Notes under the pieces: model-generated | The model's database searches: none | What the model was told of the DNA's origin: nothing | The model's input: the letters and a program-made list of their open reading frames with translations, nothing else | Source of the DNA: Hymenobacter qilianensis | GTDB lineage: Bacteria > Bacteroidota > Bacteroidia > Cytophagales > Hymenobacteraceae | Assembly: GCF_014489555.1 (NCBI RefSeq) | Contig: NZ_CP060784.1 | Coordinates: 3,782,001-3,846,000 of the forward strand | Length of the DNA stretch: 64,000 bases | Direction of reading: 5' to 3' | Program-made: the position numbers and the translations under genes | In this document: positions 1-64,000 of the stretch, piece after piece | How the letters are laid out: each line of letters opens with the position of its first letter | Numbering within the stretch: the stretch's first letter is position 1

Positions 1-979
1 CGGCGGTGGTCAGGATGCGGGAGCGGGCCAGCATTGGTCTGCTCATCGACGTGCTGCGCGGCATGCGCAACCAGGCCGTGCTCAGCGGCGGGTACGACCA
101 GATAAAAACCTACGGCGCCGGCGCCGATCTGCCTTACCTGGATTGGTACAGCTACGTGCACCAGATGCTCAATGACGGCCTGCTTTATATTGCCTACGAG
201 GAAGGCTACGCGCTGAAAATCACGGAGCTGGGCAAGGAAGTACTGCAAGGCCAGCGCCAGCTGCCGCTCAAGCAATTCAAGCCCGCTGAGAAAGCCGAAA
301 AAACCACCCGAGTCAGCCGCAAAGCCGCCCAGGCCGCTACCAAGCCGACGGACGCTACGGCCAAGCTATTCGAGCGCCTGCGGCAGCTGCGCAAGCGCAT
401 TGCCGATGAGCAGAACGTGCCGCCCTACGTGGTGTTTACGGATGCGACGCTGGAAGAAATGGCTGCCGAGAAACCCGTTTCGCGGGTGGCCATGCTGGCT
501 ATTTCGGGCGTGGGCATGAAGAAGTTTGAAACCTACGGCGAGGCCTTTATCAAGGAGATTCTCGAGCATCGGGGTGGGGGCGCACCCGACGCGAGCAACG
601 CTGTGTACGCGGATATTTCGGAGGGACTGGAAGAAATGCCCCCACGCCCGCCCCGCGCAAGCGCGAGGTAGGCGACACTCACGAAACAACGTTTCAGCTG
701 CACCGGGTAGGGCTGAGCGTGGAAGCCATTGCCGAGCGGCGCAACCTGAGCACCGGCACCGTGCGCGCCCACATCGAAACGCTCTACGCCAAGGGCTACC
801 AGATTCGGCTGGAGGAGTTTCTGACGATGGACGAATTTGCTGAAATCCAGACCGCCCGCGACCAGCTCGGCGGCGAGCCGCTGCTACGCGACCTGTTTGA
901 CCACCTGCGCGAAAAGCACGACTATTTTAAGCTGCGCCTGGCCGTGCATTATCAGAAACGGCTGCGCGGAGAAGCATAA
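1..979 (+). CDS. recQ: ATP-dependent DNA helicase RecQ, C-terminal part (5' end outside window, one frameshift)
   Basis: The window opens inside this gene. The visible part begins in the RQC winged-helix domain (a GGYDQIKTYG-like segment followed by LDWYSYVHQML), continues through an Ala/Lys-rich linker into an HRDC domain (FERLRQLRKRIADEQ, then ISGVGMKKFETYGEAF), and ends in a helix-turn-helix domain with the segment VEAIAERRNLSTGTVRAHI. This RQC-HRDC-HTH order is what Bacteroidota RecQ proteins show. RecQ unwinds DNA 3'-5' in recombination and repair. The reading frame breaks at the C5 tract 639-643: adding one C joins EEMPP to a Pro/Lys-rich linker that leads into the HTH domain. Helicase motifs I-VI lie upstream of the window and cannot be checked. 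A terminator follows the stop. Confidence 0.9.
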
Positions 980-984
980 CGGCT

Positions 985-1021
985 AAAAAAGCCCCCCAGA
1001 GCTACTCTGGGGGACTTTTTT
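985..1021 (+). terminator. Rho-independent terminator made of two inverted copies of the dispersed GC6 motif
   Basis: The hairpin arm runs A6-G-C6-AGAG and the other arm CTCTGGGGGAC-T6, with a four-base loop and one C/A mismatch. It lies 6 bases after the recQ stop and ends in a T run. Each arm is a copy of the window-wide WWGCCCCCCAG motif, placed as an inverted pair. Confidence 0.85.
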
Positions 1022-1206
1022 ATAAAAAATTACCCAGGCGAAGTGCACTAATAATGGGCGCCGAACTAAGCGTAACTTTTCTATTAAGAATCTAGCAATT
1101 TCAAAAAAATAATAGCTAATTGAATTAGTAAAGCTGCTTGCTTGTTGCTAATTTCACGAGCCGGTAATGTTTTGATGTCGAAGCCTTTCCCGCCTCTTTT
1201 TTAGCG

Positions 1207-2010
1207 ATGATCAATACGAACTTAAAATTCTGGCGCCGTGAGCTGGGCCTCACCCAGGCGCAAATGGCCGAGAAGCTAAGCATAAAACGCTCATTGGTAG
1301 GTGCCTACGAAGAAGGCCGAGCCGAGCCAAAGCTCACGACCCTCGTGAACATGGCCCGCCTGTTCGGCATTACGCTGGACGCGCTGGTCACCACTGACTT
1401 TAGTAAAAAGAGCGTGGCCAAAGCGGCCCTGCGCCACCTGGAGCCTTCGCTGCAAACGCCCGAGCCGCCCCGTCCCGCCGACCGCCTGCGCGTACTGGCC
1501 CTCACGGTCGATAAGGAGCAGAACGAGAATATTGAGCTGGTACCGTTGAAGGCTAGCGCCGGTTACCTCAATGGCTACGCCGATGCCGAGTTTATTGAGG
1601 AACTGCCCAAGTTCCGCCTGCCTATGCTGGGCTCGGGCGGTACCTACCGCGCCTTCGAGATTGAGGGCGACTCGATGCTGCCTATTGCCTCGGGTACCGT
1701 TATTGTGGGCCGCTACGTAGACGACTGGTTAACGCTGAAGGATGGCACGCCTTGCGTGGTAGTGAGCAATAAGGAAGGAATCGTGTTTAAGCGCGTATTC
1801 AACCGGCTCAAGCAGGGCGCTATGCTGACGCTGCACTCCGATAACCCCGTGTACTCGCCCTACGAGATTGACGTAGAAGATGTGCTCGAAATCTGGGAGG
1901 CCAAAGCCTACATCAGCAGCACGTTCCCCATTGCCGACCTCTCGCTGAACCGCCTGGCCAGCATCGTGCTGGACTTGCAGCAGCAGATGACGACGTTGAA
2001 GAAAGCATAA
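1207..2010 (+). CDS. XRE-family helix-turn-helix regulator with S24/LexA-like autopeptidase domain
   Basis: This is a 267-residue repressor of the LexA/CI type. Residues 5-60 form an XRE HTH (LGLTQAQMAEKLSIKRSLVG). A linker leads to an S24 peptidase domain with the likely self-cleavage Ala-Gly in KASAGYLNGY (about residue 118), the nucleophile Ser in EIEGDSMLP (about 156) and the general-base Lys in GIVFKRVF (about 198). The C-terminal tail is predicted helical. The family represses DNA-damage or stress genes and is inactivated by RecA-stimulated self-cleavage; that role is inferred. It stands alone, without phage genes on either side, which suggests a chromosomal stress regulator rather than a prophage repressor. 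The 227-base AT-rich upstream region should hold its promoter; I see no clear operator there. Confidence 0.85.
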   Translation: MINTNLKFWRRELGLTQAQMAEKLSIKRSLVGAYEEGRAEPKLTTLVNMARLFGITLDALVTTDFSKKSVAKAALRHLEPSLQTPEPPRPADRLRVLALTVDKEQNENIELVPLKASAGYLNGYADAEFIEELPKFRLPMLGSGGTYRAFEIEGDSMLPIASGTVIVGRYVDDWLTLKDGTPCVVVSNKEGIVFKRVFNRLKQGAMLTLHSDNPVYSPYEIDVEDVLEIWEAKAYISSTFPIADLSLNRLASIVLDLQQQMTTLKKA

Positions 2011-2028
2011 GCTTATCTGCACACTCAG

Positions 2029-2075
2029 CAACAAGAAAAGGCCCGGACCAAGTTGGTCCGGGCCTTTTCTTGTTG
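2029..2075. terminator. Bidirectional terminator, perfect 23-bp stem
   Basis: Perfect inverted repeat with 23-base arms around a single base, between the converging ends of the S24 regulator and the deformylase gene. The arms carry A4 and T4 runs next to a GC-rich core (GGCCCGGACC), so the hairpin can terminate transcription in both directions. Confidence 0.9.
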
Positions 2076-2121
2076 CTGACGCTCAATATATTAGCAACCA
2101 TTTAGCTGTGGGGGCAAAATG

Positions 2122-2618
2122 TTAAGCAGGAGTGGGGCGCCAGCGGAATGAGTGCGGATCAATAGCGCGCATGGTGCACAAGATGCCGTCGAGGTGGTCG
2201 CACTCGTGCTGAAGCAGCTCGGAGATGCCATCCTGCACGGTCCAGCTTTGGAGTTGCCAGTGTTCATCGCGGTAGCGCACTGTTACCTGCTGATGGCGTT
2301 GTACGCGCACCAGCAGGTTTGGAAAGCTCATGCAATCGTCCCACAGCTCAAACGTGGCCGGGCTTAGGTCTACCAGCTCTGGATTGAGCAGCACAAGGGC
2401 TGCCCGTCGAGGTGCAGGTACACGAGGCGCTTCATCACCCCAATCTGGGGGGCGGCAATGCCTCGGCCAAAATGGTAAGTGGCTCTGATATCGGCCATTA
2501 CCGCGTGCAGATCGGCAACCCAGCCGGCCACCAGCGGCAGTTCGGCCTCCAGCACGGGCGCGCACTGCTCATAAAGGCGCGGGTCGCCCAGCAACACAAT
2601 ATCGGCTATGGTTTTCAT
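2122..2618 (-). CDS. def: Peptide deformylase family protein (one frameshift)
   Basis: The gene encodes a metalloenzyme of the family that removes the N-formyl group from nascent proteins. All three family motifs are present: GRGIAAPQIG (motif 1), DDCMSFP (motif 2, with the metal-binding Cys in place of the usual EGCLS context), and LLQHECDHLDG (motif 3, HExxH). Repaired length is about 165 residues, normal for the family. The frame breaks at GGG 2397-2399: one extra base joins YLHLDGQP to LVLLNPELVDL. Motif 2 reads DDCMS rather than EGCLS, so this may be a second, divergent deformylase-like copy rather than the housekeeping enzyme. It converges on the S24 regulator across a shared terminator. 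Confidence 0.85.
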
Positions 2619-2786
2619 GTCTCTAAGAAAAGGATAAGTTGCTTATTTTTAATTAATGCCTTAGGCAAGCTGCTGCGGGCTTTTTACTTATAAAAGCCCC
2701 CCAGCACCTACCGGAAGATGTGGCGCTAACTTACAACCACTTGCTCGCGTATTGCTAAGCATTGGCCATCAATCCAACATAGCCCT

Positions 2787-3506
2787 ATGCTTACATATAT
2801 CCCCGCCACCGCGCGCCACCACGCCGCACCTGTACAATGGCTCAGCAGCTACTTCCTGTTCTCCTTCGCCGATTATCACGACAAGGATAACATGCAGTTT
2901 GGCCCTTTGCGCGTGTTCAACGACGATACTATAGCGCCCAACTCCGGCTTTCCGCAGCACCCGCACTCCGATATGGAGATTATCACCTTGGTGCTCAGCG
3001 GCGAAGTAACCCACGAGGATACGATGGGCAACCGCGCCGTCATTAAGAAGGGGGAAGTGCAGCGCATGACGGCCGGCACTGGCCTGGCCCACGGGGAGCG
3101 CAACGAAACGGACGAAGAGCTGCGGATTTATCAGCTTTGGTTTATCCCGAATCAGAAAGGCTTGAGCCCCAGCTATGAGCAGAAGGATGTTGACTTTCTG
3201 GATAGCAAGAATGAGCTGATTCCGTTGGTGTCGGGGCAGAAAGTGCTGGAAGATGTGGTGTTCATGAACTCCAACTCGACTGTGTATTGGGCCAATCTGA
3301 ACGCCGAAAAGACGATTACATTCAAGACCTTTCCCATTCGCAATACCTTCATTTATGTGCGGCAGGGCACTATCTACGTCAATGGCTCCGAAATCGGCCC
3401 CAGCGACCAGGCCCGCCTGAGTGATGAGCACGTAGTAGAAATTCGGGCCGAAAAGGACGCGCAGTTCATTCTGATTGATTTGCCTGCAAGCGAGGCAAAT
3501 TTCTAA
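2787..3506 (+). CDS. Pirin family protein (bicupin)
   Basis: A 239-residue cytosolic bicupin. The N-terminal cupin carries the metal-binding cluster FPQHPHSDMEIIT (His, His, Glu, about residues 56-66) and a later His in TGLAHGERN (about 101), the usual pirin/YhaK iron-binding set. The C-terminal half is a second cupin fold without obvious metal ligands. Family members act as quercetinase-like dioxygenases or redox-responsive co-regulators; the substrate here cannot be told. It is monocistronic, with a clear terminator 22 bases after the stop. Confidence 0.85.
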   Translation: MLTYIPATARHHAAPVQWLSSYFLFSFADYHDKDNMQFGPLRVFNDDTIAPNSGFPQHPHSDMEIITLVLSGEVTHEDTMGNRAVIKKGEVQRMTAGTGLAHGERNETDEELRIYQLWFIPNQKGLSPSYEQKDVDFLDSKNELIPLVSGQKVLEDVVFMNSNSTVYWANLNAEKTITFKTFPIRNTFIYVRQGTIYVNGSEIGPSDQARLSDEHVVEIRAEKDAQFILIDLPASEANF

Positions 3507-3528
3507 AATTAACAGACTACAGATCAGC

Positions 3529-3558
3529 AGCCGGGCTACCCTCTAGCCCGGCTTTTTT
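3529..3558 (+). terminator. Terminator of the pirin gene
   Basis: AGCCGGGCTA and TAGCCCGGCT form a 10-bp stem with a five-base loop, followed by T6. Confidence 0.9.
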
Positions 3559-3704
3559 GTGCGCTTGAATCTGCTTTCAGATCGTTTTTCGCTGAGCTCT
3601 GGATGATGAGAATGCCTGCGTTCTGCAAGCGCCACAGCAACATTACTACCCCGAGAAAGGTAGAACCGCATGGTTTGACAGAGGAGTTTTTTCTAAAGAG
3701 CGTC

Positions 3705-5161
3705 ATGAAAGTACCCCGCCCCAAGATATGGGTAGTCGCAGCTACGGTGCTTTTGTTCTTGCTGGTGATGGGCTTCGAAAACTACCTGACTACCTCCAGG
3801 CGAACTGCTTCATCAGGCTTCACGTCCGAAGGCGCGAAGCCGCTGGCGGTGCTGGCTAATCTTATCATACCTCAAAAAACAATCCGAATGGAGCTACCAC
3901 ACCACCCACTTCGCTCCGAGGCCGACCTGGACATATTGCTGCGCGAAATAGGCGATGCGCGCGTGGTTTTGCTCGGCGAGGCTTCGCATGGCACCGCCGA
4001 GTATTATACGTGGCGGGCGACCATCACCAAGCGCCTCATTCAGGAAAAAGGATTTGATTTCATTGCCGTAGAAGGCGAATGGGCCGATTCGTACCGGGTC
4101 AATAACTTTATAAAAGGCTCCCAGCAGGACAACGCGGCGGCCGTGCAGCTCCTGCGCCACTACAACCGCTGGCCCACCTGGATGTGGGGCAATTATGAAG
4201 TTGCTGACTTAGTAACGTGGTTAAATAATTACAACCAACAGCCCGCTGGGGGCAAAAAGCGGGTTTCTTTGGCCTTGATGTTTATTGCCTCTGGGAAGCT
4301 CTGGAGGATATAATGCCGTATCTGGAAGGCACTAACAAAGAGGTGCTGCAAGCCGCGCAGCAGGCCCACCGCTGCTTTCAGCCCTACACCGACGATGCCC
4401 AGGCGTATGCTATGGCTGTGGCCCGCGCCTCGGATAACTGCCGCACCGAAACCAACCGCTTGTGGCGCCATATGCAGGAGCTGACCAACAACGGTGTGCC
4501 CCAAAGCGAAGAGCTGTTTGTGGCTCAGCAGCACGCCCTGGTTGCCTTGAATGGTGAGCGGTACTACCGCGCCATGGTGAGCGACAACTCCGATTCCTGG
4601 AACATCCGCGACCGGCACATGGCCGAAACCCTCGACCGCCTGCTGCAACTGCACGGCTCCGGCAGCAAGGCCATCATTTGGGAGCATAACACCCACGTCG
4701 GCGATGCTCGCTACACAGATATGGCCCAACGAGGCGAGGTAAACGTGGGCCAGCTGGCGCGCAAGGCATACGGAGAGGAAAATGTGTACATCGTGGGCTT
4801 CGGATCTTATCAAGGCTCCGTTATAGCCGCCTCGCGGTGGGGTGCGCCCATCAAAAAGATGCCGGTTCCCGCCGCGCAAGAGGGTAGCTGGGAGCAGCTG
4901 CTGCACGCCGACGGCGGCACCGATAAGCTTTTGTTTTCCAAAGATATACGCGATAATAAACGCCTTAAGCGCTCCATTGGTCATCGTGCTATTGGGGTGG
5001 TTTATAATCCAAGCCTGGAGCGTTTTGGCAACTACGTGCCATCCATCATACCACAGCGCTACGACGCCTTCATGTTCTTTGATCAAACCGAGGCGCTCCA
5101 TCCATTAGATACTCCCGTGAAAGGTAACGAACCCCCGGATTTGTATCCATTCGGAACATAA
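3705..5161 (+). CDS. Erythromycin esterase-like family protein (one frameshift)
   Basis: The repaired protein is about 485 residues. It starts with an N-terminal membrane anchor or signal (KIWVVAATVLLFLLVMGF), so it is probably exported or membrane-attached. The EreA/ChaN-like fold is recognised from VVLLGEASHGTAEYYTWR (His/Glu catalytic region), FIAVEGEWADSYRVN, and IIWEHNTHVGDARYTDM, the second active-site His region. The frame breaks at the G5 tract 4248-4252; one extra G restores GFFGLDVYCLWEALEDI, a canonical family segment. I start at 3705 because the hydrophobic stretch follows directly; an in-frame ATG at 3603 would add 34 residues. Known members hydrolyse the macrolide lactone, but many Bacteroidota homologues have unknown substrates, so resistance is only a possibility. 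Confidence 0.8.
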
Positions 5162-5343
5162 GGCAAGTGGCACCACACTGTAAAGCACAGACTAACAGAT
5201 GATCTTTTGCTGCTGGCACATTTTGCCGATCTGTTGTCAGCCGAAGTTGAATCCTGAAATATTTAAAACTTCAGCCCCTGGTTGCTTGCGGTGTGCCATC
5301 TTGGGGGCATTTTGCGGCTCATTTGGTGCCAAAAATGTACGTG

Positions 5344-6525
5344 ATGAGCCGCTTCTCCTATATCACCCGCGCCGTCTGGCTGCTCTCGCTTATCAGCCTC
5401 TTCACCGATCTGGCCAGCGAGATGCTGTACCCGATTATGCCGCTCTACCTGCAATCAATCGGGTTTTCCGTGTTTTTTATTGGGTTGCTCGAAGGGGTGG
5501 CCGAAGCCACGGCGGGCCTCAGTAAAGGCTATTTCGGGCAATGGTCTGATCGACTCGGACGCCGGGTGCCGTTTGTGCAGTGGGGCTACGGACTGAGTGC
5601 CCTCTCCAAGCCCATGCTGGCAATACTGGCCACGCCAGTTTGGGTACTGCTCGCCCGCACCCTCGACCGATTGGGCAAAGGCCTGCGCACCGGAGCCCGC
5701 GACGCCCTCTTGTCCGACGAAACCACCCCGGACAACAAAGGCAAGGTTTTCGGATTTCATCGGTCAATGGATACGCTGGGAGCCGTTTTTGGTCCTACTG
5801 TGGCCCTTCTGTGGCTGACCTCACAGCCCGGCGAGTTCCGCCCCTTATTCCTGATTGCTTTTTTGCCTGGTTTGCTGGCCATCGGTATTGCTTTTTTACT
5901 GAAAGAGCGCCAAACCGTGCCCTCAAACCGTCCGGTTCAGCCGTTTTGGGCCTCGTTTAGCTACTGGCGGGTAGCCTCGCCAGCGTATCGGCAAGTGGTG
6001 GGAGCGTTGGTGCTCTTCGCCTTGTTCAACAGCTCCGACGCCTTTCTGCTGTTGCTCGCCCGACAACGCGGCCTCTCCGATGCCACGGTGGTGGGCCTTT
6101 ATATCTGGTACAACGCGGTGTACGTGCTCAGCGCTTGGCCCCTCGGTCACCTCGCCGATAAGCTGGGGTCGCGCCGGCTGCTGGTAGCTGGGCTTCTGGT
6201 CTTTGCCCTGGTGTACGGCGGCGTAGCGGTGGCGCATACCACCTGGGCCTTCGCCGCTATGTTTGGCCTATACGGTGTGTATGCCGCCGCCACGGAAGGC
6301 GTGGGCAAAGCCTGGGTAAGCAACCTCTGCCGCAAAGCCGATGCTGGGGCCGCCCTGGGTACATTCTCCGGGCTCAGCAGCCTGGCCACGCTGGGCGCCA
6401 GCGTCGGTGCTGGTCTGCTGTGGCAATGGCGCGGACCAAGCCTTACGTTTGGAGTCACGGCCGTTGTGGCCCTTGGCGTGGCAGGTTACTTAGCCGTAGT
6501 ACGCCTTCGCGAACAGGCCGCGTGA
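5344..6525 (+). CDS. MFS transporter
   Basis: A roughly 393-residue protein with twelve hydrophobic segments in the inner membrane. The conserved loop-2 motif A appears as GQWSDRLGRRVPFV, with a second symmetric copy HLADKLGSRRLLV after the central loop. It has no usable substrate signature; homologues are annotated as drug or metabolite exporters. ATG 5344 is preferred because the hydrophobic protein begins there (MSRFSYITRAVWLLS); an in-frame ATG at 5335 is possible. It follows the esterase-like gene on the same strand after 182 bases and need not be co-transcribed with it. Confidence 0.85.
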   Translation: MSRFSYITRAVWLLSLISLFTDLASEMLYPIMPLYLQSIGFSVFFIGLLEGVAEATAGLSKGYFGQWSDRLGRRVPFVQWGYGLSALSKPMLAILATPVWVLLARTLDRLGKGLRTGARDALLSDETTPDNKGKVFGFHRSMDTLGAVFGPTVALLWLTSQPGEFRPLFLIAFLPGLLAIGIAFLLKERQTVPSNRPVQPFWASFSYWRVASPAYRQVVGALVLFALFNSSDAFLLLLARQRGLSDATVVGLYIWYNAVYVLSAWPLGHLADKLGSRRLLVAGLLVFALVYGGVAVAHTTWAFAAMFGLYGVYAAATEGVGKAWVSNLCRKADAGAALGTFSGLSSLATLGASVGAGLLWQWRGPSLTFGVTAVVALGVAGYLAVVRLREQAA

Positions 6526-6592
6526 AGATGTGTATTAGCGTCTCATTATTGAGGAACCGGATCAGCTCTGTATATATAAGCCGCTTGATAAG

Positions 6593-7627
6593 TTAATACC
6601 TCAAGCTTGTCTGCCGTTTGCGCTGAATTATAGTGTAGCGCCAATGTACAGCGTCTATACCCAGGGTTACGAGCAGCGCGTGCGGTAGGGTCACGATTGA
6701 AGCCACGAGTAGCGCCAGGCTCACAAAGACAGATTCGGTAGCCGCCTGCCACCAGGCTACTCCGTAAAGCACCGCCAGCCCAGCCAAACTGAGGGCTAAC
6801 AAGGGTGCTGATCGCCGAAGGAAAAAGCCTAGCTCAGGCCCCAAAAGTAACCGACGACTGAGCATAGGGCGGCCCATGAGCTGGTTCATCCGCAGTACGT
6901 GGTGCAAGCTGTGCCAAAACACGAAGTACACCCCCGCTGACAGAAGGGGAGGAAGCACCACAAGCAAGGTGATGAGCAGCCCTGCTTCCAGCATATCCGT
7001 GCGGGCCGTTGAGTGGTGGCCGTGGCGGAAGTAGCTGCCCCAGAGCAATAGGTGCCCGCCCGCTACGAGGATGCCCAGCACTAGGGCAATTTGGGAAATG
7101 GCGACCGCGCTGACGGGGTCGGCGCCCCCAAGGCTGAGTAAGCCATTTATAATTTCGCGCGTTTCGTCTGCCCAGTATCGCAGCGGCACCGTGAACAGCA
7201 AACCGCCCCGCAGCAGGCTGTGCGCTATCCAGTAGCGGGGATGAGTGGCCAGGGTTGGAGCGTCAGCTGAGCCCCAGTGCCAAGCGGTCAGACCAAAGAA
7301 AAGTGCCACCGTTACTGCCGGCTGCCACCACCATAAAAGGCCAACCAGCGCGGCCAGTCCCAGATAGCCAACCAAAAAGTACACCCAATAGCGCAGTTGG
7401 CTTTGCGACAGTGCAGGATGGGTAGCTGGCACTACAAATTGGTCGCAGGCGCCGTGGGCCACGCCTAGCAACAGCGCTCCAACCAGCAGCAGGGGCGTCA
7501 GCAGCCAGAGGGCTAGGCCGGGTATCAGCAGCCATGTGGCTACCGCCGCTAGCACAATCAGGTAGGAAGCGCGGCGCGGTACCGCGCTGCTTCCCAGAGG
7601 CAAAGTGACCGAATCAGGCAGTGACAT
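6593..7627 (-). CDS. blh: Brp/Blh-type beta-carotene 15,15'-dioxygenase
   Basis: A 344-residue integral membrane enzyme that cleaves beta-carotene into two molecules of retinal, the chromophore of the rhodopsin encoded just upstream. Family marks are visible in order: GVAHGACDQF, TAWHWGSAD, FVFWHSLHHVLR and TLPHALLVTLGID. Their His residues supply the iron ligands of the family. Multiple membrane segments fill the protein. Gene order is rhodopsin then blh on the same strand, separated by 226 bases holding a long hairpin (7704-7764), so blh may be expressed by partial read-through or from its own promoter. The beta-carotene synthesis genes are not in this window. Confidence 0.92.
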   Translation of the reverse strand: MSLPDSVTLPLGSSAVPRRASYLIVLAAVATWLLIPGLALWLLTPLLLVGALLLGVAHGACDQFVVPATHPALSQSQLRYWVYFLVGYLGLAALVGLLWWWQPAVTVALFFGLTAWHWGSADAPTLATHPRYWIAHSLLRGGLLFTVPLRYWADETREIINGLLSLGGADPVSAVAISQIALVLGILVAGGHLLLWGSYFRHGHHSTARTDMLEAGLLITLLVVLPPLLSAGVYFVFWHSLHHVLRMNQLMGRPMLSRRLLLGPELGFFLRRSAPLLALSLAGLAVLYGVAWWQAATESVFVSLALLVASIVTLPHALLVTLGIDAVHWRYTIIQRKRQTSLRY

Positions 7628-7703
7628 ACTCTTTCATACCAAGATCTCTGTATGCGTATTCACATCCACATCGTGGGTGCCAGAAAGTAAGCAACTCCAA
7701 CTT

Positions 7704-7764
7704 GTTAAAAACTTATTTCCACCTTCTGCAAAGCATTTGTAGAAGGTGGAAATAAGTTTTTAAC
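7704..7764. repeat. Perfect 24-bp-arm hairpin between rhodopsin and blh
   Basis: Arms 7704-7727 and 7741-7764 are perfect reverse complements (beginning GTTAAAAACTTATTTCC). The 13-base loop can pair further, leaving GCA unpaired, and GCAACT (7691-7696) with AGTTGC (7765-7770) forms an outer repeat with a bulge. It is AT-rich at its base and GC-containing at its tip. It could end or attenuate the rhodopsin transcript before blh, protect the rhodopsin mRNA 3' end, or be a small mobile palindrome. Confidence 0.85.
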
Positions 7765-7853
7765 AGTTGCAGGTAACACACTACAAATCTGGACGTTTAG
7801 CATGGCATGGCGTTTTTGCCCAGCCTGGCTGTTTCCAGTATTAAGGCCAGCGG

Positions 7854-8621
7854 CTAAGCGGTGGGAGCTAGCTCACGCACGGCCGCCGCGCTTTTACCAG
7901 ACGCGGCGATGCCATACACCACCAGGCCAAACCCGATTTTGTTGATGGCATCGGCGATGTTATAAAACAAGTCAACGTTAGCCGCCTGCCATCCTAAGCC
8001 CGTGTTCAGCCAGCCTCCCGGCATGCACATGTAGCCAATAGGATAGATGGCCCACCCCACCAATACAAACCAGGCCAGCGCTCGGATGCCTTTGATAACA
8101 ATCGCGTCGCCGGTTTTGCTGGCCAGCTGTGCTACTTCCCCGAACCAGGCAGTATACAGGATGTATACGTATCCCAACGTTGACAGAGACCCCCACAACA
8201 CCGAGTGCCCCGTAGTGCCATCCGTGAAGGCCTCGCCGATATACCCCGTTACCAGCATAAAAACGGAGGCTGCGACAAGCTTCCACAGTAAGCTAATGCG
8301 AGCTCCCGCCGCTTTCGTCAGCAGGTAGAACTCTACGCACATCAAGGGCACCGTAAGCGTCCAGTCAATGTAGCGCAGAGCTGTGGGCGTTTTACCCGTT
8401 GCCAGGTAATAGTCCCGCATGTAGTAATAGTGAATGGCAGCAATGCCCGTAATGAGTCCGGAAACCAGCAGCGAAAGCTTCCATTTGCCTTCTACGCTCC
8501 CACGCTCCGCGAAGAAAAAAACGGAGGCGGCCAGCATCGCCATGTAGCCTGTAAAGAAAGTAAATGCAATCGGGTCATCAACCCGAATGTCTACCAGCCC
8601 GAACAGTGAAGTCGTGTACAT
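7854..8621 (-). CDS. Proteorhodopsin-type light-driven proton pump, green-tuned
   Basis: A 255-residue seven-helix retinal protein. Helix C reads RYIDWTLTVPLMCVEFYLL. Aligned to proteorhodopsin this gives Asp97, Thr101 and Glu108, the DTE motif of proton pumps, and Met at position 105, the residue type linked to green absorption. His75 is conserved in IHYYYMRD, and the Schiff-base Lys sits in YNIADAINKIGFGLVVYG on helix G. The protein should pump protons outward and add to the proton-motive force in the light. WGSLSTLGY in helix E contains a Gly that could bear on carotenoid-antenna binding, which I cannot settle. The gene pairs with blh, which makes retinal. The upstream region is AT-rich and holds an AACAATTGTT palindrome. 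Confidence 0.95.
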   Translation of the reverse strand: MYTTSLFGLVDIRVDDPIAFTFFTGYMAMLAASVFFFAERGSVEGKWKLSLLVSGLITGIAAIHYYYMRDYYLATGKTPTALRYIDWTLTVPLMCVEFYLLTKAAGARISLLWKLVAASVFMLVTGYIGEAFTDGTTGHSVLWGSLSTLGYVYILYTAWFGEVAQLASKTGDAIVIKGIRALAWFVLVGWAIYPIGYMCMPGGWLNTGLGWQAANVDLFYNIADAINKIGFGLVVYGIAASGKSAAAVRELAPTA

Positions 8622-8670
8622 TTTGTTTAGGTTTTTGAGTTAAAAAGTTAAACAATATACATATATATTT

Positions 8671-8680
8671 AACAATTGTT
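8671..8680. promoter_or_regulatory. AACAATTGTT palindrome upstream of the rhodopsin gene
   Basis: A ten-base perfect palindrome about 50 bases upstream of the rhodopsin start, within a very AT-rich stretch (8636-8720). It is in the right place for an operator or promoter element, but no regulator can be named and no convincing TAnnTTTG box was found with correct spacing. Confidence 0.3.
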
Positions 8681-8832
8681 TAGATCGTGGTTAAGTAAAT
8701 ATTTGCGCCTAACTATCTGATTTCTTATAAGATAAAAATGCCATGGAGGAGCTTGCCTCCCAAGGATGCAACAAGGCAAATAGCAGCGAATACCAGATGG
8801 GCCTGCCTAATGAAACGGAGATATGCTTAAAC

Positions 8833-8870
8833 AAAAAAGCCCCCAGAGTAGTAGTTCTGGGGGCTTTTTT
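8833..8870. terminator. Terminator built from two inverted copies of the GC-tract motif
   Basis: Arms A6-G-C5-AGA (8833-8847) and TCTG5C-T6 (8856-8870) form a 15-bp stem with an eight-base loop. It lies 44 bases downstream of the M2 peptidase stop on the minus strand and has U runs on both strands. Like 985-1021, it is an inverted pair of the dispersed motif. Confidence 0.85.
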
Positions 8871-8913
8871 GCAACGACCTTTCCGGCAGGTGTTCAGAGG
8901 CGGTGTCGCGTTG

Positions 8914-10775
8914 CTACATCGTGTACTTACGCCCTTTGTTCTGTTCCTTCAGATACGCCATTAACGGCTGAAAATAATCGACCATGGCGCGGGCGGATAA
9001 GTCTTCGCCAGTCTTTTCTTTCAGCACGGTGCGCCAATCTTTGCTGGCACCGGGACGCATGATGTCGGCCAGAAAAGCGCCTACTTCTTTGCTGCCATAA
9101 TAATTGGTGACGTGCGGGTCCTGTTTCAGGATCTTCTTCGCGATGTGATCGTGGAGCTGAAATAGGATGACGTAGGAGAGGGCGTAGTCATAATACTGCG
9201 CTGGGTCGTCGTTGATGTGGGTTTTGGTAGCGGGGTCGAGGAAGTTTTCACCGCGCGCGGTGGGCGGCGTAATGCCCTGATACTTCTTCACCAGCTCCCA
9301 CCATTTGGCGTTGAGCTGATCGGGGGGCAAATTCTCGGCGTAGAAGCTATTTTCCCACTCGCTCATCACCCCGGAGGCAAACGGCAGGAAAGTCACGTAG
9401 TTAAGCGCTTCCTTGAGCAGCGTCTGCGTCTGATCCGTTTTGGCCGAGGCCGGCACTAGGTCTAAACCAACAAGGAAAGGCTTCTGGGTAGCCGCCAGGC
9501 CCATCAGGCTGCCCATGGCCTCGTGGTAGGCGCGATTGGCCCCGCTGCGCAGCAATACTGGCACTTCGGGGTTGGTGTAGCTCATGTAATAGTAGATGTG
9601 GCCCAGCTCGTGGTGGGTCGTCTCGTACCACTCCGTGTTGGGCTCCACGCTCATTAGGCTGCGCACGTCGTTCTCCAGGTCCATGTGCCAGGCCGAGGCG
9701 TGGTTGTTCTTCTTGTAGTTGGCGCCAGCAGGCAATGGGTACAGACTGCTCTTTTCGTAGAAGCTTGGGGCAAAGCCGCAAAGCCTAAGCTTTGGTAGAA
9801 GCGCTCGGCTTGCTTTACCTGCCACTCCGCACCCTTTTTGGCTAATACCGCGTCCAGGTTCAGGCCTTTCACGTCCACCATCGCGCTCCAGTCCTGGCCC
9901 CAGCGGTTGGGCAGCCAGTGGGCGGGCAAGTAGTCGGGTACCTGCTTCTGACCGTATTTTTTGGCCAATTCGTAGCGGGCGTACGTGTGCAATTCGCGGT
10001 AAAGCGGGCGCAGCTCGTCGTTGATCTGCCGTACCAGCTGCATCATTTCCTCCCGCGTGAGGCCGTAGTCGGAAGCCTGGTACGTGAAGTAGTCGGGGTA
10101 GCCGAGGGCCTTCACCGTCTCGTTGCGCAGGCCGCGCAAGTTGAGCAAGCCTTCCTTGAGCGTCGGGCCGATGGCTTTGCTGGCCTCCCAGGCCGCCTGG
10201 CGCTTGGCCGGGTTTTTCTCCTTGCGCAGCACTTCGTCAATATCGTTGGTCGTCACCGACTTACCCTGGTATTTATAGTCGAAGCCGTAGAGCTTTTCCA
10301 CCTGCGCCGTTTCGGCCTTGATGCGGCGCGTTACTACGTCTGCAATAGTCTGGGGTGAGTTGGCAGCGTTGTAAAGAGCGGCTTTCAACTGCTTGACCTG
10401 CAACTCACTAAGGTCGGCCTGGTGCTCCAACAGCTCCCGCAAACGGGTAATATTCTCGGTGCTGCCAGTGAAAGCGGCCATTGCCTGATTGGCGCGGGCC
10501 GTAGCCGCCGCATTGGTCGTGTCGCCGGGCACGATACGGGTATTCGAGCGCCACTCCGCCTCCGCCGATTGCGTGTAGAGGCGCTGGTATTGGGTGGAGT
10601 ACTGCTGGAGGAAAGCATCGGCCTGGGTGCGCCAGTCGGGCGCGGCAGGCTGCGTTGCCGCGGGTGTTTCGGTGGCCGTACTGGCCGTGGGGGGCGTTTT
10701 GGCGGTAGGCGCACACGACCATAGCGCACTGCCAAGAGCAACGCCGGCCATTCCGGTTAAGAGCGTTTTTTTCAT
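8914..10775 (-). CDS. M2 family (angiotensin-converting-enzyme-like) peptidyl-dipeptidase, lipoprotein (one frameshift)
   Basis: The repaired protein is about 620 residues. A lipoprotein signal (MKKTLLTGMAGVALGSALWSC) places it outside the inner membrane. The zinc site is THHELGHIYYYMSY (HExxH), with the third ligand Glu in YHEAMGSLMGL, the arrangement of ACE-family M2 peptidases. The N-terminal half is helical. The frame breaks at G4 9767-9770: one more base joins FAALP to PSFYEKSSLYPLP. The family removes C-terminal dipeptides from peptides, here probably for peptide scavenging in the periplasm. I start at the lipoprotein Met at 10775 rather than 21 codons upstream because the signal begins there. 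Confidence 0.88.
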
Positions 10776-10898
10776 AAATGCTGGAATAGGAACAGAGGTG
10801 GGTGGAGTGATGCCCCTAAAGTAATGACTAGCCGACAAGTGCCGACAGCACCTTGATGCCAGCAGATAGAAAGATAGCGTAACGGTCGCGAGTGAGGC

Positions 10899-11842
10899 TT
10901 ACGCTGCCGCCTGCTGCTGTAGCAAATGGCAGTCTTTGTACTTCTTGCCGCTGCCGCACGGGCACGGGTCGTTGCGACCAAACTTGCGCCGACTCCGCAG
11001 CGTTTTCAGCCATTCGCGCGGATCGACGGCAAAGCGCAGAAAACGCTTCTTGGGGTTTTGGCGCAGCGCACGGCTCAACAGCTGATACAGCTCCGGGTGG
11101 TTTTCCTGAAGCTTCTCGGGCTTCTCAAAAAAGTACTCCGTCACGACCGCGAAAAACTCGGCTTCGTTGGTGCCGGCGTAGGAGTTGATGTCGGACTTGC
11201 CGTCGCGGATGGCTTCGATTTCACGCTGCATCACCTCGGCCCAAGGCTGGAGCAGTTCGGGGGCAAAGCCATGGAAGGTACGCCGTCAATTACGCCATCG
11301 GCCTGGTCGAGCAGGTGAGCGAACTCATGAATACCTACGTTTTGCTTGTCCAATGAATCCTTAAAGCCTTGCTCTAACGAAGCCTTGGAAAGATGCATAT
11401 AATGAGACGTTTGAAAATTACGGACGCTACCCAGCAACTGGCCTTGCAGGGGCGTCATTTCCTTGTTTGGGTCGTGGGCCTCGCGCCAGGCATCGGGCAC
11501 AATAAGCACTTCACTCAGGTTGCCATACTCCCAATCGGGAAAGCCAAAAACCGGAATGATGGCCGATGCCGCCACCAGCACCCTCGTGGTATCATCTACT
11601 TCGGTCTGCACGCCAGTGATGAGCGTTTGGGCCAGAAAAACCTGCACCGATTTTTCAAACCGCTGCTTTTCATTTTTGGTGAGCGAGAGATAGAAAGCCA
11701 CGCGCTCCATCAGAATTCGCCGCCACTCGACGGGAAATTCTTCGGCCAAAGCTTCCGTCCGCACGCGCGCATCGCGGGTGATGTAGCGGTAGAAGAGAAA
11801 GATAAGGCCGCCGATAATGGCCAAAAAAATAGCGTAGCTCAT
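10899..11842 (-). CDS. MtfA-like M90 zinc peptidase with a C-terminal SEC-C zinc motif (one frameshift)
   Basis: The repaired protein is about 315 residues. It opens with a membrane segment ([20 protein letters not shown]), followed by an MtfA-like domain with the zinc motif [15 protein letters not shown] (HExxH) and a later Glu-rich segment [12 protein letters not shown] that supplies the downstream ligand in this family. E. coli MtfA is an aminopeptidase linked to Mlc and PTS sugar regulation. This one adds a C-terminal SEC-C motif, [17 protein letters not shown], which binds zinc and usually mediates protein or ribosome-associated contacts. The frame breaks at G5 11259-11263; one extra base gives [19 protein letters not shown]. 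The SEC-C tail and membrane anchor are not part of the E. coli protein. Confidence 0.85.
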
Positions 11843-11988
11843 GAGGGTTCAACTAAATAAACAGGCCTCGTGTACGCACTTATAGCGTTAGTAGCTGAGC
11901 TGGGGGGCTTTTTTCTTCATCTTTAAGGTTAAGCTTCCATAAAAAGACGAGGACACTGTATTCTGACTGCTCGACCTGCGCCTTATGC

Positions 11989-12624
11989 TTAATCGCAAAG
12001 GGTTGGTAAGTTGGGGTTTTGAGCGAAGTCAAGCATCTGCTCCAGTTGGCATAGGGTCACCCGGTCGGTGGATAAGGTCAGGTGGTGCAGCTCCGTGCGA
12101 TGCACCCAGCGTACGCCCACCGTTTCGGGCGTGTCAGCTTGCAAACTGCCACCTACTATATCGCAGAGAACGAACGCTTTGTATACGTACCAGGGCTGCG
12201 GCGGGTGCGGGTGCTGCTTCTTATCGAAGAGGGCCAGCAGGCGCACTGCTTGGGTTTCAAGGCCCGTTTCTTCCCGTGCTTCCTTCACCGCTACCTCGAA
12301 GGGTGTGTAGCCTACATCGGCCCAGCCGCCGGGCAGCGTCCAGCGGTTTCCGTCTATTTTTTCCTGCACCATCAGGATTTCCTCGGTGCCGCGAAACAGC
12401 ACCGCCCGCACATCTACTTTAGGAGTAGGGTAGCCCGCCTCGTTAGCAAACAAGGCGTTAAGCTTTGCAATGGGCTCGTTGGTCAGGCTGGCCATCATTT
12501 GGAGGCTGAGCGCCTGCACTTCCTCATAGCGCTCAGTATCATAGGCACTGAGCGCATAGGTAAGGCCCGCCTGCGCTAGCGCCTGCAACCGTTGGGCAAC
12601 AGCCAGCAAGTCGGTAGCAGTCAT
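11989..12624 (-). CDS. Nudix hydrolase with N-terminal helical domain
   Basis: A 211-residue protein. Residues 1-60 form a helical domain typical of the subfamily whose Nudix box begins GGWADVGY. The box continues EVAVKEAREETGLE (about residues 98-122), with the catalytic Glu residues of REETG present. Members hydrolyse nucleoside diphosphate derivatives such as ADP-ribose; the exact substrate is unknown. It stands on the minus strand between the helicase gene and the MtfA-like gene with its own upstream gap of 46 bases. Confidence 0.85.
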   Translation of the reverse strand: MTATDLLAVAQRLQALAQAGLTYALSAYDTERYEEVQALSLQMMASLTNEPIAKLNALFANEAGYPTPKVDVRAVLFRGTEEILMVQEKIDGNRWTLPGGWADVGYTPFEVAVKEAREETGLETQAVRLLALFDKKQHPHPPQPWYVYKAFVLCDIVGGSLQADTPETVGVRWVHRTELHHLTLSTDRVTLCQLEQMLDFAQNPNLPTLCD

Positions 12625-12670
12625 TCGATTGGGTTTTATCTAGCTAAGAATTTCAAATTATAGCTGAGCG

Positions 12671-14053
12671 CTACACCACCACCGAAACCCGAATCTTGCG
12701 GCCTTTCACCTTAGCGCCCGTTACGCGCTGCGCAACATCCTGCGCAAACTGGCGCGGGACGGCCACGTAGCTGTAGTGGTCGAATACCTCAATGTGGCCT
12801 ACCGCTTCGCGCTCCAAGCCGCCGTGGGCCACAAAGGTGCCTACCAAGTCGTGGGCACTGACCTTGTCCTTACGGCCGGCAGATACGTGCAGAGTCACGT
12901 TTTCGGGGCGGGGCGCTTTGGGCGCGGCGGGCGGCAAAGCCGGCGCGTGCATGGTTTTCCACTTGATACTTTCGGACACGGGCCACTTTTGCACGTGGTT
13001 TTGCTCGTGGGGCGTGGCCAGAATGTGAGCCGTACCGACGGCGCCAGCGCGCGCCGTACGACCGGCGCGGTGCTGGAACGAGTCGGCCTTGTCGGGGGCG
13101 TCGTATTGGATAACGGTGTCGAGGGCCGTTACGTCGAGGCCGCGCGCGGCTACATCGGTGGCAACCAGGGCCTGAGCCGAGCCATTGCGCAGCTTCATAA
13201 GGGCTTTGTCGCGCTCGGGCTGGGGCATTTTGCCGTGCAATACTTCGGCGGCCACGCCACGGCCTACAAGGAAGCGGGAAAGCTCGACGCACCGGTCGCG
13301 GGTGTTGCAAAAAATGAGGGCGCGGCCGGTTTCTGGCTGATGCAGCAGGTGGAGCAGGGCGGCGGGCTTTTTCTCAATAGGGCCTACCTGGCCCAGCAAC
13401 GTCAGGTTTTCGGGCAGCTCATCCGTATCCTCGCCGGCGTTTACCACGCGCGGCCGGGTCAGGTTGGCCCGAATCAGATTCAACACCTTATCCGACATCG
13501 TAGCCGAAAACAGCATGGTCTGGCGACGACGGGGCAGGCGCTTGATTATTTCGACCAGCTCATCCTGAAAACCTAGCTCTAGCAGCTTATCAGCTTCATC
13601 CAGAATCAGGGTTTTGAGCTGATTGGGAATAATGGTGCGCCGCTCCAGGTGGTCGAGCAGACGGCCCGGCGTGGCCACTACCACGTGGGGCGTCTGCTTC
13701 AACGATGCAGTTTCCTCGCGCATGGCGTGACCACCGTAAAAGGCTGTTACGCGCAGGTTGGGAATATATTTGCCTAGTTTTTTAAGCGCGTCGCGCACCT
13801 GCAGAGCCAGCTCGCGAGCGGGCACCAGCACCAGAATCTGCATGGTGTCCTGGGTGACATCAATGTGCTGGAGTACGGAGAGTCCGTAGGCGGCCGTTTT
13901 GCCCGAGCCGGTGGGCGCCTGGCCCGCTACATCCTGACCGGCCAGGGCCATCGGAATTACTTCCGTCTGTACGGGCGTAGGAGCGGTAAAATTCAGCTCT
14001 TCCAGGGCTTGGAGCAGCGAGGGCGCAAGGCCGAGGTCGGAAAAAGAAGTCAT
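12671..14053 (-). CDS. DEAD-box RNA helicase, DbpA-like
   Basis: A 460-residue helicase. Visible motifs are the Q motif (FTAPTPVQTEVIP), Walker A APTGSGKTAAYG, PARELALQ, TPGRLLDHL, the DEAD box ILDEADKLLELG, SAT (MLFSATMS) and HRAGRTARAG. The C-terminal 75 residues (VTLHVSAGRKDKVSAHDLVG onward) match the DbpA RNA-binding domain, which directs DbpA to 23S rRNA helix 92, so a role in large-subunit assembly is likely. The start at 14053 (MTSFSDLGLAPSLLQ) fits the family; an 18-codon upstream extension is unlikely. A TAnnTTTG promoter lies just upstream. Confidence 0.88.
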   Translation of the reverse strand: MTSFSDLGLAPSLLQALEELNFTAPTPVQTEVIPMALAGQDVAGQAPTGSGKTAAYGLSVLQHIDVTQDTMQILVLVPARELALQVRDALKKLGKYIPNLRVTAFYGGHAMREETASLKQTPHVVVATPGRLLDHLERRTIIPNQLKTLILDEADKLLELGFQDELVEIIKRLPRRRQTMLFSATMSDKVLNLIRANLTRPRVVNAGEDTDELPENLTLLGQVGPIEKKPAALLHLLHQPETGRALIFCNTRDRCVELSRFLVGRGVAAEVLHGKMPQPERDKALMKLRNGSAQALVATDVAARGLDVTALDTVIQYDAPDKADSFQHRAGRTARAGAVGTAHILATPHEQNHVQKWPVSESIKWKTMHAPALPPAAPKAPRPENVTLHVSAGRKDKVSAHDLVGTFVAHGGLEREAVGHIEVFDHYSYVAVPRQFAQDVAQRVTGAKVKGRKIRVSVVV

Positions 14054-14074
14054 AGAAAGCACAAAAGGATACCA

Positions 14075-14107
14075 CAAAGGTAGGCAGCCCGGCGGCAGCA
14101 GCCGCAA
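14075..14107 (-). promoter_or_regulatory. Bacteroidota-type promoter of the DbpA-like helicase gene
   Basis: On the minus strand TTG (14107-14105) is followed after 22 bases by TACCTTTG (14082-14075), matching the Bacteroidota TTG-N17-23-TAnnTTTG consensus, 22 bases upstream of the start codon. A second TACCTTTG at 14140-14147 on the plus strand lies upstream of the divergent MFS gene, with its nearest TTG 25 bases away. Confidence 0.55.
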
Positions 14108-14211
14108 CCCTTTGTGCGGTACCCCGTACCTGCGCTCCGTACCTTTGCACCGGCAGATACATATTCTGCTAACAAAAAAGCCCCCAGGCGCTTTTACGGT
14201 CTGCTGAACAG

Positions 14212-15471
14212 ATGCAGCGAGCCTGGATTTACCCGCGCAGCGTGAAGAATGAAGTTGTGATTACTCAAAACAGAACCCAGCACCCAACCGCCGTATTACT
14301 CCCAGCTCAGGCCCCGTTCACAAGCGGACTCGTGTGGCTGATGGCCATTACCTGCGGCTTGGTGGTGGCCAATATTTACTACAACCAACCGCTGCTGGTC
14401 GAGATTGGCCGCACGTTTCAGGTATCTGATAGCCGGGTGAGCTGGGTTGCTACCATCACGCAGGTGGGCTACACACTGGGACTGCTATTTGCCGTGCCAT
14501 TGGGCGATAAAGTAGAGCGTAAAGGACTGATTCTGTTACTGCTGCTGTGCGCGGCAGCTTGTTTGGCCGGGGCTGCGTTGGCGCCATCCTTCGTGGTGCT
14601 GGTGGCTGCCAGCCTTTTAATTGGCATCTTTTCCGCCGTGCCTCAGCTATTGGTGCCCATGGCCGCCTCTCTGGCCACCGACGCTGAACGGGGCAAGGTG
14701 GTCGGTAAAGTGATGAGCGGTTTACTAATCGGAATTCTGCTCTCGCGCACCCTGAGCGGCTACGTGGGAGCGCATTTTGGTTGGCGCACTATGTTTGGCG
14801 GCGGCGCTCTAATGATGCTGGTGCTTGTGGCTGTTCTGGCGCTGAGCCTGCCCCGCAACCAACCATCGTTCAAAGGCACCTACGCCAGCCTCATGAAATC
14901 TTTGCTGACGCTGACCCGCGATTTGCCGACGCTGCGCCGCTCTTCGCTAGTCGGTGCATGCATGTTTGGCGGGCTTACCGTTTTCTGGACTACACTAGTG
15001 TTTTTCCTGGAGGGCGCCCCTTATTTTTATAAAAGCGACGTGGTCGGCTTTTTCGGCGTAATTGGCGCTTGTGGAGCTCTGGCCGCACCTTTAGCGGGCA
15101 AATTAGCTGATAAGCGCGGCTCAGACTACGCTTTGAGTATGGGTATTCTGCTGGCGCTGGGGGCTTACCTGTTGCTGGGGGTAAGCGGGGTTTACTTGGT
15201 AGGTCTGATTCTCGGAGTTATCATTCTGGATGTGGGCCAGCAGGTGACACACATCTCTAATCAGTCGCGGATTTTCTCTTTGATACCCGAAGCCCGGAGC
15301 CGACTGAATACGGTGTACATGACCAGTTCTTTTATTGGCGGGTCATTGGGGTCGCTGGCCGGTGGGTTTGCGTGGGCGCATTGGCAGTGGCCGGGCGTGT
15401 GTGCCACGGGCCTGCTTTTCGTAGTAGCGGCATTTCTGATTAACCGATTTTATGGCCGCGCCAATGGCTAG
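14212..15471 (+). CDS. MFS transporter (NIYYNQPLL subfamily)
   Basis: A 419-residue protein with about twelve membrane helices. The first helix carries VVANIYYNQPLLVEIGRTF, a signature of a subfamily of small-molecule exporters related to YnfM-type transporters, followed by PLGDKVERKGLILL as the loop-2 motif. The substrate cannot be deduced. The N-terminus before ALLPAQAP may be over-extended: no closer ATG exists until after the first helix starts. It is divergent from the DbpA-like gene and ends 10 bases from the converging YihY-like gene, with a single GC-motif copy in the junction. Confidence 0.8.
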   Translation: MQRAWIYPRSVKNEVVITQNRTQHPTAVLLPAQAPFTSGLVWLMAITCGLVVANIYYNQPLLVEIGRTFQVSDSRVSWVATITQVGYTLGLLFAVPLGDKVERKGLILLLLLCAAACLAGAALAPSFVVLVAASLLIGIFSAVPQLLVPMAASLATDAERGKVVGKVMSGLLIGILLSRTLSGYVGAHFGWRTMFGGGALMMLVLVAVLALSLPRNQPSFKGTYASLMKSLLTLTRDLPTLRRSSLVGACMFGGLTVFWTTLVFFLEGAPYFYKSDVVGFFGVIGACGALAAPLAGKLADKRGSDYALSMGILLALGAYLLLGVSGVYLVGLILGVIILDVGQQVTHISNQSRIFSLIPEARSRLNTVYMTSSFIGGSLGSLAGGFAWAHWQWPGVCATGLLFVVAAFLINRFYGRANG

Positions 15472-15480
15472 GGGGCTTTT

Positions 15481-16440
15481 TTAGCCTTTAATCCGCCGTA
15501 CGCCGTCCTCGGTGATGTCGACTAACCGGTAGCGAACCGCCGACTTCTTGGGCCGAATATCTATGCCGGCATAATGAGCATACACCTTCGTGAAGCAGGC
15601 GCCGAAGTAGAAGATCATGGCCGAGTAAAACACGAACAGCAGCACGAGCACAATGCTGGAGGCGGGACCATAAATTGGGCCTAAGTTGCGCGGTACCAGT
15701 AGATAGCCGAGGATAAGCTCACCGATGTCGATGCAGACGGCCGTCAGAATTGCCCCCCGAAGCACGGCCCGCCAGGGTACATACGCGCTGCTCAGGTTGC
15801 GAAACGTGACGGCAAACCAAGTGGACAAGATCAGCAGCGACGTCGCCAGGCTCAGGCCCTGAAACAGGTAGTAGCCAAAGGTGGCGTCGAAGTCGCGGGT
15901 GTAGTCGGCTAAGAAGGCCAGCACGGCATCGGTCAGGAAGGCCAGCAGCGTAAGCAGGGCCGTGGCCAGCAGTACGCCCAGCGAGCGCGCCCGCTCGTGC
16001 AGCACTTTGTGAAACTGACCCTCCGTGCGCTGGGGTCGAACCTTCCAAAGCTGGTTTAGCGAATGCTGAATAACGACGAAGAGCGTAGTGGCAATAAAAA
16101 CCAGAAAGGCTGACCCCAACCACGTCATCAGGCGGCTGCGCTCGATATTGCTTACGTTTTGCAGAATTTGCTCTACCAAGCCCGCCGCCGGATAGCCCAG
16201 CAGATTAGAGATTTTTTGCAAGAGCAGCCCGCGCACCGTGGAGGCCGAATAAATGCCTCCCAGCACCTGAATGAGGATAATGAGGATGGGCGGGAGGGCA
16301 AACGTGGCAAAGAAAGCAGTAGCCGCGCCCAAACGCAACGGGTCGTTGGCGCCCAGTTCGCGGGCGGCACGCCGGAGCAGAACAAAAAAATCAGTCCAGA
16401 CTTTGCGCCGGGGCTGACCCGGCTCGCGTACTTTTGTCAT
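15481..16440 (-). CDS. YihY/virulence factor BrkB family membrane protein
   Basis: A 319-residue protein with about six membrane helices. Family features are the early LGAATAFFATFALPPILIIL helix (the usual A-x-Y-F/L-x-LFP-like region), the loop LNQLWKVRPQR, and a late GPIYGPASSIVLVLLFVFYS helix. The molecular function is not established; early naming as ribonuclease BN or serum-resistance factor is not reliable. ATG 16440 is chosen over 16449 because it is the second of two close Met codons and either is possible. The C-terminal cytosolic tail is basic. Confidence 0.85.
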   Translation of the reverse strand: MTKVREPGQPRRKVWTDFFVLLRRAARELGANDPLRLGAATAFFATFALPPILIILIQVLGGIYSASTVRGLLLQKISNLLGYPAAGLVEQILQNVSNIERSRLMTWLGSAFLVFIATTLFVVIQHSLNQLWKVRPQRTEGQFHKVLHERARSLGVLLATALLTLLAFLTDAVLAFLADYTRDFDATFGYYLFQGLSLATSLLILSTWFAVTFRNLSSAYVPWRAVLRGAILTAVCIDIGELILGYLLVPRNLGPIYGPASSIVLVLLFVFYSAMIFYFGACFTKVYAHYAGIDIRPKKSAVRYRLVDITEDGVRRIKG

Positions 16441-16503
16441 GTGCCTCATCTGGTCACTGTGCGGCTACACTATTTACGCGCTTTGCGGCGCCCATTGAGA
16501 ATG

Positions 16504-16638
16504 CTAGCGATTCAGATAGTAAAAAAACTCGCCTGCGCTGGCTCCGGCTTTGAAGATGAAATAAGCGGAAAGAATGCACAAAATAACCTTGGCGGGCTTC
16601 TGTTCCAGTAAATGAGCGTAGCTACTGAGGTCTTTCAT
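16504..16638 (-). CDS. Small membrane protein, 44 residues
   Basis: A short reading frame in the gap between the YihY-like and DUF2062 genes. The product starts MKDLSSYAHLLEQKPAKVI, continues with one hydrophobic helix (LCILSAYFIFKAGASAG) and ends EFFYYLNR. The amphipathic start, single helix and lack of any competing frame argue that it is real. I do not recognise a family. It is upstream of, and on the same strand as, the YihY-like gene with about 60 bases between, so the two may share a transcript. Confidence 0.5.
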   Translation of the reverse strand: MKDLSSYAHLLEQKPAKVILCILSAYFIFKAGASAGEFFYYLNR

Positions 16639-16656
16639 GATCTGTTGTCGTGATGT

Positions 16657-17184
16657 ATGAGTGAGCAAATAATTCCGCAGACATCACCTCCCGACACGTC
16701 CACCACGCCGCCCCGCGCCGGTTGGCTGCGACGCCGGATACTCATGCCGCTGCTGGGCTTGCTACAGCAAGGGCTTTCTCCTACGCAGCTGGCCCTCACG
16801 GTAGCTTTGGGAGTGGTGTTCGGGCTGATTCCGGTTCTGGGAGTCACGACGCTGCTCAGCACATTTGCGGCCGTAAGGCTGCGCCTGAACGTAGCGGCAT
16901 TATTACTCATCAGTCATCTAATGAGCCCATTGCAGCTGCTGTTGCTCATTCCGCTGCTCCAACTCGGAGCCCGCGTGGTGGGCGACGGGACGGATACTGA
17001 GCTAACCCTGACGCAGCTGCAGCACCTGCTCAGCACCGACTGGGTGGAAGCGGCCCGTTTGCTTTGGCGCGCTAGTCTGGGGGGCTTTTTGCTGTGGCTG
17101 CTGGCGTCCGTAGTATTGGTACCCGGCTTGTTCTACGGGTTGCGGCCCGTGTTCGACCGCGTAGCGCGCCAGAAGGCGAAGTAA
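16657..17184 (+). CDS. DUF2062 domain membrane protein
   Basis: A 175-residue protein. After a Pro/Thr-rich N-terminus it shows the DUF2062 pattern: LLQQGLSPTQLALTVALGVV, FGLIPVLGVTTLL, LNVAALLLISHLMSPLQL and a C-terminal helix. The family is membrane-embedded and of unknown function; members are often found with glycosyltransferases, which are absent here. The divergent 18-base gap to the 44-residue protein gene on the other strand means the two share a promoter region. Confidence 0.8.
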   Translation: MSEQIIPQTSPPDTSTTPPRAGWLRRRILMPLLGLLQQGLSPTQLALTVALGVVFGLIPVLGVTTLLSTFAAVRLRLNVAALLLISHLMSPLQLLLLIPLLQLGARVVGDGTDTELTLTQLQHLLSTDWVEAARLLWRASLGGFLLWLLASVVLVPGLFYGLRPVFDRVARQKAK

Positions 17185-17194
17185 CCCTTTCGGG

Positions 17195-18127
17195 CTACTC
17201 GCTGCGCTTATAAATGGGCTCGTTCTGGTAGAAATAGTGGCTTAGCGGCTCCTCCGACTCGGGGCTAATAAGCACAATATCAACGAACTGATGGCTGGCA
17301 TCGAGGTGATGCTGAATGACGGCACCAATTTCCTGTAGGAACGAGGTGTCATCGCCTTCTACCTCAAAGCCAAGCAGCAAACGAGCCGGCTCCGGGCTGT
17401 CGGGGAGTTGCAGTTCAGCCAGATAAATAGCCCGAATCAGCGGCTGATCGGCGGCATACGTGCTCAGCGATTCTATCAGAGCCGTGGGCACCTCCGCGGG
17501 CTGACCCAGGAGTACCTGCGTGTCAGGCGGAATCTGGTGGGCAGGGGCTTGAAATAGATGACCGGCTAATAAATCCTCTAGCTCGTTGGCCATCAGTAGC
17601 TTGCCCAGGCTGGAAAACGGGTTCAGCGCACAGTCAGCGCCTTTCACCATCTGAAACAAATCGAAGCCCGACAACCGCAGGTAAGGCACTTCCTCCTTAA
17701 CGACGCTGCTATCAAAAATCCGCCCTGGCGACGTGAAGACCGGAATTTTGCCATCGTGCAATACCTGTAGCTGCACTTCCATGTTCTCCGTCACGGGTAT
17801 TTCGCCCCCTGGCTGGCCTTCCTTGGGTTGGGTAAGCACCAATACATCTTCCTGCAACAGAGCCTGATAGAAACCGGGGCGCGCATCGGGGTCGGCGGCG
17901 GCGTGCAGCAGCATTTCTTCGAGGCGGTTCACGGGCTCGAAAGAAGGCATGGGAGGAGGTGGGGGTGGCAATACCGGAGCGGGCGGTGGAGGCGCTACGG
18001 GCGAGGTAAAATTGGCCCCCTTATAGCGCGGACCCGTAGCTGGCGCAGCGCTGGCAGGAGCAGGATCGGCGGGTGCCGGGGTTTGAACAGGTTGTTTTTT
18101 GGATTTCAGAAAGTCGAACAGACCCAT
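17195..18127 (-). CDS. SseB-like protein with proline-rich N-terminal linker
   Basis: A 310-residue soluble protein. Residues 1-75 are a low-complexity Ala/Pro linker with runs of up to seven prolines. The rest follows the SseB layout: an N-terminal domain (LEEMLLHAAADPDARPGFYQALLQEDVLVL, quoted in halves: FYQALLQEDVLVL, IPVFTSPGRIF, YLRLSGFDLFQM) and a C-terminal domain (LPDSPEPARLLLGFEVEG, FVDIVLIS). SseB homologues were named for enhanced serine sensitivity and are often encoded near type VII or other secretion genes; the biochemical role is unknown. It begins after MGLFDFLKSKK, a common N-terminus of such small cytosolic proteins. Confidence 0.7.
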   Translation of the reverse strand: MGLFDFLKSKKQPVQTPAPADPAPASAAPATGPRYKGANFTSPVAPPPPAPVLPPPPPPMPSFEPVNRLEEMLLHAAADPDARPGFYQALLQEDVLVLTQPKEGQPGGEIPVTENMEVQLQVLHDGKIPVFTSPGRIFDSSVVKEEVPYLRLSGFDLFQMVKGADCALNPFSSLGKLLMANELEDLLAGHLFQAPAHQIPPDTQVLLGQPAEVPTALIESLSTYAADQPLIRAIYLAELQLPDSPEPARLLLGFEVEGDDTSFLQEIGAVIQHHLDASHQFVDIVLISPESEEPLSHYFYQNEPIYKRSE

Positions 18128-18299
18128 AACACTACAGTAATTTGAGATGGCAAGCTAAGGAGGAAAGCTGAGGATAACCGTGAAAAATAGGGGCAATTAC
18201 AGGTTTGAAGAATACAGTGGCGGGTATCAAACTTATAAATCAGCAAGTTGAAGTGATGCAGGCTTACACTGCGCCTTGCATCATCTGCCCTAATACCAG

Positions 18300-18725
18300 C
18301 TACTGTCCGTCGCTGCCGGCACAGGCCTGGAGCTTCTCCGACACCTCCCGAATCGTGAACGGTTTGCCTTTATTACCCCATGACGACTGCACAAAGTTCA
18401 GCAGATTAGTAATTTCCGAATCGGTTAGGTCTTCGTGGCCGGGCATTACCTGGTTGAAGGTGATACCATTAACGACCATGGGCCCGTTCACCCCGCGGCG
18501 CACCAGGCAGGCCAGAAAATTGCGGTTTTCGGCCACGTAGTCGGCGCCGGCCAGGGGCGGGATGAGGCGTTTCAATCCTTGGCCCTCGTCGCCGTGGCAG
18601 TGCGCGCAGTGCTGGGCATAAAGGCGCGCGCCGGCATTCTGACGATCAGTGAAGCAGCCGGCAGCCAGGGTTCCGGCCGCCAAAAAGCCCCCCAGCCGCA
18701 ACAAATCTGCTGCGCGCCACCTCAT
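18300..18725 (-). CDS. Class I c-type cytochrome lipoprotein
   Basis: A 141-residue protein with an N-terminal lipoprotein signal ending LAAGC, a haem attachment site CAHCHG at about residue 40, and the distal Met in NQVMPGHEDLT. The fold is a single mono-haem class I domain. It overlaps the SCO gene by four bases (ATGA arrangement) and is the last gene of a three-gene operon. It could pass electrons to a terminal oxidase. The neighbouring SCO protein supports a link to cytochrome oxidase. Confidence 0.88.
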   Translation of the reverse strand: MRWRAADLLRLGGFLAAGTLAAGCFTDRQNAGARLYAQHCAHCHGDEGQGLKRLIPPLAGADYVAENRNFLACLVRRGVNGPMVVNGITFNQVMPGHEDLTDSEITNLLNFVQSSWGNKGKPFTIREVSEKLQACAGSDGQ

Positions 18726-19417
18726 AGCTTAGCCTGGGAAGCGTTTTCGGCTTCTTCTTTCAGTAATACCGGCAAATCCTCCATCAGGCGGGCGACTTCA
18801 TCTGGGTTCATGCCATCGTAGAGGCCCCGCACGCGGCGCTTGGAGTCAACGAGGGTGAAAGCGCCGCTGTGCGCAAAGCCTCCGGCTACCTTATCGTCTT
18901 TTTCGGCCGGCACGTAATAGGCACGAGCCAGGCTGAAAATAGTATCATGCGGAGCGGTGGCGAAGTGCCAGCGGCTGGCGTTCTGAATACCCAAGCGCTG
19001 GGCATAGTCGCGCAGCACGGCTACCGAATCGTGCGCCGGGTCGATGGTGTGGGAAAGGAAAAGCACCCGCGGATCATCCTTGAACTTCTCGTACACGCGC
19101 AGCATTTCACTCTGCATTTTGGGGCAGATGCTGGGGCAGGTGGCGAAGAAGAAATCGGCCACGTACACCTTGTTTTTGAAGGTGTCGTTGGTGATGGTGA
19201 TGCTGTCCTGGTTGGTGAGCGTAAAGCGGGGAATGGTGGCGTAGAGCGTGTCGGCCGGGCCGCCATCAGCACGTGGTACTACCTCACGTTCACCCAGATA
19301 CGGTAGGCGGTCAGCAGCAGTATCGGGTTGGCTCTGACAGGCGGCGAGCAGGAGCAGGGCACCACTGCCCACTAGAATGCCGGCCCGGCGGGCGCGGGTG
19401 AAAAGCAAATTTATCAT
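18722..19417 (-). CDS. SCO1/SenC family copper chaperone lipoprotein
   Basis: A 231-residue protein with lipobox LLLLAAC and a thioredoxin-like SCO domain. The copper-binding cysteines are in ATCPSICPKMQ (CxxxC) and the distal His is in GGFAHSGAFTLVD. SCO proteins deliver copper to the CuA site of cytochrome oxidase or act as thiol reductases. The gene overlaps the neighbours on both sides by four bases, so the three products are translationally coupled. No oxidase subunits are in the window. Confidence 0.9.
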   Translation of the reverse strand: MINLLFTRARRAGILVGSGALLLLAACQSQPDTAADRLPYLGEREVVPRADGGPADTLYATIPRFTLTNQDSITITNDTFKNKVYVADFFFATCPSICPKMQSEMLRVYEKFKDDPRVLFLSHTIDPAHDSVAVLRDYAQRLGIQNASRWHFATAPHDTIFSLARAYYVPAEKDDKVAGGFAHSGAFTLVDSKRRVRGLYDGMNPDEVARLMEDLPVLLKEEAENASQAKL

Positions 19418-19851
19418 TTGGTAGACGAATTAGAGGAATTACCTGCCTTCGTACCAAGTACCAGGCGGGCCGAATCGATACTGTTGCGCATCAGGCGACC
19501 CACAGAATCGATTTTGTGCTCCTGAGCGGCAAAATAAGCCATTACCTGCTCGTGCGCTACCGTGTCGGCGGGGCGACGGTACTGGTGCATCCAGCCCATC
19601 ATGGCCGCGTCGGCCCGCAGCAGGGAGCGGCGGCGCCGGCCAGCTTCGGTAGTATCGGGCAGGGTGGCGCGCTGAAGCTGCTGGCGCAGCGTATACAGCT
19701 GATCCATCTGGGCCATAAACTCATCGTGCTTGGCCATCACAGCTTTTTCAGCGGCTTCGGCCTGCTGCTCCTCGCTTTGCAGCGACAGGCAGGAGGACAG
19801 CAGTAAAGCGCCCAGCAGACAGAAAAACGAGGTTGATCGGAAGAATTTCAC
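19414..19851 (-). CDS. Predicted lipoprotein, first gene of the SCO/cytochrome operon
   Basis: A 145-residue protein starting at GTG, with the signal MKFFRSTSFFCLLGALLLSSC. The mature part is helical and charged (EEQQAEAAEKAVMAKHDEFM) and ends in a Ser/Asn tail. I do not recognise a named family. By operon position it may help oxidase copper loading or electron transfer. A TACTTTTG box sits at 19863-19856 on the minus strand, so close to the GTG that the mRNA leader would be almost absent if it is used; a start further downstream is then possible. Confidence 0.7.
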   Translation of the reverse strand: MKFFRSTSFFCLLGALLLSSCLSLQSEEQQAEAAEKAVMAKHDEFMAQMDQLYTLRQQLQRATLPDTTEAGRRRRSLLRADAAMMGWMHQYRRPADTVAHEQVMAYFAAQEHKIDSVGRLMRNSIDSARLVLGTKAGNSSNSSTK

Positions 19852-19929
19852 GGGGCAAAAGTACGGCGCGAACGCTTGCGCTGCGCCTATTTACCTTACT
19901 AACAAGTCAACCTTCAAAAACTCTCCCGA

Positions 19930-20439
19930 CTACCACCAGTTTTGCCCCCCATACGTCCACAGCCACTCTACCGCTTCCCATAGTCCCCAGGCCAGCAGTC
20001 CAAAAATGATGATCATACCTACCAGCACCACCGCCAGCAGCCCCTTACCGCTGCCTTGGTATTTGCCCTCGGCATAATGGCGGCGCAGCAGGCGCACGTT
20101 GCGGTCGTTGGCTTTATAGGCGAAGTCAAATATGTTGCCCAGCACCGGAATGGCTCCGATAATAGTATCGAGCAAGATGTTGAGCACCATGCGAATAACC
20201 AGGCTGCCGCTGGCTCCGTGGCGCATCATTGTCAGCACTAGTGCCCCTGATACGGCCATACTCGTCAGGTTGCCCACCACGGGCAGCAGACTCAAAATAG
20301 GATCGAGGCCGAAGCGAAAACGGGTACCGGGCAGGGTAAACTGGCTGTCCATGAGGTGAGCGATGCTCTGCACCCAGCGCAGGCGTTCGTCATTTTCGAA
20401 GGTTGGGTCAACCGGTCTGGGGGGCATTTTGGGTTGCAT
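19930..20439 (-). CDS. DUF4112 family membrane protein
   Basis: About 170 residues. The family pattern is LMDSQFTLPGTRFRFGLDPI, then LLPVVGNLTSMAVSGALVL and IPVLGNIFDFAYKANDRNV, followed by a C-terminal membrane helix (GLLAVVLVGMIIIFGLLAWG). The two P-V-(V/L)-G-N repeats are the hallmark. Function is unknown. The start at 20439 (MQPKMPPRP) gives a compact N-terminus; an upstream extension of 33 codons has no similarity to the family. A GC-motif copy (20419-20424) falls in the first codons. Confidence 0.8.
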   Translation of the reverse strand: MQPKMPPRPVDPTFENDERLRWVQSIAHLMDSQFTLPGTRFRFGLDPILSLLPVVGNLTSMAVSGALVLTMMRHGASGSLVIRMVLNILLDTIIGAIPVLGNIFDFAYKANDRNVRLLRRHYAEGKYQGSGKGLLAVVLVGMIIIFGLLAWGLWEAVEWLWTYGGQNWW

Positions 20440-20627
20440 AGGGAGAGGGCTTTGCTCGTTAAACGAAAGAACGGCGCGGGCGGGTGCGTTCGGCAAGTTT
20501 AGGTCGTTGGCCAGGTTTGCTGAGGGTGAGAAAACCAAATTTTGTGTTTGCCAAACTCAGCCTCCGTTGCCTTTCTCTGCGTTAAGAATGCAGCTAGTCT
20601 TATCAATTTGTACCTAATAACAACGAT

Positions 20628-21617
<990 letters not shown>

Positions 21618-21628
21618 TAAGCGGTATG

Positions 21629-21808
21629 CTACGGATTGTCAATAAAAGTTTTGGTTGAAGATGGATTGCGCTTGCCTTCCCTCAAATATTTATGCAGCGC
21701 CCTTGCCACAAGGTATAGCACATACACCCCGAAAATTTGCAGCAGAAGAGTTAAAAGCTGAGCTAGAAACATTATGTAATATCCGAATTCTAAGAAAAGT
21801 GAAGGCAT
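21629..21808 (-). CDS. Small membrane protein, 59 residues
   Basis: A short frame in the gap between the aldo/keto reductase and the cyclase-like gene. The product has an N-terminal hydrophobic start (MPSLFLEFGYYIMFLAQL), one strong helix (LLLQIFGVYVLYLVARALHK) and a basic, polar tail RNPSSTKTFIDNP. An internal Met gives a 47-residue alternative. I know no family name. The clean amphipathic design and the absence of another gene in this space support it. The stop lies 11 bases from the reductase stop (convergent). Confidence 0.5.
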   Translation of the reverse strand: MPSLFLEFGYYIMFLAQLLTLLLQIFGVYVLYLVARALHKYLREGKRNPSSTKTFIDNP

Positions 21809-21878
21809 AGCTTATGTGTGTTAGATGAGTAGGATAAATAGAGATATAAAGTTATCTGAAAAATTGGGTCTGAGCTAC

Positions 21879-23324
21879 TTAACTCACCGGCGGCAGCAAA
21901 TCAATCAGGCCATCTTCGCTGACCACCACGGCTAGCACGGCGTACTGGCTACTTTCCACGTAGCGCAAGGCCGAGTTGTAGCGGGAGCCGCGGGAGGAGT
22001 CGCCTTTGGCAGTGGCCAGGCCGTCGAGAATGGCGCCAATGGCATGGCAGATGCCGTGTTGGTCTACGAGCACGGCTCCGTCAATATTCGTAACCAGGCG
22101 TAGAATGGCGGGCGTCATCAGGCGGGGCACTACCCGGAAGCACTGACGGGTGAGGCGCTGGGCTTCCTGCGCCGCACCTGCCGAAATCACCAGAATAGTG
22201 CCGGTAGATTGGGTGCTGGCTTCCTGGGTGAGCCGCCAGAGATACGAAATACCGGCATCTAGTAGCTCGGGCCACTGCTTGCGCACGGCATGCGCGAAAT
22301 TATCGGCATCGACGCGGCCCTGGGGCAGGCGGGGAGAATTCGACACCACCTTCATCATAATATGATCGGCGTGGGTCAGCTCCCAGCTGTAGTGCTTGGT
22401 GAAGTGCACCATAAATAAAGGCTCATAGCTGGGGTGCGTTTCCTCCACCAGATACCCCAAACCGAAGACATGGGTGGCGTCTGTTATCAGCGCCGTATTG
22501 TCTTCGCTCAGCTCCAGAAGCTTCCGAATGGAACGGTGGTCGCGGAGGGTAATGGGCGTTTCAAGGGTCAATACGGGCACAATGGCGGGATGGTGGCGGC
22601 GCGCCACAATCATCAGCCCGATACCATCGTCGCCTTCGTGCCGAAGCGCGGCCACGCCGTTACAGGCATCGTAGAGGCCGTGGGTGCCGGCTGCCGCTCG
22701 CAGCATAAAGCGCCGACCAGCGGCGCGCAGCATCTCGTTGTAGTCGCGGTCGAGGACGGGGTGGGCGTCGTCGGAATCGGATTCGCGCAGGGCGCGGGCG
22801 CAATCCTGCAAAAACTCCTGCACGGCCGCGGCCAGCAAGGAGTTGGCGCGGGCCACAATCTTGTCGGGCAGGGCATAATAGCCGTGATATGCTTCGGACG
22901 ATAGCTGCAATACCACCAGCACCATATACCCATTAAAGCTGACAGGTAGCGAGCAGAAAGAGACGCGCTTCATCGGCTCGGGGGGCATTTCATTCAACGT
23001 CAATTCCGTAGCCTGACGGAGCAACTCGTACCAGCGCTGCTTCTCAAAGCGGTCCTGGTCGGTGGGGTGCAGGTGATACACGACCTCGCGGGGCCCTTCA
23101 GCCGATTCCAGCGCAGCGGCGCGCACCTTCACTTCCGTAAACTCGGCGCTGGGGTAGCGGTGGTTGGCGGGCTCAAGTACGACAGCCTGTGGCTCGTCGG
23201 GTTCTTTTGCGGAGGCCAGGCCAAGTAAAAAAACTTCGGGCTTTAAATTTCTATCCAGCAGATTAAAAACGCCTTCGGCAAACAGCTGGGCCGAGACGCG
23301 AAACAGACTTTGGTGCTCCCACAT
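21879..23324 (-). CDS. Diadenylate-cyclase-like protein with large N-terminal sensor region (DisA_N-type C-terminal domain)
   Basis: A 481-residue protein. About 350 N-terminal residues form an unnamed sensor region, consistent with the DACNV-type domain described in front of DisA_N cyclases. The C-terminal ~130 residues fit the DAC fold: VTNIDGAVLVDQHG contains the DGA motif, followed by AIGAILDG, then RGSRYNSALRYVESS where classical enzymes have the RHR(AA) motif, and VLAVVVSEDGLIDLLPP. Classical DAC enzymes make c-di-AMP from two ATP. Here the second motif reads RYN rather than RHR, so activity may be altered in product or lost. Family assignment is from motif order; a housekeeping CdaA would be expected elsewhere in the genome. 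Confidence 0.7.
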   Translation of the reverse strand: MWEHQSLFRVSAQLFAEGVFNLLDRNLKPEVFLLGLASAKEPDEPQAVVLEPANHRYPSAEFTEVKVRAAALESAEGPREVVYHLHPTDQDRFEKQRWYELLRQATELTLNEMPPEPMKRVSFCSLPVSFNGYMVLVVLQLSSEAYHGYYALPDKIVARANSLLAAAVQEFLQDCARALRESDSDDAHPVLDRDYNEMLRAAGRRFMLRAAAGTHGLYDACNGVAALRHEGDDGIGLMIVARRHHPAIVPVLTLETPITLRDHRSIRKLLELSEDNTALITDATHVFGLGYLVEETHPSYEPLFMVHFTKHYSWELTHADHIMMKVVSNSPRLPQGRVDADNFAHAVRKQWPELLDAGISYLWRLTQEASTQSTGTILVISAGAAQEAQRLTRQCFRVVPRLMTPAILRLVTNIDGAVLVDQHGICHAIGAILDGLATAKGDSSRGSRYNSALRYVESSQYAVLAVVVSEDGLIDLLPPVS

Positions 23325-23549
23325 AGGGCGATTTGGGCGGTCAGGAGAAGGAAAGAGCCAGAAAACATTACGGCGTACGCGAAAATGCCCCCAGGGTGGT
23401 ATATCAGGGCGGCAACATTCCGGCCAGATTAAGGCAACATCCAGCCGCCCGCATAGTTATAGCCAGTATACCGAGGATTGTTGCGCGTTGGGAAACTCTC
23501 GCCAATCGCGTATCTTCACAATACCGCTCATCCCATAGCTGCCACCGCC

Positions 23550-23797
23550 ATGTTTGTTGATTTACTGCTGGGCTTTTTGTGCGCTATGTCGTTTCTGCCC
23601 TCACCACCGGGTATTGTGCCCATAGCTATGGACGGTCGTTCTGGCTGTGGTTTGCGTTGGGCTGGGTGTTGCCCATTGTCTCGTTCTTTCTGCTTTTTGC
23701 CCTTATCTGCCGCAAGCAGCTGAACCCCGGCGAGTGCCTTCTGGACGAAGCAAAAGCCATTCTGGCCGACGCCGAGCAGAAGGCTATTAATAAGTAG
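23550..23797 (+). CDS. Small membrane protein, about 82 residues (probable one-base frameshift)
   Basis: Read from ATG 23550 with one extra T in the T5 run 23574-23578, the product is MFVDLLLGFFVRYVVSALTT, then a helix (FWLWFALGWVLPIVSFFLLF) and a charged C-terminal helix (LDEAKAILADAEQKAINK). Without the correction, a 72-residue version could start at GTG 23579. Two membrane segments and a cytosolic helical tail are predicted. No family is recognised. It lies between divergent and convergent neighbours and is probably monocistronic. Confidence 0.55.
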
Positions 23798-23809
23798 GAA
23801 ACCGCGTTT

Positions 23810-25039
23810 CTACGCCAGCCGTTTTGTAACGGCATCGGCTACCCAGGCGCCCGTGCTAAAGCAGCCTTGCAGCAGATAGCCGCCCGTGGGCGCTTCCCAA
23901 TCCAGCATTTCGCCGGCCACAAAGGTGCCGGGTCGCCGGCGCAGCATCAGGTTTTCATCCAGCTCTTCCCACGCTACGCCGCCCGCCGTGCTGATGGCCT
24001 CATCCAGCGGCCGCAGCCCACGCACGGGCAAGGGCAGCTGCTGAAGCAGTCGGGCCAGACTTTCGGGTGAACTGGTAATGGTGTCAGGTGGTGCTACTTC
24101 ACGCAATAGGGTTGGTACGGGTGGGCCTAAGTGTAAGGTTTGCTGCAAAAAAGCCCCCCACGACTTGCTGCCCCGCGGTTTGCTTAGTTTTTGCACCAGC
24201 TGATTATGTGTCAGGTCGGGCTTGAGGTTCAGCCACAGCGTTGCCGGTGTTTCCCGACTGAGCGCCGTGCGTAAGGCCGGCGTGAGGGCGTACACCGGCG
24301 TGCCTTCCACCCCGTAGTCGGTTAGCATAAGCTCGCCGCGCATGGTTTGGCCTTCGCAGGTCAGGGCAATGTTTTTGAGCGGAGCGCGGACTACTTTTTC
24401 TTTGAAAAAAGCCCCCCAGGCTATCTCGGCGCCACAGTTAGCCGGAGCGAAGGGCGTGCAGCGCACTCCTATTTCGGAGAAGGCTGAAGTCCAGCCGCCA
24501 TCGGAGCCGGTTTTGGCCCAGCTGGCCCCGCCTAAGGCCAACACCACCGCTGGGGAGCAAATTTCCAGCTCCTCGCCGGTCTGCTCATTGCACACGAGCA
24601 AGCCGTTGGGTGAGTCGGGCACGAAGCCCAGCCAGCGGTGCCGCGTTTTGATAACCACGCCCAGTGCGGCCAGGCGTGTCAGCCAGGCACGTAATAGTTG
24701 GGCAGGCTTGTAGTCAGCCGTGGGAAATATGCGGCCGCTGCTGCCGACAAAGGTTTCTACGCCCAGATCGGCGGCCCAAGCGCGTAGCTGCTCGGGGCCA
24801 AAATGCGTGAGAAACGAAGCAAATGGCTCTTGGTGAGCACCATAGCGCTTGCCAAAGGTGGGCAGCGGCTCGCTGTGCGTTAGGTTGAAGCCGCCGTGTC
24901 CGGCCACCAGAAACTTGCGCCCCACGGTAGCTTGTGCCTCATACACCGTCACGCGGTGGCCCGCTTCCGCCAAGTGCTGAGCGGCCAGCAAGCCCGCCGG
25001 GCCGCCCCCAATAATGGCGATGCTGGGATGGTCAGACAT
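23810..25039 (-). CDS. NAD(P)/FAD-dependent flavoprotein, HI0933/BaiN-like family
   Basis: A 409-residue oxidoreductase. The N-terminal dinucleotide fold is IAIIGGGPAGLLAAQHLAEA with the following VYEAQ acidic residue. FLVAGHGGFNLTHSE is the family's second signature, and the C-terminal FAD-binding segment is TFVAGEMLDWEAPTGGYLLQ. Members of this group (TIGR03862-like) are uncharacterised flavoproteins; one relative, BaiN, acts in bile-acid dehydroxylation. The start at 25039 follows an in-frame upstream Met with no family similarity. Two GC-motif copies lie in the gene and are read as WGAFL/F. Confidence 0.88.
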   Translation of the reverse strand: MSDHPSIAIIGGGPAGLLAAQHLAEAGHRVTVYEAQATVGRKFLVAGHGGFNLTHSEPLPTFGKRYGAHQEPFASFLTHFGPEQLRAWAADLGVETFVGSSGRIFPTADYKPAQLLRAWLTRLAALGVVIKTRHRWLGFVPDSPNGLLVCNEQTGEELEICSPAVVLALGGASWAKTGSDGGWTSAFSEIGVRCTPFAPANCGAEIAWGAFFKEKVVRAPLKNIALTCEGQTMRGELMLTDYGVEGTPVYALTPALRTALSRETPATLWLNLKPDLTHNQLVQKLSKPRGSKSWGAFLQQTLHLGPPVPTLLREVAPPDTITSSPESLARLLQQLPLPVRGLRPLDEAISTAGGVAWEELDENLMLRRRPGTFVAGEMLDWEAPTGGYLLQGCFSTGAWVADAVTKRLA

Positions 25040-25265
25040 AAATGCAAAGTGGAAAGTAGCGGCCGGCAAGATACGACACTACCGCGCCGCCGTCTGGGCG
25101 GGCTCCGTGCATATTAATCCTGCCGCAATTTATACCCGGTGACTATGCCTCTTGGGTTACATCCAAAATGCAAAACGTTTTAATTTGTCGGCGTTCAGGG
25201 TTTAGATATGTTAACTTTCCAGCGCCACCGTATAGAAGGCAGTTCTGTCCACGAATTTTCCCAAC

Positions 25266-26453
25266 ATGGGTCCTTATACCATCCTGATTGGCCTGAGCCT
25301 GGCCGTTGTCTTATCTTACTTGTTTGATCTCGCGGCAAGGGCCACAAAAGTGCCGTCGGTGCTGATGCTACTCTTCACGGGTATCGCGCTAAAGCAGGCT
25401 GCCGACTACGGCGACGTGGGCGTATTGATACCCAAAGTAGTACTGGAGATATTTGGTATCATTGGTCTAATACTCATTGTGTTGGAAGGGGCTCTGGATT
25501 TAAAGATTAGTCGCGATAAAGCCCCTTTGATCCAGCGTTCCTTCGCGGCGGCCGCACTAATTCTGGTAGTGCAGGCCCTTATTATTGCCGAGCTGCTTCA
25601 GCTTTATCTGGATGTCCCATTTCAGACGTGTTTGATTAATGCCGTACCGCTGGCTGTCATCAGCTCGGCTATAGCCATTCCGAGCGTATCCAATCTGGGC
25701 GGGGAGAAGCAGGAGTTTATTGTGTACGAAAGCACTTTTTCGGACATCCTCGGCATCATGCTTTTCAACTTTGCCTTGCAGGACAACTTTGCTCAGGGAA
25801 TATCCATTCTCACGTTCCTTCGCGATGTGGTATTTGTGTCCATTTTAGCCGTCATAAGTACCGCTGTACTGGCTTTTATGCTGGACCGCATCCGACTACA
25901 CATCAAGTTCTTCCTGATTTTTGCCTTCCTGGTCCTGATTTATAGCTTGGCCAAAAAGCTGCATTTGTCATCCCTGCTATTGGTTCTGGCCTTCGGACTA
26001 GCCGTGAACAACGCAGAATTATTCCTTCGGGGACCACTGCGCCGTTTGCTGCACCCTGAGCGTCTGGCCGAGGAACTGCACCAGTTTAAGAGTATCACGG
26101 CCGAGTCGGCGTTCCTTATCCGCACGTTCTTCTTTTTGCTGTTTGGCTACTCCATCACCCTCACCAATCTCATCAGTGTCACGCTCCTATGGCAAGGACT
26201 CTTGATTGTAGCGGTGCTCACTGTTATCCGCTTTTTCTACCTGCGCTATATCGCCAAATCGGACCTGATACCTGAGCTGTTTATAGCCCCCAAAGGCCTA
26301 ATTTCCATTCTGTTATTTTATAGCATCCCCGATAATCATCTTATTGGGCAAGTCAGCGAAAACATCCTCTTTGTCGTAATTCTTCTGACGGGCCTGCTCA
26401 TGATGGTTGGCCTGATGCTGGCCCGTAAGGAGCCGGAGCTGGGCGAGTATTAA
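25266..26453 (+). CDS. CPA-type cation:proton antiporter
   Basis: A 395-residue protein with about twelve membrane helices. The sequence ILIVLEGALDLKIS and the transport-site helix IVYESTFSDILGIMLF, where a conserved Asp lies in the E-S-x-x-S-D pattern, fit the CPA1/CPA2 exchanger fold. It lacks a C-terminal TrkA regulatory domain. It probably exchanges Na+ or K+ for H+. It begins a run of six genes for ion or membrane homeostasis (25.3-32.3 kb). ATG 26535 of the MscS gene follows 81 bases on, on the same strand, so co-transcription is likely. Confidence 0.85.
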   Translation: MGPYTILIGLSLAVVLSYLFDLAARATKVPSVLMLLFTGIALKQAADYGDVGVLIPKVVLEIFGIIGLILIVLEGALDLKISRDKAPLIQRSFAAAALILVVQALIIAELLQLYLDVPFQTCLINAVPLAVISSAIAIPSVSNLGGEKQEFIVYESTFSDILGIMLFNFALQDNFAQGISILTFLRDVVFVSILAVISTAVLAFMLDRIRLHIKFFLIFAFLVLIYSLAKKLHLSSLLLVLAFGLAVNNAELFLRGPLRRLLHPERLAEELHQFKSITAESAFLIRTFFFLLFGYSITLTNLISVTLLWQGLLIVAVLTVIRFFYLRYIAKSDLIPELFIAPKGLISILLFYSIPDNHLIGQVSENILFVVILLTGLLMMVGLMLARKEPELGEY

Positions 26454-26534
26454 GCCTGCTGCCCTGCAATAGAGTAAATTTCTATGTTCAGCTGGGCTTG
26501 AAAACACGGCTACCTCACAGAAAATTTTGCGCCT

Positions 26535-27485
26535 ATGGATTTTTCAATTGCTTGGCAGAAGCTAAACCAAATTGGCCGCGACCTCATGGCCGCGTTGCCC
26601 AACATTGCTATTGGGATAATTGTATTCTTGCTGTTCATGTTGCTGGCCCGCGGCGTGCGCGCCGGGGTGCGACGCGTTACGCGCGGGATGCGGCAGAATC
26701 AGAGTCTGCCGCTGTTACTGAGCCGTCTGGCCTACGTGGCCATGATTATTCTAGGCATCCTCGTAACGGTGACTATCATTCTGCCCGGCTTCACACCCGC
26801 TAGTCTGGTGAGCGCTTTAGGCGTGGGCGGTATAGCTATTGGCTTCGCTTTCAAGGATATCTTTCAGAACTTTCTGGCTGGTATCCTGCTACTGCTTACC
26901 GAGCCCTTCAAGATTACCGATCAAATTAAGTACAAGGACTTTGAGGGTACCGTAGAATCCATTCAGATGCGTGCCACCACCATCAAAACCTATGATGGCC
27001 GCCGAGTGGTTATTCCCAACGCGGAGCTGTTTACCAACGCCGTGACTGTCAATACGGCCTACGACATGCGCCGCTTGCAGTATGACGTAGGCATTGGCTA
27101 CGGCGACGACATAGCCCAGGCGCGCAAGCTAATGCTGGAAGCAGTGGAAGAAGTAGAAGGGATACTGCGCGAGCCGGCACCCGAAACGCTGGTAATGGAG
27201 CTGGCGGAGAGCAGCGTGAACATTCGGGTGCGGTGGTGGGTTAATCCGCCGCGCCAGGCCGACGTGCTCGATGCGCAGGATAAAGTGCTGGAAAGCATCA
27301 AAAATAAGCTTACTGCTAATGGCATCGATATGCCATTCCCGACTCAGCAGATCCTGCTACACGACCAGACCGAAGTGACGGATGGTGACCGCCGTACCCA
27401 GCGCGAAGGCTGGCCCGCCGGCAAGGGCGATGTGCCGCTTGCCCGTGCCGCGGTACCCGAGCCTAAGCTGAAGGAGGAAGCATAG
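26535..27485 (+). CDS. Small-conductance mechanosensitive channel, MscS family
   Basis: A 316-residue channel. Three N-terminal membrane helices end in the pore helix ALGVGGIAIGFAFKDIFQNFLAG, which has the Gly/Ala packing pattern of MscS TM3. The beta domain follows (ITDQIKYKDFEGTVESIQ, VVIPNAELFTNAVTV) and then the alpha/beta vestibule. The C-terminal tail is charged and unrelated. MscS opens on membrane tension to release solutes after hypo-osmotic shock. It is probably in an operon with the antiporter. Confidence 0.9.
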   Translation: MDFSIAWQKLNQIGRDLMAALPNIAIGIIVFLLFMLLARGVRAGVRRVTRGMRQNQSLPLLLSRLAYVAMIILGILVTVTIILPGFTPASLVSALGVGGIAIGFAFKDIFQNFLAGILLLLTEPFKITDQIKYKDFEGTVESIQMRATTIKTYDGRRVVIPNAELFTNAVTVNTAYDMRRLQYDVGIGYGDDIAQARKLMLEAVEEVEGILREPAPETLVMELAESSVNIRVRWWVNPPRQADVLDAQDKVLESIKNKLTANGIDMPFPTQQILLHDQTEVTDGDRRTQREGWPAGKGDVPLARAAVPEPKLKEEA

Positions 27486-27533
27486 CTTCGCTCCGGGCCC
27501 ATATCCAGATAAAATGCCCCCCAAGGCTTACTG

Positions 27534-28058
27534 CTACTTTTGCTTCAGGGGCACATCCTGCAACACGGACTGTGGGCCGTCGCTCGTGTTTTTGAGAATG
27601 CTCAGGTCGCCGCCGGTTTCTAGTACCACTGCGGCGGCATCCGCCAAGCTGGCCACGCCTTGTTCGCGTAAGCCCGCCAGAATCTCTGCTTCGGTAACCC
27701 GTTCAGCCTTAAGCGCTGCCGACAAAAAAGCCCCCTGATACACCAAAAGCGTCGGCTCGGACTTAATGAGCTTGCTCACCGTTTTAGAGCGCACAGACAG
27801 CCAGGTTAAGGCATATTGCAGAAAAATCAGCAGGGCAAACGCGGTAAGCCCATCGGCCAGCGGGACGCTTTTGTTGAGCAGTACAGTGGCCAGGGTAGAG
27901 CCGAGCGCCACGGTAACTATTAAATCAAAGGCGTTCATCTTGGTCAGCGTTCGTTTGCCTGACAGGCGAAGCAGCACAATTAGCCCAGCGTATGCCGCCA
28001 TTCCAATGACCAGCGTACGGGCGATGCTTGTCCAGTTTGAGAAGAAGAATTGTTCCAT
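27534..28058 (-). CDS. DUF421/YetF family membrane protein
   Basis: A 174-residue protein: three N-terminal membrane helices (LVIGMAAYAGLIVLLRLSGK, FDLIVTVALGSTLATVLL) and a small cytosolic DUF421 domain with SEPTLLVYQGAFLSAALKAE and EILAGLREQGVASLADAAAV. Family signature residues R-L-S-G-K-R and D-x-I-V-x-V-x-L-G are present. The function is unknown; YetF-like proteins are linked to stress or spore physiology. The gene is divergent from nothing nearby and converges on the MscS gene. Confidence 0.82.
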   Translation of the reverse strand: MEQFFFSNWTSIARTLVIGMAAYAGLIVLLRLSGKRTLTKMNAFDLIVTVALGSTLATVLLNKSVPLADGLTAFALLIFLQYALTWLSVRSKTVSKLIKSEPTLLVYQGAFLSAALKAERVTEAEILAGLREQGVASLADAAAVVLETGGDLSILKNTSDGPQSVLQDVPLKQK

Positions 28059-28195
28059 AGCATAGGTGGGTTAGGTCGGTTTATATAAGCTACAACGCTT
28101 ATGCGGTGTACGATAGGTGAACTAGCTCAAGTAAGCAGGCAGCGCAGTTCAGGGCATCTTCGGAGTCAGAAGTTGCTGCTGGCTTGGCTGCATTT

Positions 28196-29509
28196 TCAGG
28201 ATTCAAGCAATGCTAGCCGCTCGCGTACCTGGGTGCGCTCGTACTCTGTGTGGAGCGTACGCTCAGCCGCCTCACCGATCAGGCCCCGCTGCTGGTGCAG
28301 TACCAGTATGCGCCTGGGGTCGTTGGTGCGCTGCCCGATAACTGAAAGTGCCGTAAGCAGGCGCAGGTAAATGGCCACGTTGCCGTCGGCACAGACACAG
28401 ATCTGGTCGAAAGCGGTGGTTACGAACTGCTCGAACGAGGGGCGCACTGCCACCACGCGCACACGATTGTTGTTAGTGCGCAGGGGGCTGGCAAGCTGGC
28501 GGTCGGCCAGCTGCGCGACCAAAGAGCCGAGATGGTCAATGCAGATGATGGCCGTAGTGGTGTCGTTGACGCCCGGCGAGAGGGCCTTCAGGGCAATATC
28601 CACGATTTGCCGCAGGCCAAAGCCAGCATCCTGTTCGATGGTACGCTGACTGCCCAAGCCAAACCTAGAATTGATCTGGTCGGTTAGCTTGTCATCCAGC
28701 GCGGGCGCTTCCCCCTGATAAACGGCCACCGATGCCAGCGCCGCACCGCGCGCTACAAAACCGCCGATGCCGTGCTCCATGCGTATCACGCCGTGCAGGT
28801 TGCGCGCTAAGTCCAGCAGGCCCTCTTCATCCACGCTCTGCACGTACCCATTCGTTCGGGAAGGAACGGTCAGCCAGCTGAGCTGGCCGGCCTGGCGCAG
28901 TAGCTTCTGAGCTTCGTCTGCATCTGCTTCTTGTCCAAGCTGTTCGGGAAACAGGCGTTTGATGGCGGCTTCCGTTTCTTCGGTTGCGTTGCGCACAATA
29001 TTGGATGCCTGAATGGAATTGGCGATGTGGTGGATAAAGAAAATAAGCACCCCAATACTGACCAGGGCCAGCACCAAACCCATCAATACCGCCAGGGAGG
29101 GAATAAAGCTGCCTTCGTCGCCACCGCGGATGGTGCGCAGCACGATGAGGCAGTACACGAAAATGCTGACAAAGAAGCCCAGCACCATCTGATTGGCCCG
29201 GTCGCTCATGAAGTTGCGTAGTACCCGCGGGGTGTATTGGCTGGATACCTGCGCCAGTGTGCTCAGCGTAAGCGAGAAAATCAGGCCGGCCACCGTAATC
29301 ATGGAGCCGGCAATGGCCGTGAGCACGCCGCGCGCACCGTCGGAGCCGGCCCCAAACAGTAAGGGGTATTCCTCCAGCCAGTCGTGCTCAATGCGTAAAT
29401 CGATGAACACCAAAGCAAAAGCCAGCAAAATGGCCCCCGCAACCATCAGAGTTGGGATAAACCATAAGCTGGCATCCAGATTCAGCCAAAGCGCGCGAAG
29501 TCGGTTCAT
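28196..29509 (-). CDS. DUF2254 family membrane protein
   Basis: A 437-residue protein with four membrane helices in the first half (SLWFIPTLMVAGAILLAFAL, MITVAGLIFSLTLSTLAQ, MVLGFFVSIFVYCLIVLRTI and a fourth) followed by a cytosolic domain. The segments SSQYTPRVLRNFMSDRANQ and DDKLTDQINSRFGLGSQRT are typical of DUF2254. No enzymatic function is known. It sits between the DUF421 and CLC genes, all on the minus strand, in the ion-homeostasis cluster. Confidence 0.85.
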   Translation of the reverse strand: MNRLRALWLNLDASLWFIPTLMVAGAILLAFALVFIDLRIEHDWLEEYPLLFGAGSDGARGVLTAIAGSMITVAGLIFSLTLSTLAQVSSQYTPRVLRNFMSDRANQMVLGFFVSIFVYCLIVLRTIRGGDEGSFIPSLAVLMGLVLALVSIGVLIFFIHHIANSIQASNIVRNATEETEAAIKRLFPEQLGQEADADEAQKLLRQAGQLSWLTVPSRTNGYVQSVDEEGLLDLARNLHGVIRMEHGIGGFVARGAALASVAVYQGEAPALDDKLTDQINSRFGLGSQRTIEQDAGFGLRQIVDIALKALSPGVNDTTTAIICIDHLGSLVAQLADRQLASPLRTNNNRVRVVAVRPSFEQFVTTAFDQICVCADGNVAIYLRLLTALSVIGQRTNDPRRILVLHQQRGLIGEAAERTLHTEYERTQVRERLALLES

Positions 29510-29570
29510 ACCCTAGTAGGTACTGCCGAGTATGCGCTAAGGTTGTTGCTTGCTGCTAAGTTGAAGGCTG

Positions 29571-31348
29571 CTACTCGATTTCCTTTAGCAGCTGCCGCCG
29601 ATAGTTGGCCAGAATAGTGGATTTGAGCAGGAAGCCCAGATACAGGCCATTGCGAACCACGGGCAAGGCCCAGGCATCGTGGTGTTCCATCTCGCTGAGC
29701 GTATCGAGCAGGCTATCTTCCGGTTGGACAACTGCCACCGGCGGCGTCATCAGGTCGCTGACGTAGGTGGTAGTGTAGTGCTCGTCGTCGAAGAGGGCGT
29801 CGCGCACTGTGTCGAGCGAGACGATGCCCACGAGCTTATTATCGGCATCGACTACCGGAAACAGGTTGCGGGTGGCATGACGGAAAATATCGACTAGCTC
29901 GCCTAGGGTGGTTTCGGGATGGACTGGTACGAAATCGTTTTGTACCAGGGAAAGCGGCTCCAGCTGCGCGAGCAGGCCTCGGTCGCGGTCGGCGTGCATA
30001 TGCACACCGCGCTGTACCAGCTTGCGGGTGTACACGGAATAAGGCTCGAAGTATTTGGTAATCAAGTAGGAGCTGGAAGTAACCACCATCAGGGGCACAA
30101 ACAAAGCGTAGCCGCCGGTAATCTCAGCAATCAAGAAGATGGCTGTAAGGGGAGCGTGTACTACGCCGGCTAGCGTGCCCGCCATGCCCAGCACCACAAA
30201 ATGTACCTCCGATACGGGATACCAGCCGCTCATATTAATCAGGCGGGCCAGCAAAAAGCCCCCAGCGCCCCCGTAAACAGAGATGAGCCGAACATACCAC
30301 CATTGCCCCCCGAGCCGATGGTGACGCAGGTAGCAAACACCTTAAGCAACATGCTGCTGGCTACCACCAGCAGCAGCAGCCACACGTTCTCGTCGCGGTA
30401 AACGGCGAAAATGGATCCTTCTACCAGTCCTTCCGGCCGCCCTTGGAGCAGCATCTCTACAATGTTGTAGCCTTCGCCGTAGAGCGGCGGAAACAAAAAC
30501 ACCATGATGCCCAGCGTGAAGCCGCCAAACACCACCTTGCGAAAAGTGCCGGGAAACCGCTCAAAGTACTTGTCGGAAGCAAAATAAATGCGAATCATGT
30601 ACACCGACAGGAGCGCGGTGAACAAGCCCAGCATCAGGTAGGAGGGCACGGCTTCTACTGGCCAGGTAGTGGTAATCAGCACGAAGGGCTGGCCCGCGTA
30701 CAGGGCCTTGGAAACCACCGTGGCTGTAGCCGAGGAAATAAGCAGCGGAATAAAAAACGGCGCCGACAGCTCCGACAGAATTACTTCTACTGCAAACAAA
30801 ACTCCCGCAATAGGGCTGTTGAAGATAGCCGCTACGCCAGCCGCTGCGCCGCAACCCACTAGCAGGCGCCGCTCGCGGCGACCCACGCGCAGAATGCGCC
30901 CGATGTTAGACCCCAGGGCCGAACCCGTTACGGAAATAGGTGCCTCCAGACCCGCCGAGCCGCCAAACGTGACAGTGAGAAAGGAGGAAATGGCCTGCGA
31001 ATACAGCTTACTGCGTGGCACCACGCTGCCCTGACGGGCAATATTATAAAGAATGGGCCCGATTCCCCGGCTCAACGTGCCGCCCAGCGCATAGCGCGTA
31101 AATAGCACCGTGAGCCCGATGCCAAGCATGGGATATAGGAACAGGGCAAAGACCCGATTTTCTTCGGGTACCCAGGAGTACAGCAGGTTCTGGGCCGAAT
31201 GAACGGAGCTTTTGAGTGCCACCGCCGCCAAACCTGCCCCAATTCCGACCAGCACGCTCACCAGAATCAGGTAGACCCGGTCGTTGACGTGGCGTAGTCG
31301 CCACAGCAACAAAGGACCTATTAAACGGTGAAAGGAACTCTTCGGCAT
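29571..31348 (-). CDS. CLC-type chloride channel/transporter with two CBS domains (one frameshift)
   Basis: The repaired protein is about 590 residues: CLC membrane domain followed by a CBS pair (NDFVPVHPETTLGELVDIF, PVAVVQPEDSLLDTLSEM). The gating Glu is in GGSAGLEAPIS and the Cl- site helix in GSGGNGGMFGSSLF. The position that carries the internal proton Glu in exchangers is Val (FAVEVILSE), as in CLC channels. The CBS pair suggests nucleotide control. The frame breaks at C5 30259-30263; one extra base gives TGALGGFLLARLINMSGWYP. ATG 31348 (MPKSSF) is the likely start. Confidence 0.88.
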
Positions 31349-31449
31349 GGCAAACGACAACTACAAGCAGCGCTCGATCCGCAAGAAACCGGCCACTAAT
31401 ACAATGTACAAGCAATAAAACGAATAAGCAGCCTCGTGCTGACTAAGTA

Positions 31450-32273
31450 TTAATTCGCCCCCGAAACAACGTAGCCTTCAGCCACTAGCATCGCTTTGCT
31501 GCCCTTCAGCAAGTCACTTTTCAACTCCAGGGTGCCACGCCGGTATTCTTCGGAATAGGCCCAGAGATAAATACGCAAGTCGGCGGAGGTAGTCCCCATC
31601 TTTTCGACGATAATGTAGGGCGTATGAGGGTCGCGGGTTTCAACGCCTTTGTGGCTGCTCACGTACTTGAGCAACATCTCTTCGATGCGGTCGGAAGTGG
31701 TTTCAGTCCCCATATCAACGCTAATCAGGAAGTCCTGCCGGATGAAGCCGTCGCGGGTATAGTTGGTCAGCGGCTCGCGCAGCACAAGGGCGTTGGGCAG
31801 GAAGATGTGCTTGCCATCAAAGGTCTTGATGAGCGTTGTGCGCAAATTCAGGGCTTCTACCTCGCCCATCAGATCCTTTACCTGCACGGTGTCGTGGATG
31901 CGAAACGGGCGGTTGAAGGCCAGCACTACGCCGGCCAGAAAGTTCTCGGCAATGTCTTTCAGGGCAAAGCCCACGATGAAAGCCGAAAGCCCGGCACCCG
32001 CCAGCATTCCACTAGCTACCCCCGACAGGCCGAGGACGTGCATGGCCAGCAATACCCCATCAGCAGCAGCGCCCAGCGGGTAAAGTTGGTCAGGAAATTG
32101 GCCAGCAGCGCGTCGTGGGAGCGCTTTCTGAGTCTGCTTCCCAGCAGCTGGCTTACGTGGTTGGCGATGGCCAACCCGATGGCCAGCACTATCAGAGCGA
32201 TAAATAACTTAGGCAGTAGGTGCACAAACTGGTGCCAGTAGTCGATCAGCACCTCATTCAATTCGTCGATCAT
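31450..32273 (-). CDS. Second MscS family mechanosensitive channel (one frameshift)
   Basis: About 275 residues after repair. Two or three N-terminal helices precede the pore helix GMLAGAGLSAFIVGFALKDI, followed by the beta domain (FRIHDTVQVKDLMGEVEALN, HIFLPNALVLREPLTNYTRD) and vestibule. The frame breaks at C4 32055-32058; restoring one base reads LLLMGVLLAMHVLGLSGV. It is smaller than the 26535 channel and not closely similar beyond the core. The start MIDELNEVLIDYWHQF is preferred to an upstream Met. Confidence 0.88.
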
Positions 32274-32437
32274 AGAGCAGTAGAAAACAAAATTTGCCCC
32301 CCAACTGGCGCTGGGTGGCATTTTTATAACCAAACACTAACAGTACGGCGGTAACTAACCCGAAGGTTGGGATTTGCCCCCCAGCAGCTGAGCGCAGTCG
32401 GGGCAAAGCCCGCTTGGAGCTTTGCTTTCCTGGTAAC

Positions 32438-33394
32438 TTAGGAGGCGGGAGTGGCGGCTGCTTTTCTAGGCTTGAGGTATTTGGTGGCCTTCGTTTTCAG
32501 GTAGGTAGCAGCGGGTACCACGTGGTAGTTTGGGTTGACCGCAAACAGCTCCTGCTGCACGCCCACGTGGGTTTGGCCCAGAATAACCATCACACGCTTG
32601 GCCTTCGTTTTGTGCTGGGCCCGCAGAATATTGGAGTAGATTTTCAGGTTGCGGTTGTAGAACAACGTGATGTAGTGGGCACCAATGTAGGCTGTATCCA
32701 CCTTCCCCAGATCGTTGGTGTTCGGGCCGGTGGCTGAGAAAGTGCCGTTGGTCACCATCGCGGGGTTATTAAACACCACGCGGTGGCTCATCGCCACCAG
32801 GTCGGGGTGGTTGGCCAAGGCGATGTAGTCGTAAATCGATAGGCTATCGTGTTGGGCCATCCGTTGCAGGGGGCGGGAGGTAATCTGCATTTCCTTCAGG
32901 CCTTTGTTGAAATAGTCGATACCATCGCCGGTGCTCAGCAGCGACTGAGAGGTAGAAGCGTAGTAATCGATGCAGGAGGGGCTGGGCAGCTGGAGCTGTT
33001 TGGCCATCGCAAACGCTACCTGGTAGCGCTCGCTGCGCCCGGTGCCCGAAGGCAGCGTGGTCAAATCAAGCTTTCCGTCGCGGTACAGCGCATACAAGCT
33101 GTCTATCCGGCCCTGTTCCGACGGCTCGGCTTCTATCATAATGGCATCGGGCCGGAACTTGAGCAGATGCTCCCGCAGCTTGGCTATTTCCGCCTGCTTC
33201 TTAGGATTGAACACGTCTGACTGGGGCTCCTTATTATAAATCCCCGCTAGGTGCGCAAAGCCCACTACCATAATTTCCGTGCGATCTTGCTTACCGTTCT
33301 GAGCAATGGCTCCGGTACACAGCAACAACATGATGAGGCTGAGCAAACCAATAAACTTCTTCGTAATACGGCTTTGCAGTTGATACAGTATCAT
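32438..33394 (-). CDS. DUF5694-like exported protein
   Basis: A 318-residue protein with a long signal-like N-terminus ending CTGAIAQNG. Body segments typical of the group include EIMVVGFAHLAGIYNK, FNPKKQAEIAKLREHLLKF, IMIEAEPSEQG and MVILGQTHVGVQQELF. The fold with early Gly-x-x-His and a late Gly-Q-x-His recalls TraB/Tiki-like metalloproteins, but that link is only suggested by spacing. Function is unknown. Confidence 0.65.
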   Translation of the reverse strand: MILYQLQSRITKKFIGLLSLIMLLLCTGAIAQNGKQDRTEIMVVGFAHLAGIYNKEPQSDVFNPKKQAEIAKLREHLLKFRPDAIMIEAEPSEQGRIDSLYALYRDGKLDLTTLPSGTGRSERYQVAFAMAKQLQLPSPSCIDYYASTSQSLLSTGDGIDYFNKGLKEMQITSRPLQRMAQHDSLSIYDYIALANHPDLVAMSHRVVFNNPAMVTNGTFSATGPNTNDLGKVDTAYIGAHYITLFYNRNLKIYSNILRAQHKTKAKRVMVILGQTHVGVQQELFAVNPNYHVVPAATYLKTKATKYLKPRKAAATPAS

Positions 33395-33530
33395 AGAATA
33401 GAAGGGTGGATAAGGTTCGTGACAAATAAAGCATATAGTACCTTGTAAAACAAGCTACCTGATTTAAAATATCTGTAACGAGAAGTATATAGCGCCTTAA
33501 CAGCGACAACTACCGGCTCGGAACGCAATA

Positions 33531-33911
33531 TTATTCTTTAACTAAAGCGGGCTTATTCAGCCAAAGCCGAAAAGCCACAGTGCCCACAGCGTAGGCCACC
33601 GCATCAAATGGATCGGCAACGGCAGTGGTGGAGAAGTAAGGCAAGATTCCTTCAAACCACAGCGATACGTAGACCCAGGCGGCAATCAGCCAGGTGTTGG
33701 GAAACACGAAAGTGCGGGAGTGGGCCACAAAGCGCCGCTGCGCGGCCAGCGCCAGGCTAAGCATGACGGGCATGGCCGCAAGGTCGCCTAAATAGGAGGT
33801 GAGCAGCGCGGGCAGAGGCCAGTGGAGCAGATAGCGGTTGAGCAGGTAGCCTGCATACAGAAGCACGGCGACGATAAACAGTGGATGTCTGAATTCGGGC
33901 CAGCGCTTCAT
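33531..33911 (-). CDS. Uncharacterised four-helix membrane protein
   Basis: A 126-residue protein with four hydrophobic stretches (PLFIVAVLLYAGYLLNRYLL, YLGDLAAMPVMLSLALAAQ, TWLIAAWVYVSLWFEGIL, AVAYAVGTVAFRLWL). I do not recognise a firm family; similar Bacteroidota proteins carry a doubtful transporter name. Its start is one base from the stop of the upstream zinc-ribbon gene, so the two are almost certainly an operon. Confidence 0.75.
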   Translation of the reverse strand: MKRWPEFRHPLFIVAVLLYAGYLLNRYLLHWPLPALLTSYLGDLAAMPVMLSLALAAQRRFVAHSRTFVFPNTWLIAAWVYVSLWFEGILPYFSTTAVADPFDAVAYAVGTVAFRLWLNKPALVKE

Positions 33912-33912
33912 A

Positions 33913-34218
33913 TCAACCTGCGACCACTGTCACCACCCAGATAATGAAAGACAGAATGGCCGCGAATGCCAGCTGCCCGCCCCGAACGATGGTTTTGAAA
34001 AAGCGCGCTAGGCCCTTGTCCTCTGGCTTTATTTCCATTAGAATAAGGGACGACGTCTTCTGGTTTTCCAGCTCGTTGCGTTGGATCGCACTTTGATGGG
34101 CCCGCGGATCGAGTAGCTCGCCGCAGTGCTCACAGCGGTCAGTTGGGTTGTGCTGCCACGCGGACCACTGCTGGCAGTGCGGACACTTTTTGGAAGCAAG
34201 TAAAGGAGTATCAGCCAT
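33913..34218 (-). CDS. Zinc-ribbon membrane-anchored small protein
   Basis: A 101-residue protein. A four-Cys zinc ribbon (KKCPHCQQWSAW, then RCEHCGELLDP) is followed by a polar linker and a C-terminal membrane helix (GGQLAFAAILSFIIWVVTVVAG). The start at 34218 (MADTPLLASKKC) is preferred to one five codons earlier. It is translationally adjacent to the four-helix protein. Function is not known. Confidence 0.8.
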   Translation of the reverse strand: MADTPLLASKKCPHCQQWSAWQHNPTDRCEHCGELLDPRAHQSAIQRNELENQKTSSLILMEIKPEDKGLARFFKTIVRGGQLAFAAILSFIIWVVTVVAG

Positions 34219-34253
34219 CTGTAGAGTACGCACAACTAGGGCGGCAAGGTTAA

Positions 34254-34311
34254 ATAACGTAAAAAAGACCCAAGCCGCTGTATAGTGGAGCTTGGGTCTT
34301 TTTTACGTTAT
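34254..34311. terminator. Terminator with perfect 22-bp stem
   Basis: Arms 34254-34275 and 34290-34311 are perfect reverse complements, each with an A6/T6 run adjacent to GACCCAAGC, around a 14-base loop. It ends the cytosine deaminase transcript (minus strand) and may stop read-through in the other direction too. Confidence 0.88.
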
Positions 34312-34342
34312 CGGACCAGTTTTCCGGCAAAATCAGGAGGTA

Positions 34343-34776
34343 TTACAGCTCCATAATATCCTCGTTCCACAGCGTGGGCTCGGCTTCAATGAATTCCTGC
34401 ATCATCTGCACGCACTCGTCCAGATCCACGATTTCGACCTCCACGCCGTGCGACTCCAGAAACTCCTGCGACTCGCCAAACGTGCGCGACTCGCCCACCA
34501 CTACTTTCGGGATTTTGAACTGTACGATGGTGCCCGCGCACATAAAGCAGGGCATGAGGGTGGTGTACAGCACCGTGTCGCGGTAGGTGCGCTGGCGGCC
34601 GGCATTGTAGAGGCAATCCATCTCGCCGTGCTTGATGGGATTATTTTCCTGCACTCGTTTATTGCGCCCGCGGGCCACAATTTGCCCCCACGCACCAGCA
34701 CCGAGCCAATGGGAATACCACCCTCCCGGCGGCCCTGGCGCGCCTCGTCGATGGCGGCTTGCATGAATTCGTCCAT
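34343..34776 (-). CDS. FCY1-like cytosine deaminase (one frameshift)
   Basis: The repaired protein is about 145 residues. The zinc site is IKHGEMDCLYNAGR (His-x-Glu) and TTLMPCFMCAGTIV (PCxxC), the CDA/deaminase core. The C-terminal stretch VDLDECVQMMQEFIEAEPTL followed by WNEDI resembles the yeast Fcy1 cytosine deaminase end (…FIDERPQDWFEDI), so the substrate is probably cytosine rather than tRNA adenosine or guanine. The frame breaks at C5 34685-34689; one extra base gives VRGGQIVARGRNKRVQE. It is used in pyrimidine salvage. Confidence 0.82.
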
Positions 34777-34882
34777 AAGTAAAAGTCGTAGGAACACGCT
34801 ATGGCGCGTTCAATTGTTGAGTGAGATTATGCCGACAAAGAACGGTTATTCGATTTGGATACCGAACGCGACGGTCAGGTTT

Positions 34883-37800
34883 CTACCGTGCACAAATGCC
34901 TTTATAGGGGCAATACTGACACCTTAACAGATCATCCGTTTTGCGAATCGGCTCGGCGGGGTCCAGAATGCGGTGCACGAAGTTGGTCAGCAACTCTTGG
35001 CCTTTGTCGAGAAAAGAAGTGCCGTCTTCGGTCAGAAAACCCATGTCGGCCGTCATGGGACCGGCGCTGAGGTTACGTAGTGAAATGATGGCGGCATCGG
35101 CGGCGGGGCGGCCGGAGCGCTCCAGCATGAAGCGGTAAAGCCAAAGCTGCCGCACCTTGTCGGCGGAGGGCGTGGCGTCGGTGAGCAGGCGTTGGGTGGC
35201 GGCCGTGGCGTCTTCGCCCCGCTTTTGCAGACGCAGCTCGTGGGCGTGTACCAGGCCGGTTTTGTAGTCAACCACGCGCAGACGGCCGTCGGGCAGCTCG
35301 TCGAGGCGGTCGGCGATGCCGTAGAGGCGCAGTTGTAAGGTGTCGCCGCCGGGTAAGGTGACAGGAATTTCGGCCTGCAATATTTCTTCTAAGCCGCTGA
35401 TTTGCAGCGGTAAGGCACCGACTTGCTCCGGTAAGCCTTCGAGGTAGCGACGCACGAGCTGAGCGGCCACCTGGCCCAGTACGTGGTTCAGCCCTTCATC
35501 GGGGCGGGCGTGTCGCTCGTCTTCTTCCTGGCGCATGGCCTGGGCAACTTCGGTGGGCACTTGCTGAAGCAGGGCAGGCAGATCGGGGGCCGTCAGGGGC
35601 GTTTTTCCTGGGCGAAAGGCCGCAGCAGGTTTTCCAGCACTTCGTGCACCACCGTGCCGAAGCCATCAGCGCCAAGCTTTTCTTCTACTTCTTCGGCTTC
35701 CTGAAACTTAGCCAGGCGGGCAAAATAGAATTGGAGAGAGCAGTTCAAAAACTGATTCAGCGCCGAAGGTGAAAGACCACGAATAAGCACCCCGCGCAAG
35801 GCGGTGAGCATGTCGAAATCCTTTTCCAGCACAAGGTCACCGACGGGCGTTTGGGTAATTGTGTCACCTTCTACTGCCTCATTATCAGCGCTGTCGGCCA
35901 TAACCGTGGCGACTACATCGCGCAGCACCAATCCTGGATTCTGGGGGCTAAATCGTTCTCAATCTGAAGCAAAAAGCGGCTTCTCTCGCCCGTGCGGGTG
36001 CCTTCGGCGCCCGGCAGTACGTGCAGCAGATCCACCTTGCGGGCGCGCTGAAGCAGGCGCCAGAACTGGTGGGCGGTGGCAGCTTCGTGGTCGGCGTAGG
36101 TGGGCAGGTTGAACTCGCGCAGCACGTCGTAGGGAAAGAGCGAGTTGCTGCGCTTGGGCGCGGGCAACACGTTCTCGTTGCAGCTCAGAATAATGACGTG
36201 GTCAAAATCCAGAGCGCGGGTTTCGAGCAAACCCATCACCTGCACATCGGCAATGGGCTCACCGCTGAAAGGCAAGCGTGTGCGGGCCATTTGCTCGTAC
36301 AGAAACCGCCGAAACGAGCGCACCGACAGGCGCTGCTCCCGGCAGTCGAACACCGAATCGAGCCGCTTAACTAGGGTAAAAAACAGGTATAGATATTCCG
36401 CCTCCATAGCCGAATGCTGGTCCTGGTAAGCTTTTTTAAGCAGATCAATGAGCGTGTAGCAGGCGGCAATAATATCGTCGCAGGTATCCCAGGTAGCGAA
36501 TAAAGCGTCCACGAGCGGGTGCTGCTTGCCCAGCTGCAGCAGCTCGCTGGCCGGCAGCAGCACGGCGTTGCGCTTGATAATCTGGTTGCACACCTGTTCG
36601 AGCAAACCGTGATACTGGGGGGCATTTTCCTGCTTGTCGAGCCACTGCTGATAGCGGCGCAAAAACGGGTGCTGGAGCAGCTTCGTGACGGCTAGGTGGT
36701 GGTAGCGCGGCACCCCGTAGCCCGTCTCGGGCGAGCCTTCACGGATGCCGGTCAAATGCACCTCAAACAGCAGATCCACCAAGTTGAACAGGGGCGTGCT
36801 CTGGAAGCTCAAACCCATGGTCACGTTGTACTCGGGTACGGCCTCGGGGGCAAACCGTGCAGCACGGGCAGCAGCAAGGTCTCGTCGGGCAGCACGATGG
36901 CGACTTTGGCCCGCGGGTTTTGCAGGCGCGAGGCCGCCAGCAGCTGGCCCGCCACTTTGCCCTGCATGCTGGCATTGGCGACGCCCACAAACTGGATTTC
37001 GCGTGGCAGCGTGCGCAGCAGATCGGGTAGGGCGCCGGTGGTGCTGGCGAAGCTCTCGGGGGCAAATCCCACTTGGTGCGGTAGCGGCGCAGGTGCTGGC
37101 CGGCCCTGTTGGGCGAGTCCTGCTCCAGGTAAAACGCGTCGCCGTCGAAGCGGACTTCGGCGCGGCCTTGCTTGAGGAGCAGGCGAATTAGTTTTTCTTC
37201 GGCTTTGGATAAAGAACCTAAGCCCAGAAATATGTGCTGGGGGGCTTTTTGGCCATTGTTTAGCATGTTTTGCACATGCTCCACGGCCAGTCGGTAAGCT
37301 AGGCCGGGGTAGGCTACGCCCTGTTGCTCCATGCGCTTACGCAGGCGCCAGTACACTTTTTCCAGGTCGTCCCAGAAGCGAAAGTAAGCGACGGTAGTGC
37401 TGGCCGGCGCGGGCATTTGCTCCAAGGCCCAGCGCTCCAGTGCTTTAGCTTCGGTGAGATAATCGAAGACTTTGGCAGGATAAGCCAGGTTTTGGTCGAG
37501 ATTGGAAAAGTCCTGCAACAGCAGCCCCGACCAGCCCACAAACTGATCGAAATCCAGCTTCTTGTCGATGTCGCGCAGGATATCGAATAGCATGAGCTGC
37601 AAGGCAATAGGCTCTTCTACCTGCACACCGGCCAGCTCCACCATGTAGTCTTCCATGGCCGCGATGCGCGGGCTCCACAGCGCCGTGCCTACTTCCGTGG
37701 CCAGGGCCAGCTCGTTTTTCAAGTACACCACGGCCCGCCGCGTAGGCACCACTACTACCACATCCGACAGCTCCGAGCCCGGATAGCGCGCCACCAGGTC

Positions 37801-37893
37801 GCGGGCCGCCTGGGTCAGGAAGGCTACGGGAGCGGCCTCGGCAGCGGCAGGCGAAAGGGAAGCGGCAAGGGCAGGAGAGGTGGTATAAGACAT
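34883..37893 (-). CDS. AddB-like PD-(D/E)XK exonuclease subunit (four frameshifts)
   Basis: About 1000 residues after repair. The N-terminal inactive-helicase-like region (VVVVVPTRRAVVYLKNELA; AIVLPDETLLLPVLHG) is followed by FDHVIILSCNENVLP, and the C-terminal nuclease domain shows LRVVDYKTGLV (D-Y-K) and the four-cysteine iron-sulfur set ending LLRCQYCPYKGICAR. This is the AddB partner of AddAB helicase-nucleases that process double-strand breaks. Frames break at G4 35596-35599, G5 35943-35947, G5 36846-36850 and G5 37058-37062; each is repaired by one base. An AddA-like gene is at 58471-61914, unusually far away. Confidence 0.85.
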
Positions 37894-38007
37894 GGAGGTA
37901 GAAGATGATAAATGCCCGTGCGCTGATTATCCTAATGAGGAGCTTGCGTGCGGAGGCACGAAATATGCTGTTAGTCCGATAAAGTACAATTATTGAACAC
38001 TCCGATT

Positions 38008-38520
38008 ATGCGTCCGGTTCGTTGCTTACTGCTCATTATCTTAATTCTGGCTGCTTTTAACAGCTATGCGCAAATGGGCCGGCTGGGGGCAACCAGGTCC
38101 GTTGAGGAGTTTAAATTTAAATCCATTTTTGGTGCGCCCAAGAAAGATAGTACCCTGGCGTACTGCCTGCTGGGAACCGGCTTTTTCAAAAGCAGGCAGG
38201 CGCAAGGTGCCGACACGCTGATTGCCAGATGGATAAAGCAGCACCCAGCGGCGCGGGTAATACCCGTATCAACTATTCAATCAACGATGCTTGGAGCCGC
38301 CAACTCCAGCATGACCTACTGCTGGATAGTTGATAAGGAGGAAAATCTGAACGTGTACCTGATCCGAAACGGCTATTTTCCGGGGGGCACCATGCAGAAG
38401 CCTAAGACCGATGCGAAAACCTACATCAGCAAAAAGGATTACGAAGAGTTTATGCGCCAGATCCGGCTGGCAGAACTTTACGCCCAGAAAAAAAAGCTCG
38501 GCGTGTGGGTGAAGCAGTAG
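38008..38520 (+). CDS. Exported SNase-like protein
   Basis: A 170-residue protein with a signal peptide (CLLLIILILAAFNSYAQMG). The C-terminal part VYLIRNGYFPGGTM … RLAELYAQKKKLGVWVKQ resembles the end of staphylococcal-nuclease folds (V-x-LV-x-x-GYA … AE-x-x-A-x-x-x-x-GIW). The earlier catalytic Arg/Asp motifs are not clear, so activity is uncertain. The start at ATG 38008 sets the signal directly. A strong terminator follows. It is divergent from the AddB-like gene. Confidence 0.6.
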   Translation: MRPVRCLLLIILILAAFNSYAQMGRLGATRSVEEFKFKSIFGAPKKDSTLAYCLLGTGFFKSRQAQGADTLIARWIKQHPAARVIPVSTIQSTMLGAANSSMTYCWIVDKEENLNVYLIRNGYFPGGTMQKPKTDAKTYISKKDYEEFMRQIRLAELYAQKKKLGVWVKQ

Positions 38521-38588
38521 GTTGCGGTAACCCTCACGCTGGTTTGTAAATAATTTACGTACAATACTTTAGCAGCATAAAAGGCTGT

Positions 38589-38648
38589 AAAAAGGCTCGT
38601 CGGGTCAGGCTTCGCATACAATGCGCGCCTGGCCCGACGAGCCTTTTT
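38589..38648 (+). terminator. Terminator with 22-bp stem
   Basis: Arms 38589-38610 and 38627-38648 pair with one G-T wobble, GC-rich (GGCTCGTCGGGTCAGGC) with A5 and T5 ends, followed by more T. It closes the SNase-like gene. Confidence 0.88.
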
Positions 38649-38808
38649 TAGGCCGTGTACCAAAAAAAATTAATCAAACATTTAAAACATTCTCATAAAA
38701 CGTGGGTTTAAGTCTCCAATCCTGCTCCAGGAAAAGCGAAGCCACTGGCTGGGCGTTTCAGAACATTGGCTGCCAGACCTGGCGAAATTTAACCTCACCG
38801 ATTACTTT

Positions 38809-39423
38809 ATGTCCGACGAAAACCCGCAGTGCACCGAGCAAAAAATAAAGGAAGCGGCGCGCAAGGTGTTTATAGTGAAGGGGTTCGACGGCACTACTAC
38901 CCGCGACATAGCCGAGGTAGCCGGTATCAATCAGGCCCTGACGAACTATTATTTCCGCAGTAAGGAAAAGCTATTCAGGTTGATTTTTGAGGACATATAC
39001 CGGGAGTACTTTCAGGAAATCTTCTGCATCATGGTCCAGCCCGTAGAGTTGCGAGTCAAGATTCCGCAGCTGGTAGAGGCGCACTTCAGCTTGTTTGATC
39101 AGAACCCGGATTTGCCCCTGTTTCTGCTCTCCGAGATGCGTCGGCATCCCAATTTGCTGACTCCGGCTAATTATGCGAATAAGGAAAGGCCAGTGTTCGT
39201 TTTCCTGCGCCAGCTACAGCAGGCTGCCGACGAAGGCCAGATTCGGCCGGTGGCGCCTATGCATGTGCTGCAGCTGGTAATGGCCAATATTCAGTTTATG
39301 TACCTGTCGCGGCCCATCACCATGGAAATTTCGTCCCTGGATGAGGCAGCTCACACCGAGTTCACGCGTCGTCATAAAGACATCGTTATTGATATGCTGA
39401 TGAACTACCTCTTCATTTATTAA
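38809..39423 (+). CDS. TetR-family transcriptional regulator of the efflux locus
   Basis: A 204-residue regulator. The HTH reads IKEAARKVFIVKGFDGTTTR, then DIAEVAGINQALTNYYFRSK (residues 13-55), and the rest is a helical ligand-binding domain. It immediately precedes the TolC-HlyD-AcrB genes on the same strand, the usual place for a local repressor that is released by an efflux substrate. The 288-base upstream gap should contain its operator; I see no clear palindrome other than the terminator of the preceding gene. Confidence 0.88.
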   Translation: MSDENPQCTEQKIKEAARKVFIVKGFDGTTTRDIAEVAGINQALTNYYFRSKEKLFRLIFEDIYREYFQEIFCIMVQPVELRVKIPQLVEAHFSLFDQNPDLPLFLLSEMRRHPNLLTPANYANKERPVFVFLRQLQQAADEGQIRPVAPMHVLQLVMANIQFMYLSRPITMEISSLDEAAHTEFTRRHKDIVIDMLMNYLFIY

Positions 39424-39499
39424 AAAAGCCCCCAGGCCGCAGGAGTTGGCTTAGCCAGCGCTACGGCGGCTGCTTTTTAGGTTGAATACTGATTACAAG

Positions 39500-40885
39500 A
39501 TGAAGCATTTATTTGCCCCCCAGCGGTTTGCAGGCCGTGCGTTAATACTTAGCGTAGCACTAGTGTGTAGTTCGCTCTTTGGTTGGGCTCAATCGGGAAG
39601 ACCGGGCGCGCCGGCGGCGTTGCCCGCCAACGCCACGCTGGAAGAGTGCGTGCAGTTTGCCCTGCGCAATCAGCCGCTGGTGCGGCAAGCGACGATTGAT
39701 GAAGCTATTGGCGAGCGGCAAATCCGCATCGGCCTGTCTGATTGGCTGCCGCAGGTGCAGGGCGTGGGCTCGTATACCCGCAACCTGATTCTGCCCACCA
39801 CCGTGCTGCCCAACTTTCAGGACCCCACGGCCGGGCAGCAGCTGGTGCGCATTGGCCTCAACAATACGTCGACCATAGGTTTGCAGGGCACTCAGCTATT
39901 GTACAGCAACGACGTGCTGCTGGCGGCCCGCTCCATGCGCTTTGTGAGGCTGAATAACAGCCAGAATACCACCGCTTTCAAGATTGACGTGGTAACCAAC
40001 GTGAGCAAGGCGTTCTACGATATTCTGCTCACCCAGGAGCAGCTGCGGATTCTGGATGAGGCCATTGTGCGCCAGGAAAAGCAGCTCAAAGATGCTTTTG
40101 CGCAGTACGAGGTGGGCATTGCCGACAAGATCGACTACAAGCGCGCCTCCATTTCGGTGAAGAATGCCCGTGCCCAGCGCAAAACCACGGCCGAATCGTT
40201 GAAGGGCAAATACGCCACCCTCAAGCAGCTGATGGGCTATGCGCCCGAAAACAACCTGGCGCTGGCCTACGACACGGCCCGCATGATTCAGCAAACCCGC
40301 CTGGATACGACCCAGCAGCTCAGCTTCGAAAACCGCATTGAGGTGCAGCGGCTGTTGACCCAGAAGAAGCTGCAGCGCATTAACATCGACTATTACCGGC
40401 TGGGGTTTCTGCCCTCGCTTTCGGGCTTCGTGAACTACAACCGCGTGTATCAGAACAACGACTTTTCGGTTCTCTACGACCGCGCGTTTCCGAACTCTCA
40501 GGCCGGTTTGCAGCTGGCGCTGCCCATTTTTACGGGCACCCGCCGCACCCAGAACCTGAAAATCGCGGAGCTGCAGGATGAGCGCCTGGATCTGGATTTG
40601 TTCGACACCAAAAACCAGATCAACTCCGAGTACGAGCAGGCGCTGGCCACGTATAAAAGCGCTCTCAACGACCTGAGTACGCAGCAGGAAAACGCCCGCG
40701 ACGCCCAGGAAATCTACGGCATCGTGAAGCTGCAATATGACGAAGGCATCAAAACCTACCTGGAAGTGATTGTGGCCGAAACCGATCTGCGCACTTCACA
40801 GCTTAACTATTACAACTCACTGTTTGCCGTGCTGGCCAGCAAGCTGGACGTGGAGAGGGCGCTGGGCACTATTGCGCTGAACTAA
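39500..40885 (+). CDS. TolC-like outer-membrane efflux protein
   Basis: A 461-residue protein with a signal peptide (MKHLFAPQRFAGRALILSVA and on to FGWAQ). It has the two OEP repeats of the family: AQYEVGIADKIDYKRASISV and VKLQYDEGIKTYLEVIVAET, with coiled helices between. It forms the outer-membrane duct for the RND pump downstream. The start at 39500 (rather than 39482) puts the signal directly at the N-terminus. A GC-motif copy (39516-39521) is read as FAPQR in the signal region. Confidence 0.88.
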   Translation: MKHLFAPQRFAGRALILSVALVCSSLFGWAQSGRPGAPAALPANATLEECVQFALRNQPLVRQATIDEAIGERQIRIGLSDWLPQVQGVGSYTRNLILPTTVLPNFQDPTAGQQLVRIGLNNTSTIGLQGTQLLYSNDVLLAARSMRFVRLNNSQNTTAFKIDVVTNVSKAFYDILLTQEQLRILDEAIVRQEKQLKDAFAQYEVGIADKIDYKRASISVKNARAQRKTTAESLKGKYATLKQLMGYAPENNLALAYDTARMIQQTRLDTTQQLSFENRIEVQRLLTQKKLQRINIDYYRLGFLPSLSGFVNYNRVYQNNDFSVLYDRAFPNSQAGLQLALPIFTGTRRTQNLKIAELQDERLDLDLFDTKNQINSEYEQALATYKSALNDLSTQQENARDAQEIYGIVKLQYDEGIKTYLEVIVAETDLRTSQLNYYNSLFAVLASKLDVERALGTIALN

Positions 40886-40910
40886 TGATAATGGAAACTA
40901 TGGTCGGTGT

Positions 40911-40934
40911 AGAGATGCAACATGTTGCGTCTCT
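40911..40934. repeat. Interspersed palindrome between efflux genes
   Basis: AGAGATGCAACATGTTGCGTCTCT is a near-perfect palindrome (one mismatch pair), quoted in halves AGAGATGCAACA and TGTTGCGTCTCT. It lies in the 143-base gap between the TolC-like and HlyD-like genes. The element (…GAGACGCAACATGTTGCGTCTC-like) is a type of short repeat I associate with many copies in several bacterial genomes; copy number here cannot be measured. Confidence 0.55.
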
Positions 40935-41028
40935 CACGCCTTCGGATTATGTATCAATAAGAATTTGATCAATCAAAAAAGCCCCCAGCCCCTTGAAATT
41001 ACCCCAATACCCTACAAACATCAACCCC

Positions 41029-42179
41029 ATGAAGTGGAATCTAGTCCGGCTGCTGCCCTTTGTTATTGGCTCGGTAGCGGCTACGGCCTGCGGCTCGAAG
41101 AAAGAGGAAGCTGCGCAAAACGCCGCTCCGGCGGCCGTGCCCGTAACGGTGTACAACGTGACCGAGGAAAGCGTGGTGGGTATCGATACCTACCCCGGCA
41201 CGGTGGTGCCGCTCAATGAGGTGGAGCTGCGGGCCGAAGTGAGTGGCTACCTGACCAAAAGCTACGTGCAGGACGGACAGCGCGTGACCAAGGGCCAGAA
41301 GCTCTACGAGATAGACCAGAGTCGCTACGCGGCGGCCTACCAATCGGCGCAGGCGCAGTTGCGTATCACGCAGGCCAACTATGAGAAGGCTGCCAAGGAT
41401 GCTGAGCGCTACAACCGCTTGGCCGAGCAGGACGCCATTGCACGCCAGCGCGTCGACTACGCCACCACCGACGTGGCCAATGCCCGCGCCCAGATCAGCG
41501 CCGCCCAGGCCAACCTCGCCAACGCTGCCACCGATCTGCGCCGCTCCGTAATTATCGCGCCCTTCAACGGCACTATCGGGTTGGCGCAGGTGAAGCTGGG
41601 CTCATTAGTAACGCCTGGCACAACCCTGATTAACACCATCTCATCGGACAACCCCATTGCCGTCGATTTTCCGGTGAACGAGCAACTGATTCCGCGCTTC
41701 GCTAAGTTTCAGCAAGCCGCGGGGGCAATTCTGACTCGCTGTTTACCCTGGTGCTGGCCGGCGAGGAGCGCTACCCGGCACCCGGCAAAATCAACACCAT
41801 TGATAGGGCCGTGGACCCGCAAACCGGTACCATCACCGTGCGGCTGCAATTCCCGAACACCGAGCGCACGCTGCGGGCCGGCATGAACGCTACGGTGCGG
41901 GTATTGAACGAAGACACTGGCCGCCAGCTTGTTATTCCGAGCAAAGCGGTAACGGAGCAGATGGGCGAATTCTTTGTGTACGTTGTCGGCGACAGTAGTA
42001 AGGTAAATCAGCGCAAAGTGCTGACCGGTACGCGCGTAAAGGATAAAATAGTAGTGCGCGAGGGCCTCAAAGCCAACGAGGTAATTGTCAGCGAAGGAAT
42101 GCAGAATCTGCGTGAAGGCGCCACAGTGAAGATTGACGAGCCCGCCGCCCCGGTAGCCCAGGGAACGGCAGCAAAGTAA
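41029..42179 (+). CDS. Periplasmic adaptor (membrane fusion protein) of the RND pump (one frameshift)
   Basis: The repaired protein is about 385 residues. A lipoprotein signal ends VAATACGSK. The lipoyl half-motifs (VVPLNEVELRAEVSGYLTKS and VIIAPFNGTIGLAQVKLGSL), the alpha hairpin and the beta-barrel (GTITVRLQFPNTERTLRAGM) are in order. It joins AcrB to the TolC-like channel. The frame breaks at G5 41721-41725; one extra G gives QQAAGGNSDSLFTLVLAGEE. ATG 41029 is chosen because the lipoprotein signal begins there. Confidence 0.9.
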
Positions 42180-42204
42180 TAAGTAGTGAGTACAACATTA
42201 GAAC

Positions 42205-42297
42205 GTCATGCAGAGCCAAAGCGAAGCATCTCGCGTGCTGATGTTGGGTTACTACTCCAGCTAAACACGCGAGATGCTTCGCGGTGCTCTGCATGAC
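42205..42297. repeat. REP-like interspersed hairpin inside the efflux operon
   Basis: Arms 42205-42237 and 42266-42297 pair along GTCATGCAGAGC…GCGAAGCATCTCGCGTG with a short internal loop, around a 28-base loop. It lies between the HlyD-like and AcrB-like genes. The CGAAGCATCTC core recurs in a hairpin at 63410-63486, showing a dispersed family. Confidence 0.8.
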
Positions 42298-42385
42298 CGG
42301 CTTTGCACTAAAAGGCACAACGACCGCAATGATTCACCAACTGAAGTCCAGCTAAGCTGACGCTTGGTGTTATAATTTTTAGAGT

Positions 42386-45300
42386 ATGATATCTGACGTT
42401 TTTATTCGGCGACCGGTCACGGCCATCGTCATTTCGATAGTGATTGTGCTGCTGGGGGTGCTTTCTATCCTGAACCTGCCCGTCAGCCAGTACCCGAACA
42501 TTTCGCCGCCGGTAGTGCAGGTGGCGGGCAGCTTCACGGGGGCTGATGCCCAAACGGTGGAGCAAACCGTAGTCACGCCCATCGAAACCCAGATCAACGG
42601 GACGCCGGGCATGGCCTACATGCAAAGTAATGCCACCAACGACGGCCGCATGAGTACCAACGTCACCTTTGATATTGGTACGAACATCGACATTGCCACC
42701 CTTGATGTGCAAAACCGCGTGAGCGTGGCCCAACCCACCTTGCCCGATGAGGTAAAGCGCCTGGGTCTGACGGTTAAAAAGCGTAACCCGACCGTGCTGA
42801 TGGTGCTGGCTATTTACTCGCCGAAGCGCACCCACAGCACGGCCTTCCTCGATAACTACACCAACGTGTACGTCCGCGACGCCCTATTGCGCGTGCCCGG
42901 CGTGGGCGACGTAACCGCTCTGGGTCAGGACTTTAGTATGCGCGTCTGGCTCCAGCCCGACAAAATGGCCCAGCTTGGCCTGAGCGTAACCGAGGTGACC
43001 AACGCCCTGCGCGAGCAGAACGTGCAGGTGGCGGCTGGCTCCGTCGGCACGGCCCCGCAGTTCAGCTCCCAGGCCTTTCAGTACACGATTTTTGTGAATG
43101 GCCGCCTGAATCAGGTGGAGGAGTTCGAGGAAATTGTGGTGCGTACCAACCCTGAAGATGGCTCGGTGGTGCAACTCAAAGATGTGGCTCGGGTCCAACT
43201 CGGGCAGTTCGATTACTCGCGCTACAATACCACCAACGGCATCCCGACCACGCTGCTGCTCGTCAACCAGACGCCCGGCGGCAACGCCCTGCAAACGGCC
43301 GACGGAATCTATGCTACCATGGACGCCTTGCAGGAAAAATTTCCGCCTGACGTAGTGTATAGCGCAGCGTTTGAGTCGGTGACGGTGGTGCGCGTATCCA
43401 TTCGGGAAGTGTTGCAAACGCTGGGCGAAGCGTTGTTGCTGGTGACGCTCGTTGTGTTTCTATTCCTGCAAAGCTGGCGCGCCACGCTTATCCCGATTCT
43501 GGCTATTCCGGTGGCTATTGTCGGCACGTTTATCTTCTTTATTCCGCTGGGCTTCACCATTAACACACTGACGCTCTTCGGCTTTGTGCTGGCCATTGGT
43601 ATTGTGGTCGATGACGCGATTGTGGTGGTGGAAGCCGTGCAGCACTACATCGACAACGAGAAGATTTCGGCCCGCGAAGCTACCATGAAGGCCATGAAGG
43701 ACATTACGGCCCCGGTTATTGCCATTGCCCTGATTCTGGCGGCGGTGTTCGTGCCGGTGGGCTTTATTCCGGGCATCGTGGGCAAGCTCTACCAGCAGTT
43801 TGCCATCACCATTGCCATTTCGGTGGTCCTGTCGGCGTTTATCGCCCTCACGCTGACACCAGCGCTATGCGCCCTGCTTATGCGCCCCACGGAGCAAAAC
43901 GCCGACTCAAAAGGCCTGAATAAGCTGTTCTACCGGTTCAATATGTGGTTTGGCCGCACCACCGAATCGTACTCGATGGGCGTGCGCAAAGCACTGAAAT
44001 TTGCCCCGATGGTGATGATTCTGCTGGCCTGCATCTACGCGGGTACCGTGGGCCTTTTCACCGCCAAGCCAACCGGCTTTATTCCGACGGAGGATGAAGG
44101 CCGCCTGTTTGTGTCCGTAGAATTGCCGCAGGGTGCGTCCAGTGCCCGCACCAAGCAGGTGCTCGATCAGATGTCGGAGATTATGCGCACCAAAGCGCCC
44201 GCCCTGCGCACCTACACGGCTGTGGGGGGCTTAAATGCCCTGAACTTCTCCTTCAAACCTAGCAGCGGCACCTTCTTTATCCAGCTGAAGCCCTGGGATG
44301 AGCGCAAGGACGAGTCGTTGCAGCTAGCGGCCGTTATTGCCGGTCTGCAAAAGGAGTTTTCGGTAATTAAGGGAGCCAATATTGTAGTTGTGCCGCCGCC
44401 GGCTATTCCGGGTTTGGGCAACACGGGCGGCTTCAGCTTTCAGTTGGAGCAGCGCGAAGGCTCTACTGATATTAAGGCGTTCGAAGCTACCGTTAACAAG
44501 TTTGTGGCGGCGGCCAATCAGCGGCCCGAAATCGGACGGGCGTTTACCTTCTTTACCGCCAAAACGCCTGGTTATCAAGTAACCGTAGATCGGGAGAAAG
44601 CCAAAAAGCTGGGCGTATCCCTGTCGAACGTGTTTACCACGATGTCAACATACATGGGTTCGGCCTACATCAACGACTTCACCAAATACGGCCGCAACTT
44701 CCGCGTCGTGGCCCAGGCCGATACCTTTTACCGAAAGGATATTGAGAATCTGGGGGGCTATTATGTGATGAATCAGCAGGGCCAGAACATCCCGCTGCGC
44801 TCCATCATCACGACCAAAGTGGTGGAAAATGCCCCCTGATTTCGCACTACAATCTGTTCCGCTCGGCGGAGATAAACGGCGACGCGGCCCCCGGCTACAG
44901 CTCCGGCCAGGCCATTAAAGCCCTGGAAGAAGTGGCCGCCGACGTGCTGCCTGCCGGCTACGGCTACGACTTCTCCGGTTTGAGCCGCGAGGAAATCAGC
45001 TCCGGCAACAGCACAATCATCATTTTCGGCCTCTCGATTATGTTCGTGTTCCTGCTGCTGGCGGCATTGTACGAAAGCTGGTCGGTGCCGTTTTCGGTGC
45101 TGCTGTCGGTGCCGCTGGGTGCGTTTGGGGCCATGGTGGCGCTGATTTTTCTGCCCAAGCTCACCAACAACGTGTACGCCCAGATTGGTCTGATTACCCT
45201 CATTGGTCTGGCGGCCAAAAACGCCATCCTGATCGTGGAATTTGCTAAGGAGCGCGTCGATATCGGCATGAACCTGATTGAAGCTACCATCGACGCGGTG

Positions 45301-45676
45301 AAGCTGCGCCTGCGGCCCATTATCATGACCTCGCTGGCCTTTATTCTGGGCGTGCTGCCGTTGGCGTTTGCTTCGGGCGCCGGCGCCGTATCGCGCCAGA
45401 CCATCGGCTGGACGGTGACGGGCGGGATGCTGGCGGCCACGTTCCTGGCCATCTTCATCGTGCCGGTGCTCTACGTGCTCATCACCAAGTTCGCCTACGG
45501 CAAAAACCGGCTGGCCGAGCTGGAAGCCAGCTACGACCCCGCCGCCCACGGCCATGAGCAGCACGGTTCCAAAGAGCCAAATACGCCCCCACAGGTCCGG
45601 CCGGCCCCAGCAGCAACGGCCACGACATTGAGGAGCGCAAGCGCCGTAAGCAAACGCCCCCGAAATCGGAACATAA
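42386..45676 (+). CDS. RND (HAE1/AcrB-type) efflux pump (three frameshifts)
   Basis: The repaired protein is about 1100 residues, the normal length. The N-terminal helix MISDVFIRRPVTAIVISIVI, the periplasmic loop PTLPDEVKRLGL, and GIVVDDAIVVVEAVQHYID with the proton-relay Asp pair in helix 4 identify an AcrB-type trimeric proton antiporter that exports drugs or lipophilic compounds. Frames break at C5 44832-44836 (giving VVENAPLISHYNLFRSAE), C5 45586-45590 and C5 45657-45661. With the last two restored, the protein ends TPPEIGT and stops at 45674-45676, just before the terminator. The REP hairpin and TetR/TolC/HlyD genes complete the operon. Confidence 0.9.
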
Positions 45677-45706
45677 GGGATTTGCGCTGCGCAGTATCAG
45701 CAAACA

Positions 45707-45752
45707 AAAAGGCGAAGCTTCTTCTGACATGTCAGGAGAAGCTTCGCCTTTT
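45707..45752. terminator. Bidirectional terminator after the efflux operon
   Basis: AAAAGGCGAAGCTTC… and its partner …GAAGCTTCGCCTTTT form a 22-bp stem with one G-T wobble and a two-base loop, between the converging ends of the AcrB-like and lipoprotein genes. Confidence 0.9.
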
Positions 45753-45772
45753 ATAATCAGTAAATCGCGGGC

Positions 45773-46207
45773 CTATTGTCGCCTTATAGCCAGCACGACG
45801 CGCTTATCCTCTTTAGGTACATCATTTCCCTTAGGGTAAGGCATAACTTCCTTTAAAATAATGTTGTACTGCTGGCCATTAGCTTGCACGGGTGCCACTG
45901 TATCATTGATGCCGCCTAAGCTTAGTGTGAGCGTCTGGCTGGCTCCGCTCTGGTCCTGGATGCCTAGGTTAGTATATACTACACCTGCCCAAAAGCAAAT
46001 GACATCGGACGGGCAACGACTGTCGTTTACATCCTTGACGGTGATGGTCAGTTCCGGGGTGTTTTGGTTGGGCAGGGCCGCGCTTTGCTGAAAGCGCAAC
46101 GTCACGGGCTGATTAAAGGCGGCCGTGAGTAGCGGGGTAGCATCTTCTTTTTGGCAACTAGCTAAGCCTGCGAGGCCTACAACGAACGAATAATAGAGCA
46201 ACTTCAT
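45773..46207 (-). CDS. Predicted lipoprotein of unknown function
   Basis: A 144-residue protein with lipobox LAGLASCQK. The mature part is predicted all-beta (PELTITVKDVNDSRCPSDVI; NIILKEVMPYPKGNDVP) and has two cysteines (RCPSDVICFW). No family is recognised. It is monocistronic, opposite to the efflux operon and divergent from the TrxR-like gene. Confidence 0.7.
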   Translation of the reverse strand: MKLLYYSFVVGLAGLASCQKEDATPLLTAAFNQPVTLRFQQSAALPNQNTPELTITVKDVNDSRCPSDVICFWAGVVYTNLGIQDQSGASQTLTLSLGGINDTVAPVQANGQQYNIILKEVMPYPKGNDVPKEDKRVVLAIRRQ

Positions 46208-46536
46208 CGGGAAAATATAAAAGTCGAACCAGGAATGGTCAGTTATAGGGGAGAGTCTATCGGACGCCGCTTGGTTGCAAAGGGGAGTTAAATTGATTAG
46301 GACGTATTTGAGTTAGAAGCTAACATTGTGCACCATTTTCCCGACCCTAATGGCGAGAAGCGCCAGCAACTGCCGTGTTTTACACAATGTCAGTGCGTCA
46401 ATAGCTGCTGAAAAGGAGAAGTAGAGAAGCCCGATCATAAATGCAACTTTGTTGCATTTATGATCGGGCTTCTCTACTTTTGGGTTGAAGGGTATTCTAT
46501 TGGCTGCATGGCGCAAGCAGTTACCCTGTCACTCTC
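46208..46536. promoter_or_regulatory. Divergent intergenic region with hairpin-overlapped promoter
   Basis: A perfect inverted repeat has arms 46421-46447 and 46451-46477 with a 3-base loop. On the plus strand TTG (46452-46454) and TACTTTTG (46475-46482), separated by 20 bases, match the Bacteroidota promoter and lie inside or at the edge of the right arm, 54 bases before the TrxR-like start. The hairpin could be an operator or a cruciform control on this promoter. The rest of the region shows nothing I can interpret. Confidence 0.65.
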
Positions 46537-47523
46537 ATGTCTGTAACTATGGCTTCCTCCTTTTCGAAACCGGCACCACAAGCAACCTACGATGTACTAA
46601 TTATCGGCGGCAGTGCGGCTGGGCTGAGCGCGGCGCTGATGCTGGGCCGCTCGCTTCGCAAGGTGCTGGTTATCGACAGTGGCCAGCCCTGTAACCGGTA
46701 CACGCCCCATTCACACGGGTTCATGACTCAGGATGGGGAGACGCCCGCGCAACTTTTGGCGCTGGCCAAAGCCCAAGTATTAGCATATCCAACGGTAACA
46801 TTTTTGGAAAGCTTCGTCACTAGTCTCGCGCAGAATGAAAGCGGATTTATAGTGCAGACCGCCGAGCAGGTAGCTTTTTTGGCGCGCCGCGTATTGTTGG
46901 CAACGGGTGTTAAGGACCTGATGCCGCCGATTGAGGGGTTTGGGGAGTGTTGGGGCAAATCGGTGCTGCATTGCCCGTATTGCCACGGCTATGAGGTTCA
47001 CAGCCAGCCATTAGGACTACTCGGAAATGGCGACGCGGGCTATGAGCTCGTGCGGCTGATTCAGAACTGGAGCAAGGACCTAACGTTGTTCACGAATGGC
47101 CCATCCACGTTGAATGAAGAGCAACGGCAGCAGGTACAGCAGTTGGGCATTCCCATTATGGAAGCGCCCATTGCACGGATCGAGCACCAAAACGGGCTCA
47201 TGCAAGCCATTCATTTGCAAGATGGTTCTCGCGTGCCGCTAACCGCCGTATTTGCCCGCGTTCCGTTTCGACAACATTCCGATCTGGCGGAGCAACTAGG
47301 CTGCGAACTGACTGCTACCGGGCTCATTGCCGTGGCGGAGTTTGGCCAAACCAGCGTGCCGGGCGTGTATGCGGCCGGGGATAATAGCAGCCCCATGCGC
47401 CAACTAACCATGGCCAGCGCCAGCGGCGTGAAAGCAGGCAGCTGGATAAACCGCGAATTGATTGATGAAGACTTAGCCGCGGTACCTGCTATTGCGCCGA
47501 AAACCGAAACGCGGCCGGCGTAA
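46537..47523 (+). CDS. Thioredoxin-reductase-like flavoprotein
   Basis: A 328-residue FAD/NAD(P)H protein. FAD site YDVLIIGGSAAGLSAALMLG, redox-active CPYCHG (about residue 148) and NADPH fold LGLLGNGDAGYELVRLI, with the final GVYAAGDNSSPMRQLTMASA. The group is related to thioredoxin reductase and to flavoproteins that reduce small dithiols. The partner is not identified. It starts just after the hairpin-promoter. Its 3' end overlaps the converging AraC gene by 35 bases. Confidence 0.85.
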   Translation: MSVTMASSFSKPAPQATYDVLIIGGSAAGLSAALMLGRSLRKVLVIDSGQPCNRYTPHSHGFMTQDGETPAQLLALAKAQVLAYPTVTFLESFVTSLAQNESGFIVQTAEQVAFLARRVLLATGVKDLMPPIEGFGECWGKSVLHCPYCHGYEVHSQPLGLLGNGDAGYELVRLIQNWSKDLTLFTNGPSTLNEEQRQQVQQLGIPIMEAPIARIEHQNGLMQAIHLQDGSRVPLTAVFARVPFRQHSDLAEQLGCELTATGLIAVAEFGQTSVPGVYAAGDNSSPMRQLTMASASGVKAGSWINRELIDEDLAAVPAIAPKTETRPA

Positions 47524-48403
47524 CGCCCGTCTTGTTTTTGAACAGGCGAGTGAAGTACTGCGGATACTCGAAGCCAAGTTGAAAGGCCGTTTCGTTGATG
47601 GAAAGCGAGGTGGTGAGCAGCAGGCGTTTCGCTTTTTCAATCAGACCGTGGTGCAAATGCTGCTGGGTGGTTTGCCCCGTCAGGCTGCGCAGCATGTCGC
47701 TGAGGTAGGCCGGCGACACCCGCAGCTCGTCGGCAAAGTGCTGCACGGTGGGCAAGGGCTGCTCGCCTTCCTCGGCGAAATACGTAGTAAGCAGGGCCTC
47801 AAAGCGGGTAAGCAGGTCGTGCTCGGCCGTGCGACGCGTAAGAAACTGCCGGTGATAGAAGCGGTTGGCGTAGTTGAGCAACACCTCCAGCTGGCTTACC
47901 AGCACATCCTGGCTGAAGGTATCGATGGGTTGCTCGTATTCGCTTTGAATTCCGTGCAGGATGTCATCCAGCAGGCTTTCCTCGCGGGCCGATAAGTGCA
48001 GGGCTTCGTGCAGTTCATAAGAAAAGAAGCCGTAGCTGGCTATTTTCTTACCCAGAGGGTATTTCAATAATAAGTCCGGGTGGAAGACCAGCATCCAGCC
48101 GCTTATTTCGGAGGTGTCGAGGGTTTCGCTGACCGCAAACACCTGGCCCGGCCCCAGGAAGACCATGACGCCCTCGCTGAAATCGTAGGATTGGTGTCCG
48201 TAAAATAGCTGGCCCTTAAGGTTGCGCTTCAACGAAACAGTATAGAGCTGCTGCACTACGGGCGTCATCACCCGCGGCAGGTTGCGGCAAGCCGCCAGGT
48301 CGATGAGCGTGAGCAAGGGATGCGCGGGAGCAGGCAGACCGTAAAACCGGGTATAGTCGGTGACGGTAGACAGTACCCGAAACTCTTTCGTGGGCTGTTT
48401 CAT
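47489..48403 (-). CDS. AraC-family transcriptional regulator
   Basis: About 304 residues. N-terminal cupin-like ligand region, then a two-HTH DNA-binding domain at the C-terminus: VQHFADELRVSPAYLSDMLR, then LSINETAFQLGFEYPQYFTR. It probably controls the adjacent aldo/keto reductase gene or the TrxR-like gene; both neighbours are redox enzymes. Start at 48403 (MKQPTKEF) fits the family. Confidence 0.85.
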   Translation of the reverse strand: MKQPTKEFRVLSTVTDYTRFYGLPAPAHPLLTLIDLAACRNLPRVMTPVVQQLYTVSLKRNLKGQLFYGHQSYDFSEGVMVFLGPGQVFAVSETLDTSEISGWMLVFHPDLLLKYPLGKKIASYGFFSYELHEALHLSAREESLLDDILHGIQSEYEQPIDTFSQDVLVSQLEVLLNYANRFYHRQFLTRRTAEHDLLTRFEALLTTYFAEEGEQPLPTVQHFADELRVSPAYLSDMLRSLTGQTTQQHLHHGLIEKAKRLLLTTSLSINETAFQLGFEYPQYFTRLFKNKTGVTPAAFRFSAQ

Positions 48404-48495
48404 GATCTTAAAAAGTGACTGCTTTTCCGCCGTTCGGCTTTGCATACGTGTGGCTGAGCAACAAACGGCGGAAAAGGACAGTAGAGTAATCGATA

Positions 48496-49500
<1,005 letters not shown>

Positions 49501-49672
49501 TTAGCGTAAAAATGAATTGCTTTCTTACGCTACAAAGGTGAGGCGGCGCCCTGCGGCCGGACTTACACAAAAACCGGTTTCTGCAACACAAAACGCTGCC
49601 GTTGTTTTGCTCTTCCCGTACTTTGGTAGAGTCTTCCAGAATGCTTCTGCCTCGGTCTTTATGTTGCTGTTT

Positions 49673-50594
49673 ATGAAAAAGCTGGTTTCTGTAGCCCTGC
49701 TGTGCTTCGTTGCCCAATCCGTTGTTGCTCAGATTCAAACCCTGCCGCTGTATACGGGCACCATTCCGAACTCCAAGCCCAGCAGCGTGCAGGAATCCAG
49801 CGTGACGCTGCCCAATGGCGGCGTGCGCATTTCCAACGTGGTGCAGCCCACGCTCACGGTATTTTTGCCCCCAGCGACAAAGCCAACGGCACCGCTGTGG
49901 TAATTTGCCCAGGCGGCGGCTACGCGCGTCTTTCCATCGACCACGAGGGCTACGATGTGGCCAAGCGGCTGAATGAGATGGGCGTCGCGGCCTTCGTATT
50001 GAAATATCGTTTGCCCAATGACCAGAGCCAGCCCGACAAGTCTATTGCACCCTTACTCGATGCCCAGCAGGCCCTGCGACTGGTGCGCCAGCAGGCCAAC
50101 AAGTTTAACATCAGCCCCAGCCGCGTCGGGCTGATGGGATTTTCGGCTGGGGGCATTTAGCTTCTACGGCCGGCACTCAGTTTGCCCAGCCCGCAGGCCA
50201 GCCCACCGACAAAACCACGTCCGTGCGCCCCGATTTTCTGGTGCTCATGTACCCGGTTATCAGCTTCACCGATAGCCTGAAGCACGCCGGCTCGCGCACC
50301 AACCTGATCGGCGAGCAGCCCACCGCCGCCCAAATCCGGCTTTACTCCAACGAAACCCAGGTGACGGCCCAAACGCCCCCCACGTTTCTGGTGCACGCCC
50401 AGGACGACGCCACGGTGCCCGTGATGAACAGCATTGTTTTCTATGAAGCCTTGCTGCGCCACAAGGTGCCCACCGAAATGCACCTGTACCCGCGCGGCGG
50501 CCACGGCTTCGGCCTGAAAAACAATACCACCCAGGAAGATTGGAGCGCCAGTCTGCAAAACTGGCTGGGGTCGAATGGATGGTTGAAAAAGTAG
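49673..50594 (+). CDS. Exported alpha/beta-hydrolase, acetylesterase-like (two frameshifts)
   Basis: About 307 residues with a signal peptide (MKKLVSVALLCFVAQSVVAQ). Catalytic residues: nucleophile Ser in GLMGFSAGGHLAS, Asp in HAQDDATVPVM, His in PRGGHGFGLKN; oxyanion region ICPGGGYARLS. The group is made of acetylxylan esterase-like or carbohydrate esterase proteins. Frames break at C5 49868-49872 and G5 50149-50153; one base each restores LPPSDKANGTAVV and GFSAGGHLAS. ATG 49673 is preferred because the signal begins there. An exported polysaccharide de-acetylation role is plausible. Confidence 0.85.
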
Positions 50595-50710
50595 CTACGC
50601 TTTATTAAATCACCGCTTAATTGGTGACACGGGAGGGTCCCAATGTCTAACATGTTGCGGCATTTGTGACAAGCTCGGTTTCTGTCGGTACAATGTCATT
50701 GTACAAAAAT

Positions 50711-50736
50711 ACCCGTCCAAGCTGGACGGGTAGTTT
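50711..50736. terminator. Terminator between the esterase and T9SS genes
   Basis: ACCCGTCCA (50711-50719) and TGGACGGGT (50723-50731) pair around a three-base loop, with A/T runs on both sides. A small GTACAATG palindrome precedes it (50688-50704). It sits between converging genes. Confidence 0.8.
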
Positions 50737-50759
50737 TGCAGAAGGAGGTACGGAATACC

Positions 50760-52274
50760 TTATTTACTCACGGCAATACGCTTGGATTGGGTTTTGCCGT
50801 TCGCTGTTACTTTGTAGTAATATATGCCGCTGGGTAAGTCAGATCCATTCAGAATAACCGAATTAGTTACTCCGGCTTTGGCCTGCCCATCAAACAATGT
50901 GGCTACGCTAGCACCCTTTGAGTTATATACTTTCACTAAGGCGTGGCCACTCTTTGCAACCGCGAAAGTGATGGTGGCATTGCGACCTGTGGGGTTGGGG
51001 TAAGCTTCGGTTCGAATCGCATCCTGTGAAATTGCTTTAACCGAATTAGCGCTGGTGACGGCTTGTGAAGATGCTTTTGCCGACGTTGGGGCGACAATAG
51101 AGGTGGTAGCTACGGGACAAGTGTTTGTTTTATTATCACAAGTGGTAGCTTCTGAAGTACAACCATCAACGGTTGCGGTAACACTAAAGCCTATACCCGC
51201 TACTAAATCTTTGAACTCCAGCGCGCCCGTGGTTGCGTTCACCGTAGGACTTTTAGCAGTACCACCTGGTTGTATAAGTGAATAGGTTGCTCCTGTTATG
51301 GGACAGAGTACTGTTATATAGGGTTTTGCTACTGGTCCGCAAAGGGTAGCCTCTGTTATACTTATAACTGGTCTGGCTACTACTGCCGGCTCAATGATAG
51401 TTGCCGAATAGGTTGCAGTACAATTGGCAGCATCAGTTACCGTTAAGTCATATGTCCCAGCACCGAGGTTAGTGCGATCTTGTGGATCATTTGTGCCTGG
51501 AAGGTCAGCCCAGTCATAAGTAAAGGGAGCTACGCCGCCAAAAACACTGATGTCAATAGCACCCTTGCCTCCATTACAAGCTATTTGAGTTACCAGACCA
51601 CCAGCACTTAAGCCAGTAGAGACTGCAATGGCTGGCAGAGTCCCACATTTGGGCGCGATTAAGGAAGATTCAAGTGGGCAAGTGCTTTTTGGCGATGCAT
51701 CTGTCCAGGCTAGGAATAAATTGGTAAGGTCTATTGTCTCGCCGCACTCATACGTAATTTGGTTTCCGGTTATACCGGCGTCAGAATTAGTTGAGTCAAT
51801 CTCTACATCAATTACATTAACACCAAAGGGCAATTCCGTAGTGGTGTTTTTCAATATCTTGCCGTCACAGCCTGATACTTCAGCTTGATAAACCACATTT
51901 CCATATTTGCTTGTGATTACTATATCCCCCCAAAAAGCAAAGCTGGTCCGAGTGGAACCTGTCTTGTTGGCAATGGCTAGCAACAACGGCGCAGTTATCG
52001 CTTCACCTGGTTGACAGGATTGACACGCCTCAACGTCCAGCCTAGCACTAACTAGTTCCAAATCTTTGGAGGTACACCTGTCTTCAGAGGGTAAAACTAC
52101 TGATTGGGCAGAAGAAGTACCAGCCATTAGCAAAAAGGCCACAAATGTCAAGGCAACCCGCCACGTTGCTTTTGGCAGGAGACCAGTAAAAGATTTGTTT
52201 TCTGATGACACTTTAGTACTGCCATTCTCTGCAGTAGTGAAAAGCATTAGACAAGGAAAGAAGAGCTTTTTCAT
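50760..52274 (-). CDS. Type IX-secreted protein with SprB-like repeat and C-terminal sorting domain
   Basis: A 504-residue protein. The N-terminus has a long leader ending [12 protein letters not shown], preceded by a polar stretch and a first short hydrophobic piece, so the signal is extended. The body holds Cys-rich beta segments, and one SprB-type repeat ([19 protein letters not shown] … [17 protein letters not shown]). The C-terminal 80 residues are a T9SS sorting domain: [45 protein letters not shown]. It should be secreted and attached to or released from the cell surface. Codon use is more AT-rich than the neighbours. Confidence 0.88.
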
Positions 52275-53115
52275 GATTTGTGGTGTGTGAAATAGAGGGA
52301 ATGGGGTAGGAATCGAGAAAGCAGCATACCAAGGCACCAGTAATAGATTCTTAGCCCTGGACCAGAAGAGCGAAAAGCGTGAGTGGGTCTGAAGACTCTT
52401 ATTGCTTGCTTTTTACTATGCACAAGCACAGCCGTATAATCGGGAAATGGGCGAGGAGAAGGCGCCAGGAAGAATAAAAAGCGCAAAGCAGTAGCATTCT
52501 CACGTCCGTGCGTGAGTAAAAAAAGTCTAGGCGAAAGGCGCTAGTGTATCAATCAGGTGCCTAAGAATGATTCATCCTACAGCAAAGCACCAGCCTCCTG
52601 CACTTCGGCGAAGTAGCCTAAGAGCAATGCCAGAACAGCTGCTTGCGCTATTCCAGCAGAAGCCTCCTCCAAAGCACAAAACCCCGTAGGCATGCTTTAA
52701 TCACTATGCTTGCTCAGGAGCATCAGAGGAGAAATATAAAACGATAATGGGGCAAACATTTTTGCCAGTAACATCACATTCAACTATTGAAATGGCAAAG
52801 CTCAACCGTACTATTATTGCCAGATACTTTTTAAGTGATGTACACGGCTTTTATTAGATTAACCTAAATTAATATATAAATCATTATAAAGCAATGAGGT
52901 AAAAATTAAATTTTAAGGTCAGGTACACCCGTATTCTGCTATTTGAAATGCAGCTATGACAGGTCTTAATTTGCTCGGATCGCGACTTCTACGGCTGCTA
53001 GCCCAGACCCGTAAGTGCACTAGTTTATGCTTTCAAGCAGTTAGTCATTTCAGTCAGCTTAATCCAATGGAAAAGGCTAATGCTTAACAACCATCTGGAG
53101 CCAATTGAATGCGGA
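52275..53115. other. 840-base region without a supported gene
   Basis: AT-rich in its second half (52780-52930). A 43-codon frame starting at about 52957 has no family features. I see no repeat, tRNA or terminator. The last part may hold the end of the small gene at 53116 or decayed DNA. Confidence 0.4.
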
Positions 53116-53444
53116 TTAAAGCAAATCTGCCTCGCCGGACCACCAGATTTCGGTGCTGGGGGGCAAATCTGCGACGACATCTGATTCTATGAGCAGTACT
53201 GCATCCGTTTGCGTTGCTGCTGGCGTGTTGGGCGAAGCTGCGTTGGCTGTCCGCGACATTTTTCCACGCTAGCCACCACCACTTGCTGGCGCCCGTCGGG
53301 ATAGTGGAGTCGGACTTCGAGCTTGGTGTGTAAGGCAAATTGCTGCAACACGGGCTCCGACGGCCTACCAATAGCCAGCACGCCTAAACCCGTTAGGCGG
53401 TAGCTCTCTGCTACGATTAGTAAAAGCTGGGACGTCATACGCAC
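53116..53444 (-). CDS. Small protein downstream of the molybdenum oxidoreductase (probable frameshift)
   Basis: About 110 residues if one base is added in the T5 run 53259-53263 (A run on the coding strand): it starts MRMTSQLLLIVAESYRLTG, a segment with Gly-Arg-Pro, and then continues VEKMSRTANAASPNTPA and ends STEIWWSGEADLL. Without the correction it would be 85 residues. It begins immediately after the oxidoreductase stop, so it is probably translationally coupled and could be an accessory factor for cofactor insertion. No family is recognised. Confidence 0.5.
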
Positions 53445-55698
53445 TTAGGATTCCTTTATCTGGACCAGCTTTTCCGGCCGGATGGGTAGCGACCGGATTC
53501 GTTTCCCGCAGGCCTGAAACACCGCATTCGCCAGCGCTGCGGACGTAGGACCTTGGGCGGCTTCGCCGGCGCCGAGCGCCTTTTCATTGGGCCGGTCGAT
53601 GATGGCGACGGTTACGGCGGGTACTTCGTCGAAGCGGAAGATAGGATAGGTTTCCCACTGCCGACTCGTGACGTGCTGCTCATTGAAGAGCACTTCTTCT
53701 TTTAACGTCCAGCTGGAAGCCTGTATCATGCCGCCTTCGGTTTGGTTTTTCAGACCATCGGGGTTGATCGTTTCGCCCGCGTCGATGGCGGCCCACAGGT
53801 GCAGGGCGCGGATGGTGCCCATTTCTTCGGCCACGTGCACTTTGGCCACCACCGCGCAGTATGCCGCCTGGTTTTTGTATTGGGCGAAGCCAAGGCCGAA
53901 ACCTTCGCCGGGGGCCAATTTTTCGTTTTTGATCATCTCCCGCGTCCGCCGAATAACGGCTTTGGCGCGCTCATCGGTGAGGTGGCGCAACCGAAATTCC
54001 CACGGATCCTGCTTGGCCTGCAAGGCCAATTCATCCATAAACGACTCCAGCGCAAACACATTCCCAAAAGCCCCCAGCCCCCGCAGTGCCGACACGCGCA
54101 GCGGCCCCTGCACGTAATGCGCATCAAGGCGTTGGTTGGGAATGGCGTACAGCGGCTCACCATTGCGGTAAATCGCGCTGCTCACTTCCGTCGCCGGCGC
54201 GGGCAGGGCCGGCTGCGCCAGCAGTCGGGCGGCCAGCAAGGACTCCGGTTTGCCCCCGGCCGCGTGCTGTGCGTATCCGACCAGATATTGTTTTGCCAGT
54301 GCGTAATGCGACCTTCAGCATCAAGGCGCGCATCGAGTTGCATGAGCATGGCGCTGCCGTAAGGCTCCCAGGCATGCTCATCGTCCCGCGACCATTGCAG
54401 GCGCACGTGGCGGCCAGGGTAGGCGCGGGCCAGCAGCGCGGCGTCGGCGGCCACATCATCGGCGCCGTTGTGGCCGTAGCAGCCCGAGCCCGGCACCGCC
54501 TTCACGTGAATACGCTCGGGGGGATTTTTAGCAGCGCAGCCAGGGTTGCACGCAATGGATATACACCCTGGCTATGTGTCCAAATGTGTAAACTTTCTTC
54601 CGAGTCAACTAGCGCCACCGCGCAGCTTGGTCCCACCGAACCGTGCATGAGATAGGGCTTGAAGTAGCGGGCACTAAGCGATGCGGCGGCAGGAGATAAG
54701 GCGGTTTTAGCAGTATCAAAGCTGCTCATGTCGCCCTTATTTACGGCGCGCCTGGTAATAGCCGGCAATGTAGTCAGCAGCTCCGGCAAGGGCTGTTTGG
54801 CGGGCAAATTGGGGCCATTCGTCCACTGGGCGTGCTGTATACCGTAGTCCTGAGCCTGCTTGGCTTGGTACTCTTTTTTAGCAATAAACCCCACAAAACT
54901 GCCGTCAATCACGGTTTTGAGCAAACCTGGTATCTGGTGCTGCATTGCGGCGGTGTCCAGCTTTGCTAATTGCCCCCCATAAGACGCCGGACGCAGTACG
55001 CGGGCGTGCACCATGCCCTGAAACCGCAAGTCCTGCACGTACACCGTTTCGGCCCGCACCATACGCTCGATATCATCGCGGAGCACGGGCTTGCCTACGT
55101 GTCGGTACTCACTTCTGGCTTTAAGCTGAACCGGCAGTTTTACTTCACCCTGTAAATGTTTGCCTTTTAACAATTGGGTAAAAGTAAGCCGGTGCTTGCC
55201 ATCGGTGGTGTGTATCACGCCATCGGTCAGGCGGAGCAAGCTGGCTTTTACACGGAGCTGTTGTGCGGCCAAACCAAGTAGCTGCTGCCGTGCCGCAGCC
55301 GCGGCGTAGCGAATGCTCATTCCGCTGCTTTCAATGGAGGCGCTGCCGGAAGTGTAGCGCTCATCGGGGGTGCGACCAGTTTCGGCCAACACTACTTCGA
55401 CGCGCTCCATGGGTAGGTTTAGCTCCTCGGCCGCAAGCTGGGCTACAGCTGTGCGGATGCCCTGACCGATTTCGGTTTTGCCGGTAAGTACCCGCACGCG
55501 CCCGTCGGCCAGCACTTCCAGCCAGGCATTGATGCGCGGATTTTTGGCCAGAATTTCCGGCAGCTCGTCCGCCGCCCGGCTTGCGCCCGCCAGCAAATTG
55601 GGGCCGCTGCCCAGCACAAAGGCAATGGTCAGGCAGCCGGCGCTTTTCAGGAAATCGCGGCGGGAAGAAGCGGGCTGGGGGGCAATTTCGGGTGTCAT
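53445..55698 (-). CDS. Isoquinoline-1-oxidoreductase-type molybdopterin subunit, Tat-exported (two frameshifts)
   Basis: The repaired protein is about 750 residues. A Tat signal (SRRDFLKSAG) is followed by two aldehyde-dehydrogenase/xanthine-dehydrogenase domains (EIGQGIRTAVAQLAAEELNL, GKPVLRDDIERMVRAETVYV) and the molybdopterin region ending EKALGAGEAAQGPTSAALAN, with the conserved catalytic Glu in GAGEAA. It is IorB-like, working with the [2Fe-2S] subunit and no FAD subunit. Frames break at G6 54518-54523 and C5 54253-54257; one base each restores LLKIPPERIHVKAVPGSG and RPGGKPESLLAARLL. It oxidises N-heterocycles or aldehydes; the exact substrate is unknown. Confidence 0.85.
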
Positions 55699-55725
55699 TT
55701 ACACAAATGAGTAAAGTTTGTATAG

Positions 55726-56199
55726 CTACGATTCCATTGAATCTGCCGCTTTTTTGATGGCTGCTAGCGCCCGCGAATGCACGCCGCAACGGCACAGCAC
55801 CCGAAACAGCGCATTGCGGATGGTTTGCTCATCGGGCTTGGGGTGCACCGTCAGCAGGGCTACCGCCGATATCACCATACCGTTCAGGCAGTAGCCGCAC
55901 TGGGCTGCTTGCTCATTTACAAAAGCCTGCTGCACGGGGTGGAGGCTGCCATCGGGGCGAGTGAGGCCTTCCAGGGTGGTGATGGCGGCATTTTGCACAT
56001 TGGCCACCGGCAGCTGACAACTGGGCCAGGCAATGGTGTCCAGCAATACCATGCAGGAGCCGCACTGCTGCAAGCCGCAGCCAAACTTCGGCCCGTTCAG
56101 CCCCAGATCGTCGCGCAGAACATAGAGCAGGGGCGTGGCCGGATCGGCGCGCACCGTGCGCGGCTGGCCGTTTACTTGTAGGGTGAATTCGGTTTCCAT
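55726..56199 (-). CDS. [2Fe-2S] subunit of the molybdenum oxidoreductase
   Basis: A 157-residue IorA-like protein. First cluster: GCGLQQCGSCMVLLDTIAWPSC region (Cys-x4-Cys-x2-Cys), second: AQCGYCLNG and VLCRCGV. It passes electrons from the molybdopterin subunit. The start at 56199 (METEFTLQVNGQPRTV) gives the family N-terminus. It precedes the large subunit by 27 bases on the same strand, an operon. No FAD subunit is present, matching the two-subunit IorAB type. Confidence 0.92.
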   Translation of the reverse strand: METEFTLQVNGQPRTVRADPATPLLYVLRDDLGLNGPKFGCGLQQCGSCMVLLDTIAWPSCQLPVANVQNAAITTLEGLTRPDGSLHPVQQAFVNEQAAQCGYCLNGMVISAVALLTVHPKPDEQTIRNALFRVLCRCGVHSRALAAIKKAADSMES

Positions 56200-56330
56200 A
56201 CTCAGGCGTTTCCAGAAAATACTCCGACCAGCCGCAAAAGGATATGCTGCGAAGCTCAGCCATTGCCCGGTTTCCTTCCTGTTACCTTCCTGAACCGACA
56301 TTGGTTCGCCAAAAAAGCCCCCCAGCCAGG

Positions 56331-56382
56331 GATTCAGGGCAGAAGCTAGCCCCGGCGCCGGGGCTAGCTTCTGCCCTGAATC
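56331..56382. repeat. 52-bp perfect palindrome in a divergent promoter region
   Basis: GATTCAGGGCAGAAGCTAG and its complement form perfect 26-base arms with no spacer. It lies between the divergent [2Fe-2S] and VKOR-like genes, 132 bases before the former and 69 before the latter, so it does not end any visible transcript. It follows a GC-motif copy (56318-56323) by 7 bases. It may be an operator, a mobile palindrome or a terminator against antisense reading. Confidence 0.75.
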
Positions 56383-56451
56383 TTCCGCCCAACTTACCCT
56401 CACTGATGCGCGTACGCCAAAGTGTATCTATCTGCCTTTAACCTCAATGCT

Positions 56452-56967
56452 ATGAATCCGACCCAATTAAGCGACGAGCTCCGCAACGCCGACACGCCCG
56501 ACCTGAACCGTCGGCGCTGGATTGTGGGCCTTTCCATGCTCGGCGCCGCCGCCGGCCAGATTGTGGGCCTCTACCAAACCGGCATCATCAAAACCCTGCC
56601 CGATCCGCCGTCTGGGGGGCTTTTCAACTCGTCCAAAGTCGACGCCTCCGACTACGCCTACAAGCGCTTCGACACACCCGATGCCCTGATGATGATCGTG
56701 AGCTACGGCATTACGGCCTGGCTGGCCGGGGCGGGGGGCAAAAACCGGGCAGCGCAGGTTCCCGCCTTGCCCATTGCCATGGGCCTCAAAACGCTGGGCG
56801 ATACGCTGACGGCCGTGAAGCTGGGGCAGGAAGAGTGGGCCGAAAACAAGGCTTTGTGCTTTTACTGTCAGGTAGCTACGGTGGCCTCCGTCGCCTCGGT
56901 GGCGCTGGCCGTGCCAGAGGTGATAAAAGCGGTGAAGAATATCAGTAACAGCAGCAATCAGGCTTAG
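56452..56967 (+). CDS. VKOR-like membrane protein
   Basis: A 171-residue protein with about four hydrophobic segments. The helix end ALCFYCQVATVASVASVALA carries a Cys-x-x-Cys like the active site of vitamin-K-epoxide-reductase homologues, which reoxidise periplasmic disulfide donors. The rest has a looser fit, so assignment is tentative. ATG 56452 follows an in-frame upstream Met with no support. It is monocistronic, with a palindromic terminator after it. Confidence 0.6.
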   Translation: MNPTQLSDELRNADTPDLNRRRWIVGLSMLGAAAGQIVGLYQTGIIKTLPDPPSGGLFNSSKVDASDYAYKRFDTPDALMMIVSYGITAWLAGAGGKNRAAQVPALPIAMGLKTLGDTLTAVKLGQEEWAENKALCFYCQVATVASVASVALAVPEVIKAVKNISNSSNQA

Positions 56968-56997
56968 CCTGCTGTTAAATACATACTGCACTACACA

Positions 56998-57041
56998 ACC
57001 TAAACAGAGCGCCCCGGCATGCCGGGGCGCTCTGTTTAGGT
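56998..57041. terminator. Bidirectional terminator, perfect 22-bp arms
   Basis: Palindrome with ACCTAAACAGAGCGCCCCGG in the left arm, no spacer and a GC core. It is placed between the converging VKOR-like and TetA-like genes. Confidence 0.88.
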
Positions 57042-57072
57042 ACCACCAGGGAGGAATAAAACCTCGAAGATT

Positions 57073-58359
57073 CTAGGCTTCACCGCCCTTCAACGCAAGG
57101 TCCTGATCTGGAATAACTGCGTCTTCGGTGGGTACTGCATCCGCGGGCGGCACGTAGCCCGCCAGCGAGCGCATAACAAAGAGCGTACTCACGACCGTAA
57201 GCACGGCCCCCGTTAGAAACGCGGCACCCGGAAGGTGCACCGGCGCCTGCGGCCCGCTGAAGTAGGAGAACAGGTTGGTCATTAGCGGCGGCCCTACAAT
57301 GGACGTGACGCTAATTACGCTAGTTAGCGCGCCTTGCAGTTCGCCCTGCTCATTGGCTGGCACCAGCCCCGACATAATGCCTTGTAAAGCGGGCACTGCA
57401 ATGCCACCTAAGCCGTATGGTACCAGAAAGACAAACATCATCCACCCTTTCGAGGCAAATGCAAACAGCGTGAAGCCAATAGCATACAGCGTCATACCGA
57501 CCAGTACCGAGCGCTTAGGCCCCAAGCGTGGGTTGACAATCCGAATAAGTAGTCCTTGTACCAGCACCGTCATTGTGCCCACAGCACCAAGTGAATAGCC
57601 AACCCAGGCCTCGTTCCAGCCAAACTTATACATGGTATAATAGGACCATGTACTTTGGGTAGCATGGGCCGCAATGTAAAGCAGTAGCATAGAGCCCACC
57701 AGTCCTAGAATAACCGGGTAGCGCCGCAGCTGCTTCAAGGTGCCCACGGCGTTGGCCCGCTTCCAGTCAAATGGTCGTCGGTTTTCTACGGGCAGTGACT
57801 CAGGCAGAACGAAGTAGCCGTAGAGCCAATTAAGCATTGTCAGGCTCGCAGCCGCAAAAAAAGGTACTCGTGGACCAAATTGACCCAATAAGCCGCCTAT
57901 TACTGGCCCAATGATAAAGCCCAAGCCAGCAGCCACTCCAATCATCCCAAAGTTCTGGGCCCGCTTTTCAGGGGGGCTTATATCGGCGATGTAGGCGGAG
58001 GCAGTGGTGAAGCTGGCGCCCGTGATACCCGCAATAATGCGCCCCACAAACAGCCAGCCCACGGTAGGAGCGAAGGCCAGAAACAGGTAATCGAGCCCAA
58101 ACCCAAATAAGGCAAACAGCAGCACCGGGCGCCGGCCGTACTGGTCGGAGAGGTTGCCGAGTACCGGCGAAAACAGAAACTGCATGCCCGCAAACGCAAA
58201 CAGCATCCAGCCGCCGTACTGCGCCGCCTCGCTCAGCGTACCGCCCGTCAGTTCCCGAATAAGTGTAGGCAGCACCGGAATGATAATGCCGAACCCAATT
58301 ACGTCCAGCAGCAGCGTGATGAAAATGAAGCCAAGCGCGGCTTTACGGTTTTCGGCCAT
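57073..58359 (-). CDS. TetA-like MFS transporter
   Basis: A 428-residue protein with twelve membrane helices. Motif A is [19 protein letters not shown], and the first helix region [20 protein letters not shown] with [19 protein letters not shown] closely recalls TetA/TCR-type tetracycline efflux proteins; [20 protein letters not shown] is another family-like segment. It is probably a proton-driven exporter. Whether it gives tetracycline resistance cannot be read from sequence alone. The start at 58359 fits the family. Confidence 0.85.
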
Positions 58360-58470
58360 TGGGGGCTTTTTTATGGGTGAGCAATAAGAAAACCTGACGC
58401 CCAAATAACGTCATTAATTGCTAAAATAAATAGTAATAATACTAAATATTGTGGCAAGTGTTTTGAGGGC

Positions 58471-61400
58471 CTAAAAGATAATTACCTCCTCTGAATCAAA
58501 GTAATAGAGAACGTGCTGGACATCGGTGTAGCCTAGCTGCTTGAAAAGCCCCCATACTGCTGAAGCAGGCGGCGGTGCTGGGGCTCGGGTGGCGGAATAC
58601 GGAAATCGATCAACGTTACGCGGCCGGGCGCGGGGCCCACATTGGGCTCAAACACGATGCGGTCGGGCTTGTAATCCTGGCGGGGGACGCCCCCAATCAG
58701 AATTTCGCGCTCTGTCTCGGCTGATACTGCGCGGCTGAAGTAGTGCGTCAATTGCGGGTTTTCTACCGTGCGACTCAGCAGCTTCAGTAGCACAGGACGC
58801 TCTTTGGTGCTCACCAGTCCCTCCGCCACGAGGTGAGCGGCCACGCGCTCCACGTCGGCGGCCAGGATGGTGCGGCGCAAAGCGTAGTGGAGCTTGCGGT
58901 TCCACTCGCGCTGCACCTGCTGGTCGTCGAAATCGAAGACCGTATTGGCATGTCGGCGCAGGCGCAGCCGTTCTTCCCAAGGTGTGCTGGTAAGGTTGAG
59001 CAGGGGCCAATTGCTGGTCGTGGCCGCGTTGCTTTTTACGGCCGGCACCCGATGCTGAGCGTCGGATAGCACGTAGGCGGTACGCTCGTCGTCCCATTGA
59101 TCGGTGCTGAGCAAGTAGCGATGCAACAACTCAGCTATAGTCTTGGCTTGCTCACTGGGGGGCATTTCTGTCTCAGCGGAGCGCGAGGTGCTGCTTTTCG
59201 TTGGCTTAGGCCGCCGGCTGATGGCGTACAGGCGGTGGCGCGGGCGGGTAAAGGCCACGTAAAGCATGTTTAAGCCTTCGAGGAAGGTCTTTTCCAATTC
59301 CTCCGTGTATTGCTGGGCCAAGGGGGTTCGAGTCAAAGCTTGCGTCTGGCTGACGACGGCTATGGGGGCATTTCTGGTACTGGCTTTTCCTCTTCAGTCA
59401 GGCGGCCCCAAAGCAAGGTGTTGCGGTGGGGTGTCAGGCTCCAGTCGGCGAAGGGCACAATGACCACGCCGTAGGCTAAGCCCTTGGCTTTGTGGACGGT
59501 GGTGATGGTGATGGCGTCGCGGCCGGCGGGGGCGTTGATGCTCAGAGAGCTTTTCTTCTGCTGCCAGTAAGCCAGGAAGTTATTGAGGTTGTTGCCGAAG
59601 CGCAGACTGAACTCCAGGGTCAGATCGAGGAAGCGGAAGAGGTATTCGCTTTCTGCATTGCGCCCCAGCAGCCCAAACATGCCGATGAGGCGCTCGGTGA
59701 GCTCGTAGAGGCCAAGGTTGCCGGTTTCGCGCTCCTGCACGTCGTAGCCCAAGGCACGCAGCTCGTCGAAGAAGGGCAGAGCTTTCTCGTGGTTGGCCAG
59801 CTCCGCAATATGGCGGGCGCGGGCCGGCGTGGGGGGCAAATGTCGCACAACTTTATCCACCAGCAACAAAGCTTCGGCCCGCGCTAGCGTATCAGCCGGC
59901 TGATTAAGCACCCGAAACACAGCCACCAGCAGATTCACGACCTCCGCAAATTCCAGAGACAACGAATCGGCCGAAATAATGGGGTAGCCACGCTCCTTCA
60001 AAAACTTCGCGACTCGCCGGCTACTGTCGCGACGGCGGCAGAGCACGGCAATATCCTGGAGCCGAAACCCATCGGCCAGAGCTTGCTCTACGAGTTGTAG
60101 GGTGAGGTAAAGCGTGCTTTCCTCGTAATCGAGCAGGTGCGTAGGTGGCAGGCCGGGGAGGGGCTCGTCGGAATAGGTGCCGGTGGCAGGAGAGTAGCGG
60201 CGGGCGGGCGCGGCATCTTCGGTGAAGAGTAATTCCACGTGACCAACCCCGGTAGCTGATGGACTAGGCTGTGAAGCACCAGGTCCTACCTGCCCAAACT
60301 CCTCGTCATAAATGCCCCCCACCAGCGGCAACCCCTCGTGCCCCTTGCTCACGAACTCAAAAAACGAGTTATTAAACGCAATAATCCCCGCCGCCGAACG
60401 ATAATTCACATTCAGATTCTTAGGCTCCAAAGCCTGATCCAGCGTGAAATACCGATCCTCTAACAGCCTGCGCAGTTCATCGTCCGCGACGCGGCCGTAC
60501 AGATACTCCGTTTCATTCTTGTGCAGACGCAGAATCTGCTCCATCTCGCCGCCCCGCCAGCGGTAAATGGCCTGTTTAGCGTCGCCCACGGCCAGGCTCA
60601 AATTACCCCCCGACACGGCATTTTCTACCAGCGGCAGCAGGTTGTTCCATTGCAGCACCGACGTATCCTGAAACTCATCAATCAGCAGGTGCAGGTACCG
60701 CTCGCCCAGACGCTCGTAGAGAAACGGCACCGGCTCGCGCAGCACAATGCTGGCAATGCGGCGGTTGAATTCGGCGATGAGCACCACGCCCCGCTCGCGG
60801 CTGAGCTGGTCCACGGCCTTGCTCAGCTCGCTCAGCAGCGACACATGAAAAAGGTAGGGCATCATGCCGCTCACCAGCACATAATCGGGTAGGAGAGTAG
60901 CGCGCAGGGTTTCCAACTCCACGAAAGCATCCGTCAAATCCGACTTCACGGCGTCGACGCGCTGCTTGTCGGCGGCGGTTTTTACTTTGCCGCTGTACCA
61001 TTTGTCCTGCTCCATGGTGGCGCGCACGTAGCTGTTGGCCTCCTTGTCGGGCTGCAGGCGCTCGTCCCACTTCGTGAAATAGCCGATGATGCCATTCTTA
61101 CCCTGGTATAAGTCGGCGTCGGTTACGCCGGCCGCGTCGAGGGTGGCCAGGGCGCGGGTGGCCACAGCTTGCACTTGCTGCTCAATGGCTTCCTTGCGCT
61201 GGCGCAGCGTCTCGTGGAGGCGACGGTAATCCTGGAGCGACATCTTCTGCAACTGCTCCACGGCCTCGTGCACGGGCTCAGAGAGCAGGAAGCGACCAAA
61301 CTGCACCAGCTCGTCGGGGAGGGTGTTCCAGCTGCGGCCTTCCTCGGCTTTGCTCAGGGCGTAGTCGGCCAAGGAGCGGGAAAGCAGGGCCGAGTTGGGG

Positions 61401-61914
61401 TCGCGGTTTACTTTGTCGAGCAGCAACGCCACGGCGCTTTGCAGCACCGCGTCGCCGTCCAGCTCCACCTCAAAGGTGGCGGGCAGACCCAACTCCCGCG
61501 TGAAGGCCTGCACAATGCGCTGCACAAAGGAGTCGATGGTGCTGACGGCAAAATCGGCGTAGTGGTAGAGCACCAGCCGAAACGTGGCCGCCGCCCGCCG
61601 CCGCAACTCCTGCTGTTGCTCCTGGGGCGTCTCGGCGAGGCGCGAAAACTGACCCTCGGCGGCCAACTCCGCCGCAATATCGCGCAGCAGCGCATCGTCC
61701 TGGTTTTCGGCTGTGGGGTACGCAAACCGCCTTAGCGCCCCAATAATGCGCTCCTTCATCTCCCCGGCCGCATCGTTGGTAAACGTAATGGCCAGAATGC
61801 TTTTAAAGTAAGCCGGATCATCGGCCCCAGCGCCAGCTTCAGGTATTCCTTGGTAAGCTGATAGGTTTTGCCGGAGCCGGCGGAAGAAGAATAGATGCGG
61901 AAGGTGGCGGGCAT
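58471..61914 (-). CDS. AddA-like UvrD-family helicase with divergent nuclease domain (three frameshifts)
   Basis: About 1148 residues after repair. The N-terminus MPATFRIYSSSAGSGKTYQL carries Walker A. Further motifs are HLLIDEFQDTSVLQWNNLLP (motif II), AVGDAKQAIYRWRGGE (III), NVNYRSA (IV), TTVHKAKGLAYGVVIVP (V) and NMLYVAFTRPRHRLYAIS (VI). The C-terminal nuclease core reads LIDFRIPPPE where AddA/RecB enzymes have DYK or DFK, so the catalytic Lys is Arg. Frames break at C5 58549-58553, G5 59364-59368 and C4 61825-61828; one base each joins the three parts. It is the likely helicase partner of the AddB-like protein at 34883-37893. Confidence 0.87.
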
Positions 61915-61941
61915 TTTGGGGAGGATCGGGGGGCTTTTTTG

Positions 61942-61949
61942 CAAAAGTA
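61942..61949 (-). promoter_or_regulatory. TAnnTTTG box upstream of the AddA-like gene
   Basis: TACTTTTG on the minus strand lies 27 bases upstream of the AddA-like start, matching the Bacteroidota -7 consensus. No TTG with ideal spacing was found, so it is only a candidate. Confidence 0.35.
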
Positions 61950-62064
61950 AAGCGGAAGTAGTGGCACTACAGCCGGTTTGGGTAGATTGCTCCGTAATGC
62001 GCAATCGGCTAAGATTTGCCGCAGATGTTACAAGCAGCTATTAAGGGGAATTATCACAGGCTCA

Positions 62065-62784
62065 ATGACCATAAACACCATAACACAACCCGGAGATATA
62101 ATCTCTTACAATGAGATGTGCCTTGAAGTAGGATACTCTTTACAAAGAGGAATGAATTTTCAAGTAGGTGGTGGGACAACTGTGATATTAATGTCGGTAC
62201 GGAAAGGTGCTCCTTATGCTGATAGAACTGAGGATAATGGAGAAATACTCATTTACGAAGGACATGATGTTCCAAAAAATGAATCACCAAGTCCGAAGAC
62301 AGTAGATCAGCCCATGACATTGCCCAGCGGGAAACTGACGCAAAACGGTAAGTTCTTTCAGGCGGCAGAGGCCTTTAAAAAGGGTGGCTTACCGGAGCTT
62401 GTCAAGGTATATGAGAAAATAAAAGATGGTATCTGGGTGTATAATGGCGTGTTTGAACTGATCGACGCTTGGGTTGAAGAGTCAACTTTAGAGAATAGAA
62501 AGGTTTTTAAGTTCAAGCTAAATGTGACCGATAAAAGCATAAATCAGAAGAACAAGAGAGTAGAGGAGCTAAAAGATATTAGTCATAATAGAATGATACC
62601 TACCTCGGTCAAACTGGAGGTATGGAAACGTGATAATGGAAAATGTACCCAGTGCGGTAGCGATGATAATTTACACTTTGATCACATTCTGCCTTTCTCA
62701 AAAGGCGGGACGTCTTTAAGGTCTGATAACATTCGATTACTCTGTGCGAGACATAATTTGCAAAAGAGTAGTCATATTATTTGA
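62065..62784 (+). CDS. SRA-HNH protein, candidate modification-dependent (type IV) restriction endonuclease
   Basis: A 239-residue protein. Residues 1-155 match the SRA/YDG fold by motif order: GEILIYEGHDV, a DQPMTLPSGKLTQNGKFFQA segment, VKVYEKIKDGIWVYNGVFEL and FKFKLNV. The C-terminal HNH domain is KLEVWKRDNGKCTQCGSDDN, then LHFDHILPFSKGG and LLCARHN (His-Asp-His with two zinc-type Cys pairs). SRA domains flip modified cytosines and SRA-HNH enzymes cleave modified DNA. The gene is clearly AT-richer than its neighbours and stands alone, pointing to recent gain. The start at 62065 follows a run without coding features. Confidence 0.8.
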   Translation: MTINTITQPGDIISYNEMCLEVGYSLQRGMNFQVGGGTTVILMSVRKGAPYADRTEDNGEILIYEGHDVPKNESPSPKTVDQPMTLPSGKLTQNGKFFQAAEAFKKGGLPELVKVYEKIKDGIWVYNGVFELIDAWVEESTLENRKVFKFKLNVTDKSINQKNKRVEELKDISHNRMIPTSVKLEVWKRDNGKCTQCGSDDNLHFDHILPFSKGGTSLRSDNIRLLCARHNLQKSSHII

Positions 62785-62802
62785 CCACTTTAGGCAGACC
62801 TA

Positions 62803-63221
62803 TCACCCCACCGGCTCCCACAACCGCTTCTTCACGTCCTCTTCCACGCGCTTGGGCCGTTGCGACTTCGGGTCCAGGAGCACCCATTGGGTTTCGGCTT
62901 CGCAGAGCAGCACGTTATCGGCGGCCCGCTCGATGCGTACGAAGCGCTGGGACTGGGCCCGCGCACTTCTCCAACCCAAGTAGTGCAGCGCAGTTCCTCA
63001 CCCAAAAACGCGGGCTTGTGGTAGCGGATGCGGTGTTCCAGCACCACCCAGATATACTGCTCCCGCTCGCCCTCAGGGATGGCGGTCAGCCAGTGCGCCG
63101 CCGCGGTATCCTGCACATACTGTACGTACTGCACATTGTTGACGTGGTTTAGCTCGTCAATGTCGGAGGCTACGACGGTAATCAGGCGGGAAAAGCGGAA
63201 GGCAGGCGTGGGTTCGGACAT
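62803..63221 (-). CDS. Acyl-CoA thioesterase, 4HBT hot-dog family (one frameshift)
   Basis: About 139 residues after repair. The catalytic region is ASDIDELNHVNNVQYVQYVQ (Asp in the D-x-D-x-x-N-H-V-N motif), followed by YIWVVLEHRIRYHKPAFLGE. One extra base at GGG 62949-62951 joins VRGPSP to QRFVRIERAADNVLLCEAET. The group hydrolyses acyl-CoA thioesters of medium or long chains. It converges on the SRA-HNH gene. Confidence 0.82.
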
Positions 63222-63409
63222 GAGCGTAACAGAATAGTTGTTGCTAACAACGGCTGGCACGCTCTGGCGTTCGGTTGAATACACATCCTCCCGCTTCCGT
63301 GCTACAATAACGCTTCCTTGCTTTACTAGCGCCGTAATGCTGTCAACAGCGGATGCCACTCCGTAAGCGTGCCTGCCACACTTATATAAGCGTGTGTTTG
63401 AGTATTGTA

Positions 63410-63486
63410 ATGCTGAGCTTGCCGAAGCATCTCTCCCGCTTTGTTAATTATACCAACCAGTAGAAATGCTTCGGCAAGCTCAGCAT
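63410..63486. repeat. REP-like hairpin, same family as 42205-42297
   Basis: Perfect 21-base arms 63410-63430 (ATGCTGAGCTTGCCGAAGCA with T) and 63466-63486 around a 35-base loop; the CGAAGCATCTC core is shared with the efflux-operon hairpin. The 63222-63539 gap otherwise holds nothing recognisable. Confidence 0.82.
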
Positions 63487-63539
63487 GACCTAAACGGTGT
63501 TTCGCCAAATTTCTAAACACGCTCTAAGTAGTAAGCAAG

Positions 63540-64000
63540 TTATTTTTTGCCCGCAACATTCATCTTTCGGCTCCACACGCGGGCTAGGTAATCGCGGATG
63601 TCGAAGGTTTGGCAGTTGGTGTCGCCGTGGTCAATAACTACTTCGCCAATGCGGTCGGCGGCCTGCTCTGCTAGTTCCCGCAGGCCCTCCGAGCGGCTCC
63701 CGATGCTGATAAACGCGGTATTCATGGCTTCCTTGGCGCGGTTGGGCGCTTGGTGAATCGCAGCTTCCATTTGCGGCAGATAGCCCTCGAAGTAGGCGTT
63801 CGACACATCTTGGTTATCCAATGCCAGGCGGCTGAGCAAAGCGTAGCCAATGCGCTGATGTCCTTCGTCGGACGCGGCGGTCCATTGCGCTACTTTGGTT
63901 GGTGCTAAGGACGTTTGGGCTACCAGCGCGGCAAATAAATCGGCGAGGACGTGGTAGTGAATATCCTGAGCCCAACTATCTGCCTCTGCTTCCGAAAGCT
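63540..64000 (-). CDS. AlkD-like DNA alkylation repair protein, C-terminal part
   Basis: The gene runs past the window edge; about 153 residues are seen. The visible helical repeats include FSEAEADSWAQDIHYHVLAD, LLSRLALDNQDVSNAYFEG and the C-terminal signature ADRIGEVVIDHGDTNCQTFD, which matches the end of AlkD-like HEAT-repeat DNA glycosylases (…IGKVEVDHGETSCKTPDA). Such enzymes excise bulky alkylated bases. The N-terminal DNA-binding half is outside the window. Confidence 0.75.
   Translation of the reverse strand, partial: LSEAEADSWAQDIHYHVLADLFAALVAQTSLAPTKVAQWTAASDEGHQRIGYALLSRLALDNQDVSNAYFEGYLPQMEAAIHQAPNRAKEAMNTAFISIGSRSEGLRELAEQAADRIGEVVIDHGDTNCQTFDIRDYLARVWSRKMNVAGKK

Follow-up and report, generated by a model that had tools for sequence, protein, structure and literature searches.

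The window analysed here, a stretch of 64,000 nucleotides from Hymenobacter qilianensis, is part of a 5.0-Mb genome and carries on its minus strand a gene for a DAC-domain protein, which we call gene A (protein DAC_A). The features discussed below are given with their positions in the window; A2 denotes an alignment of 62 family proteins, 47 of them from outside Hymenobacter.

21879..23324, minus strand: DAC_A gene, 481 aa, ATG start, DACNG-DACNH-DAC architecture
22704..23324, minus strand: DACNG domain, residues 1-207 (Pfam PF21752, 239.3 bits)
22317..22712, minus strand: DACNH segment, residues 205-336 (Pfam, 111.1 bits over residues 215-319), a degenerate DAC fold according to the predicted model
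21906..22226, minus strand: DAC domain, residues 367-473 (PF02457, 39.4 bits; cut-off 27)
22074..22082, minus strand: DGA motif, D415 G416 A417 (A2 alignment)
21960..21992, minus strand: RGSRYNSALRY signature, R445-Y455, in the position of RHR (A2 and Hymenobacter A/B proteins)
23579..23797, plus strand: 72-aa small membrane-type protein, GTG start as listed, divergent neighbour of A
19930..20538, minus strand: DUF4112 protein (PF13430, 119 bits), recurrent same-strand neighbour of A

All three Pfam domains exceed their cut-offs and follow one another in the order DACNG, DACNH, DAC from the N- to the C-terminus. The first-pass annotation had described a DAC-like C-terminal domain with a DGA motif behind some 350 uncharacterised residues. 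The domain and its motif (residues 415-417) are borne out by the PF02457 match and by the DAC fold of the predicted model; the supposedly uncharacterised part consists of two named Pfam domains, DACNG (239 bits) and DACNH (111 bits), the second of which has a DAC-like predicted fold. Judging from two close relatives, gene A is under strong purifying selection: dN and dS are 0.012 and 0.506 against the ortholog in genome G061 and 0.009 and 0.392 against that in G085, with dN/dS about 0.024 in each case. PADLOC and PDB sequence searches with DAC_A gave no match, tblastn against phage records found no relative of it, and an Rfam scan of positions 21000-25500 gave no match over threshold. Promoter and terminator scans stayed at chance level, the promoter model describing sigma-70 sites and not those of the Bacteroidota type.

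Around gene A the window encodes the DUF4112 protein, an aldo/keto reductase, an HI0933-like flavoprotein, a Na/H exchanger and MscS. Pfam searches of these neighbours recognised no effector or receptor, in agreement with the earlier remark that no obvious effector adjoins the gene. We compared 29 A loci and 30 loci of a paralog, gene B, taken from genomes with both copies among the matches listed. The HI0933-like gene accompanies A in all 29 loci, the DUF4112 gene in 25, the exchanger gene in 23 and the reductase gene in 22. The small membrane proteins on either side had been proposed as partners, to be checked for co-occurrence across genomes, and this holds for one of them. The 72-aa ORF lies divergently beside A in 29/29 loci, 207-336 bp away, and has a homolog somewhere in 119 of 120 Hymenobacter genomes; the span first assigned to it, 23550-23797, is 248 nt long and not an ORF, the real ORF being 23579-23797. 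ORF 21629-21808 exists, yet a relative was seen in only 1/29 orthologous loci, and it was discarded as a partner. Further, often weaker, matches to the 72-aa protein occur in many Hymenobacter genomes, up to four per genome, so it is one member of a separate small family of proteins.

The DACNG domain is a core feature of the genus. It was found in 120/120 Hymenobacter genomes, with exactly two matches in 116, three in three genomes (including the window's genome, where the second copy is split) and one in a single fragmentary genome. An even draw across the phylum recovered it from 4 of 395 genomes, all four Hymenobacter, and a family-level survey from 130 of 204 genomes, in three of six genera. 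By identity to the window gene the fetched loci fall into two groups, A (66-98 %) and B (36-40 %), and both chromosomal loci are conserved among those read. Upstream of B, a TonB_C-type protein is encoded on the same strand in 30/30 loci, 106-671 bp from the matched start (Pfam identity checked in two of them). We rejected it as a dedicated B partner: it is an exported-type protein kept merely as a neighbour.

In the sister genus (g172), each of the two genomes with a match has a single copy; it shares 46 % identity with A and adjoins a DUF4112 gene in both loci read. A and B stand apart in a quick tree; a topology constrained to unite A, B and the copies of the sister genus was not rejected (p-AU 0.471, after 33 of 92 rows had been dropped as long branches or near-copies). 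The pair may go back to a duplication within the genus or to two acquisitions. The B copy of the window's genome is split by a frameshift, a run of G being one base shorter than in G061 (L087:5441-7023; G000:C1, ~2.28 Mb); the frameshift may be real or an error of the assembly. Among the A orthologs, L031 is interrupted as well.

Besides the DACNG genes, all 120 Hymenobacter genomes have a strong best match to PF02457, of CdaA strength, two of these being partial; CdaA was read as sequence in the window's genome. This agrees with the earlier proposal of a system separate from CdaA. DAC_A could instead be a second c-di-AMP synthase, which makes the ordinary product and brings extra inputs into a common pool. 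It has the DAC fold, and the RHR-bearing CdaA of the genome could share one pool with it. c-di-AMP classically acts on cation transport, and a Na+/H+ exchanger lies near A in 23/29 loci. However, the exchanger matches the Na_H_Exchanger model alone, with no second domain, and its synteny with A is no closer than that of other housekeeping genes. Moreover, relatives of DAC_A serve CBASS and Cap15 loci, and an ordinary pool of c-di-AMP would be expected to interfere there. We consider such a synthase quite unlikely.

The active-site motif sets DAC_A apart from CdaA. When LGLRHRAAIGLSE of DAC_A is aligned against RGSRYNSALRYVE of the genome's own CdaA, which carries RHR, the RYN of residues 448-450 falls exactly over it, as had been noted at first pass; hhalign (probability 1.3 %) and BLASTP (E 0.49) both give weak alignments with an identical register. 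Compared to CdaA, DAC_A has two additional arginines, R445, three residues before R448, and R454, six after it. Of the features of canonical DisA, CdaA and CdaS, it has DGA and lacks RHR. M. tuberculosis DacA neither bound ATP nor was active once its RHR had been replaced by AAA, according to excerpts of PMC3328451.

The altered motif had been taken as peculiar to DAC_A, and a one-off oddity can be ruled out, as the whole family carries a signature that we define here as RG-x-R-[Y/F]-N. Among the matches listed, D415, G416, R445, G446, R448, N450, Y455, S469 and D471 are invariant in A2 (62/62), position 449 is Y in 59 and F in 3, R454 is found in 60/62, and the third residue of DGA is A in 41, T in 20 and S in 1. 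Loci outside A2 are L124, L141, L150 and L151 (with DGS), L110 and L113, and, of the 27 Hymenobacter loci in the scan, 13 B loci; RYN or RFN is likewise present in the six from outside Hymenobacter. Counts from the contig scan lean to RYN because one of its two peptide patterns was the RYN motif; HMM or tblastn searches, which are free of this bias, supplied the plasmid set and the Hymenobacter A and B proteins. Among 80 Hymenobacter A and B proteins, a set that leaves out L031, an interrupted A row, and the window genome's split B copy, the A2-invariant positions plus R454 are all invariant (80/80), and position 449 is Y in 72 and F in 8. Across these two groups, 43 of 107 positions are invariant in the DAC domain and 17 of 207 in DACNG. 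The seven plasmid homologs found by tblastn have RYN (four), RFN (two) or RLN (one), and the DS-2-type DAC of E. coli 361 reads RGSRYNSGVRY. As RYN or RFN recurs in A2, in Hymenobacter A and B, in plasmid homologs and in the E. coli DS-2 copy, the altered motif is a family trait. Such invariance is a sign of constraint, not proof of catalysis.

The AF2 model of DAC_A (mean pLDDT 90.2, pTM 0.84) had CdaM, DisA and CdaA as its best Foldseek matches (E 1.9e-5 and up). In VIA, residues ~340-481 of the predicted model gave Z 13.4 to 11.4 against DisA and CdaA, the top match being DisA 9y9y_D (Z 13.4, rmsd 3.1, 125 aligned). The comparison with DisA and CdaA that the first-pass annotation had suggested thus shows a DAC fold at the C-terminus of the model. 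DACNH was modelled alone by AF2 from 57 sequences (pLDDT 85.7). Its six top Foldseek rows are all DAC-family, the best with probability 0.99 and E 0.043 and none with E below 0.001. VIA placed 37 DAC-family entries at Z 10.3-7.0 and the first unrelated fold at 2.5, in a pool made of Foldseek's own candidates in which 14/37 rows reach 8.0, a best Z of 7-8 being common by chance. DACNH has neither DGA nor RHR, and its own invariant residues are E230, G236, R267, K268 and W314. A relation of DACNH to the DAC domain by sequence found no support: hhalign of the two domains of the same proteins gave no matching register (probability 0.8 %), and the link is by fold only. On the predicted model, we read DACNH, which has been called a probable sensor, as a degenerate DAC fold, and DAC_A would for this reason be a pseudo-DAC/DAC tandem. 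For DACNG, residues 3-187 gave VIA Z 5.0-5.5 to LuxR-type autoinducer-binding and IclR effector domains; this is a weak hint of a GAF-like sensor, below the level where a fold match means much, and no fold was assigned. In titles and abstract openings, we found nothing on DACNG and nothing on DACNH as a degenerate, tandem or inactive DAC, although an earlier description of the domain names, and perhaps of the fold, is possible. Searches for DACNH, DACNV and DACND found only unrelated work, and no literature linking Hymenobacter with c-di-AMP was found.

A protein of this build might be a catalytically dead nucleotide sensor, with both DAC folds binding nucleotide (c-di-AMP from CdaA, or ATP) and serving as receptor or allosteric switch. 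This would fit the loss of RHR and the inactivity of DacA with AAA at RHR (PMC3328451, in excerpt). One DAC fold of the predicted tandem is plainly degenerate, and no effector was recognised in the locus. On the other hand, DG and RxxRYN are among the best-kept positions across distant taxa, and DS-2 defence is lost on mutating predicted catalytic DAC residues, as an excerpt of PMC13092281 has it. A dead sensor seems unlikely to us.

Canonical DACs require two DAC domains head to head (PMC8573169 and PMC7288161, both in excerpt), so a single chain that joins a pseudo-DAC to a DAC suggests an asymmetric site. We can imagine that the two folds, one degenerate and one altered in place of two identical domains, together make a mixed-base or mixed-linkage cyclic dinucleotide, which would serve CBASS/2TM-beta defence in many phyla and would have become fixed as a two-gene A/B circuit in Hymenobacter. 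Taken as a whole, this is a speculative and doubtful proposal.

A contig scan with two peptide patterns recovered at least 80 loci, 27 from Hymenobacter and 53 others among the matches listed, several of them cut by contig ends. Hosts of the others, among the matches listed, include Pseudomonadota, Bacteroidota, Planctomycetota, Cyanobacteriota, archaea and more. A CD-NTase was found in 24/53 of these listed loci (22 by our own profile, 2 via SMODS placement) and in 3/7 plasmid loci. Cap15 was found in 12 of the 50 DAC loci searched among the matches listed (all of the 53 but L113, L164 and L172), and the SMODS search covered the genomes behind 50 loci (all but L169, L180 and L183). Our own profile missed the divergent CD-NTases of L129 and L150, which SMODS placement caught, and SMODS was silent in several genomes with an own-profile match, e.g. 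L107, L121 and L131. Since each method misses some, "no CD-NTase" here means none by our own profile, SMODS and PADLOC on selected neighbours. In this sense, three loci among the matches listed combine Cap15 and DAC with no CD-NTase found in the locus. They come from Methylomonas (L114:7309-9752, same strand, 5 bases between the genes), Psychrobacter (L120:7992-10344, convergent, with no SMODS match in the whole genome, SMODS alone missing some CD-NTases) and Acinetobacter rudis (L133:7992-10368, convergent). As the Cap15 receptor adjoins the DAC in them, they suggest that the DAC supplies the nucleotide. Going by gene content, the pairs are possible two-gene systems with the DAC as cyclase, Panoptes-like or CBASS-like.

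Other arrangements were seen as well. In Bacteroidota, the DAC gene has as neighbours genes of nuclease type (DUF6602/NucC-like, Mrr, PLD) or one for a PtuA-like ATPase (L148:7091-10730, L146:7125-11304, L141:6999-9749). A 362-aa ORF directly before the DAC gene at L117:6916-8004 is an apparent CD-NTase/Cap15 fusion: the CD-NTase profile matches it, and so does the Cap15 receptor domain in the C-terminal part. Members in archaeal bins (Methanosarcinaceae, Methanoperedens) are L134:7980-9746, L135:7956-9752 and L140:2479-4275; a 163-aa ORF lies ~40 bp upstream in each of L135 and L140, the one in L135 without Pfam match.

Most of these relatives are longer than DAC_A at the C-terminus. DAC_A has 3 residues there. 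Outside Hymenobacter the count is 83-97 for the 47 proteins in A2 and 85-93 for the 6 further loci, so that all 53 among the matches listed have an extension. It is also absent from Hymenobacter A and B, from the Dyadobacter and Priestia plasmid members and from the sister-genus copies, and its loss is thus not confined to Hymenobacter.

In Hymenobacter, our CD-NTase profile had no match in the loci read, and SMODS matched in 27/120 genomes (26 over cut-off) and not in the window's. CBASS was thus not found near gene A with the own profile, nor in the window's genome with SMODS. The Cap15 model matched 0/120 Hymenobacter genomes, its control genomes being silent too, though the same model matched 13/50 genomes elsewhere. 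DAC_A might still be anti-phage, as a Panoptes-like guard whose decoy dinucleotide keeps an unlinked effector off. Among the matches listed, its kin stand in CBASS loci (CD-NTase in 24/53) and beside Cap15 with no CD-NTase found (3 loci), and others in DS-2; in Panoptes, a 2TM-beta effector goes together with a cyclase that is constitutive (PMC12657230 and PMC12657218, in excerpt). The Cap15 count, with the silent controls in mind, argues against a guard, as does the finding of SMODS, which misses some CD-NTases, in only 27 genomes and not in that of the window; fixed loci amid housekeeping genes also seem unlike defence genes. A guard function appears rather improbable.

The reading we favour, at about an even chance, is that DAC_A is an active, sensor-gated cyclic-dinucleotide synthase that moved from mobile defence to a fixed Hymenobacter circuit. 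DACNG would sense a ligand, and DACNH, as a worn-down second DAC fold, would pair with or gate the catalytic DAC. The latter would hold NTP via DGA and a rebuilt phosphate site, in which RHR became RYN and the added R445 and R454 may replace the lost charge. The product would feed its own circuit, via a putative receptor, beside the CdaA/c-di-AMP circuit. The computations give the fold, the tandem DAC architecture (in predicted models), the conservation, the core status, the paralogy, the separation from CdaA and no CBASS gene found nearby; catalysis, product, sensing, the part played by the arginines and the receptor are inferred. An active synthase is favoured by the DAC fold, the invariant D415/G416 and R445/G446/R448/N450, the low dN/dS, the core status, the DS-2 signature and the Cap15 pairs. 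It is disfavoured by the change of two of three RHR residues, given the inactive DacA AAA mutant (PMC3328451, in excerpt), by the lack of a recognised effector or receptor near A and of the C-terminal extension of most relatives, and by the split B of the window's genome and the interrupted A ortholog L031.

Among the closest known systems is DS-2, whose DAC was recently shown to be necessary for phage defence (DefensePredictor, PMC13092281). DACNH as a DAC fold would offer a concrete structural hypothesis for the whole family with its long N-terminal region. Residues 1-480 of the 481 of DAC_A align to the DS-2 DAC model (NCBIfam NF053872, DS2_3_antiphage); the score of 436.9 bits falls short of the equivalog cut-off, 630, and the alignment ends at model position 490 of 576. 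The DS-2 DAC of E. coli 361 is 29.9 % identical to DAC_A and shares RGSRYN, but has 581 aa with a C-terminal extension of ~90 residues that DAC_A lacks. The E. coli copy is annotated as an anti-phage protein behind an anti-phage phospholipase and a nucleotidyltransferase, whereas gene A has no phospholipase or CD-NTase neighbour. Gene A is core and DS-2 accessory, with DS-2-like loci in 18/5426 E. coli genomes. By score, extension and operon, DAC_A is not a DS-2 equivalog. In E. coli 361 (L192:5999-15676), a DncV CBASS comes after the DS-2-type locus, with Cap3, a Cap15-family protein and an mCpol protein, by gene content a stacked cyclic-nucleotide defence island. As excerpted, PMC13092281 reports that 15/30 homologs lie near a CBASS and that mutating two predicted catalytic residues of the DAC eliminates defence. 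Because the DS-2 DAC carries the same signature, a DAC with RGSRYN would, on this excerpt, need its active site in vivo.

With CdaA, DisA and CdaM (PF02457), DAC_A shares DGA and the DAC fold (VIA Z 13.4-11.4 for the predicted model). It differs from them in having RYN for RHR and in the DACNG and the degenerate DAC fold in front, and BLASTP against the genome's own CdaA gives merely E 0.49; on its motif it is not a canonical CdaA or DisA. Panoptes (mCpol/OptS with 2TM-beta/OptE) is described, in excerpts of PMC12657230 and PMC12657218, as a constitutive cyclase paired with a 2TM-beta effector. Some members of the present family elsewhere likewise adjoin a Cap15/2TM effector with no CD-NTase found, but mCpol has a different cyclase fold, and Cap15 matched in 0/120 Hymenobacter genomes. 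Hymenobacter, whose two core members stand alone, no CBASS gene having been found next to either, is a clean setting in which to look for product and receptor. The small Cap15-DAC systems with no CD-NTase detected lend themselves to the same question in laboratory E. coli. DAC_A is a member of the DACNG-DACNH-DAC family and of the DAC fold. The family and its link to defence were known already; the pseudo-DAC/DAC tandem proposed from the models, the core status in Hymenobacter and the Cap15-DAC pairs appear to be new.
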